This document shows positions 1 to 40,914 of a DNA stretch of 40,914 nt, piece after piece. Position 1 is the first letter of the stretch. Every line of letters starts with the position of its first letter. Source of the stretch: Bacteroidota bacterium (GTDB lineage Bacteria; Bacteroidota; Bacteroidia; Bacteroidales; VadinHA17); assembly GCA_030706785.1 (NCBI GenBank), contig JAUZNW010000010.1, positions 1-40,914 on the forward strand. Direction: 5' to 3'. Below the pieces are notes generated by a model. The model was not told where the DNA came from. It did no database searches and saw nothing but the letters and a program-made list of their open reading frames with translations. The translations under genes were made by a program, and so were the position numbers.

Positions 1-2763
1 GAGCATCGATTTCAGGAGCTGCTTTGATACGATCCTTTCATCGTTCAGCCCTTTCATATCAATGCTGCAAACCATTAGCTTCCCTCCTCCTGTCTTTGAT
101 TCAAAAACCAGCGCCAGCCTCCTGTTTTCGAACCATGTATCGATAGGCTGGACAAGTGGCTTAAGGTCAGCAGGAAACCCGTCAAGTATCATAGCCTGCG
201 AATGAGCAATGGGATCCCACCATTGCCAGTTGCTGTGATATTCAGTTGGAAAATCCCTGAAAATCGGATGTTCCGGATCACAAAGGATCCCGAGAGTATG
301 GGGAGGCTGGTTACCCGTCCAGGCAGTATTCCAGAAAATGCTCGAAAATCCTATGCCTACCTGGGCTCCTTTGTTTTTCGCGACCTTACCGTGTATCAGG
401 AGGAGTACACTACCTCCCTTTTTAAGGATATTCTCAGCATTTCTGTCAAGCCTGTCTGTGACAAACACATTTCCTGGTTTGGTCTCCTCAAGAACCGGAT
501 AAACCCATAAATCCCATTTGTTTTTAAAGGGTGTATTTTCGAGACTGACCTCGAGTGTTAATTTCTGTGCTTGTGAAATCATTGAAAGATCTGTAGCAAC
601 CGATCCGACTGAAATGCAATTGCCTATTGGGATTGTGTCTTTTGTAAACACTTTTTCATAGAATATTTTGCCGTCCGGACCAATTATTCTGCAATCGATT
701 GAAGAATTACTAAGAGGCCGTTGACCAAAATGAGCTACTTCAATTCCGGCTTTAAATTGTTCATTGTTCCTGAAAACCATCTTATCCATCCTGGCCAGCG
801 GAACTGTTACATTACAAAACATCCTGAACTCTTCCGGGGTTATGTATCCCTTGTTTTCGAAAAAAGGATTCAGAATTCCAACCAGTGCTGTACCCTGTCC
901 GGGAAAGTCATGGAGCTGCAGAAGGTGGAAACCGCCGAAACCGGGAGTACGCAGGGCAGCCTCAATATCAGCTTTATAGCACAATGCCTGGAGTTTGCCG
1001 GATGCCATCAGGAAATCCTCAGCCTGGCTTCCCATATTATTTTCAGTCAGAGATTCCCTGAAGATCTCAAAATTTGTGGGCTTCAGCACTCCTGTATACT
1101 TTGAGATCTCTTTAAAATCCGGATAGACGCACCATTGTCCTATTTCGTGGCTCACAGTGGGAATATTGTGCTGAGAGACAAAATCACGGTAATCAAAAAT
1201 TGTCTGGGGAGCTTTAGCATTTATTATACTTTTTAATCCTTCTCCCCAGCCCTGGATCCTTGGAACCGCTGTAAGGTTATAGTCATTTTCGGGAATAATG
1301 GGCCATCCGGCTCCCGAAGTATAAACTCTTCTGTCATCCTTTGATTTCCAATATGTTATCAGTTTCCCAAGGAACGAGTTCTGATTTCTCCCGGCAGGTT
1401 CATTACCGTAAGCGAGCATGCAGAATGAAGGATGATTCCCGTATTCCCTGATTATCCTGTCTCCCTCCTCATAAATGAATTTGTCCACAGCCCCGCCGTC
1501 TCCTATGGAAGTTCCCTGGTTAGCCCATGAACTGCATTCAATGTGAAAATAGATACCGAGCCGGTCGGCAGCTATGAATGCTTCTTCGGGTGGACACCAT
1601 GAGTGAAAGCGGATGGTGTTCAGGCCATAGTCTTTACAGGTCTGCAGGACCTTCATCCAGGAATCAATACTGGTAGGAGGATAACCTGTAAGGGGGAAGA
1701 TACAGCATTCGAGGGTGCCACGGAGAAATATCCTTTGTCCATTAACCTCAAAATGTGTTCCGCTGGTTTTGAATTCACGCATTCCGAAGTCAGTTGTCTG
1801 CCTTTCTATAAGGCCTTTCCTCTTCTCCTCCAGATTTACAGTTATTTTATATAAGGGAGTTTCGAACTCACTCCAGAGCAAAGGATCAGGTATCTTGTAG
1901 TTCAGCACAGCCTGCTGTTCATCCGAATTTGTAACAATTGTTACATTTTTTCGCACAAGTTTTTGAGGCTTTCCGGTGTTAAAGGTGCTGGCCTGGAATG
2001 TCAGTTTCCCTCTGAAACTGACATGACCCGGATTCTTAATTCTTACAATTACACGAGCGACCTTTTTCTGAATATCAGGGAATACCTTTATCTCGTCAAT
2101 ATAAACATAGGAGGTGGCTATCAGGCTCATATTACCGGTGATCCCGTTCCAGTTCGACTGGGTGTGATCACTGATACTGTGAGAATTAACCCCAATAGGT
2201 ATGATAATCCGGTTGTCAATCCTTATGTTAATCGTATTTTTCCCCGGAGAGAGAAAGCCGGTAAGATCATATTCATGAGGAGTTGCCAGGCTCTGTCTTG
2301 AACCTGCATCCCTGCCATTTACATAAACAGTTGATTCCCAATGGCATCTTTCCAAAGAAAGGAATATTCTTCTTTCTTTCCATCCTTCCGGAATTTCGAC
2401 TTCCTTCTGGTACCAGGCTGCACCTTTATAATATTTAACAGGTTTCAGCCAGAATGGGATCTTTATATTGCCAGGCTGACGATATCTCTCATATTTTTTA
2501 TCAGTGAACCAGGATCTGTCGACTATATCTCCAGTCCAGGGAGTGTTTACTGTAACCTCATCTCCTTTGCCGTTTTCAGCCATGGATCCGGGGAGTTTCA
2601 CAGTCTCTGCAAAAGTCTCATTATACCATTGGTTTTTGATTCCCTGGTCGAGTGAATCAATGCGGAATTTCCATTCCCCGGCGATGGAGATCGTTTGGCG
2701 TGGTTCCGGCTGTCTGGTTGTACAACTGGTTATTGCTATCGCAAGTATAAGTAGTTTTTTCAT
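1..2763 (-). CDS. Glycoside hydrolase family 2 lipoprotein (beta-galactosidase/glucuronidase-like), 3' end cut by window
   Basis: Translating the minus strand from the ATG at 2763 gives 921 open codons up to the window edge, so the C-terminus is missing. The first residues form a lipoprotein signal (AIAITSC, Cys14), so the enzyme is expected to be membrane anchored. It then follows the GH2 layout: an N-terminal jelly-roll sugar-binding domain, an Ig-like domain, and a TIM barrel. The barrel shows the acid/base motif AYGNEP (Glu455) and a nucleophile motif SHEIGQW (Glu540). GH2 enzymes remove terminal beta-linked galactose, mannose, glucuronate or similar sugars; the exact substrate cannot be read from sequence. 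It follows the sugar porter and URO-D-family gene on the same strand, so it is probably the last gene of a sugar-catabolic operon. Family assignment is firm and specificity is open. Confidence 0.9.
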   Translation of the reverse strand, partial: MKKLLILAIAITSCTTRQPEPRQTISIAGEWKFRIDSLDQGIKNQWYNETFAETVKLPGSMAENGKGDEVTVNTPWTGDIVDRSWFTDKKYERYRQPGNIKIPFWLKPVKYYKGAAWYQKEVEIPEGWKERRIFLSLERCHWESTVYVNGRDAGSRQSLATPHEYDLTGFLSPGKNTINIRIDNRIIIPIGVNSHSISDHTQSNWNGITGNMSLIATSYVYIDEIKVFPDIQKKVARVIVRIKNPGHVSFRGKLTFQASTFNTGKPQKLVRKNVTIVTNSDEQQAVLNYKIPDPLLWSEFETPLYKITVNLEEKRKGLIERQTTDFGMREFKTSGTHFEVNGQRIFLRGTLECCIFPLTGYPPTSIDSWMKVLQTCKDYGLNTIRFHSWCPPEEAFIAADRLGIYFHIECSSWANQGTSIGDGGAVDKFIYEEGDRIIREYGNHPSFCMLAYGNEPAGRNQNSFLGKLITYWKSKDDRRVYTSGAGWPIIPENDYNLTAVPRIQGWGEGLKSIINAKAPQTIFDYRDFVSQHNIPTVSHEIGQWCVYPDFKEISKYTGVLKPTNFEIFRESLTENNMGSQAEDFLMASGKLQALCYKADIEAALRTPGFGGFHLLQLHDFPGQGTALVGILNPFFENKGYITPEEFRMFCNVTVPLARMDKMVFRNNEQFKAGIEVAHFGQRPLSNSSIDCRIIGPDGKIFYEKVFTKDTIPIGNCISVGSVATDLSMISQAQKLTLEVSLENTPFKNKWDLWVYPVLEETKPGNVFVTDRLDRNAENILKKGGSVLLLIHGKVAKNKGAQVGIGFSSIFWNTAWTGNQPPHTLGILCDPEHPIFRDFPTEYHSNWQWWDPIAHSQAMILDGFPADLKPLVQPIDTWFENRRLALVFESKTGGGKLMVCSIDMKGLNDERIVSKQLLKSML

Positions 2764-2772
2764 AGAATTACT

Positions 2773-2820
2773 GGTTTTGCAGGTTATGCGGTTTTGCAGG
2801 TTATGCGGTTTTGCGGTTAA
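2773..2820. repeat. Tandem 17-bp repeat GGTTTTGCAGGTTATGC
   Basis: Two exact head-to-tail copies lie at 2773-2789 and 2790-2806, followed by a degenerate third (GGTTTTGCGGTTAA). It lies just upstream of the GH2 gene start. The TGCAGGTT core occurs again at 13149-13174. Confidence 0.75.
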
Positions 2821-2875
2821 GTCAGTCAATCTATTTCTACATATCTCTATGTATTTCAATATATTTCATTTTCTT

Positions 2876-2912
2876 CACCATGGAGAACACTGAGCACACG
2901 GCGCGCGTTCTC
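2876..2912. repeat. Dispersed decayed repeat, ACCATGGAGAACACTGAG type
   Basis: This stretch between the GH2 and transporter genes resembles the AACCACxGAGAACACxGAG sequences at 4438-4525 and 22886-22950. It is probably a degenerate copy of the same dispersed intergenic repeat. No coding signal is seen. Confidence 0.4.
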
Positions 2913-2973
2913 CTTTTCTCCCACTCTTCCACTCCCCTATTCCTTATTCCTGTCGCCCGACGCCTGTCGCCTT

Positions 2974-4365
2974 TTATTTCATTTCTTTTTCAATTTGTTC
3001 CAGAGTCTTTCCTTTCGTTTCCGGAAGCTTTTTCAGGATGAACCAGAATCCCAGCACACATATCAACCCGTAAAGCCAGAACGTGCCTGAAACATGTAGC
3101 ATCCTGTTCAGAAGCGGGAAAGTGTAAGTAAGGACAAAGCACGCCCCCCACAGGGCGAAAGTCGCTACCGACATTGCTATACCCCTAACTCTGTTTGGGA
3201 ATATCTCTGAAAGAACGACCCATGTAACGGGAGCAAGCGACATTGCATAACAGGCAATTGCTATGACCACCATTGCCAGCAGTGGAAGACCATGCAGGTT
3301 AAGGAAATACATTAACCCTGCTATTGCGTAGATGCAGGCAAGTCCCCCTGCGCCAATCAGCATGAGGGCTTTCCTGCCGAGCCTGTCAACAGTGAACATT
3401 CCAACGAAGGTGAATATGAGGTTCACGCTCCCTGTGATTACAATATTGAAAAGGATATCCGTCACTGAATAGCCCGCATTGGCAAAGATCTCCTGTGCAT
3501 AGTTGAAGATCACATTGATCCCGCACCACTGCTGAAAAATTGCTATGACAATCCCGATTATCAGCACCTTCGAAACTGATGGTTCCCTCAGAATGCGGTA
3601 ATCTGCCCTGGTTTTCCCGGCAGTCAGCGTTTCCCTGATTGCCATGATCTCGGCATCCGCGTATTTAATTCCCCCTATCCTTGCAAGTATCCGGCGGCTC
3701 TTTGTCTCTTTCCCTTTATTCCTTGCGAGCCATCTCGGGCTTTCCGGAACAAGCCACATAAGCAGAAAGAAAAGGGAAGCAGGAATAGAGCAGGCATAGA
3801 ACATCCATCTCCAGCCCATCTGTCCGTTCCAGGAAAACAATATCTGATGTACCGTTGATCCCGGAGGAACAGGCTCGGCAATCCTCCAGTTGACAAGCTG
3901 AGCGACCAGTATGCCGATGACTATCGTCAGCTGGTTCAGCGAAACAAACCGGCCGCGAACACTGCCCGGGGTCACCTCTGCAATATAGACAGGCGAAAGA
4001 TTTGATGCCAGACCAATGCCGATTCCGCCAAGGATCCTGAAAAAAATAAATGATCCCAGGTGGTTTGCAGATCCTGTTCCTATCGATGCCACAATGAAAA
4101 GGCATGCAGCTATTATTAACGGCCTTTTTCGTCCGAACCGGTCGCTGAGCCATCCTGAAAAAGCAGCCCCGGCAAGGCAGCCGATCAGCGCACAGCTCAT
4201 AACCCAGCCCTGGAGGGAGGAATTGCCGGTGATCTGAAAATATGGCTCATAGAAAGGTTTTGCTCCGCCAATCACAACCCAGTCATATCCGAAAAGAAGC
4301 CCTCCCATGGCGGATATAAGCGAGATCCATAAAAGGTAGTTCCAGTTATAGTTTCGGGTATTCAT
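2974..4365 (-). CDS. MFS sugar porter (XylE/GalP-like sugar:proton symporter)
   Basis: A 463-residue, 12-helix inner-membrane transporter of the sugar porter family. Signature motifs are visible in order: FGYDWVVIGG in helix 1 (Asp28, the position of the proton-coupling Asp in XylE), RFGRKRP in the loop after helix 2, VPESPRWL after helix 6, GRKALM in the second half, and PETKGKTLEQIE at the C-terminus. It probably imports a pentose or hexose released by the neighbouring hydrolases. Given the xylanase nearby, xylose is a reasonable guess, but this is inference. It lies between the URO-D-family gene (172 nt upstream) and the GH2 gene (about 210 nt downstream), all on the minus strand. Confidence 0.9.
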   Translation of the reverse strand: MNTRNYNWNYLLWISLISAMGGLLFGYDWVVIGGAKPFYEPYFQITGNSSLQGWVMSCALIGCLAGAAFSGWLSDRFGRKRPLIIAACLFIVASIGTGSANHLGSFIFFRILGGIGIGLASNLSPVYIAEVTPGSVRGRFVSLNQLTIVIGILVAQLVNWRIAEPVPPGSTVHQILFSWNGQMGWRWMFYACSIPASLFFLLMWLVPESPRWLARNKGKETKSRRILARIGGIKYADAEIMAIRETLTAGKTRADYRILREPSVSKVLIIGIVIAIFQQWCGINVIFNYAQEIFANAGYSVTDILFNIVITGSVNLIFTFVGMFTVDRLGRKALMLIGAGGLACIYAIAGLMYFLNLHGLPLLAMVVIAIACYAMSLAPVTWVVLSEIFPNRVRGIAMSVATFALWGACFVLTYTFPLLNRMLHVSGTFWLYGLICVLGFWFILKKLPETKGKTLEQIEKEMK

Positions 4366-4437
4366 GTTTATAAGTTCTCACTATATCCTGTTATTCCGGG
4401 GCAGCTATTACCATAAACTCGAATGCTTTTTATTTTT

Positions 4438-4525
4438 TTAACCACTGAGGGCACTAAGTGACACGTAGTAACACAGCGATACTTGTTTGCTGTTCTCGCC
4501 GTGCACATCGTGTTCTCCGTGGTTA
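4438..4525. repeat. Imperfect inverted repeat (AACCAC...GTGGTT)
   Basis: The left arm AACCACTGAGGGCACTAAG and the inverted right arm AACCACGGAGAACACGATG are related. They flank about 40 nt and lie between two co-directional genes. The outer ends TAACCAC/GTGGTTA are perfect. It could be a small decayed mobile repeat or a structured spacer. Similar motifs occur at 2876 and 22886. Confidence 0.55.
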
Positions 4526-4537
4526 AATTTCTTTACC

Positions 4538-5791
4538 TCAGATCTCCTTCAAAGCCTCCAGCATTGCCACAACATTTTCGAAGGGGACGTTTGCCTGGAT
4601 ATTATGGATGGTATTAAAGACAAATCCTCCGTCCACATTTAAGATCCCGATCTGCCTCTTCACCTGGTCTTTAACCTGCTGAGGAGTACCGAACGCAAAA
4701 ACGCCCTGTGTATCAACCCCGCCTCCCCAGAACACTATCCTGTCACCGTATTTTTGTTTCAGATTCTTAGGATCCATGCCCGAGGCATTTATCTGAACCG
4801 GATTAATAATATCGAAACCCGATTCGATAAACAGGTCCATAAAGGTCTCAATTGCTCCGCATGAATGTTTGAAAGTCTTCCAGTTCGTATTCTTATGGAT
4901 CCAGTTGTTGACCTTTTTATAATATGGCATATATACCCTTGTGTATGTTTCAGGAGAGCAGAATGTGGAGTTCTGTGTTCCGAAGTCAGTGCCGCATATA
5001 TAAGCAACATCCAGCCTGTCACCTATAACAGTATGAAGTTTTGCGAGATTTTCGATGGCAATATCTGTTTCCCTGTCGAAGATTTCTTTTATGAAGTCCT
5101 CCCTTATCAGAGTTGAGATATACCAGTCAGCAACGCCCCTTATACCTTTCGGGTGCTTCAGATTCAGTCCTGGAACAAGAGCAATATCACCAAGCGCTGT
5201 ACCTCCGAGGGAAGCAACAGTGCCTTTGTCTGAATTTTCAGCCAGATCGGCCTGTTCTTTCCAGTACTCAAGATCATGATCGGTTACACGGGTGAACTCT
5301 TCAAGGTTATCTTCAACCTTAAGCTTTGAATCATCAATAGGTCCCTGTCTTTCCACAGCATCAAAGAAAAATCCGGTTTTAGGCATCATGGCTGCAGGAG
5401 GAACAGTTATATCTCCCTGCGGGTGGATCAGAAGATCACCATTATTATTAAATGTGCAGTTGAATTCACCTGGCAAAAGCACTTCCTGTCCCCAGAATGT
5501 ACGATTCAGCTTCCAGTCGCGGTTAGGGATCCCGAACATATTGCATTCCCCGGGAAGTCCTATTACATCCACACCCATTTCCCTGATCAGTTCCTCATCA
5601 ACCTCACCGAGCATCTGAAAAGGCTCGGTCACCCTGACCGGTTTCTTTTCAAGCCCGTAATATTCCCGCAGTTTTTCGACAATCCGGACATGAATGCCGG
5701 TAACTCCGGTCGAACCGAAATCCACCACTACTTTTTCTGGCTGTCTGTGATTGATTGTTTTCTTAAAATTTTCTTTTGAGGAAGATGCCAT
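4538..5791 (-). CDS. Uroporphyrinogen decarboxylase-family protein (putative corrinoid/methyl-transfer type)
   Basis: A 417-residue soluble protein of the URO-D/MtaA superfamily. The C-terminal half carries the H-x-C pair in FKHSCGAIETF (His309, Cys311) followed by SGFDIINPVQ, and FWGGGVDTQG. These are typical of methyltransferase-type members, where His and Cys bind zinc, and not of true HemE. True HemE is about 340-350 residues and starts differently. Members of this type often sit in carbohydrate loci of Bacteroidota; their reaction is largely undetermined. Here it heads the minus-strand arm, divergent from susC. Methyl transfer, for example from a methylated sugar, is a hypothesis only. 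Confidence 0.8.
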   Translation of the reverse strand: MASSSKENFKKTINHRQPEKVVVDFGSTGVTGIHVRIVEKLREYYGLEKKPVRVTEPFQMLGEVDEELIREMGVDVIGLPGECNMFGIPNRDWKLNRTFWGQEVLLPGEFNCTFNNNGDLLIHPQGDITVPPAAMMPKTGFFFDAVERQGPIDDSKLKVEDNLEEFTRVTDHDLEYWKEQADLAENSDKGTVASLGGTALGDIALVPGLNLKHPKGIRGVADWYISTLIREDFIKEIFDRETDIAIENLAKLHTVIGDRLDVAYICGTDFGTQNSTFCSPETYTRVYMPYYKKVNNWIHKNTNWKTFKHSCGAIETFMDLFIESGFDIINPVQINASGMDPKNLKQKYGDRIVFWGGGVDTQGVFAFGTPQQVKDQVKRQIGILNVDGGFVFNTIHNIQANVPFENVVAMLEALKEI

Positions 5792-5928
5792 ATTCAGACT
5801 GTTTCAGGTTTAATTATCTCCACATAAAGTTAATTTTTCTTTTTAATAAGGGTAACCCGTGAAGAGATATTCTTTTGTTCAGGATCCGATGTCATTTCCG
5901 AACAAAAATGCCGGTTAAAAAAAATTTA

Positions 5929-5944
5929 CTGCAATCGGTTGCAG
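5929..5944. promoter_or_regulatory. LacI-type operator palindrome CTGCAATCGGTTGCAG
   Basis: A 16-bp palindrome with perfect CTGCAA/TTGCAG arms and a central CG, the hallmark of LacI/GalR-family operators. Its right arm overlaps the putative -33 element of the susC promoter, a placement expected of a repressor site. No lacI-type gene is present in the window, so the regulator must be encoded elsewhere. Confidence 0.6.
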
Positions 5945-5968
5945 AAATCTAAAATAACCTTAAATTTG
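5939..5968 (+). promoter_or_regulatory. Putative susC promoter (TTG-N19-TAAATTTG)
   Basis: TTG at 5939-5941, 19 nt, then TAAATTTG at 5961-5968, matching the Bacteroidota -33/-7 consensus TAnnTTTG. Transcription would begin near 5975, giving a leader of about 180 nt before susC. The rest of the 364-nt gap (5792-6155) is AT-rich with no other gene seen. Confidence 0.6.
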
Positions 5969-6155
5969 GTAACAGGTTCTGACCTGACCTGATATTGTCA
6001 AAACTAGATTTTATTATGGACCGATTTGCTCAAATAACCTAAATCTTTCATGCCTATGATAAAAACTGATATTGATTAAATTCTCTCTCTGACTTATTCT
6101 GACAAATTATTTAAAGATCAAACTGTTTATTTTATTAACCCGTAAACCTTTAATT

Positions 6156-9100
6156 ATGGTAGAAAAACCCTCAGGAAGTATTTTACGGATAAAATACTTT
6201 ACAAAGATTATCCTGCCACTGAGTGCTTGTGCACTTTTTCTTTTGGCAGGTGTACCCAAAACCCAGGCTTCGGCTCCTTCCGATGTAAATTATGCGTCGG
6301 TCGAACAGCAAAAAGCAATCAAAGGCCGGGTTGCTGATGCAGCTGGTAATCCGCTACCGGGAGTTAACGTTGTTGAAAAAGGGACCATCAACGGAGTTGT
6401 GACGACCTCTGATGGGACGTTTGCACTTACTGTCTCATCCGCCAGGTCGGTTCTTTCCTTTTCCTTTGTAGGATATGTTACCCAGGATGTCACGGTAGGG
6501 GACCAGGTTACAATAAATGTAACCCTGGCAGAAACGGTCACAGGGCTGGAGGAAGTTGTGGTTATAGGATATGGTACTCAACGGAAAGAAGCTGTGACAG
6601 GTTCAGTTGCTTCAATTAGTGGAAATGTGTTGCGCGATGTGCCATCTGCTAATATCTCGCAGGCTTTGCAAGGAAGAGTATCAGGAGTGGAGTTGTCTCA
6701 AACCTCAACCAAGCCGGGCGCCACAATGCAAGTCCGAATTCGTGGCACACGCTCGCTGAATGCAAGCAACGACCCGCTGGTGGTCGTCGACGGTATCCCC
6801 TTTGCCGGGTCTATCAGCGACATCAATCCCAACGATATAAAGAGTCTGGATATCCTTAAGGATGCCTCGGCAACCGCCATTTACGGATCACGCGGCGCTA
6901 ACGGCGTTATATTGATAACAACCAACAAAGGACTGGTCGGGCAAAAAGCAAGGGTGACCTACAATGGTTATTATGGCTTTAAAAAGGTTTTTGCCCCTTA
7001 CCCAATGATGGACGGACCGGAATTTGTTGCTCTTCGTAAAGCACGAGGTCAATACACAAACGGTATTGATGAATCCGATGATGTAAATACCAATTGGCAA
7101 GACTTGTTTTACAGAACCGGCATGGTAACAAGCCACAATTTAGGCATTTCGGGTGGTACTGAAAAAGGCAACTACAGCTTCGGTGTGGGCTACGACCGCG
7201 ATGCTGCCGTAATACCTTTGCAGGACTTCAGCCGTTATACGATACGCGGTACTCTTGACCAGGGAGTAGGCAAATTTTTCCGCTTCGGCTTCACTTCAAA
7301 CAACAACTATTCCATTAATATGGGTAACAGCTTGGGGCTGTACGGTGTCTTAAGCAGTTCGCCTATTGCCAACCCATATAACGCTGACGGCACGTGGAAA
7401 AGAGTCATAAAGATGCCGTTGGATAATAATTGGGTGGAAACAAGAGAAACTGTTGAAGCTTTGGGCGATAAATGGATAGACCAGGCCAAGGCGTTTGGTT
7501 CCTACAACACTCTTTTTGGAGAGGTAAAAATTCCAGGCATAGAGGGCTTAAAGTATCGCGTCAACATTGGCTTGAACTTCCGCATGAGCAATGGTGGCAA
7601 CTACACAGGACAGGGGGTATTCAGTGACAATGCTGCTACAGTTTCAACTGCTTCTATCAGTAACTCGCTTACAACCAACTGGGCAATTGAAAACCTCCTG
7701 ACGTACGACCGAACATTTGGTAAACATCAAGTGAATATAGTCGGGTTGTACTCTGCCGAACAAAGCATGTACAACAGTTCGTATGTTGCAGCAAAGGATA
7801 TTCCCGCCGACGCTTTCCAATTCTACAATTTGGGGCGGGCTGCCGGTGAAATCACTATTAACCCTGATTACCAGGGCTATTCTGTGAGCGGCCTGATGTC
7901 GTGGATGGGACGAGTAATGTACTCATACGATAACCGCTATATGCTTACGGCTTCCATCCGCTCCGATGCCTCATCAAGACTGGCAGAGGGACATAAGTGG
8001 CATAACTATCCTGCCGTATCAGTTGGGTGGAATATCAAAAACGAATCGTTTATGAGGGATATCACCCCGATAAATATGTTGAAGCTGCGTGTGGGCTTTG
8101 GACAAACCTCCAACCAGGCCATTGCCTCCTACGCTACACTTGGAGGTTTAAGCACCAGACCTTACAACTTTGGAACTACGAACTCTGTGGGGTACTATGT
8201 ATCCCAACTTCCTAACACTTCTTTAGGATGGGAGTACTCTAAAACATGGAACTTTGGCCTGGACTTCGCAGTCCTGAATAATCGCCTGTCCGGTACCATA
8301 GAGTACTATGTATTGAATACCAAAGATATTCTGCTGAGTGTTAATCTGCCTGGTACATCGGGCGTAAGCAGCTACATGGCAAATATAGGGGAAACCCAGA
8401 ACAAAGGCCTGGAACTTACGCTCAATGGCGTGATATTGAACAACCTTAACGGCTTTACATGGGATGCCGGCATCAACGTGTATGCCAACCGCAACAAGCT
8501 GGTAGCGCTTGCTTCGGGACAAACGAGGGATGAATCAAACTGGTGGTTCGTAGGCTACCCCATTGATTGCATTTACGACTATGAGAAAATAGGACTATGG
8601 CAGGAGGGGGATGCGTACCTGACTACCTATGAACCAGGCGGAAATGCAGGTATGATTAAGGTGAAATATACCGGCGATTACAATGCAGATGGTTCTCCGG
8701 TAAGGCAAATTGGAGCCGCCGACAGGCAAATCCTGAGTGTAGAACCCAAATTTCAGGGTGGTTTCAACACCCGCCTGGCTTATAAAGGATTTGACCTGAG
8801 CGCTGTCGGCATGTTTAAACATGGCGGTCTCCTCATCAGCACCCTCTACTCGGCATCAGGCTACCTCAATTTGATGACTGGACGAAGGAATAACGTAAAG
8901 GTGGACTACTGGACAACGGAAAACACCGGTGCCAAGTATCCAAACCCTGCCGGCATAATAAGCGGCGACAATCCAAAGTATGGCTCTACATTGGGTTATT
9001 TCGATGCATCGTACCTGAAGATACGTATCATAACACTTGGTTATAACTTCGAAAATTTCAGCTGGATTAAAAACTCAAGTATTAGCCATATGCGGCTTTA

Positions 9101-9287
9101 CGTCACTATAGAGAACCCATTTGTTATGTTCTCGCCCTACCACAAAGAATCAGGTATGGATCCGGAAACCAACTCATACGGCAACGAAAATGCAGCAACA
9201 ATTGCTTACCAGAGACGTCTTCTGACAATAGGTACTAACACGCCTTCAACACGCAACTACTTGATTGGTATTGATTTGACATTTTAA
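6156..9287 (+). CDS. SusC/RagA-type TonB-dependent outer-membrane transporter
   Basis: A 1043-residue outer-membrane protein that, with SusD, imports glycans using TonB energy. Visible in order: a signal sequence (hydrophobic stretch IILPLSACALFLLAG, then cleavage after about QAS); a carboxypeptidase-regulatory-like domain (about residues 54-130, KGRVADAAGNPLPGVNV); the TonB-box-like LEEVVVIGYG at about 131-140; the plug domain with ATAIYGSRGANGVILITT; and a long beta-barrel ending in an aromatic terminus (IGIDLTF). Length is typical. susD begins 12 nt after the stop. Adjacency to a GH10 xylanase suggests xylan or xylo-oligosaccharide as substrate. Confidence 0.95.
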   Translation: MVEKPSGSILRIKYFTKIILPLSACALFLLAGVPKTQASAPSDVNYASVEQQKAIKGRVADAAGNPLPGVNVVEKGTINGVVTTSDGTFALTVSSARSVLSFSFVGYVTQDVTVGDQVTINVTLAETVTGLEEVVVIGYGTQRKEAVTGSVASISGNVLRDVPSANISQALQGRVSGVELSQTSTKPGATMQVRIRGTRSLNASNDPLVVVDGIPFAGSISDINPNDIKSLDILKDASATAIYGSRGANGVILITTNKGLVGQKARVTYNGYYGFKKVFAPYPMMDGPEFVALRKARGQYTNGIDESDDVNTNWQDLFYRTGMVTSHNLGISGGTEKGNYSFGVGYDRDAAVIPLQDFSRYTIRGTLDQGVGKFFRFGFTSNNNYSINMGNSLGLYGVLSSSPIANPYNADGTWKRVIKMPLDNNWVETRETVEALGDKWIDQAKAFGSYNTLFGEVKIPGIEGLKYRVNIGLNFRMSNGGNYTGQGVFSDNAATVSTASISNSLTTNWAIENLLTYDRTFGKHQVNIVGLYSAEQSMYNSSYVAAKDIPADAFQFYNLGRAAGEITINPDYQGYSVSGLMSWMGRVMYSYDNRYMLTASIRSDASSRLAEGHKWHNYPAVSVGWNIKNESFMRDITPINMLKLRVGFGQTSNQAIASYATLGGLSTRPYNFGTTNSVGYYVSQLPNTSLGWEYSKTWNFGLDFAVLNNRLSGTIEYYVLNTKDILLSVNLPGTSGVSSYMANIGETQNKGLELTLNGVILNNLNGFTWDAGINVYANRNKLVALASGQTRDESNWWFVGYPIDCIYDYEKIGLWQEGDAYLTTYEPGGNAGMIKVKYTGDYNADGSPVRQIGAADRQILSVEPKFQGGFNTRLAYKGFDLSAVGMFKHGGLLISTLYSASGYLNLMTGRRNNVKVDYWTTENTGAKYPNPAGIISGDNPKYGSTLGYFDASYLKIRIITLGYNFENFSWIKNSSISHMRLYVTIENPFVMFSPYHKESGMDPETNSYGNENAATIAYQRRLLTIGTNTPSTRNYLIGIDLTF

Positions 9288-9299
9288 AAAAGGATGACA

Positions 9300-11255
9300 A
9301 TGAAACGTATAATAAAAACTTTTATAGGAACGGCCGTGATAGGATTGTTCCTGGTAGCGTGCTCTGATATTCTGGAAGAACAGCCGCGAAGTATTTATGA
9401 ACCCGGGTTTTTCAAAACCGAAAAGGGTGTTATGGGAGGATTAACTGCGATGTACGCCCACCTGCGCTACATATACGGACAAGCCTACTACTATAACTCC
9501 TGCCAGACCGGTACCGATGAAGCAACATGGGCTCAGAGTGCCGATGCAAACTTCAAGGACTGTGACCTTTCCGGCGTGGGATCGCTTACTGCCTCCAGCA
9601 GCCGTTCTGATGTATTGTGGGGAACCGCATTCGCTAACATCAACACCGCCAGTGGTGTTATTGAAAATGCTGAAGCAGTAGGAACTATTTCGAATGCACT
9701 GATTGCCGAAGCCAGATTCTTCCGTGCGTTCGACTACTTCCTGCTGGTACAGACGTTCGGCGGGGTACCTCTGGATCTGGGCTCAGGGGAACTTAAGTTC
9801 AACACCAATCCCGTAAGAACTTCTGTGCGCAACACTGTGCCGGAGGTCTATACCAAAGCCATATTCCCGGACCTGCTGACAGCGATAAGCGATTTGCCGG
9901 CAACCGGACGTGTAACCGGCGGTGCAACCAAAACAGTTGCACGCCTTATTCTGGCAAAAGCTTACCTGACATATGGGTGGTGGCTCGAAAATCCAAATAG
10001 CATTCCCACTTATCCGGAGAGTGCCCGGACCGATCCTGACGGACATAATGCCGCATGGTATTTTCAGAAGGCATACGACGTGGCAACTGCCGCTATTAAT
10101 GATCCCGGACCTTTCGGCTTAATGGCAACGTTCTATGACGTTAACCTGGCGCAAAACGACCGCAACAAGGAAATACTACTTTATGCCGACCATACGCAGG
10201 CCAGCGAATATTATAACGGAGGCAGCCTTACTTATGGCAGTGGCGGAGCTCCGGATAACTTTGCCGGCTGGATGGTGCAATGGAACTATACAGAACTCAG
10301 AAGTGCTACTAAGATAGACTGGTCTGCAAATACAAGTTCTGTTCAGCGTGAAGCAGAACAGCACCTGGGTCGTCCGTGGACACGTATGGCTCCCCCTATC
10401 GGCGTATTTACAACCACCTTTGCCGACAAAACCAATGATTCCCGGTACGATGGCACCTTTACAACAGTTTACCGTGCCAACTGGCCTAAAGGTGGCGGCA
10501 CTTACACCTCTATTACGTCTGTATATAATGCAAACAATATGGAGGTTTTCCCGGGTGGGGCAATACTGACTTTCCTAGACGATGAACCTGGTACACCTAT
10601 TGTTTACCCCAGTGGGGCGGGTCATAGTAATGTTGGTGCAGGTGAATTACCCGGAAGATCCGATTTTGTGATATCGCCGAGCGGTATAAGCAGGATAGCA
10701 TATCCGGCGAACTGGAAAATTGGCACCTACCGTACCGACAATGGCACTGGATTAGGACAACCTAATGCCGGCAGTACACGTCCTTACAACATTGCCAAAT
10801 TTTCAGAGCTCTACCTTATAGCTGCCGAAGCAGCAGTGAAGGGTGCTACCACACAGGCTGGTCAGACTGCCTATGACCTGATCAATGTTATTCGTGCCCG
10901 TGCCGGAAAATGGCGCTGGGACAACAATGGAAATGTCGCCAAAGTTGCAGACCATAGCACAGATATGACCGCTGCCACACCGGCAACTATAACCATTGAC
11001 TATATTCTGGCGGAACGTTCGCGTGAATTTTTTGGTGAAGGTTATCGCTGGTTCGATTTGGTGCGTACGCAAAAATGGGCAACCATCGCTGGCACTTACC
11101 AAATTTGTGGTCCCACTAAAGGAGATCATACGGCGGTAACGGTAACGCGCAACATTCAACCATATCATTATCTGCGTCCCATTCCGCAAGGACAGCTGGA
11201 TGGCCTGGAAATGACCGCAGATGAAAAAGCTGCATATCAGAACCCCGGATACTAG
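9300..11255 (+). CDS. SusD/RagB-family nutrient-binding lipoprotein
   Basis: A surface glycan-binding lipoprotein, partner of the preceding SusC. The start at 9300 is preferred because AAAAGG lies 6 nt upstream; an in-frame ATG at 9294 directly abuts that motif and would add two residues. The lipobox LVAC places Cys21 (from 9300). Family signatures are present: FFRAFDYFLLVQTFGGVPL in the N-terminal TPR-like helices and EFFGEGYRWFDLVRTQKW near the C-terminus. About 651 residues is slightly long but normal for the family. It forms an operon with susC and is followed by a strong hairpin before the xylanase gene. Confidence 0.94.
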   Translation: MKRIIKTFIGTAVIGLFLVACSDILEEQPRSIYEPGFFKTEKGVMGGLTAMYAHLRYIYGQAYYYNSCQTGTDEATWAQSADANFKDCDLSGVGSLTASSSRSDVLWGTAFANINTASGVIENAEAVGTISNALIAEARFFRAFDYFLLVQTFGGVPLDLGSGELKFNTNPVRTSVRNTVPEVYTKAIFPDLLTAISDLPATGRVTGGATKTVARLILAKAYLTYGWWLENPNSIPTYPESARTDPDGHNAAWYFQKAYDVATAAINDPGPFGLMATFYDVNLAQNDRNKEILLYADHTQASEYYNGGSLTYGSGGAPDNFAGWMVQWNYTELRSATKIDWSANTSSVQREAEQHLGRPWTRMAPPIGVFTTTFADKTNDSRYDGTFTTVYRANWPKGGGTYTSITSVYNANNMEVFPGGAILTFLDDEPGTPIVYPSGAGHSNVGAGELPGRSDFVISPSGISRIAYPANWKIGTYRTDNGTGLGQPNAGSTRPYNIAKFSELYLIAAEAAVKGATTQAGQTAYDLINVIRARAGKWRWDNNGNVAKVADHSTDMTAATPATITIDYILAERSREFFGEGYRWFDLVRTQKWATIAGTYQICGPTKGDHTAVTVTRNIQPYHYLRPIPQGQLDGLEMTADEKAAYQNPGY

Positions 11256-11267
11256 TCTGCGGTTATA

Positions 11268-11304
11268 AAAAGTGTCCGCAGCTGACCTGCGGACACTTTT
11301 CTAT
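11268..11304 (+). terminator. Perfect 14-bp hairpin after susD
   Basis: AAAAGTGTCCGCAG (11268-11281), loop CTGAC, CTGCGGACACTTTT (11287-11300). It looks like an intrinsic, A/T-flanked, bidirectional terminator. Because the xylanase gene follows only 35 nt later without an obvious promoter, it may act as a partial terminator or mRNA stabilizer setting susCD and xylanase levels apart. Confidence 0.8.
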
Positions 11305-11334
11305 ATTCACAGAAAATATGACAGATAAAATATT

Positions 11335-12453
11335 ATGCTGAAAAAGAATTGGAAAGTAGTTCTGTTACTTCTAGTATCCTTGTCTTTCATTAGAGTTACC
11401 TCCTGTAATAAGAATGAATCCGCTACTGATGGGAATGAACTCCAGAAGAAAATCGATGAATACAACCGGAGTAATAAGGGATTAAAGGATTACTATACTT
11501 CTGACGATTACTTTTACATTGGAGTTGCTATACCTCCGTCATTCATTGATAACCAGAGAAAGGTTGCCCTGATCAGGCGTCATTTCAACAGTATTACTGC
11601 CGAGAATGACATGAAATGGTCAAATCTGCAGCCGACAGAAGGCATCTTCACCTTTGCCAATGCCGATAAAATCGTAGCCTTTGCCGAGGCCAACGGAATG
11701 AAGGTAAGGGGACACTGTCTCTGCTGGCACAATCAGGTGCCAGCATGGATTTTCAGGGATGGAACAGCTATTGCCTCAAAAGAACTTGTTCTGCAAAGGC
11801 TCCGGACTCACATAACAACTGTGATGAATCATTTCAAAGGTGAAGTATATGCCTGGGACGTTGTAAACGAAGCTATCGATGATGGAAGTTCAGTATACAG
11901 GAATTCCCAGTGGTATACCATATGCGGGGAAGACTATATTATTGAGGCTTTCAAAGCGGCAAGGGCTGCGGATCCCGATGCAAAACTGTTTTATAATGAC
12001 TATACCGCCATAGATCCGACCAAAAGAGATAAAATTTATAGCCTTCTCGTAAAACTTAAGGAACAAAATCTTGTTGACGGGATGGGACTCCAGGGACACT
12101 GGAATATCAGCTATCCTTCAACAAACCTGATTAATGATGCAATTAACAAATACAAGTCATTAGGCCTGGAAGTTCAGATCACTGAAATGGATGTTTCAGT
12201 ATATACTTCCAATTCTGATCCTCAAAGCGCTTATAATGATAATCTTGCACAACAGCAATCAACCGCTTACAGCAGATACTTCGAGGCATTCAGGTCATTC
12301 AAAGATGTTATTACAGGAGTTACTTTCTGGGGACTGGCTGATGACTACACATGGCTTGATAATTTTCCGGTAGCAGGGAGAAAAAATTATCCTCTACTTT
12401 TTGATGTAAATCTGGCTCCCAAAGCGGCATATTTCAAAGTCATTGATTTTTAA
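11335..12453 (+). CDS. GH10 endo-1,4-beta-xylanase lipoprotein
   Basis: A 372-residue enzyme cutting internal beta-1,4 bonds of xylan. The N-terminus is a lipoprotein signal (SFIRVTSC, Cys24), so it is membrane attached, probably surface exposed. The GH10 barrel follows at once: ITAENDMKWSNLQP (about 87-100), GHCLCWHNQVPAW (about 127-139), acid/base motif WDVVNEA (Glu179), and nucleophile motif QITEMDV (Glu284), with WGLADDYTWL near the end. Both catalytic residues are intact. No carbohydrate-binding module is present. It follows susD and defines the likely target of this locus as xylan. Confidence 0.95.
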   Translation: MLKKNWKVVLLLLVSLSFIRVTSCNKNESATDGNELQKKIDEYNRSNKGLKDYYTSDDYFYIGVAIPPSFIDNQRKVALIRRHFNSITAENDMKWSNLQPTEGIFTFANADKIVAFAEANGMKVRGHCLCWHNQVPAWIFRDGTAIASKELVLQRLRTHITTVMNHFKGEVYAWDVVNEAIDDGSSVYRNSQWYTICGEDYIIEAFKAARAADPDAKLFYNDYTAIDPTKRDKIYSLLVKLKEQNLVDGMGLQGHWNISYPSTNLINDAINKYKSLGLEVQITEMDVSVYTSNSDPQSAYNDNLAQQQSTAYSRYFEAFRSFKDVITGVTFWGLADDYTWLDNFPVAGRKNYPLLFDVNLAPKAAYFKVIDF

Positions 12454-12507
12454 TAATACGCTTGTAATACCCGGTCAATTAAGGTTAATTTTAAGGGTTA
12501 GTAGAAT

Positions 12508-12544
12508 GCTGAGGCTTTCCTTGATGGTCAGCCTCAGTTTTTTT
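12508..12544 (+). terminator. Intrinsic terminator of the xylanase transcript
   Basis: Stem CTGAGGCT (12509-12516) / AGCCTCAG (12530-12537) with a 13-nt loop and seven T's. It overlaps the promoter of the next gene: the putative TTG lies in the loop and the T tract runs into the -7 box. Confidence 0.8.
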
Positions 12545-12551
12545 ATATTTG
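12521..12551 (+). promoter_or_regulatory. Promoter TTG-N20-TATATTTG for the 12558 gene
   Basis: TTG at 12521-12523 and TATATTTG at 12544-12551, a perfect TAnnTTTG box. The ATG at 12558 is only 6 nt after the box, so the transcript may be leaderless or nearly so. Confidence 0.6.
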
Positions 12552-12557
12552 TGATCG

Positions 12558-13124
12558 ATGCAATTTGATACTCACATACCTGAACCACTGTTGTTTAACC
12601 CTCTTAAACATTATCTCCCATTTATCAGGGAATTCATAATTAATTATATCACCGACAGCGTAAAGCCGGAAATAAAAAAGCTTACACGGGAGCTGAAGCA
12701 TATCGGGACATGTGTAATGGATATCTATACAGGCGAACTTCAGCAGGAATCGATCTTCAGGGAGATTTTGCAATTTCTGAAAACTCATGGTTTGGAAGGG
12801 AAAGAAGCTTATATGGAATGGACAGGTTCAAATTATGATAGCTTCAGGATTATTCCATTGTCAGATTCCTCCCAATGGACCCTGAAGTTCTATGAACAGG
12901 AGGCAAGGTATGTGCATATTTTCCCGGCCAGATACAGCCCGCACACGTTCAGGATCAAGGCCAACACGCTTAAATCGGCAGTTCTTTACCTTATCCTCAT
13001 CGGGAAAGACTACATCACTGAGGATGACCTGAACAAGGCAAGAGCCATGGCCGGACTTTCTCCCATCAGGGAAGTAGCCGATGCCGAGGCTGTGACAGAA
13101 ATGATAGAGATACTGAGAGGCTAA
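12558..13124 (+). CDS. Hypothetical protein, 188 residues
   Basis: No family is recognised. The protein is soluble, with no signal peptide or membrane helix. It begins with a Pro/Leu-rich segment and a helical region (about 17-50), then a mixed alpha/beta middle with WTGSNYDSFRIIPLSDSSQWTLKFY. It ends with a helical, charged C-terminus (YITEDDLNKARAMAGLSP, then AEAVTEMIEILRG). Coding use looks normal, the start is preceded by a consensus promoter, and the stop is well before the next gene, so it is probably real. Its own promoter indicates independence from the xylanase locus. Confidence 0.65.
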   Translation: MQFDTHIPEPLLFNPLKHYLPFIREFIINYITDSVKPEIKKLTRELKHIGTCVMDIYTGELQQESIFREILQFLKTHGLEGKEAYMEWTGSNYDSFRIIPLSDSSQWTLKFYEQEARYVHIFPARYSPHTFRIKANTLKSAVLYLILIGKDYITEDDLNKARAMAGLSPIREVADAEAVTEMIEILRG

Positions 13125-13148
13125 GTAAGGGTTCGCCTGTCCCGGAGT

Positions 13149-13174
13149 GTTGCAGGTTGTATGTTGCAGGTTAT
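13149..13174. repeat. Short direct repeat GTTGCAGGTT
   Basis: Two copies of GTTGCAGGTT 12 nt apart in the gap before the HD-domain gene. The TGCAGGTT core is shared with the tandem repeat at 2773-2820. Confidence 0.5.
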
Positions 13175-13215
13175 CTTTTACCCGATCGGAATTCTCCCTA
13201 AATGAACTACCTTTG

Positions 13216-13223
13216 TACTTTTG
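13216..13223 (+). promoter_or_regulatory. -7 box TACTTTTG upstream of the HD-domain gene
   Basis: A perfect TAnnTTTG match predicting transcription near 13230. No clear TTG is seen at the -33 position. An ATG at 13236 lies just after the predicted start, but in a different frame from the HD-domain gene. Confidence 0.45.
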
Positions 13224-13299
13224 CGTTTAACCTACATGGGGTTTTACGTCAAACTTATTACGAAAAGGTACGAACGAAACTGAGAAACTGAAGAATCTT

Positions 13300-13839
13300 G
13301 TGCTTGCTCCCTATATTCTGAGGGCAACAGCTCTCATCGGTAAACAGAGGGGTGTCGGGGGCAACCAGTTTCGTCATGCCCTGGCAACAATGGCGATCCT
13401 CATGGATTACAAGCTCTTTGATGATTATGTATTGCTTAAAGCCTCTGTTATTCATGATCTGCTTGAAGATGTTCCGGAAACAAACATAGATGAGCTGCGG
13501 TGTATCGATGACCAGGCAAACCAGGTCGTTGACCTTGTGCTGGAAGTCACAAGACCTGAAGAGATGCCGAAGGAAACCTATCTTCAGAATATTCTTGAAA
13601 AAGGTTCCCGGAACGCCAAGATCCTAAAGGTGGCTGACAGGATAAGCAATCTTACAGATCTTCACCGCGACCAGTACTCCTGGAAAAAGATGAATGAATA
13701 CCTTGATCAGACCGAAAAATACGTTCTGCCAATGGCACATGAGGTCAATGTCAATATGGCCATAGAGCTCAGAGATCTCATCGATAAAAGAAGGAAGCAG
13801 ATGAACCTTCTTTCGTTCCCGCACCTGCTGGGGATATAA
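13300..13839 (+). CDS. Small HD-domain phosphohydrolase, Mesh1/SpoT-like alarmone hydrolase candidate
   Basis: A stand-alone HD hydrolase of about 179 residues from a GTG start. Metal-site residues are visible: RHALA (His26), IHDLLEDV (His52, Asp53, Glu56, Asp57), and VADRISNL (Asp113, Asn117). The spacing His-26-His/Asp-60-Asp-4-Asn equals that I recall for Mesh1 (H35, H61/D62, D122, N126), and the size is the same. This family hydrolyses (p)ppGpp, and Mesh1 also NADPH. There is no synthetase, TGS or ACT domain. The start is uncertain: the frame is open back to a TAA at 13228 but has no ATG, while an ATG at 13236 in another frame would require a frameshift. GTG at 13300 may truncate the first helix. 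Confidence 0.75.
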   Translation: MLAPYILRATALIGKQRGVGGNQFRHALATMAILMDYKLFDDYVLLKASVIHDLLEDVPETNIDELRCIDDQANQVVDLVLEVTRPEEMPKETYLQNILEKGSRNAKILKVADRISNLTDLHRDQYSWKKMNEYLDQTEKYVLPMAHEVNVNMAIELRDLIDKRRKQMNLLSFPHLLGI

Positions 13840-13870
13840 ATGTTCAATCCTGAATAATTGTTTTTCCTCT

Positions 13871-14668
13871 ATGAAAAAGCTGAATTTTCATCCTTCATTA
13901 CTTCAGGTTTCATACCTGGTAATCTATTTAATCCTCTTTGGCCTTATAGTTTATATTCCGAGTTTGATCAATAATCCCGTCCACCTGACTAAAAAGTTAA
14001 TCCTGGAGGAAGAAATCATCGAGGGAACGCTGCTTGGAGTTTTGTTCCTGTTGAATATCCTGATATTGAATTTATATAAGAAAGAGGAATCCAGACAAAA
14101 ATTGCTGATCAGGAAGATCAATGATGACAAGAAATCAGTCGAGGATAAGCTTGATGACTCTTTCAAATATATTGGCCAGGTGAATGTACAACTCCAGCAG
14201 ATAAAGTCAATTTTCAATAACTATGACAGGTTCCCTGACACCAGGAATGATTTCAAAAAAACATTGATTTACTTCAGCGAACGTGTTTTTGGAATTGTAA
14301 ATGCGAGCTGGGTCCTGTTCAGGATAATAAACTGCAATACCCGGAAAACCATCAGCGAACAGCTTGAAATAAGGCATGGATTTACTTCTGAATATCCTCG
14401 TATAAGCAATAAGATGATAGTTGAGAAACAATCCTGTGTGCCCTATACGGCAGTTATATCAAATCCCCAGAATTTAAATATCCTTGTCACCTGTATTTTG
14501 CCTGTCGATAAGATCAATAATGATGAGCGGGTATTTATTCAGGCTATTACCAATGAAATAACAATGCTTTTTGTTATTCTGAATTCCACGTATTATAAAA
14601 ATTCAGATAAATTACTTATTGATAATTCGCCTGATAAGAGCGATAAAAAACTTATTCCTGAATCTTAA
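13871..14668 (+). CDS. Membrane protein with coiled coil and GAF-like domain, function unknown
   Basis: A 265-residue protein. Two N-terminal transmembrane helices (about 12-32, YLVIYLILFGLIVYIPSL; about 49-66, EGTLLGVLFLLNILILNL) are followed by a charged coiled coil (about 68-115). The C-terminal domain of about 130 residues resembles a GAF fold (SERVFGIVNASWVLFRI, then a terminal helix RVFIQAITNEITMLFVIL). The architecture resembles the sensory half of a membrane signalling protein, but no kinase, cyclase or other output domain is present. It follows the HD gene by 31 nt and may be co-transcribed. The GAF assignment is by appearance only. Confidence 0.65.
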   Translation: MKKLNFHPSLLQVSYLVIYLILFGLIVYIPSLINNPVHLTKKLILEEEIIEGTLLGVLFLLNILILNLYKKEESRQKLLIRKINDDKKSVEDKLDDSFKYIGQVNVQLQQIKSIFNNYDRFPDTRNDFKKTLIYFSERVFGIVNASWVLFRIINCNTRKTISEQLEIRHGFTSEYPRISNKMIVEKQSCVPYTAVISNPQNLNILVTCILPVDKINNDERVFIQAITNEITMLFVILNSTYYKNSDKLLIDNSPDKSDKKLIPES

Positions 14669-14776
14669 ACGATAATAATCACAACAAATTGATTACACTT
14701 TCTCCACTTTCGCTGCTACTCAAAACATCTAATTAAGACTGTACAGGCCACTCAGGGAAGTGAACCTCATAATATA

Positions 14777-14944
14777 CTACAACTTTGCGACTTTGGATTT
14801 GATTTCCTTCTGAGCATTAGCCGGAATATCGGCAAATGTTACATGTGACGTTATCCCGATATAGTTACCTTCATCATCAAAAAAGGCTTTCATTTCCTTG
14901 CCATTTTTGACAAATGTTGCCTCATCTAAATAAGTGGGTTTTTC
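14777..14944 (-). pseudogene. Decayed 3' fragment of a PepSY-like secreted protein gene
   Basis: On the minus strand an open stretch of 55 codons after an in-frame TAA encodes TYLDEATFVKNGKEMKAFFD, then DEGNYIGITSHVTFADIPAN and AQKEIKSKVAKL, then a stop. This resembles the repeated unit of Bacteroidota PepSY-like (beta-lactamase-inhibitor-like) periplasmic proteins. There is no signal peptide or full-length start; the first ATG is internal (14893). It lies in the 390-nt gap (14669-15058) before arsR1. The rest of the gap holds only the arsR1 promoter. Confidence 0.45.
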
Positions 14945-15003
14945 TTATTTCACGTTGCAGCGATTTCTTTCTGCAGAAACATTCTCAAATATTTTGTGAA
15001 GAA

Positions 15004-15034
15004 TTGCATCAAATTAAAATAAAGAGTAATTTTG
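15004..15034 (+). promoter_or_regulatory. arsR1 promoter TTG-N20-TAATTTTG
   Basis: TTG at 15004-15006 and TAATTTTG at 15027-15034 match the Bacteroidota -33/-7 consensus exactly. The operator palindrome begins at the next base, covering the predicted transcription start. Confidence 0.7.
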
Positions 15035-15052
15035 TTTCGGGAATTTCCGAAA
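15035..15052. promoter_or_regulatory. ArsR1 operator O1: TTTCGGGAATTTCCGAAA
   Basis: An 18-bp palindrome with arms TTTCGG/CCGAAA and 6 central bases, only one mismatched pair. It lies directly after the -7 box and 6 nt before the arsR1 ATG. A second copy of the same arms at the same spacing lies at 15384. Confidence 0.75.
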
Positions 15053-15058
15053 TGGAAT

Positions 15059-15367
15059 ATGACTGAAAAAGAAAATCCGATTACAGATAATCAGGAGAAG
15101 ATCTCACGGTATGGAAAAGCACTTTCTAATCCGATTCGGGTTTTCATTCTTGAATATCTGGCAAATAATCTTAACAAAGCATGTTATAGCGGTGATATGG
15201 CTGAAATCCTGCCTATTGCCCGTTCCACCCTTTCTGAACACCTGAAAGAGTTAAAAAATGCAGGATTGATACAGGGTGAAATAAATCCACCATATATCAG
15301 GTACTGTATCAATCCTGAGAACTGGGAAGAAGCAAGACTTTTGTTGGCTAAATTCTTCAGGAAATAA
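15059..15367 (+). CDS. ArsR-family transcriptional repressor, first copy
   Basis: A winged-helix metalloid or metal sensor of about 102 residues. The ATG at 15059 is chosen because the only upstream in-frame alternative is a TTG inside the operator. The helix-turn-helix is clear: GDMAEILPIARSTLSEHLKE (about 45-64), followed by the wing LIQGEINPPYIRYCIN. Cysteines at 42 (KACYSG) and 83 (RYCIN) are candidates for arsenite contacts; the textbook ELCVCDL motif is absent, so the inducer cannot be named with certainty. TTTCGG-N6-CCGAAA palindromes precede both this gene and the next operon, indicating autoregulation and control of the arsC-hgcAB-acr3 genes. Confidence 0.88.
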   Translation: MTEKENPITDNQEKISRYGKALSNPIRVFILEYLANNLNKACYSGDMAEILPIARSTLSEHLKELKNAGLIQGEINPPYIRYCINPENWEEARLLLAKFFRK

Positions 15368-15383
15368 AAAATTTGACTATATG

Positions 15384-15401
15384 TTTCGGACATTCCCGAA
15401 A
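15384..15401. promoter_or_regulatory. ArsR1 operator O2: TTTCGGACATTCCCGAAA
   Basis: Same arms and spacing as O1, placed 78 nt before the rhodanese-like gene. A near -7 box, TATGTTTC (15380-15387), overlaps its left arm. Sequence after both operators is also similar (AAATGGAATA), suggesting the arsR1 control region was duplicated. Confidence 0.7.
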
Positions 15402-15478
15402 TGGCAAAAATGGAATAATATGGAAATTAAGATTTTAAGCACAGGCTGTGCATTCTCTTGATTAATAATTCATCAACC

Positions 15479-15889
15479 ATGACATTCTTAAAGCACGGTT
15501 TTGTTAGTTCAGGTTTTCTTAACCTCTCAGCCAGTGAGGCATATAAAGAGGCTACTGAGAATAATGCCATCATTTTGGACGTCCGGGAAGTGGGGCTAAT
15601 AGGATATAAGAGATTTGATGTTCCAGTTGTAGTCAATATCCCCAATAGCACACTTGCTCAGAATTATTTAAATCTACCTGTCGATGTCCCCATAATTGTC
15701 GCAGATTCAGTAGGATTGCGAAGTCATGAAGCCATGGTATTCCTTCAGAGTAAAGGTATTGCCAATATCGCAAACCTGGCTGGCGGTATCGTGGAATGGG
15801 AGCGTGACGGATTGCCAATTAAAAAAGATCTGACAGAACAGTTGGACGGTTCTTGCGTCTGCCAGTTAAAACCAAGACATAAAAATTAG
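15479..15889 (+). CDS. Rhodanese-like domain protein lacking the catalytic Cys, with C-x-C tail
   Basis: A 136-residue single rhodanese domain; the ATG at 15479 is used, and a TTG at 15458 would add seven residues. Fold motifs are present: IILDVRE (about 31-37), the active-site loop IIVADSVGLRSHEA, and NLAGGIVEWERDGLPI. Where active rhodaneses have Cys (as in VYCxSGxRS) this protein has Asp76, so sulfur transfer by the usual persulfide route is unlikely. The tail ends GSCVCQLKPRHKN, with Cys126 and Cys128 as a possible thiophilic metal site. It is the first gene after operator O2 and lies 26 nt before arsC. A role in metalloid or mercury binding or delivery is inference. Confidence 0.8.
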   Translation: MTFLKHGFVSSGFLNLSASEAYKEATENNAIILDVREVGLIGYKRFDVPVVVNIPNSTLAQNYLNLPVDVPIIVADSVGLRSHEAMVFLQSKGIANIANLAGGIVEWERDGLPIKKDLTEQLDGSCVCQLKPRHKN

Positions 15890-15915
15890 TTTCTGACGAA
15901 CCTGATATATAGACA

Positions 15916-16344
15916 ATGAAAGTGTTAATTCTTTGTACTGGTAACAGTTGCCGTAGCCAAATGGCTCAAGGTTTCTTACAATCATTCGATAAGAATATCA
16001 CGGTCTGCTCGGCTGGGACAAATCCCTCAGGTAAAGTCAATGAGAAAGCTATTTCTGTAATGAAAGAGGTTGGCATAGATATCAGTCACCATAAACCAAA
16101 ATCAGTCGGGATGTATCTTGGTGAAGTATGGGACTATGTAATTACTGTCTGCGATGATGCATATGAAACCTGTCCGTTCTTCTCTGGTAAAGTGAAACAT
16201 CGTATTCATCTTGGATTTAAAGATCCGGCTAAAATCCAGGGAACTGAGGAATTTATTTTAAGTGAATTCAGAAAGATAAGGGATAGCATCAAAAAGGAAT
16301 TCATGACGCTCTATCAAAATGTCCTTTCTCAAAATGAAACATAA
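15916..16344 (+). CDS. arsC: Arsenate reductase, thioredoxin-coupled, low-molecular-weight phosphatase type
   Basis: A 142-residue protein reducing arsenate to arsenite in the cytoplasm, using thioredoxin. The P-loop CTGNSCRS is at Cys7-Ser14. The two redox cysteines are at 79 and 86 in VCDDAYETCPFF; their 7-residue spacing equals the Cys82/Cys89 pair of the classical thioredoxin-type ArsC. DP in GFKDPAKIQG supplies the general-acid Asp. All catalytic residues are therefore present, and it is an arsenate reductase and not a tyrosine phosphatase. The 3' end overlaps the start of hgcA by 26 nt (or 11 nt with the downstream ATG), so the two are probably translationally coupled. Confidence 0.93.
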   Translation: MKVLILCTGNSCRSQMAQGFLQSFDKNITVCSAGTNPSGKVNEKAISVMKEVGIDISHHKPKSVGMYLGEVWDYVITVCDDAYETCPFFSGKVKHRIHLGFKDPAKIQGTEEFILSEFRKIRDSIKKEFMTLYQNVLSQNET

Positions 16345-17365
16345 ATATATTATCGGTTCAATTCAGGCAGGCGAAACAGCTGTAAATAATGTCTCCACAA
16401 AACTTGGATTATCTGATTACCTGGGTGCAGTCATAGTCAGGTGGGGAATCAACAGGAATAACTACAAGGTTAATCCCGGTCTCTATTCCGTTGGCAGTCC
16501 GGATAATACATCAGATGTATTTGTTACAGCCAATTATAAGTTATCCTTTGACCATCTCAGGAAGAATCTCAATGGAATTGACGGCTGGATACTTGTGCTG
16601 GATACAAAAGGAGTAAATGTATGGTGTGCTGCCGGGAAAGGAACGTTCGGGACTGATGAACTCAATGACAGGATTAAGAGAGTTTCGCTCGATAAAGTTG
16701 TATCTCACAGGAGAATTATCCTTCCCCAGCTGGGAGCTACTGGTGTGGCAGCACATAGAATAAAAGATGGATCAGGTTTTAACGTCAAGTATGGCCCTGT
16801 CAGGGCTGCCGATATCAAGGAATTTCTGAATTCAGGATACCAGGCAACCGGAGAGATGAGAAAAGTCAATTTCAGATTCTGGGACCGGATAAAGCTTATC
16901 CCGAATGATTTTATGTATGGAAAGTTTTATTTGATTGGTGCACTCTTCGTGATATTCCTTTTATCTTCATTTCATATCGGACAGTTTTCTCCCGTGACTT
17001 CAATGAATCGGGGTTTAACAAGGATGTTTAACGTTTTTGCTGCCTATTTCTCGGGAATTGTAATCACACCGGCGCTCCTGCCATATATCCCTGTCAGAAG
17101 GTTTTACTTAAAAGGCTTTATTACTGGTGCTCTCACTGTGATAATTTTGTTCTTATTAAATAAAACAGGGAGTGACATCTTTGAAAAGATTTCCTGGTTT
17201 TTCATTATACCGGCTGTTTCTTCATTTATGGCTATGAATTTTACGGGATCTTCAACATTTACCTCATTATCCGGCGTTAAAAAAGAAATGAAAACAGCTG
17301 TCCCCTTTCAGATTCTGTTTTTATCTGTGGGTTTGATACTTTTTATAACAGGATTATTCATTTAA
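16319..17365 (+). CDS. hgcA: HgcA, corrinoid membrane protein for mercury methylation
   Basis: A 348-residue protein that, with HgcB, converts Hg(II) to methylmercury. The defining cap-helix motif NVWCAAGK is intact (Asn100-Lys107), with Cys103, the lower ligand to the cobalamin cobalt. Flanking sequence is also characteristic: GLYSVGSP, VTANYKLSFDHLR, LVLDTKGVNVWCAAGKGTFG. From about 200 onward there are about five transmembrane helices, including the conserved NFTGSSTFTSLSGVKKEM. Length is normal. Start: ATG at 16319 or in-frame ATG at 16334; both overlap arsC, and neither has a good ribosome site, consistent with coupling. hgcB follows after 7 nt. Not a CODH/ACS subunit: that family is soluble and lacks this motif and tail. 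Confidence 0.95.
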   Translation: MSFLKMKHKYIIGSIQAGETAVNNVSTKLGLSDYLGAVIVRWGINRNNYKVNPGLYSVGSPDNTSDVFVTANYKLSFDHLRKNLNGIDGWILVLDTKGVNVWCAAGKGTFGTDELNDRIKRVSLDKVVSHRRIILPQLGATGVAAHRIKDGSGFNVKYGPVRAADIKEFLNSGYQATGEMRKVNFRFWDRIKLIPNDFMYGKFYLIGALFVIFLLSSFHIGQFSPVTSMNRGLTRMFNVFAAYFSGIVITPALLPYIPVRRFYLKGFITGALTVIILFLLNKTGSDIFEKISWFFIIPAVSSFMAMNFTGSSTFTSLSGVKKEMKTAVPFQILFLSVGLILFITGLFI

Positions 17366-17372
17366 AATTGAC

Positions 17373-17678
17373 ATGCAAATGAAAGATTTGGTCTATCTGC
17401 CGGATGTTGTTACTCTTCAATTATGCGAATCAACCTGTAATTGTTGCGGAATGTGTGTTATAGTCTGTCCAAGGGAAGTATTTGAACTTTCCGGGGGGAA
17501 AGCAAGAATTATAAACCGCGATTATTGCATGGAATGCGGTGCTTGTGCACTTAACTGTAAGCCTGGCGCTATTACCGTCAGGTCAGGTGTGGGGTGTGCA
17601 GCCGGAATAATCAGCGGAATTCTTAATAACACAGAGCCAACATGCGGATGCTCAGATAATAAATCAAATTGCTGTTAA
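17373..17678 (+). CDS. hgcB: HgcB, 2[4Fe-4S] ferredoxin partner of HgcA
   Basis: A 101-residue ferredoxin, the second protein essential for mercury methylation; it is thought to reduce the HgcA corrinoid and pass Hg. Two cluster motifs are complete: Cys22/25/28/32 (CNCCGMCVIVCP) and Cys52/55/58/62 (CMECGACALNC). The extra conserved Cys75 in SGVGCA and the vicinal C-terminal pair Cys100-Cys101 match HgcB-specific features; an additional CGC (91-93) is also present. An alternative ATG lies two codons downstream (17379). It sits 7 nt after hgcA and 12 nt before acr3, so it belongs to the same transcript. Confidence 0.94.
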   Translation: MQMKDLVYLPDVVTLQLCESTCNCCGMCVIVCPREVFELSGGKARIINRDYCMECGACALNCKPGAITVRSGVGCAAGIISGILNNTEPTCGCSDNKSNCC

Positions 17679-17690
17679 TAATCAATAAAT

Positions 17691-18743
17691 ATGACAAGAC
17701 TTTCATTTTTTGACCGCTACCTTACTTTATGGATCTTTCTTGTAATGTTTGCAGGAGTAATTATCGGGTATTTTCAACCCGGGATCTCAGATTTCTGGAA
17801 TTCACTCAGTTCAGGGACTACTAATATTCCTATTGCGGTTGGACTTATCCTGATGATGTATCCGCCTTTGGCAAAAGTAAAATATGAAAAACTTCCTTTG
17901 GTTTTTAAAAATGTGAGGTTGCTTTCTTTGTCGCTCACTCAGAACTGGATAACTGGTCCAATTGTAATGTTTCTGCTCGCAATGCTTTTCCTCCATAATC
18001 ATCCCGGTCTGATGACCGGGGTTATCCTCGTTGGGCTTGCCCGTTGTATTGCCATGGTCCTTGTGTGGAACGACCTGGCAAAAGGAGACACTGAGCTGGC
18101 AGCAGGACTGGTAGCTTTTAATGCATTATTCCAGGTGTTTCTTTACTCGGTTTATGCCTATGTTTTTATCACTTTGCTTCCTCCCATTTTTGGACTCAGT
18201 GGATCAATCGTCAAAGTTTCAATATCTCAAATAGCAAAAACAGTATTAATCTATCTTGGTATTCCTTTCTTTACGGGTTTAATTACCAATGTTGTATACC
18301 GGAAGTTTTCTGGTGACGAAGCATATTATGGCAAATACATCCCAAAAGTTTCCTGGTTAACCCCTGTTGCACTGCTATTTACGATATTTGTCATGTTCTC
18401 ACTCAAAGGAGAAAAAATAATCGAATTGCCACTGGATGTACTGAGAGTAGCAATACCTTATACAATCTATTTCGGACTTATGTTCTTTTCAACGTTTTTC
18501 ATTTCAAAATGGATAAATCAGGGGTACGAAAGATCGGCAACACTTGCTTTCACAGCCGGAAGCAATGACTTTGAACTGGCTATTGCTGTAGCAGTGGCTG
18601 TGTTCGGGATTAATTCCCAGGCAGCATTTGCAACCGTTATAGGGCCACTTGTTGAAGTACCCGTTCTGATTATGCTGGTAAATGTAGCTCTCTATTTCAA
18701 ACGAAGATATTTTGCTTTAAAAGGAGATTCTCTAACCACATAA
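17691..18743 (+). CDS. acr3: ACR3-family arsenite efflux transporter
   Basis: A 350-residue inner-membrane carrier with about ten helices that exports arsenite by proton exchange. The family signature [19 protein letters not shown] contains the essential Cys119. The second conserved region, [18 protein letters not shown], carries the conserved Glu, followed by [12 protein letters not shown]. Length is typical of the bacterial ACR3(1/2) group. It follows hgcB by only 12 nt and is probably the last gene of the arsC-hgcA-hgcB-acr3 unit; arsR2 downstream has its own promoter. With ArsC it makes a complete arsenate detoxification pair. Confidence 0.94.
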
Positions 18744-18783
18744 ATAAAATTTTCACGTGACTGGAAGATTTCATATAAAAAAT

Positions 18784-18814
18784 TTGGATATAATAAGGCA
18801 AACATATAAATTTG
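18784..18814 (+). promoter_or_regulatory. arsR2 promoter TTG-N20-TAAATTTG
   Basis: TTG at 18784-18786 and TAAATTTG at 18807-18814 match the consensus exactly. Predicted transcription starts near 18821, inside the palindrome, giving a leader of under 20 nt. Confidence 0.7.
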
Positions 18815-18840
18815 TATTTATATAAATACATTTTTATATG
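18803..18840. promoter_or_regulatory. 38-bp near-perfect palindrome, candidate ArsR2 operator
   Basis: Centre TGTATTTATATAAATACA (18813-18830) is an 18-bp perfect palindrome. It is flanked symmetrically by CATATAAA (18803-18810) and TTTATATG (18833-18840); only two pairs mismatch in 38 bp. It overlaps the -7 box, covers the transcription start, and its last three bases are the arsR2 start codon. Confidence 0.75.
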
Positions 18841-19185
18841 AATGATCTTAAGAAACTTCAACTGATCTTTCAGACTTTATCCGACTATAACAGGTTGGGA
18901 ATGATAAGATTCATCTGTGAAAAAGAAAGATCAGTCGGAGAGATCGTAAAAGAAACAAAACTGTCACAGCCGCTAGTTTCACATCACCTGAGAGTCCTGA
19001 AAGAAAGTGGTATTCTTGAAACCAAACGTAACGGACCATTCATAATTTACTATATAAAAGATAAGAAAATCCTTGATGCTATCAATCTGATTTTAGAAAT
19101 TTTCAAGGATTCTGATATAAAAGATAACACAGGTTCAAAATTCTGTTCTGGCTGGATAATTGGTAATTACAATACTAAAAAATAG
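18838..19185 (+). CDS. ArsR/SmtB-family transcriptional repressor, second copy
   Basis: A 115-residue winged-helix sensor unlike arsR1. The family pattern is clear: LSDYNRLGMIRFICEKERSV at the N-terminus, then recognition helix KETKLSQPLVSHHLRVLKES, then the wing ILETKRNGPFIIYYI. Possible metal ligands are Cys27 and a C-terminal Cys in SKFCSGW. The start codon is embedded in a 38-bp palindrome, which predicts tight autorepression. It is followed after 11 nt by the Met-rich protein gene, probably co-transcribed. The inducer (As, Hg, Cd or other) cannot be decided from sequence. Confidence 0.88.
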   Translation: MNDLKKLQLIFQTLSDYNRLGMIRFICEKERSVGEIVKETKLSQPLVSHHLRVLKESGILETKRNGPFIIYYIKDKKILDAINLILEIFKDSDIKDNTGSKFCSGWIIGNYNTKK

Positions 19186-19190
19186 GAGGG
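19184..19190 (+). promoter_or_regulatory. Strong Shine-Dalgarno AGGAGGG
   Basis: An unusually strong ribosome binding site for a Bacteroidota gene, 6 nt before the ATG of the Met-rich protein. Most starts in the window have weak or no such motif; the other strong one is at the cupin gene. Confidence 0.6.
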
Positions 19191-19196
19191 AAAAAA

Positions 19197-19706
19197 ATGG
19201 GTATTAAAGAAAAATTCATGAACGACATGATGGAAAATCAATTTAAAAACATGTCATCAGAAGAAAAGAGGCAAATGATGGAAGCTATGATGGATAAGTT
19301 CTTTTCATCGATGACGGATGACGAAAAGAAAGATATAATGTCAGGTATGATGGGCAAAATGATGGGTAATAACCCAATGATGGGCATGATGTCAATGATG
19401 ATGGGCAGGAAAGGTAAAGATTCCGGGAAGAGCAGTGAAAGCAGTAAAATGCCATGGGATATGTGCTGTGATATGATGAGCGGAATAAAGGAAACTGCAA
19501 ATACTGCCAGATTTGCCACTTCAGAACTGAGAGGATTATTTGATGAATGGTGTCAGCAGATTGAGAAAGAAATGTTGGATTTTATAAAAGAAAAAGGAAC
19601 AATAAAAGTCGATGAAATGGCTGAAAAATTCGGTATTTCAGAGGAAAGTGTAAAGTATTTGTTAAGTCGGCTGGCCAATAAGAATTTAATAGATTATAAA
19701 GTATAA
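19197..19706 (+). CDS. Methionine-rich protein with C-terminal winged-helix-like domain
   Basis: A 169-residue soluble protein of no recognised family. The N-terminal half is very rich in Met: pairs and triplets run through about 1-70, including NPMMGMMSMMMG, resembling soft-metal-binding Met clusters. A middle motif PWDMCCDMMSG carries adjacent cysteines. After a helical linker, the last ~50 residues look like a helix-turn-helix: DFIKEKGTIKVDEMAEKFGI, then SEESVKYLLSRLANKNLID. Together this suggests a thiophilic metal-binding protein with a DNA-binding or protein-interaction domain, controlled by arsR2. That role is inference; no signal peptide is present, so it would act in the cytoplasm. 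Confidence 0.75.
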   Translation: MGIKEKFMNDMMENQFKNMSSEEKRQMMEAMMDKFFSSMTDDEKKDIMSGMMGKMMGNNPMMGMMSMMMGRKGKDSGKSSESSKMPWDMCCDMMSGIKETANTARFATSELRGLFDEWCQQIEKEMLDFIKEKGTIKVDEMAEKFGISEESVKYLLSRLANKNLIDYKV

Positions 19707-19734
19707 CAGGTATTTAGTTTATATTCTGACTTTT

Positions 19735-20049
19735 ATGAGTAAAGTGAAAATCAGGCCATTTAATGTTATCGATCATACTGATCTGCCTGAAATAAAATTG
19801 GATCGGATTCCTGTTGATGGAGATCCCCTTGAGATTGACAGGGAAATGTACTATGTATGTGAAACGAATTTCCTGGAGAATGATGATAAGAAGATCGGGG
19901 TAATACCTCTGGTCGTCAAAAATCCTTCGAAGGTAGCCAATATTGAGAGCTATATAAATTGTTTGTCAATTGCTCATCGAAGAGTACAGTTCAGGAAGGA
20001 GAAAAATATTTGTGATTTCAATGATTGTGATGAAATGGTAATATCCTAG
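19735..20049 (+). CDS. Hypothetical protein, 104 residues
   Basis: Not recognised. A small soluble acidic/basic protein with no membrane helix; three cysteines are spread through it (VCETNF, INCLSI, ICDFNDCDEM gives two more near the end). The last, C-x4-C, could bind metal, but this is weak. It starts with a good ATG 29 nt after the Met-rich gene on the same strand, so it is probably the last gene of the arsR2 transcript. The following 116 nt to the convergent CDF-like gene contain no clear feature. Confidence 0.55.
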   Translation: MSKVKIRPFNVIDHTDLPEIKLDRIPVDGDPLEIDREMYYVCETNFLENDDKKIGVIPLVVKNPSKVANIESYINCLSIAHRRVQFRKEKNICDFNDCDEMVIS

Positions 20050-20165
20050 ATTTGATAGCTGCATCTCGGAACCCGACTGGTGTAGAGTAAGAATTCTCCG
20101 TACCGTCAAAATACTAAAGGATCAATAAACCATAAAGTTAAGCCGGACCGTCGGGATATTTACTA

Positions 20166-20789
20166 CTATGCATATTCTTTCACTTTTGCTTTCTTAAAAG
20201 ATTCCCTCCCTTCCATTATTGACAAATATGTTAATCCTGCAGCGCCTATGGAATCTGCATACGCAAAGCCTGTAACTTGATAAACTAAACTTGAAACCAG
20301 GAGAACCAATGACATATACAAACAAACCTTGGTGCAATTTGCATCGGAGAGAATAGGGTCCGAATTGAGTTTTCCGCCGACATTCTTTTTTGCGTTCATC
20401 AGCCATAGCATCGCAGCAATTGAAACCAAAGAAATTATTATTCCCCAGATTGTTGTCTCAGGTTTGTGCTGGTTAATGATATTTGTTATAATTCCGGTGA
20501 GGAGTCCTGCCGTTAACAGATAAAAAGCTGTTCCTGTTATTTTCAAAGCTGTTATTTCGGACCTGCTTTTTACACTGTCAGAATTGTTCCTGATCCGTAG
20601 TATCATAACAGCAATCCCAATTCCTGAGAATACCTCAATAAAGCTATCTGCTCCGAATCCGAAAAGACTGAGTGTTTCATCTTCATAGCCAAAAATCATT
20701 GAAACAATTCCTTCTATAATGTTATAAAAGATTGTGAACAGGCTCAGCCCAAATGCCCGTCTGTAAAGTAATTGTTCCTTATTTGTCAT
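20166..20789 (-). CDS. CDF-like cation transporter, membrane domain only
   Basis: A 207-residue protein with about six hydrophobic segments. LSLFTIFYNIIEGIVSMIFG and LFGFGADSFIEVFSGIGIAV resemble helices 1-2 of cation diffusion facilitators, the second carrying an Asp at the metal-site position. A later segment SDANCTKVCLYMSLVLLVSS resembles helix 5 with its Asp, but with Cys nearby. It lacks the C-terminal cytoplasmic ferredoxin-like domain of full-length CDF exporters. Short proteins of this type are often annotated simply as cation transporter. It converges on the ars/hgc genes and may export a divalent metal; substrate unknown. The ATG at 20789 is preceded by AGGTATTA. Confidence 0.7.
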   Translation of the reverse strand: MTNKEQLLYRRAFGLSLFTIFYNIIEGIVSMIFGYEDETLSLFGFGADSFIEVFSGIGIAVMILRIRNNSDSVKSRSEITALKITGTAFYLLTAGLLTGIITNIINQHKPETTIWGIIISLVSIAAMLWLMNAKKNVGGKLNSDPILSDANCTKVCLYMSLVLLVSSLVYQVTGFAYADSIGAAGLTYLSIMEGRESFKKAKVKEYA

Positions 20790-21120
20790 TAATACCTACC
20801 TATAATGAGTCACCATAGATTCTTCAGTACACTTTAGAGGTTCTGAAGAGGTGCTACAGTGAATTTCCATACCATCAGGCCAACCATCTATATGGTATTT
20901 TGTTCATATCAACCAAGGTAATGAATGAGCAATCTTAAGCCTTCATTGTTGCTTTATATAAATACAACACTGCAAACTCCGACGGAAGATGCCACGTTCA
21001 AGTAATGATTAGCACCCTTGGATTCTGAGGTCTGACCAGAACCCTTTATCAGTTAACAGGAATAATTAATCCATTTTCACGTTAATGCTTGTAGGGGAAT
21101 CAAATTATTTCTATCCATAA
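20790..21120. other. 331-nt gap, no gene seen
   Basis: AT-rich sequence between the divergent CDF-like and SiaC-like genes, with stops in all frames read and no clear hairpin or palindrome. It must hold both promoters, but I find no perfect TAnnTTTG box. Confidence 0.5.
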
Positions 21121-21516
21121 ATGGTAAAAAGTAAGTTACATATTTTACCAACAGACAATACTCCTGAGTTTATCTTTAATCCTGATGGAATAATTAAAAT
21201 AAAGGGACGAGCACTGGTAGTGAATAAAACAGATGTTCCGGAGGACATAATGAGCTGGATTAATGAATACCTTTCAGATCCGGCTGACATTACCCGGGTC
21301 ATAGTAGCATTTGAATATCTTAACAGTTTCAGCACAACTATCTTAGCCACTATCTTCAGGAAAATCGTCCAGGTTATTTTTCTTGACAAAAAGTTTGTAA
21401 TTCAGTGGTACTATGAGGAGGGCGATGAAGATATCCTGGAGAGAGGTGAATATATCTCAGCAGTTCACGATATACCTATCGAGTTCATAATGACAAAAAA
21501 TATAAATTCCTGCTAA
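21121..21516 (+). CDS. SiaC-family (DUF1987) regulatory phosphoprotein
   Basis: A 131-residue cytoplasmic protein matching the SiaC/DUF1987 pattern: PEFIFNPDGIIKIKGRALVV near the N-terminus, WINEYL, then VAFEYLNSFSTTILATIFRK. In the founding system SiaC is phosphorylated by a kinase and dephosphorylated by a PP2C phosphatase, controlling a diguanylate cyclase. None of those partners is next to it here. The Ser/Thr run in NSFSTT corresponds to the usual phosphosite region. It stands alone, convergent with the cupin gene. Confidence 0.8.
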   Translation: MVKSKLHILPTDNTPEFIFNPDGIIKIKGRALVVNKTDVPEDIMSWINEYLSDPADITRVIVAFEYLNSFSTTILATIFRKIVQVIFLDKKFVIQWYYEEGDEDILERGEYISAVHDIPIEFIMTKNINSC

Positions 21517-21650
21517 ACCTGTCAATGGGTACCCTGCTGATTTATCACTTATAGCAACATCACGCTTCCTTTCATTTTAGCGAAAGAAATCTATTTAATT
21601 CAATTCCTTCGCAGGAACTATATTCTGTTAGTGGGGATACTGGACAGGTT
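21516..21650. repeat. Gap bounded by AACCTGTC/GACAGGTT inverted ends
   Basis: AACCTGTC (21516-21523) and GACAGGTT (21643-21650) face each other across the entire gap between two convergent genes, overlapping both stop codons. The similarity extends imperfectly inward (ATGGGTACCC versus inverted AGTATCCCC). It may be a long-range terminator stem or a relic element. Confidence 0.35.
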
Positions 21651-21954
21651 ATTTCACTTCAATCACCAGATTATACCCATTGGTTGTTCCGACATTTTCT
21701 GTTTCATGTTGACCTGCTCCCATCCAGATTACTTTCCCGGATTTCAAATCTACATCCTGGCTCTTTCCATCGGGGAAACTTAATCTGAACTTCGCGTCCT
21801 CCATCACAAATACAACGTGGTCATTCGGATGATTGTGCATTGGCGCCTTTTGTCCAGGTTTAAGGCGTAGCTCCATGACACGGACTTTGTCATTGTCTAA
21901 AAGAAGTGTATATTCTTTTGAAGCAGCTTGTAAAACATCAGGAACTTTTGTCAT
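21649..21954 (-). CDS. Small cupin-domain protein
   Basis: A 101-residue single-domain cupin. The ATG at 21954 is chosen because GGGAGGAAT lies just upstream; a longer reading from 21996 would overlap the upstream gene. The first cupin motif is KAPMHNHPNDHVVFVMED (His-x-His and a third His); the second is GKVIWMGAGQHETEN. The metal and substrate are not evident: such small cupins range from sensors to dioxygenases. It lies 28 nt after the cupredoxin gene and is surely co-transcribed with it. Confidence 0.8.
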   Translation of the reverse strand: MTKVPDVLQAASKEYTLLLDNDKVRVMELRLKPGQKAPMHNHPNDHVVFVMEDAKFRLSFPDGKSQDVDLKSGKVIWMGAGQHETENVGTTNGYNLVIEVK

Positions 21955-21982
21955 TGTATTCCTCCCAATTTTTAGTAATGAA

Positions 21983-22381
21983 TTAGTTAACCACAACTGT
22001 AGCAGTCATTGAAGGATGAATCGTGCAATGATAAGGGTATGTACCTGAAGTTGCAAAGGTATGGCTAAATGTTCCGTTTGTGCTGACAGAGCCGCTATCG
22101 AACAGATTAGTGTCGCTGGTTACTGTATGAACCACCGCATCTTTATTTGTCCAGGTAATTGTAGTACCGGCGGTTACTGTGATAGAAGCAGGACTAAAAG
22201 CCATACCCTGGATCCATACCTCATTTGTTCCTGGTCCGCCTTTATTCCCGGTACCACCCGTATTGCCCCCTGAACTATATGGATTATCTGCTGATTTTGT
22301 GCAACTATCCATAATACCAAGTATTGCCAGAAGCATAGCTATACTTATTATCTTATTTGTTAAAGTTGTTATCGTCTTCAT
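21983..22381 (-). CDS. Cupredoxin (plastocyanin/amicyanin-like) lipoprotein
   Basis: A 132-residue blue-copper protein. A lipoprotein signal (LAILGIMDSC, Cys27) and a Gly/Asn-rich linker (about 35-52) precede a single cupredoxin domain. Type-1 copper ligands are all visible: His in AVVHTVTSD, then Cys, His and Met in YHCTIHPSMTATV. It should bind copper and carry single electrons at the membrane. The partner is unknown; the cupin gene follows in the same operon. About 320 nt lie between its start and the tRNA. Confidence 0.9.
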   Translation of the reverse strand: MKTITTLTNKIISIAMLLAILGIMDSCTKSADNPYSSGGNTGGTGNKGGPGTNEVWIQGMAFSPASITVTAGTTITWTNKDAVVHTVTSDTNLFDSGSVSTNGTFSHTFATSGTYPYHCTIHPSMTATVVVN

Positions 22382-22489
22382 AATATTTTGTTTTAGGATA
22401 GTAAAACATAATAGAACACTTTTAGTTCATACTGGAGGCTGTTAATGTTTTCTTAAAATCAGAAGTTTAAATGGATTCGAATCAAATGG

Positions 22490-22660
22490 TATGGACCCAG
22501 GAGCAAGCTCTTGACTATTAAACGATTCAAGAACCGAGGAACCGAACCGCCTGCTGGCGGTGATCTCGGCGAAGCCAATTTACCATAGCTTCTCGTCCGC
22601 AGTTCTCGTGTCGCCGAAGCTTCAGCGGAGGCACAAACTTTATGCGAAGTGGGATTAAAA
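22490..22660. repeat. tRNA-adjacent palindromic repeat block, possibly decayed
   Basis: Contains ACCGCC-TGCT-GGCGGT (22546-22561) and GAAGCTTC (22616-22623) inside a GC-richer stretch unlike the flanks. The minus strand is open here (about 22459-22734) and reads into the tRNA; the translation (RELRTRSYGKLASPRSPPAG) looks non-globular. It resembles the tails of small GIY-YIG-type reading frames that accumulate beside tRNA genes in Bacteroidota, but no nuclease core is seen. Confidence 0.35.
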
Positions 22661-22697
22661 AACGCAACTGATTGGCTTACAATACTGTTGCGCTTAT
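22657..22697 (-). terminator. Terminator of tRNA-Arg
   Basis: On the minus strand, just after the tRNA: GCGCAAC, an 18-nt loop, GTTGCGT, then a run of T. It is an intrinsic terminator about 10 nt past the tRNA 3' end. Confidence 0.7.
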
Positions 22698-22703
22698 TTT
22701 TTG

Positions 22704-22776
22704 TGATCCCGGAGCGATTCGAACGCTCAACCAACAGAACCGGAATCTGTCATTCTATCCATTGAACTACGGGACC
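22704..22776 (-). tRNA. tRNA-Arg(CCG)
   Basis: A 73-nt cloverleaf on the minus strand. Acceptor GGTCCCG pairs with CGGGATC (one G-U), discriminator A; D arm GTTCAATGGATAGAAT; anticodon stem ACAGA/TCTGT with loop TTCCGGT, anticodon CCG; T arm with GTTCGAATC. CCA is not encoded. It reads the rare Arg codon CGG. Confidence 0.95.
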
Positions 22777-22885
22777 AATATTAATGACAAAAATAAGACC
22801 ATTCACCCGGTTTTACAATAAAGAAGCGAAAAAGTTACACTATGAGACACTTTCCCTGTCCGCCGTAATGCATGGAAAGTACAGA

Positions 22886-22950
22886 TCCACAGAGAACGGG
22901 TTCTTATTCTGATATTTATTTTTAACCGAGAACGCAAAGAGATTAAGAAG
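22886..22950. repeat. Dispersed decayed repeat upstream of leuS
   Basis: TCCACAGAGAACGGG and TTAACCGAGAACGCAAAGAG resemble the CACxGAGAACACxGAG sequences at 2876 and 4438. It lies in the 250-nt gap between tRNA-Arg and leuS. Confidence 0.4.
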
Positions 22951-22989
22951 AAAAGGATAATTCCCAAAGTTTTTCTATTTTCGCACTCC

Positions 22990-23043
22990 ATGAAAAAGCC
23001 TAACAACACAACACTTCAACCTCACAATGGACTACAACTTTAA
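22990..23043 (+). other. Candidate 17-codon leader ORF overlapping the leuS start
   Basis: An ATG at 22990 opens [17 protein letters not shown], ending at TAA 23041-23043, so it overlaps the leuS ATG (23027) in another frame. Three of its last nine codons are Leu. A near-consensus -7 box TATTTTCG (22976-22983) lies 6 nt before it. It could be a regulatory leader peptide, or chance. Confidence 0.3.
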
Positions 23044-25687
23044 ACAAATAGAATCGAAATGGCAGCGATACTGGGAGAAGAATAAAACCTTCCGGACGCC
23101 GGAAGACCTTACCAATCCGAAGAAATGCTACGTGCTCGACATGTTCCCCTACCCCTCTGGTGTCGGACTGCACGTGGGTCACCCGGAGGGCTATACTGCC
23201 ACCGATATATATGCAAGATTCAAAAGGATGAAAGGTTACAGCGTCCTTCATCCAATGGGATGGGATGCATTCGGACTTCCTGCCGAGCAATATGCAATCC
23301 AGACCGGAACACACCCTTCAATAACAACACAAAACAACTGCGATACCTTCAGAAGACAGATAAAGGAGCTCGGACTGAGCTATGACTGGGATAAAGAGAT
23401 AAACACTACTGACCCAAAGTACTACAAATGGACACAGTGGATCTTCATACAACTTTTCAATACATGGTTCGATGAAAATCTCCAGAAGGGAAGGCCAATA
23501 AGGGAATTGAAGGTTCCTGAAGAAATTAAGAAGCTAGGCTCCGGGGAAGTAAGGAAATATATCGATTCGAAAAGGCTTGCATACTTTGACAACGCCCTTG
23601 TATGGTGGTGCCCCAGCTGCCGTATTGTATGCGCAAATGAGGAGGTCCTGAGCGATGGAACCCATGAAAAATGCGGCAATCCGGTTGAGAAGAAATATTT
23701 CAAACAATGGATGCTCCGTATCCAGCTTTACGCCGAAAGGCTTCTGAAGGGGGTGGATAACCTCAACTGGCCCGAAGGGATCAAGGACCAGCAAAGGAAC
23801 TGGATCGGACGATCAACCGGGGCAGAGGTGGATTTCAGAATCGCGGGGATGAATGAAAGCCTGACAGTATTTACTACCAGACCCGACACTCTGTTCGGTG
23901 CGACATACATGGTTATCGCACCTGAGCATCCTCTCACCGAAAAGATAACAACAAGTGATTTAAGGGGAAAGGTAAATGAGTACATAAGGTTGTCTGCATT
24001 GAAATCCGACCTTGACAGGACCGATCTCGCGAAGGAAAAAACAGGAGTCTTCTCGGGTAGATTTGCGATAAATCCCGTGAACAATGAAAGGATACCCATC
24101 TGGGTGGCAGATTACGTCCTGATGGGCTACGGTACCGGAGCGATTATGGCAGTGCCGGCCCATGACACAAGGGATTTTGAGTTTGCAAAGAAATTTGATC
24201 TTCCGATCCTCTGCATCCAGGATCCGGATGTGACCGATCCCGACCAGAAGAAAAGGATCCTGACCGGCGATGAGTGCTGGACCGAGGATGGCAGGTATAT
24301 AAATTCATCGGATAAATCCACGGGGATCGATATTAACGGGCTCGCCAAGGAACCCGGGATAGCCAGAATGATATCGTGGCTGGAATCAAAGGAGCTTGGA
24401 AAAGCGAAAGTCAACTACAAGCTGCGCGACTGGCTCTTCAGCCGGCAGAGATACTGGGGAGAACCTTTCCCTGTTATCCACTGGGAGGATGGTGAGATCA
24501 CAGTACTGGATGAAAAAGATCTTCCGCTCGAATTGCCGGAACTTGAGAAATATCAGCCCGGGGATACCGGTGAATCACCCCTAGCAAATGCAACTGACTG
24601 GTTAATAATGACCAGAAAGGACGGCCGCAAGGGCAGAAGGGAAACGAATACGATGCCGCAATGGGCAGGTTCATGCTGGTACTACCTGAGATTCATCGAT
24701 CCGCATAATGACAAGGAGATATTTGACAGGGCAAAGGAAAAATACTGGATGCCTGTGGATCTATATATCGGCGGCGCTGAACATGCTGTGTTGCATCTTC
24801 TCTACAGCCGGTTCTGGCATAAAGTCCTTTTCGACCTTGGAATAGTTTCAACAGATGAGCCCTATTCAAGGCTGTTCAATCAGGGGATGATCCTTGCATT
24901 TGCTTATGAGAATGAGGCCGGAGCAAAAGTACCGTCTGACCAGGTCGAGGAAAGGGATGGCAAATTCTATAATACAGAAAATGGGGCCGGAGTAAGGCAG
25001 ATTGTGGCAAAAATGTCCAAGTCACTTAAGAATGTGGTAAATCCTGATGAGGCTGTCGATAAATACGGAGCAGACTCCTTCAGGCTTTACGAAATGTTCA
25101 TGGGTCCGCTCGATGTGATGAAACCCTGGGATGACCGGAATGTAAAAGGCGTTTTCAACTTCCTCGGAAGGGTATTCAGGTTCTTCTCAGCTCCTGAAAA
25201 CATTACAGACAGTCAGGAGGATACGGATATCCTTAAAGGTCTGCATAAAACCATCAAAAAGGTCGGGGAAGATATTGAAAACCTCAAATTCAACACGGCA
25301 ATATCCGAGATGATGATCTTTCTCAACCTGATCTATAAAAAGGGGAAGGTCACGCGCGATACAGCAGGCAGCTTCATGCTCATCCTTTCACCCTTTGCAC
25401 CGCATATTGCCGAGGAATTATGGCAGATGCTGGGGCATTCCGATACTCTTGCCTATGAAAAATGGCCTGAAGCGATTGAAGAATATCTTAAAGAAGAGGT
25501 TTTTGAATACCCCGTATCATTTAACGGCAGGCTTAGGTTTAAAATAGTTCTCCCTGTCGAAATGGATCAGGAGGAGATCATAAAAGCCGTCCTGGCAGAT
25601 GAGAGATCGACAAAGTGGATCGGCTCATCCGCTCCGTTGAAAGTAATCGTGGTGCCGCATAAAATAGTTAATGTTGTAGTTAAGTAA
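23027..25687 (+). CDS. leuS: Leucyl-tRNA synthetase
   Basis: An 886-residue class I synthetase charging tRNA-Leu. The HIGH-type motif is HVGH (49-52) in [17 protein letters not shown], and KMSKS is at 662-666. Between them lies the CP1 editing domain with [20 protein letters not shown], the threonine-rich editing site, and [17 protein letters not shown]. The C-terminus has the anticodon-binding helical domain and a short terminal domain. Length fits the bacterial type. It is a monocistronic-looking core gene; a small candidate leader ORF overlaps its start. Confidence 0.98.
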
Positions 25688-25705
25688 CAAAACCTTTTCC
25701 AGTTG

Positions 25706-26941
25706 ATGACCCGGAGCATAAAACTGATATATATTCTAGGTGCCTTTCTGGCAGCACTTTCATGCAAAAATTCATCCACGGAAAACAAAGCTCCTGTTAT
25801 TCAGACTGATACTACAACTGTCAGAAAGCCTGACGCTACCGTCTACCTGTATGGCATTCCGGCCAGTTCTTACAACCTGGTTAAAGGGAAGATAAAGAGG
25901 AACGGATTCCTTTCGTCCCTCCTGCTTCAGCATGGCATTACCATGGATGAAATTGATAAACTGATCCGGAATTCAGTCGCAGTTTTTGATGTGAGGAAGA
26001 TCAGATCAGGGAATAGCTACACCCTTTTCTGCGACAGGGACAGTGCAGCCAGGGCAAGATATCTCGTATATGAACATGATGCTGCAGTATCCTACATCTT
26101 CAGCTTCAATGATTCCCTCAATATCACACCATGGAAGAAGGATGTGAAGAACATTATAAAATACACCTCCTTTTCAATTGAAACATCGATGTGGGATGCA
26201 TTGATGAACGGTGGCTTCCATCCGTCCCTGGCTGTTGAATTATCTGATGTTTTTGCCTGGACTGTCGATTTTTTTGGATTACAGAAAGGAGATAGCTTCA
26301 AGGTTATCTACGAAGAGATGCTGATTGATAATAAGCCGATCCAGGTCACCAGAATAATCGGGGCTCAGTTTTCCGGTCCGGGTACAGTCATCACAGCTGT
26401 GCCATTTATACAGGACGGGAAAGAAAGTTTCTACGATACGAAAGGTAATTGCCTGCGCAAAGCGTTCCTCAAGGCGCCGCTGGATTTTGCAAGGGTTACT
26501 TCAAGATTCTCTTCAAGCAGGCTTCATCCCATTCTCAGGATACGCAGGCCTCATTATGGAGTCGATTATGCTGCTCCCATTGGAACACCTGTCCACGCGA
26601 TAGGTGACGGACGGGTGACTCAGACCGGCTACGAGAATGGATCAGGCAGGATCGTCAGGATAAACCACAACAGTGTCTACTCAACTGCATATCTTCATCT
26701 GAGCAGGTTCGCAGAAGGCATTGTGCCCGGTGCCTATGTAAAACAGAATGAAATTATCGGGTATGTCGGCAGCAGCGGACTGTCAACCGGTCCTCACCTT
26801 GATTTCAGGTTCTATAAAAATGGATATCCCGTTGATCCTCTCAGAGTGGAAGCTCCTCCTGTTGACCCTGTTTCGCCGGAAAATATGGAGAAATACGAGA
26901 AAGTAAAAACGGTCGTTCTCAGCCTTCTTGACACTTTTTAA
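25706..26941 (+). CDS. M23-family metallopeptidase lipoprotein
   Basis: A 411-residue peptidoglycan endopeptidase-like protein. ATG 25706 is used instead of the TTG one codon earlier. The lipoprotein signal ends in AALSC (Cys20). The N-terminal ~240 residues resemble the LysM-like/OapA-type region of periplasmic M23 proteins. The C-terminal peptidase domain shows RPHYGVDYAAPIGTPVH (Zn ligands His283, Asp287) and AYLHLSRF. The third motif reads GPHLDFRF (364-368), with Asp366 where LytM has the Zn-binding His; this variant is common in Bacteroidota. It probably trims or senses cell-wall cross-links. It converges on purN, overlapping its stop by 4 nt. Confidence 0.88.
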   Translation: MTRSIKLIYILGAFLAALSCKNSSTENKAPVIQTDTTTVRKPDATVYLYGIPASSYNLVKGKIKRNGFLSSLLLQHGITMDEIDKLIRNSVAVFDVRKIRSGNSYTLFCDRDSAARARYLVYEHDAAVSYIFSFNDSLNITPWKKDVKNIIKYTSFSIETSMWDALMNGGFHPSLAVELSDVFAWTVDFFGLQKGDSFKVIYEEMLIDNKPIQVTRIIGAQFSGPGTVITAVPFIQDGKESFYDTKGNCLRKAFLKAPLDFARVTSRFSSSRLHPILRIRRPHYGVDYAAPIGTPVHAIGDGRVTQTGYENGSGRIVRINHNSVYSTAYLHLSRFAEGIVPGAYVKQNEIIGYVGSSGLSTGPHLDFRFYKNGYPVDPLRVEAPPVDPVSPENMEKYEKVKTVVLSLLDTF

Positions 26942-27519
26942 GGCCTGCCGGGAAACTCTGAAAGCAGTTTTTCGATAATCCTCGGAAAATGTTCATATTC
27001 AAGGGCATGTACCTTGGCAGCAAGCGAATCCGGGGTGTCTGAATCGTCAACCCTGCATTTGGCCTGGAAAATTATATCTCCTGCATCATACTGCTCATTT
27101 ACATAATGGATGGTGATGCCTGATTCCCTGTCATGATCCTCGAGTACGGCCTTATGAACACTGTCGCCGTACATCCCTTTTCCGCCATGAAGAGGCAGAA
27201 GGGCAGGATGAATATTGATGATCCTCCTGTAGTAAAGCCTGAGGATCTCGTCAGGAACCAGCCATAAAAATCCCGCAAGGACGATAAAATCTATTTTGGC
27301 TGACCGGAGGTACCCGATTACTCTCCCGCTTCTGTAAAAATCATTTCGGTCGAAAAAAACTGATTTTATCTTATGCATCGCAGCCCTTTTTAAAACGGGG
27401 GCATCATGCTTGTTCGAAAGTACGAGGACAACTTTTCCCGTTTCCCTGTTCGAAAAGTATTTTATTATGTTTTCCGCATTTGTTCCCGAACCTGAGGCAA
27501 AAATAGCGATGTTCCTCAT
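26938..27519 (-). CDS. purN: Phosphoribosylglycinamide formyltransferase
   Basis: A 193-residue GAR transformylase: the third step of purine synthesis, moving a formyl group from 10-formyl-tetrahydrofolate to GAR. Motifs: FASGSGTNAENI (phosphate-binding, 8-19), NIHPALLPLHGGKGMYG with catalytic Asn and His at about 97-99, and DAGDIIFQ containing the catalytic Asp. Length is typical. It is separated from acpP by a 180-nt divergent promoter region. Confidence 0.95.
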   Translation of the reverse strand: MRNIAIFASGSGTNAENIIKYFSNRETGKVVLVLSNKHDAPVLKRAAMHKIKSVFFDRNDFYRSGRVIGYLRSAKIDFIVLAGFLWLVPDEILRLYYRRIINIHPALLPLHGGKGMYGDSVHKAVLEDHDRESGITIHYVNEQYDAGDIIFQAKCRVDDSDTPDSLAAKVHALEYEHFPRIIEKLLSEFPGRP

Positions 27520-27633
27520 TTTATGACAATTAGCTTTACTATATCAAATCTGGAAAAATGACCGGGATAAAAGTTTATTTTTCTGAATATCAGATTATTG
27601 CCTGATATTACCAAGAAAAAAACATAAAATCAT

Positions 27634-27664
27634 TTGAAAAATAAAGTACAAATATATTTCTTTG
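27634..27664 (+). promoter_or_regulatory. Putative acpP promoter (TTG-N20-TTTCTTTG)
   Basis: TTG at 27634-27636 and TTTCTTTG at 27657-27664, the -7 box keeping the TTTG half of the consensus. Predicted leader about 30 nt. Confidence 0.45.
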
Positions 27665-27701
27665 CAACGGTTTAGCTTATTATTAATTAAAATTTATTGT
27701 T

Positions 27702-27938
27702 ATGTCTGACATTGCCACACGAGTAAAAGAAATTATAGTTGATAAACTTGGAGTTGACGAATCTGAGGTAACACCTGAGGCAAGCTTCACAAATGACCTG
27801 GGAGCGGACTCCCTTGATACAGTTGAACTGATCATGGAGTTCGAAAAAGAATTCAATATCGGTATTCCCGATGACCAGGCTGAAAGCATCAGCACTGTCG
27901 GAGATGCGATCAAGTATATCGAGGAGAATGCAAAATAG
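27702..27938 (+). CDS. acpP: Acyl carrier protein
   Basis: A 78-residue acidic carrier for fatty-acid synthesis. The phosphopantetheine site is Ser37 in [19 protein letters not shown]. Length and the four-helix pattern are typical. It is followed by fabF after 24 nt and rnc, the standard bacterial order. Confidence 0.97.
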
Positions 27939-27962
27939 ACCTGCATTCCTAAAAATCCTTTT

Positions 27963-29210
27963 ATGAAAAGAGTTGTAGTTACCGGCATGGGAGCCATTAC
28001 TCCCCTTGGTAATAATTTGCAGGAATATTGGCTTGGCCTTAAGAACGGAGTGAGTGGATCGGGCATGATAACCCGGTTCAACACAGAGAAGTTCAAGACC
28101 AAATTTGCCTGTGAAGTTAAAAACTACGACTCCACAAAATATTTCGACAGAAAAGAAGCGAATAAGCTTGATCTCTATTCCCAGTTTGCCATGATAGCTG
28201 CAGATGAAGCTATTGCTGATTCCGGTATGGAACTTGACTCGATCGATAAGGATCGGGTCGGTGTTCTGTGGTCATCCGGGATCGGAGGGCTCTATACATT
28301 TTACGATGCAATAAAGGGATTTGTACTTGGTGACGGAACCCCCCGCTTCAGTCCGTTCTTTATCCCCAAAATGATAGGCAATATAGCTTCCGGATCCATT
28401 TCAATAAAACACGGATTCAGGGGTCCCAATTTTGCAACAGTATCTGCCTGTGCATCCTCAACCCATTCGCTCATAGACGCAGTCAATTATATCAGGCTTG
28501 GAAAAGCGGATATTTTTATTTCCGGCGGCTCCGAGGCAGCGATAAATGAACCCGGCATAGGGGGATTCAATGCCATGATGGCCATGTCAACGAACAATGA
28601 AGAGTACATGACGGCATCGAGACCTTTCGATCTTACAAGGGACGGATTTGTGATGGGAGAGGGTGCCGGGGCTCTCATCGTAGAAGATTACGATCATGCA
28701 AAGTCTAGGGGCGCAAAAGTCTATGCAGAACTTGTCGGCACAGGCATGACCGCCGATGCATTTCACCTTACGGCTCCTCATCCTGAGGGGCTCGGTGCAA
28801 CCAACGTCATGAAGCTTGCCATCAATGACGCCTTATTAAAACCGGAAGATATCGACTATATAAATGTGCATGGGACGGCCACACCTCTCGGAGATGTTTC
28901 AGAAATAAAAGCTATCCTCAATGTTTTCGGCGAACATGCATATGACCTTAATATCAGCGCCACTAAATCAATGACGGGACATCTTCTGGGTGCTGCAGGC
29001 GCAATCGAAGCGATATGTACCATCCTTGCTACCATTAACGACATCGTCCCCCCTACAATCAATTTCAAGACTCCCGATCCTGCAATTGATCAGAAGCTCA
29101 ATCTGACAATCAACAAAGCACAGAAAAGGAAGATAAATGCGGCCATTAGCAATACTTTCGGGTTCGGAGGTCACAATGCCTCCATCGTTATAAAAAAAGC
29201 AAACCTTTAG
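27963..29210 (+). CDS. fabF: Beta-ketoacyl-ACP synthase II
   Basis: A 415-residue condensing enzyme elongating acyl-ACP with malonyl-ACP. The Cys-His-His triad is visible: Cys in TVSACASSTHSL, His in NVHGTATPLGD, His in KSMTGHLLGAAGA. The N-terminus MKRVVVTGMGAITPLG and the C-terminal NTFGFGGHNAS are classical. Its stop codon overlaps the GTG of rnc by one base (TAGTG), indicating coupled translation. Confidence 0.97.
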   Translation: MKRVVVTGMGAITPLGNNLQEYWLGLKNGVSGSGMITRFNTEKFKTKFACEVKNYDSTKYFDRKEANKLDLYSQFAMIAADEAIADSGMELDSIDKDRVGVLWSSGIGGLYTFYDAIKGFVLGDGTPRFSPFFIPKMIGNIASGSISIKHGFRGPNFATVSACASSTHSLIDAVNYIRLGKADIFISGGSEAAINEPGIGGFNAMMAMSTNNEEYMTASRPFDLTRDGFVMGEGAGALIVEDYDHAKSRGAKVYAELVGTGMTADAFHLTAPHPEGLGATNVMKLAINDALLKPEDIDYINVHGTATPLGDVSEIKAILNVFGEHAYDLNISATKSMTGHLLGAAGAIEAICTILATINDIVPPTINFKTPDPAIDQKLNLTINKAQKRKINAAISNTFGFGGHNASIVIKKANL

Positions 29211-29956
29211 TGTCTCTCTTCGGCAAAAGAAAAAATGGCACTTACATACACAACAAGCAGGAATTCAGTTCCCGCCTGAAAAAGATCACAGGCATCCGGA
29301 CCTCAAACCTGCTCCTTTATGAAGCTGCGTTTATTCACAGGTCGGCTTCTTTCTGCCTTCCCGACGGTAAAAGGATTAACAACGAAAGACTGGAATACCT
29401 GGGTGATGCAGTTCTGGATGCGATCCTTTCGGATTACCTTTTTGAGAAATTCCCTGACGCAAATGAGGGATTCCTGACTAAGATCCGCTCGCGGATTGTG
29501 AACAGGGAAGTCCTGAATCAGCTTGCAGTTTCAATGGGACTCGACAAGATCCTTGTCAGCAATGTTAATTCGGTCCATTCGACCAGGAATCTTTACGGCG
29601 ACGCACTTGAAGCCCTTATAGGGGCAGTTTTTCTCGACAAGGGATTCAGGAAGACCAAAGAGCTGTTTATTGCCAACGTGTTTAGGAAATACCTCGACCT
29701 GGCCACAATCGTGACCACTGACACCGATTACAAGAGTCTTGTATTTGAATGGGTCCAGAAGCACAAAATCAATCTTACATTCACGTACAACGAGGAATAC
29801 GATTTCAAACAAAAGAAATCGGTCTTCTCTACTACTTTGATAATCAATAAGGAAGAATTCGGGAAGGGTCAGGGAGCCTCAAAGAAGGAAGCAGAACAGG
29901 AGGCCGCGGGACAGGCATGGCAGAAGCTTAAGGACTTAACTCCTGATCCGGCCTGA
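29210..29956 (+). CDS. rnc: Ribonuclease III
   Basis: A 248-residue double-strand-specific endoribonuclease for rRNA and mRNA processing. It starts with GTG overlapping the fabF stop. The catalytic signature NERLEYLGDAVLDAILS is intact; the second acidic site is in GDALEALIGAVFLDKG. A dsRNA-binding domain ends the protein, with GKGQGASKKEAEQEAAGQAW. The slightly long N-terminus is normal for Bacteroidota. Confidence 0.96.
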   Translation: MSLFGKRKNGTYIHNKQEFSSRLKKITGIRTSNLLLYEAAFIHRSASFCLPDGKRINNERLEYLGDAVLDAILSDYLFEKFPDANEGFLTKIRSRIVNREVLNQLAVSMGLDKILVSNVNSVHSTRNLYGDALEALIGAVFLDKGFRKTKELFIANVFRKYLDLATIVTTDTDYKSLVFEWVQKHKINLTFTYNEEYDFKQKKSVFSTTLIINKEEFGKGQGASKKEAEQEAAGQAWQKLKDLTPDPA

Positions 29957-29987
29957 TTCCTGATTTTTAACTACCTTAAAAGTCAAA

Positions 29988-30446
29988 ATGAAAAATAAAA
30001 TAACCAGGATTCGTTTGGATGTCACCGCTCAGACTGAACCCATGATTTTTGGGATTGTCAGTCCTGATCCCGATTATAAACTTTCCCTGAAGCTCAATAA
30101 GAAACTGAAAATCTCGCTAAGGAACTCTTCCCCTGTTGAAATTGAAGGTCCCGACCTGGAAAAAACCAGCTACAGCAAATTTTCTGATACAGATCCGGCA
30201 GATCATATTTCATATCACCTTGTTTCGAATCGATCAGGCAGCACTCTCATTGTCAGGAGCCTTAAGAATATCGATTATTTCATGCTTGTCAATGATCCGG
30301 GAAACATGTGCGAGGCAGACCGGCTGGCCAGGCAGCTAAGGGAGGTCGAAAATATCACCGGTGTTTTTATTCTTGACATTAAAACGCTGAAAGATAAAGA
30401 TTTGAAACGTCTGAGCGAGCTTCCTGAGATTGCTTCGGGATTATAG
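29988..30446 (+). CDS. IPExxxVDY-family protein
   Basis: A 152-residue conserved Bacteroidota protein of unknown function. The diagnostic stretch here is RSLKNIDYFMLVND, corresponding to the IPE-x3-VDY motif with the IPE replaced by VRS. The family usually lies after rnc, as here, often followed by pyruvate kinase; in this genome a terminator follows instead. No membrane segment. The position and motif support the assignment; nothing is known to me of its biochemical role. Confidence 0.7.
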   Translation: MKNKITRIRLDVTAQTEPMIFGIVSPDPDYKLSLKLNKKLKISLRNSSPVEIEGPDLEKTSYSKFSDTDPADHISYHLVSNRSGSTLIVRSLKNIDYFMLVNDPGNMCEADRLARQLREVENITGVFILDIKTLKDKDLKRLSELPEIASGL

Positions 30447-30472
30447 AAATATCTGGACTATATAAAAAAGAA

Positions 30473-30499
30473 GAGCCGCCGGGGAGGCGGCTCACTTTT
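30473..30499 (+). terminator. Terminator of the acpP-fabF-rnc cluster
   Basis: GAGCCGCC (30473-30480), loop GGGGA, GGCGGCTC (30486-30493), then ACTTTTG: a strong perfect 8-bp GC stem with a short T run. Confidence 0.8.
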
Positions 30500-30502
30500 G
30501 AT

Positions 30503-30584
30503 AACCCTAAAACTAACCTAACCTATGAAAAAAACCTCTATTTATTTTAGAACAAATTTCATGCCAAATCCGATTCAAAGATAA
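30503..30584 (+). other. TAACC-repeat leader and candidate 19-codon ORF
   Basis: After the terminator comes AACCCTAAAACTAACCTAACC and then ATG at 30525 opening MKKTSIYFRTNFMPNPIQR (stop 30582-30584). A related CTAACCTAAAC lies on the minus strand at about 33045-33055, after lepA. The rest of the 324-nt gap before the kinase (30585-30755) is very AT-rich with no gene seen. Confidence 0.3.
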
Positions 30585-30755
30585 TCACGCATTTTGTAAT
30601 AAAAAAATATTTTTACCTCAACTAATTAAAATTAACAAAACTTTAATTAATTGTTAAATTTTTTTCGGGTATGAATTTTCAGCGGGATTCATTTCGTACT
30701 GAAGTTCTGCGTACTGTTAACGCTCCTGATGCATGGATAAATAAAATTATACGAG

Positions 30756-30763
30756 TACCTTTG
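30756..30763 (+). promoter_or_regulatory. -7 box TACCTTTG of the rprXY operon
   Basis: A perfect TAnnTTTG box ending 7 nt before the kinase ATG (30771); no clear TTG at -33. Transcription would start at or next to the ATG, so the mRNA may be leaderless. Confidence 0.5.
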
Positions 30764-30770
30764 CAGTGCC

Positions 30771-32327
30771 ATGAAGCGGAAGGCCATAGTGTTGATTGCG
30801 ATATTGTTTTTCCTGGTGATATCAGGACTTATCCTTATCCAGTTGTACTGGATACAGAACGCAATTGCCATAACTGATCAGCAATTCCGCTACAATGCAA
30901 ACCGTGCACTCGAATCTGTGGTCCTTGACCTTGAAAGGCAGGAGCTGATTGACAGGATCGTAAAAGAAATCGATCCTGAGTCTTATGATTCGGTCACTGT
31001 GATCGTTCCTGCCAATTCGGTACTTTCAAAAAGACTTGGAGGCTATAAATCAGAGTCTGAGGCATCGGAGGCGTACAGTCTCAATCCGGCCAACACTCCG
31101 CTTTACATTACAGCATCCGGCCAGAAGATATACATTTCGGCAAAAGAGATATCCCCTATTCCCTATGAAGAAATAACAGAACCTTCGGAACAGGCAAAGA
31201 ACGCAGGTGCAACAAAGCGTGTGAGCAACAAGATCGTTTTCCTCGAAAGCATAATGGAGAAGATTCTTCAGGCAACTCCTGATATCAGGGAAAGGATTGA
31301 TCCGCAGAAGATTCAAAGCCAGCTCAGAAAAGCACTTAATAATGCAGGGATACATCTCGACTTTGAGTTTGCAATCAGATCGGGACGACTTGGAACCATC
31401 TGGAACACACCTGGGTTCACCGACAAGCCTGGCACTAATAAGTTCATCATTCAATTGTTCCCGAACGATCCCGTACCAAGCCAGAATCAGATCGTCCTTT
31501 ACTGTCTGCAGGAAAAGCAGTACAAATTTGAAAAAATCGGATACCTTGGTATCCTTTCGGTCTTATTCACAATGCTCCTGCTCTTTCTTTCCACAGTTAC
31601 CTTCATCGTGATTTTCAGGCAGAAAAAGATGTCGGAGATCAGGAATGACTTCATAAACAATATGACCCATGAGCTGAAAACGCCGATCTCCACTATTTCA
31701 CTGGCTTCTGAGATGATAGCAGATAGATCTATCCCTGATTCAAGCAAAAATACCAGGCACCTTGCAAAGGTCATCCAGGATGAAAGCAAGAGGCTTAAAT
31801 TTCAGGTTGAAAAGGTACTTCAGATGGCAATTTTTGAGAGGATGAAGGCAAAGCTCTCCTTTGTTCCGCTTGACATTCACGAAATCATCGATAAGGCTGT
31901 TGCCAACTATTCGCTTCAGATTGAGAACAGGAATGGAACACTTAAGAGGGACTTCCAGGCTTCCAGCCCGGTTGCTATGGTCGATGAAGTACACTTCCTT
32001 AACGCTGTTTCGAATCTTATTGACAACGCAATAAAATATTCTGTAGACCAGCCGGAGATCACAATCTCGACCAGAAATAACAAAAAGGGAATAGTTATTA
32101 CTTTTGAAGACAAGGGCATCGGAATAAAGAAGGAAGACCTGCGGAGGATATTTGACAAGTTCTACAGGGTCCATTCCGGGAATGTCCACAATGTTAAGGG
32201 ATTCGGACTTGGATTAAGCTACGTTAAAAAAATAGTTGAAGAACATAACGGCACAATAAAGGTTGAGAGCCAGGTCAATAAGGGCTCAAAGTTTATATTA
32301 TTCATCCCCCAAAACGGATCATTATGA
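30771..32327 (+). CDS. Sensor histidine kinase, RprX-like
   Basis: A 518-residue membrane sensor. Helix 1 (about 5-27) and helix 2 (about 260-285, LGILSVLFTMLLLFLSTVTF) enclose a periplasmic domain of about 230 residues. Then come the HisKA box MTHELKTPISTISLASEM (phospho-acceptor His300) and the ATPase boxes: N (NLIDNAIKYS), G1 (FEDKGIGIKKEDL), G2 (GFGLGLSYVKKIVEEHNGTI). No HAMP domain is evident. Layout and pairing match the RprXY system of Bacteroidota; the signal is unknown. Its stop overlaps the regulator start by 4 nt (ATGA). Confidence 0.9.
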   Translation: MKRKAIVLIAILFFLVISGLILIQLYWIQNAIAITDQQFRYNANRALESVVLDLERQELIDRIVKEIDPESYDSVTVIVPANSVLSKRLGGYKSESEASEAYSLNPANTPLYITASGQKIYISAKEISPIPYEEITEPSEQAKNAGATKRVSNKIVFLESIMEKILQATPDIRERIDPQKIQSQLRKALNNAGIHLDFEFAIRSGRLGTIWNTPGFTDKPGTNKFIIQLFPNDPVPSQNQIVLYCLQEKQYKFEKIGYLGILSVLFTMLLLFLSTVTFIVIFRQKKMSEIRNDFINNMTHELKTPISTISLASEMIADRSIPDSSKNTRHLAKVIQDESKRLKFQVEKVLQMAIFERMKAKLSFVPLDIHEIIDKAVANYSLQIENRNGTLKRDFQASSPVAMVDEVHFLNAVSNLIDNAIKYSVDQPEITISTRNNKKGIVITFEDKGIGIKKEDLRRIFDKFYRVHSGNVHNVKGFGLGLSYVKKIVEEHNGTIKVESQVNKGSKFILFIPQNGSL

Positions 32328-33007
32328 GTAAAAGGATACTACTAGCCGAAGATGACTGCAATTTAGGCACACTGCTGAAAAACTATCTCATAGCGAAGAA
32401 CTATGAAACTACCCTCTGCATGACCGGAAAATCGGCCCTTGAAGCATTTTTGGCAGGTTCATTCGATTTGTGCATACTCGATATCATGATGCCTGAAATC
32501 GATGGCATAACCCTGGCGCTTGAGATCCGGAAGGCCGATCCTGTGATTCCGATTATTTTCCTTACTGCTAAAAACCAGGAGGAAGATGTAATTGAAGGTT
32601 TCAGGTCAGGAGCTGATGATTATATCACAAAGCCTTTCTCAATGGAGGAGCTGATTTACAGGATCGAAGCCATCCTGAGAAGGATTTCGGTTCATACCAC
32701 AGGCAATGATGATGAAATATATCAGATCGGGGAATATACATTCGACAATAAGAGGCAGATATTAGAATTTAAGGATCAGGTCATAAGCCTGACGACAAAG
32801 GAATCAGAATTGCTTGAGCTTTTATGCAGGCATAAAAATGAGGTCCTTGAACGGAATTATGCTCTAAGGAGCATCTGGATCGATGACAACTATTTCAATG
32901 CACGGAGCATGGATGTCTATATCACCAGGCTGAGAAAATACCTTAAAAAGGATCCTTCAGTCAGGATCCTCAATATTCATGGGAAAGGGTACCGGCTTAT
33001 CTGTTAA
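32324..33007 (+). CDS. OmpR-type response regulator, RprY-like
   Basis: A 227-residue regulator. The receiver domain has the acidic pair Glu9-Asp10-Asp11, phospho-acceptor Asp53 (CILDIMMPE), Thr/Lys in FLTAKN and the conserved Lys in TKPFSMEEL. The C-terminal winged helix of OmpR type carries LTTKESELLELLCRHKNEVL and the wing SMDVYITRLRKYL ending IHGKGYRLIC. RprY of Bacteroidota has been linked to stress and metabolic control; the name here rests on similarity and order. Co-translated with the kinase. Confidence 0.9.
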   Translation: MSKRILLAEDDCNLGTLLKNYLIAKNYETTLCMTGKSALEAFLAGSFDLCILDIMMPEIDGITLALEIRKADPVIPIIFLTAKNQEEDVIEGFRSGADDYITKPFSMEELIYRIEAILRRISVHTTGNDDEIYQIGEYTFDNKRQILEFKDQVISLTTKESELLELLCRHKNEVLERNYALRSIWIDDNYFNARSMDVYITRLRKYLKKDPSVRILNIHGKGYRLIC

Positions 33008-33040
33008 AAAACCCTGACCAGAGTTTTTCCAATCAGGGTT
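33005..33040 (-). terminator. Terminator downstream of lepA (minus strand)
   Basis: AACCCTGA (33010-33017) pairs with TCAGGGTT (33033-33040). Read on the minus strand it is followed by six T's, so it serves lepA; it also abuts the rprY stop but lacks a T tract in that direction. Confidence 0.65.
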
Positions 33041-33128
33041 GGTAGTTTAGGTTAGATAGAAGGGTGATACCTTAAAATGACTCCCCGTTATTCAGGATTC
33101 TAATATAATAATTTTTTGAAAATCCAAA

Positions 33129-34919
33129 TCAGTCGAGCTTAAGAACTGCCAGGAATGCCTGCTGAGGCACTTCAACATTGCCGATCTGCCTCATCCTCTT
33201 CTTCCCTTTCTTCTGTTTTTCAAGCAGTTTTCTCTTTCTTGTGATATCACCTCCATAGCATTTTGCAGTTACATCTTTCCTGACAGCCTTAACAGTTTCC
33301 CTCGCAATAATTTTTGCTCCGATGGCAGCCTGTATGGCTATATCAAATTGCTGACGCGGTATCAGCTCCTTCAGCTTAACGCAAATCTTCCTTCCGAAGT
33401 CATATGCATGTCCCTTGTAGATCAATGTTGAAAGCGCATCAACCATTTCCCCATTTAGAAGAATATCCAGCCTGACAAGGTCTGCTTTTTGGTAGGATGT
33501 GTAATAATAGTCAAATGAGGCATAACCCTTTGAAAGGCTTTTCAGCTTGTCGTAGAAATCAAATACTATCTCTGAAAGAGGCATTTCAAATGTTAGTTCA
33601 ACTCTGTCGCGTGTGAGGTAAACCTGGTTCCTGAGGGTACCTCTTTTATCGATGCAGAGCTTCATTATCGCGCCGACAAACTCTGCCTTGGTTATTACCT
33701 GGGCAATAATGTACGGCTCTTCTATATGATCTACCTGATTGATCGAAGGAAGCCCCGAGGGATTATGCACATCTATCTCCTCCCCCTTCGTTGTATAAAC
33801 CTTGAAAGAGACGTTGGGGACAGTCGTTATAACATCCATATCAAATTCCCTGTCGAGCCTTTCCTGAATGATTTCCATGTGAAGCAGGCCTAGGAAGCCG
33901 CACCTGAAGCCAAATCCCAGTGCAGCGGATGATTCCGGTACAAATGACAGGGAGGCATCATTCAGCTGTAGTTTCTCGATCGAGTTCCTGAGATCCTCAT
34001 ACTCATCCGCGTCAACAGGATAGAGTCCGGCAAAAACCATCGGCTTTACGTCCTCGAAACCTGAAATGGCTTTGTCGCAGGAATTCCTGACATGTGTAAT
34101 AGTGTCCCCTACTTTGACCTCAGATGATATTTTAATTCCTGAAATAATGTACCCTACATCACCTGCTCCGAGTTCGTCGCGCGGGTCCTGTTTAAGCTTC
34201 AGGACTCCGATCTCCTCAGCCTTATACTCATGCCCCGTGTTGAAAAACTTAACAAGGTCTCCTTTTCTTATAGTCCCGTTAACGATCTTGAAATAAGCTA
34301 TTATTCCCCTGAAAGAGTTAAAGATGGAATCAAAAATAAGAGCCTGGAGAGGAGCTTCGGGATCCCCGGCCGGAGGATGTATCCGTGTTACTATCCGTTC
34401 CAGGATCATGTCTATGCCCATTCCAGTCCTCGCGCTTGCTTCAATTATGTCATCCCTGCTGCATCCTACAAGATCAACGATCTGATCCTTCACTTCCTCC
34501 GGCATGGCATTTGGCATATCCATCTTATTCAGAACCGGGATGATTTCAAGATTGTGATCAATAGCCATATACAGGTTTGAAATGGTCTGAGCCTGGATGC
34601 CCTGTGTTGCATCAACTACAAGCAGGGCGCCTTCGCAGGCAGCAATCGATCTGGATACTTCATATGAAAAGTCAACATGGCCGGGAGTGTCGATGAGGTT
34701 CAGGTAATATTTAACACCAGATGAATCATACTCCATCTGGATGGCATGGCTCTTTATCGTGATACCCCTTTCCCTTTCAAGTTCCATATCGTCAAGCACC
34801 TGGTCCTGGAATTCCCTTTCCGAAATGGTATTTGTTTTTTCAAGCAGCCGGTCAGCCAGTGTGCTTTTACCATGGTCAATATGTGCTATAATACAGAAAT
34901 TGCGGATATTGTGCATCAT
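33129..34919 (-). CDS. lepA: Elongation factor 4 (LepA), ribosomal back-translocase GTPase
   Basis: A translational GTPase of 596 residues from ATG 34919 (another ATG is adjacent at 34916). Upstream in-frame ATGs at 34931 and 34967 would add an untypical tail running into the repeat region, so the MHNIRNF start is preferred. G motifs: [10 protein letters not shown] (G1), ERGITIKS (G2), [12 protein letters not shown] (G3), NKMDMP (G4). The LepA-specific C-terminal domain ends [20 protein letters not shown], then [16 protein letters not shown]. Acts on stalled or mistranslocated ribosomes. Confidence 0.95.
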
Positions 34920-34965
34920 CCGGACAGTCATGAAATCAGGTGCAAATATATGAAAATCGATAAAC

Positions 34966-35119
34966 AAAAACCCCCTTCAGGGGCTTATGGTTGTTTCACC
35001 TCCGTACCCCCTCAAAGGGGCTGTGAATCCATTTTAAATGATCTTTCAAAATCCCTTTAGGGTAAAGGAGGTGGATCAGGCAGGGAGGCTAATCTTAATA
35101 AAAAACCCCCTTCAGGGGG
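34966..35119. repeat. Cluster of CCCCCTTCAGGGG hairpin repeats
   Basis: AAAAACCCCCTTCAGGGG occurs at both ends (34966-34983 and 35101-35118), with CCCCTCAAAGGGG and ATCCCTTTAGGGT in between. It fills the groEL-lepA gap. Each end copy reads as hairpin plus T run on the minus strand. Confidence 0.65.
35099..35119 (-). terminator. groEL terminator
   Basis: Minus strand CCCCC-TGAA-GGGGG followed by TTTTTT, about 35 nt after the groEL stop; an identical hairpin at 34971-34983 may be a second terminator. Confidence 0.6.
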
Positions 35120-35153
35120 AAGGGGGTGAATTTCCAAAAACGGATTTTTATGA

Positions 35154-36797
<1,644 letters not shown>

Positions 36798-36815
36798 TTA
36801 ATTGGTTTTCAAAAA

Positions 36816-37094
36816 TTAAGCTATGAATAAAATGTCCGACTGTGAAATCAAAAGATAATCTTCATTATCGATCGTCAGTTCCTGACCGGAGTATTTTCCA
36901 TACAGAACTACATCACCCTTTTTAACTTCCATTTCTTCATCTTTCTTTGCTGCACCGACCATTACAACAGTGCCCTCACGAGGTTTTTCCTTTGCCGAAT
37001 CAGGAATAATAATCCCGCTAGCGGTCTTAGCTTCAGCTTCGTGTGGTTTTACTAAAACCTTTCCAGCCAATACTTTTCCTTTTAATTGTGCCAT
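36816..37094 (-). CDS. groES: Co-chaperonin GroES (Hsp10)
   Basis: A 92-residue lid protein for GroEL. Visible: GKVLVKPHEAEAKTASGIII (mobile-loop region about 17-30) and VLYGKYSGQELTIDNEDYLL. Length is typical. No CIRCE inverted repeat is found in the 250-nt upstream gap. Confidence 0.97.
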   Translation of the reverse strand: MAQLKGKVLAGKVLVKPHEAEAKTASGIIIPDSAKEKPREGTVVMVGAAKKDEEMEVKKGDVVLYGKYSGQELTIDNEDYLLISQSDILFIA

Positions 37095-37211
37095 TGTTAT
37101 TCAGTTTTAAAGTTAAACATGCATTTTCTGTCACATCCCTTAGCATAATTTATGCCAAAGGGGAAATCGCCTGAATGTGTGAATTTTTGCCGACATTTTA
37201 ACGTATGAAAT

Positions 37212-37238
37212 CTGCCATTTTACGGCAGGACAAATTTA
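37212..37238 (-). promoter_or_regulatory. groES-groEL promoter -7 box with adjacent inverted repeat
   Basis: Minus-strand TAAATTTG (37231-37238) matches TAnnTTTG; just downstream CTGCC-N7-GGCAG (37212-37228) covers the predicted start. Leader about 130 nt. No TTG is seen at -33, perhaps because a stress sigma factor is used. Confidence 0.4.
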
Positions 37239-37285
37239 AGATTTTTATTTAAATAGCTGAATATTAATATTATGTTCTTAATAAC

Positions 37286-37321
37286 AAAGAATGTCAGTTG
37301 TGTGACAAACTGACATTCTTT
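37286..37321 (-). terminator. Perfect 14-bp hairpin after secG
   Basis: AAAGAATGTCAGTT (37286-37299), 8-nt loop, AACTGACATTCTTT (37308-37321). It is an A/T-bounded intrinsic terminator for the secG-side transcript. Confidence 0.8.
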
Positions 37322-37342
37322 ATATATTTCCCTTATAACCGG

Positions 37343-37741
37343 TTATTTTTGAGGTTGCTTCGGCTGTTGCTGCTGAGGCTGTTGTGTCTGCTGACCTTCA
37401 GTTGAAGTTGAAGGAGTTTCTGTAGGTACCGCCGTGGGAAGGGTCGGGACCGCATTCGGGTCAACGGCATTCTGGATCTGGTTTTCGATCCTTGAACGCT
37501 GAGCAATGGTCCCTCTTGGAATAGAAGCGGTTGCGACAACGCAGAGAAGAAGTATCGACCCTGCAAGGGTCCACGTTGCCTTTTCAAGGAAATCAGCAGT
37601 CTTCCTGACACCCATAGTCTGGCCTGCTGATGTGAAGTTGGCTGCCAGCCCCCCTCCTTTCGAGTTTTGAACCAGAACTATCATGATCTGAAGTATGCAG
37701 GCAATAATAACCAGAACTGATATAAAAATGTAAATTCCCAT
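37343..37741 (-). CDS. secG: Preprotein translocase subunit SecG
   Basis: A 132-residue inner-membrane protein of the SecYEG channel. Two helices (about 4-24 and 58-76) surround the conserved LVQNSKGGGLAANFTSAGQT. The C-terminal ~45 residues are a low-complexity Thr/Pro/Gln tail, longer than in E. coli but common in Bacteroidota. It starts 3 nt after the stop of the TPR gene. Confidence 0.93.
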   Translation of the reverse strand: MGIYIFISVLVIIACILQIMIVLVQNSKGGGLAANFTSAGQTMGVRKTADFLEKATWTLAGSILLLCVVATASIPRGTIAQRSRIENQIQNAVDPNAVPTLPTAVPTETPSTSTEGQQTQQPQQQQPKQPQK

Positions 37742-37744
37742 CTG

Positions 37745-39310
37745 TCAGCTATTAATAATCGCTTTAATTTTTTCAATTTGAGATGCAAAGTAACTACTTT
37801 TTTCCGGAAATTTCAAACTTAATTTCTCATAAATATCAATGGCCCTTGAATAGTATCCCTGATTTACATATATTCTTGCAAGGGTTTCAGTAACAAGTCC
37901 CCCGTGCTCTTCAACGAAAGGCCGTGAAAGATCCTGGGCAGGTTGTTCAGTTTTTTCCTTCTGCGGTTCAATCTTCGGATTAGCCGTTATGAACTTGTCA
38001 ATGAGCTCAGCCTGAGCCTGCCTCTTCAGGATTCTGGTATCCGGTTCGGTAACCTTCTCCTGTTCAGTAGATTCTGTTTGCTTTGAAATTGCTTCCTCTT
38101 CAGCTGTCTTCTTTTCTTCAGGCGCCGGTTCTTCCCCGCCAGCTACTTCCCGGAATTCCTTATCTGATACAACCTCAGGAACGGGCTCCTGTTTTGCCTC
38201 AGCCTTTTCAGTTTTATCGATCTCTATGAGGCTCTCTTCCGCAGGAACCGAAAATCCCGGATCCATAAAAACAACCGCTTCCTCAGGTTCTGAAAGCTCG
38301 GTTACGCCAAGGTCAAACGGCCTCTTCTCCTCTTCCCAGAAATCTGATTCCTCCTGTAGCTGTATAGCCTTCGTAAGAATAATATCGGCTTCCTCAGTCT
38401 CATACTGGACCGGCTCGATCCCTTCGCTTTTCTCAATTTCAGTTATAAGATCCTCGCTGTTCTTTGCAAACTCTATCACAACCTGGCTGCTGTCGACTGA
38501 TTCCTCCTCTTTTTCAGGCTCACTGACTGGAACTGGTCCGGCAAACACTTCGGGCTGGCTTGTCACTTCCGGTTCCACAACCGGCTCCTGTCCAGTTATC
38601 TGAACCTGTTCATGCGCCGCTTCTCCTTCGACTGGCTGCTGCGGTTCATGAACCGGTTCCGGCTCACCGGTCTGTGCTGTCTCAGTTGCTGGTTCCGGTC
38701 CGGTTACAATTGCAGGCTCCTGAACAGTCTCAGGTTCAGGAGTGACTGATGAAGGTTCCATTGAAGATTCAGTTTCCGGAGTAACTTCTGCAGGTTCCTT
38801 CACAGGTTCTGGTTCCGAAATAACTGCTAAAGGTTCTATGGCAGTTTCTGGTTCAGAAAATACCGTTTCAGGTTGGGAAACTGATTCGGGTTCCGTGATA
38901 GCTGCAGGTTCCGGAACAGGTCCGGGTTCGGGTGTGGCTGCAACAGGTTCCTGCACCTGTTGCGGTTCAGCAGGTACAGTTGAAGGCTCTTTCAATTGTT
39001 CCGGTTCAGGTGTGGCTGTAATCGGTTCCCTGACACTCTCCGCTGATGGCTCGGGAAACTCTTTTTCAGCAGGTTCAGGGGTGACATTTAAAAGCCTGTA
39101 AAGCACCTTTCTGTCAGCAACATGAATCGCTGAATTCCTGAGCTGGTTCTCGAACCTGACATCGGAGTTTTCCTTCATTCCCTTAAGAAGTAGAAGGTGC
39201 GCAGTCTGAAAATAAGGGAATATATTGACCAGGTCATTGAGCTCCGCAAGCAACTGCCTGTCGATAGGTTCATTGCTGCTGATAAGCTTCAGGAAATCGT
39301 TTTTGTTCAT
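37745..39310 (-). CDS. Pro/Glu-rich protein with C-terminal TPR-like repeat
   Basis: A 521-residue protein. The N-terminal ~75 residues form a helical domain ([20 protein letters not shown]). Residues ~76-290 are a repetitive region built of imperfect units around EPEPVxEPxxVT, and a further acidic stretch follows. The last ~50 residues contain a tetratricopeptide-like hairpin: [20 protein letters not shown], then [18 protein letters not shown]. No signal peptide or membrane helix. It is conserved by position between lptE and secG in Bacteroidota, so a link to envelope biogenesis is likely but undefined. The long repeat is probably a flexible spacer and may vary in length among strains. Confidence 0.8.
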
Positions 39311-39316
39311 GGCTGG

Positions 39317-39856
39317 TCACCAGTTAACAAAAGCCCTGTTAAAGATGTCTTCCACAATCATTTCAATAATCTTCTGCGACAAATCCTGCTCGACATCGCT
39401 CAGATTTTTGGAACTGTCGTAATCCTCATATCTCGAAAATAACTGTTCAAAGCTGAGATCGGGATCGGCGGCGTTCGTAAACTTAACCTTTACGGTTATT
39501 GTAAACCTGTTCATCGCAGCTACAGCTTCTGCGGATACTGTTAGAGGCTTTGTATTATAATCGGTTATTTCTCCTTCAAAATTTGCATCTCCGATTCCGT
39601 TCACGATATTAAGATTGGTCTGTGCCTTGCACTTGTCTATAAGTGCATCAGTAAGAGACTGGCTTAATCCGGGCTGAACAAGGCTCGCCCTGTTCTGGAA
39701 ATACTGAATGCTGATTGTCCGAAGGCCTGTGGTGCTTGCACCTGTAAATGAATAGCTTACTTTACAACTGTTCAAAACAGAAAGCAGTACGACTGCAAGT
39801 GCCAGGATGATTTTACAGGACCTGCCTGGAAGAATATCATTATTTTTCAATACCAT
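39317..39856 (-). CDS. lptE: LptE-like LPS assembly lipoprotein
   Basis: About 179 residues from ATG 39856; further in-frame codons upstream lie within the sigma54-activator gene and add an implausible N-terminus. The lipobox is LLSVLNSC (Cys31), followed by [10 protein letters not shown], typical of Bacteroidota LptE. It should plug the LptD barrel and help place LPS in the outer leaflet. The start overlaps the end of the upstream activator gene by 17 nt; the TPR gene follows after 6 nt. Confidence 0.85.
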
Positions 39857-40914
39857 ACTCCTTAATTTTCCTGTAAAGTGTGCGTTCCGAGATGCCAAGT
39901 TCCTGGGCAGCCATTTTCCTTTTTCCGTTATACTTCTCAAGGGCTTTTTTGATCATTTCTATCTCCTTGCCGGACAGTGAGAGCGATTCCTCGACCACCT
40001 CCTCCGTATCCTGTATATTGCCCCTGGTATGCCTCTGTGTAAAATCATCCGATTGCTGCTCCGGTACAGTCGTCACATGTTCCTGATGCCCCTTTTCCCT
40101 GAAAAGATTCTTGAGAATCCCAGAGTTGGCTTCGGTGTACGGCACCTCTATCTGGCCGCTCTTGATAAGGTCAAGCACCAGCTTCTTCAGATCGCTCATA
40201 TCACTTTTCATATCAAAAAGGATTTTGTAAAGTATTTCGCGCTCCGTTGAATAGGATTTATCTTCCTCCCTTCTTATAACAGCCGGCAGCTTTACGCCGG
40301 TATAATCAGGTAAATAAGTTTGAAGAACATCGGCTGTGATTTCCCGTTCCTTCTCAATTATAGATATCTGCTCCGTTATATTCTTAAGCTGGCGGACATT
40401 CCCAGGCCAGGAGTAACTTAGGAGAATGTTCTTTGCGTCATTGCTAAGATGTATTGCAGGCATCCTGTATTTTTCAGCAAAGTCGACTGCAAATTTCCTG
40501 AAAAGAAGAAAAATGTCGTCGCCCCTTTCCCTGAGCGGCGGAATTTTTATCGGGACCGTATTAAGCCTGTAGAACAGGTCTTCCCTGAATTTATCGTGCT
40601 CAATAGCAATTGTGACATCGACATTACTGGCAGCGATCACCCTGACATTCGTCTTCTGTACTTTTGATGAACCAACCCTGATGAACTCACCTGTTTCAAG
40701 CACCCTCAACAGACGAACCTGCGTAGAAAGTGGCAGCTCAGCAACCTCGTCCAGAAAGATAGTACCTCCGTCAGCAACCTCGAAGTAGCCTTTTCTGCTT
40801 TCGGTAGCTCCTGTAAAGGATCCCTTCTCATGGCCGAACAGTTCTGAATCAATTGTTCCTTCAGGTATCGCACCGCAATTGACTGCAATGTACTGGCCAT
40901 GTTTCCTGGCGCTA
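39840..40914 (-). CDS. Sigma54-dependent transcriptional activator, N-terminus cut by window
   Basis: The minus strand is open from the window edge (frame starting 40913) to the TAA at 39840, giving 357 residues. It enters the AAA+ domain at [18 protein letters not shown]. Then come [13 protein letters not shown] (the sigma54-contact loop, GSFTGA in place of GAFTGA), [13 protein letters not shown] (Walker B), and [20 protein letters not shown]. The C-terminus is a Fis-type helix-turn-helix: [20 protein letters not shown]. The part before Walker A lies outside the window, so the sensory domain is unknown. It heads the lptE-TPR-secG unit. Confidence 0.93.

Follow-up and report, generated by a model that had tools for sequence, protein, structure and literature searches.

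Why are hgcA and hgcB, the genes of mercury methylation, found between the arsenate reductase and arsenite efflux genes of an arsenic-resistance operon, how did they get there, and what would this position mean for their expression? These questions were raised by a locus in the window (the whole analysed stretch of 40,914 nucleotides from a Bacteroidota bacterium).

The hgcAB locus and its neighbours

The genes arsC, hgcA, hgcB and acr3 follow one another on the + strand, and the ORF list of the window bore out both their places and the gaps of -26, +7 and +12 nt given in the preliminary description. If ATG 16334, the second possible hgcA start, were used, the overlap between arsC and hgcA would be 11 nt. 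The genes named there as one unit were retained, but its left edge was not, as arsR1 and the rhodanese gene extend the unit to approximately 15027 (Table 1).

Table 1. Features of the ars-hgcAB unit and its surroundings (positions in the window)
Feature	Position	Strand	Evidence and remarks
TAATTTTG	15027..15034	+	Fits the Bacteroidota -7 box consensus, TAnnTTTG; abuts operator 1; function predicted from sequence
Operator 1, putative ArsR site, TTTCGGGAATTTCCGAAA	15035..15052	+	Palindrome, CG-N8-CG core
arsR1, ArsR-family repressor (predicted)	15059..15367	+	PF01022, E 2.7e-10; likely start ATG 15059, listed ORF begins TTG 15032
Operator 2, putative ArsR site, TTTCGGACATTCCCGAAA	15384..15401	+	Between arsR1 and the rhodanese gene
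Rhodanese-domain protein	15458..15889	+	PF00581, E 1.6e-9; possible start ATG 15479
arsC, thioredoxin-type arsenate reductase	15916..16344	+	Family models (TIGR02691 123.9 bits, below cutoff 174.3); alignment to 1jl3
hgcA, corrinoid protein of mercury methylation	16319..17365	+	NF040863 433.5 bits (cutoff 275), model positions 1-324 of 325 covered; family HgcA clade 98/97
hgcB, 2[4Fe-4S] ferredoxin of mercury methylation	17373..17678	+	NF040864 103.9 bits (cutoff 99); alignment
acr3, arsenite efflux permease	17691..18743	+	TIGR00832 411.6 bits (cutoff 282.8)
Second ArsR/SmtB-type regulator	18838..19185	+	NF045707 80.9 (below cutoff 115); NF033788 71.8 (cutoff 55); probably of the neighbouring unit

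The identification of hgcA and hgcB in the preliminary description was upheld by the model scores and by their sequence motifs. HgcA contains NVWCAAGK, which agrees with the HgcA cap-helix motif N(V/I)WCA(A/S)GK, and its C103 was invariant in 12 aligned sequences. The C-terminal membrane domain, described in the preliminary description as about five helices, falls within the stretch matched by the full-length model. The PDB relatives of HgcA matched only residues ~49-172. The alternative assignment to the CODH/ACS gamma subunits, which had been named as a reason to abandon the idea, was rejected by model search (NF003195, 75.9 bits versus a cutoff of 306). Alignment of HgcB with its relatives revealed CX2CX2CX3C twice, GVGCA and a terminal CC. 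A lysine follows the second 4Fe-4S motif, at a position occupied by proline, glutamine or other residues in the relatives. The locus is consequently assigned true hgcA and hgcB genes, with mercury methylation as the predicted function. The alignment of ArsC to B. subtilis ArsC (1jl3) placed the three catalytic cysteines in register.

The number of sigma-70 matches (18 versus 16.8 expected by chance) and of terminator matches (3 versus 3.7) showed no excess. A 104-aa protein encoded downstream (19735-20049) seemed to be linked to hgcAB in a first comparison; it was rejected as a partner of the operon, as it occurred in 14 of 117 genomes and at the hgcAB locus in only three of these 14.

Gene order and the slot between arsC and acr3

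Seventeen genomes of the host's family, the window's genome included, carry hgcA over the cutoff. In 13 of them arsC lies directly upstream of hgcA (incomplete in G042), in 13 acr3 is the next gene after hgcB, and 11 have both neighbours. Repeated to this extent, the arsC-hgcAB-acr3 order is not due to chance, and the survey proposed in the preliminary description returned ten other family genomes with the same order.

The named hgcAB loci represent the best 80 of 543 relatives that were confirmed and therefore lean towards Bacteroidota-like HgcA. The association with ars genes recurs in varied gene orders across several phyla, arsC following hgcB in the Acetivibrio mesophilus locus L103, for example, and fades beyond 1.5 kb: in a survey of 91 loci, which covered arsC, acr3 and arsM (L041-L045, with truncated, fragmentary or weak HgcA, were dropped beforehand), acr3 or arsC on the strand of hgcA was counted 52 times within 1.5 kb, followed by 3, 0 and 2 per 1.5-kb bin. 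In 26 of the 40 named loci with full flanks (again from the best 80 of 543), arsC, acr3 and arsM were all absent nearby.

The position between arsC and acr3 is frequently held by another gene. Among 39 collinear arsC and acr3 pairs, called in 56 family loci, the slot contained arsM, the gene of arsenite methyltransferase, in 20 cases, hgcAB in 11, neither in eight and both in none. The 38 hgcAB-less ars loci in this set are a hand-picked subset of hits, three of them from genomes with hgcA elsewhere (G000, G031, G045), and no pair was called by the script in 17 of the 56 loci; one of the latter (L167) has arsM between arsC and acr3, in one ORF with arsC. The three in-slot proteins tested scored 302-330 bits with the ArsM model NF008823 (cutoff 263). 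In L170 and L171, from another genus of the family, the order is rhodanese-arsC-arsM-acr3, i.e., that of the window with arsM standing where hgcAB stands, and their Acr3 falls in the window's clade.

Across 117 family genomes, arsM over the cutoff was present in none of the 17 with hgcA and in 34 of the 100 others, although shorter ArsM-like matches below the cutoff occurred in five of the 17. The exclusion was significant when kinship was ignored (Fisher p 0.003 on genomes), whereas the kinship-corrected sign test gave a median p of 0.125, and 0.25 within the family. Outside the family, arsM and hgcAB occur together in L062 and L127. A strict exclusion is weakened by this test and by these two loci; within the family the exclusion is suggestive, and not significant after kinship correction.

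Affinities of the operon parts

Protein identities and trees linked parts of the operon to different relatives. The window's Acr3 shared 83-88% identity with its counterparts in eight hgcA-less genomes of the genus and 62-65% with the hgcAB-linked Acr3 of the genus. In the Acr3 tree (49 of 52 rows kept, three of ≤220 aa dropped), it fell within a 16-row clade with support of 100/100, accompanied by 14 hgcAB-less rows and a single hgcAB row, from Paludibacter; apart from the window, L068 is the hgcAB operon with Acr3 in this clade. Operons with and without hgcAB are interleaved in the tree, several other hgcAB-linked rows lying among hgcAB-less ones, and at least nine changes between the two labels, gains and losses counted alike, are required, seven of them forced by starred branches. 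A single clade of the window with the 12 other hgcAB-linked Acr3 rows of the family was rejected (p-AU 1e-54). In the HgcA tree, built from rows of >250 aa (31 of 32 kept here, 90 of 91 in a further set), the window lay inside a 16-row family HgcA clade. The ArsC tree (54 of 80 rows kept, 110-200 aa, most of those dropped being arsM) did not place the window's row with support, and the left breakpoint is therefore not fixed. The L181 row of this tree, with an end branch of 10, is an arsM fragment taken for ArsC.

The remaining parts resembled those of hgcAB-less loci. The arsR1 product was 84% identical to that of L174 and 79% to that of L199, both hgcAB-less, and the rhodanese was 79%, 64% and 62% identical to the one beside arsC in L174, L171 and L170, respectively; in L174 and L171, arsR1 precedes the rhodanese gene by ~3 kb. 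L174 is the best partner for arsR1 and rhodanese and L161-L163 are the best for acr3, the Acr3 of L174 being only 65% identical to that of the window and placed in the other Acr3 clade. Since no one genome is the best match for all genes, the operon may be a mosaic of several parts.

The operator-like palindrome pattern was present at two places in the window (four strand matches, ≤2 mismatches) versus 0.10 expected. Counterparts of operator 1 were located at arsR1 of the hgcAB-less loci L174 (no mismatches) and L199 (one mismatch), and L199 has a second, weaker site (two mismatches) directly after arsR1, as operator 2 in the window. A third copy of the pattern in the genome, with one mismatch, is located on contig C233, where it falls on the coding end of an opposite-strand ORF of 824 aa. 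Among 47 hgcAB loci hand-listed from the surveyed loci with upstream arsR (named loci from the best 80 of 543), a CG-N8-CG palindrome preceded arsR in 22, versus 0.35 expected, and was not found in the other 25. According to the identities and trees, arsR1, rhodanese, acr3 and the operator-like sites are of the types of hgcAB-less operons, and hgcAB is of the family HgcA clade. The trees and operators support the capture of hgcAB by an arsenic-resistance unit, as had been suggested in the preliminary description.

A proposed exchange of arsM for hgcAB and competing explanations

We consider it likely that hgcAB replaced arsM in a resident ArsR-controlled operon, an event which would probably have made methylmercury capacity arsenic-inducible. 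The ancestral layout would have been arsR1-rhodanese-arsC-slot-acr3, the slot being often arsM in the family, and hgcAB would have entered this existing regulon by exchange for arsM, plausibly through homologous recombination across the shared arsC and acr3 flanks. ArsR1 would repress the unit until trivalent arsenic, or another thiol-seeking metal, relieved the repression; ArsC would reduce arsenate and Acr3 would then export arsenite, whereas Hg(II) would be methylated by the methyl-corrinoid protein HgcA, with HgcB as its electron donor. If arsenic lifts ArsR1 repression, methylmercury capacity would therefore be arsenic-switched. If hgcAB repeatedly takes the place of arsM in ArsR-controlled operons, its native role would become directly testable, and arsenic, besides mercury, sulfide or carbon supply, could set hgcAB expression in uncultured Bacteroidales.

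For the suggestions in the preliminary description that methylation may belong to a general metalloid defence, or that arsenic pollution may drive mercury methylation, the sequence offers no more than a common position and common putative operators of hgcAB and the ars genes. It is conceivable, if rather doubtful, that hgcAB is a passenger, co-transcribed with the ars genes without any role. In some genus members hgcAB stands away from arsC and acr3 (L052, i.e. G045, and L038, i.e. G069), and in others the copies are truncated or fragmentary (L041, L042), which is consistent with this; the recurrence across phyla and its short range, described above, argue against it. Alternatively, the ars-hgcAB operon may be old in the family, with hgcAB unmoved and the window's acr3, arsR and rhodanese replaced from hgcAB-less operons. 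The 11 genomes of 17 with the full order, their single HgcA clade, the unplaced ArsC row and the different best partners of arsR1/rhodanese and acr3 would fit such a history, which we nevertheless regard as unlikely: the sequences to the left and right of hgcAB, with the operators, would all have to be replaced, whereas one slot exchange would be enough from an operon like those of L170 and L171, and several further hgcAB-linked rows of the Acr3 tree are likewise found amid hgcAB-less rows.

It is quite unlikely that HgcAB encoded in the slot replaces ArsM in a corrinoid-dependent manner, with arsenic or another metalloid as the substrate and mercury methylation as a side reaction. The hgcAB genes do stand in the place of arsM, with the gene for arsenate reduction on one side and that for arsenite export on the other, and no family genome has both over the cutoff; against this stand the loss of significance upon kinship correction, the coexistence in L062 and L127 and the 26 named loci devoid of nearby arsC, acr3 and arsM. 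The related idea of one interchangeable metal-methylation slot in the ars operons of the family, filled by SAM-dependent ArsM or corrinoid-dependent HgcAB, appears equally improbable; HgcAB would there serve the physiological purpose of ArsM (for instance arsenite methylation, or arsenic-induced production of a methylated-metal weapon), with methylmercury as one product. Finally, sequences of two related populations could have been joined at these junctions during assembly, as the locus comes from one contig of a 299-contig assembly with 6.5% contamination and the nearest kin differ between parts. Such a chimera is very improbable, given that both junctions are clean with open frames, that ten other family genomes share the order and that L068 combines hgcAB with Acr3 of the same clade.

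The preliminary reading stood with regard to true HgcA and HgcB, close packing, palindromes and recurrence in ten genomes, but not with regard to novelty. According to the available text of McDaniel et al. 2020 (PMC7438021), acr3 and arsC already flank hgcAB in several putative methylators, arsR or arsM being close by, and the highest hgcA transcription in thawing fen samples came from Bacteroidetes. Arsenic-responsive ArsR control of hgcAB, with an ArsR-like gene upstream, is described for Pseudodesulfovibrio mercurii ND132 (Gionfriddo et al. 2023, as presented in portions of PMC10349881, PMC12953829 and PMC13362967), so together these make the bare arrangement known. The same portions also mention hgcAB without nearby arsR (survey in PMC12953829) and no arsR near hgcAB in selected contigs (PMC10349881). 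Unlike ND132, as described in those portions, the window has arsC and acr3 flanking hgcAB and an ArsR of the type of hgcAB-less Bacteroidales ars loci. In the available text of PMC7438021, no arsM/hgcAB slot exchange, HgcA-Acr3 tree conflict or operators are described. What is new is the likeness of the part types to those of hgcAB-less operons, the slot with arsM or hgcAB, the label changes in the Acr3 tree and the palindromes; the proposed swap between two metal-methylating units in an ars slot looks new as well. Close counterparts are also the arsM operons of the family (such as L161, L163-L169, L170, L171, L174 and L199), which have arsM where the window has hgcAB, often a divergent arsR, and no single member matching the window closely in all parts; they share its arsC-slot-acr3 order, the Acr3 of L161 and L163-L171 belongs to its clade, and in L174 and L199 both arsR1 and the operator are of a type like that of the window.

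The ars operon carrying hgcAB

The four ORFs placed as arsC, hgcA, hgcB and acr3 by the preliminary description were located correctly, with junctions of -26, +7 and +12 nt (ORF coordinates). The profile search it proposed bore out the identity of hgcA (NF040863, 433.5 bits, cutoff 275); the alternative assignment as a CODH/ACS gamma subunit was rejected, as the gamma model gave only 75.9 bits. HgcB was likewise recovered (NF040864, 103.9 bits, cutoff 99), and the alignment contained both cluster motifs, GVGCA and CC, as claimed earlier. The residue following its second cluster motif is K in the window and P, Q or another residue elsewhere. Acr3 scored 411.6 bits with TIGR00832 (cutoff 282.8). 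ArsC scored 123.9 bits with TIGR02691, below the cutoff of 174.3, and the three cysteines of B. subtilis ArsC were matched in its alignment. On its left, the unit also takes in a rhodanese gene and an ArsR gene.

Within the family, hgcA was detected above cutoff in 17 of 117 genomes, 16 of which belong to the window's genus; among 395 genomes drawn from the phylum it was detected in two, including the window's own. The arsC gene lay immediately 5' of hgcA in 13 of the 17 (incomplete in genome G042), acr3 was the next gene 3' of hgcAB in 13, and both flanked hgcAB in 11. The interleaved order called striking in the preliminary description is therefore a real neighbourhood, with other orders found elsewhere, but its kind was already known, since passages of PMC7438021 present several examples of acr3 and arsC flanking hgcAB. 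Two of the 17 (G045, G069) carried hgcAB without adjoining arsC or acr3. In G070, a truncated hgcA was followed by the end of hgcB, and in G068, which is outside the 17, arsR-arsC preceded mere fragments of hgcA, hgcB and acr3. Two loci (L041, L042) retained arsC next to truncated or fragmentary hgcAB, and these remnants suggest that hgcAB was lost in some members of the genus.

Downstream of the unit, a TsoR-like ArsR/SmtB regulator (80.9 bits, cutoff 115) precedes a Met-rich protein with weak likeness to the selenoprotein TsoA (53.4 bits, cutoff 170). The 104-aa protein beyond them had no Pfam or NCBIfam match; it was present in 14 of 117 family genomes and directly followed acr3 in two loci (L050, L051).

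A slot shared by arsM and hgcAB

The window's Acr3 was 83-88% identical to that of eight hgcA-less genomes of its genus, versus 62-65% to the hgcAB-linked Acr3 proteins of the genus. In hgcAB-less operons like those of the former, arsM often lies between arsC and acr3; NF008823 scores were 302-330 bits (cutoff 263) for the slot proteins of L164, L174 and L170, the three that were tested. Of 56 family loci examined, 39 had collinear arsC and acr3, and the slot held arsM in 20, hgcAB in 11 and neither in eight (gap of -3 to 749 nt); no slot contained both. This census shows that arsM and hgcAB use one common slot. The new element is that hgcAB occupies a frequent arsM position within an ArsR operon otherwise resembling those of hgcAB-less relatives.

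Strict exclusion was suggested by genome counts but weakened by further evidence. ArsM was above cutoff in 34 of 117 family genomes and in none of the 17 having hgcA (Fisher p 0.003), but the pattern lost significance in a sign test corrected for kinship (median p 0.125, or 0.25 when restricted to the family). Moreover, shorter, sub-cutoff ArsM-like proteins occurred in five of the 17, and arsM and hgcAB coexisted in two loci outside the family (L062, L127).

The Acr3 tree (49 rows) intermingled rows linked to hgcAB with rows from operons lacking it, and required at least nine label changes, seven of them forced. The window fell in a 100/100 clade whose other members were 14 hgcAB-less rows and a single hgcAB row from Paludibacter, and constraining it to group with the 12 other hgcAB-linked family rows lowered the log-likelihood by 394 units (p-AU 1e-54). 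The HgcA tree put the window within a 16-row clade of family HgcA (98/97); the recent histories of the window's hgcAB and acr3 therefore differ. The ArsC tree gave no placement for the window row. Two loci of another genus of the family (L170, L171), whose Acr3 belongs to the window's clade, have the order rhodanese-arsC-arsM-acr3, which is the window's order with arsM filling the slot. The window's arsR1 and rhodanese gene were nearest to those of L174. Because L174 has an Acr3 of the other clade, and because some 3 kb separates arsR1 from the rhodanese gene in both L174 and L171, the window operon may have been assembled by more than one exchange.

Putative ArsR operators

Putative operators and downstream features of the window
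Feature	Sequence	Position	Location
Putative operator	TTTCGGGAATTTCCGAAA	15035-15052	just 5' of likely arsR1 start, abutting TAATTTTG box
Putative operator	TTTCGGACATTCCCGAAA	15384-15401	between arsR1 and rhodanese gene
TsoR-like regulator, then Met-rich protein		18838-19706	
104-aa protein		19735-20049	

By chance, 0.10 matches to the operator pattern were expected in the window, and one further place in the 3.65-Mb genome matched with at most one mismatch. The hgcAB-less locus L174 carried the exact pattern 5' of arsR1 and a related palindrome 3' of it. An arsM operon (L199) had the window's layout, with a one-mismatch copy at the arsR1 start and a two-mismatch copy between arsR1 and arsC. 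Tandem AACGTATnTATACGTC-like sites were present in family operons with a different ArsR subtype, and TTCGTAATTTTGCGAA-like sites in arsM operons with divergent arsR. Among 47 hgcAB loci with upstream arsR, listed by hand, a CG-N8-CG palindrome lay close to the arsR start in 22 (shuffles: mean 0.35, maximum 3) and was not found there in 25. We read these patterns as ArsR subtypes with matched putative operators, whose presumed binding would control the ars operons; the window's regulator and operators would have arrived with the ars operon rather than with hgcAB. Arsenic likely co-regulates hgcAB in the window operon. HgcAB possibly takes part in arsenic chemistry.

Linkage of hgcAB to ars genes in other lineages

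The genome collection scanned holds one genome per species (84,980 species, per the tool description). From its scan, we surveyed the best 80 of at least 543 confirmed stretches encoding a relative of the query. Same-strand acr3, arsC or arsM lay within about 4 kb of hgcA in 25 of these best 80, in 14 of the 40 among them having full flanks, and in 35 of the 91 loci of the whole survey. Same-strand acr3 and arsC genes numbered 52, 3, 0 and 2 in successive 1.5-kb bins from hgcA (91 loci), a fall-off that serves as an internal control against chance linkage. The order arsR-arsC-hgcAB-acr3 was observed in Bacteroidota and, with one or two additional genes, in Ignavibacteriota. Bacillota and one Chloroflexi record had arsR-hgcAB with acr3, arsC or both after it, two unclassified records had acr3-hgcAB, and one Margulisbacteria record had hgcAB-arsC-acr3. 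On the HgcA tree (90 rows), linkage required at least 11 changes, six of them forced, the support being rough for this quick tree.

According to passages of PMC7438021, more than half of putative methylators have a thioredoxin-dependent arsenate reductase, arsM and ArsR-like genes occur close to hgcAB, and hgcA transcript levels in fen samples were highest for Bacteroidetes. A passage of PMC10349881 describes Pseudodesulfovibrio mercurii ND132 as a confirmed case of ArsR control that responds to arsenic, and counts an ars-associated gene on four of 35 contigs and arsR on none. Excerpts of other reports describe one site where nearly all methylator genomes carried arsenic genes but arsR did not lie near hgcAB (PMC12953829), and high hgcA abundance alongside high arsenic (PMC13362967). 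An exchange of arsM and hgcAB was not found described in the titles or abstract openings of the open-licence papers retrieved on hgcA and arsenic genes.

Several linked loci carried additional genes. In L062 (471-1865), an ArsC domain is fused to an ArsM domain in one ORF upstream of hgcAB-acr3. Between arsC/arsM and hgcA, L062, L066, L067 and L127 encode a small protein rich in Cys and another resembling a transporter; in L127, the former had no model match and the latter weakly matched DsbD/ArsG models. In a Paludibacter hgcAB operon (L068), the stretch from arsR to arsC includes an ArsP-type permease (PF03773) and ORFs resembling thioredoxin (4075-6494).
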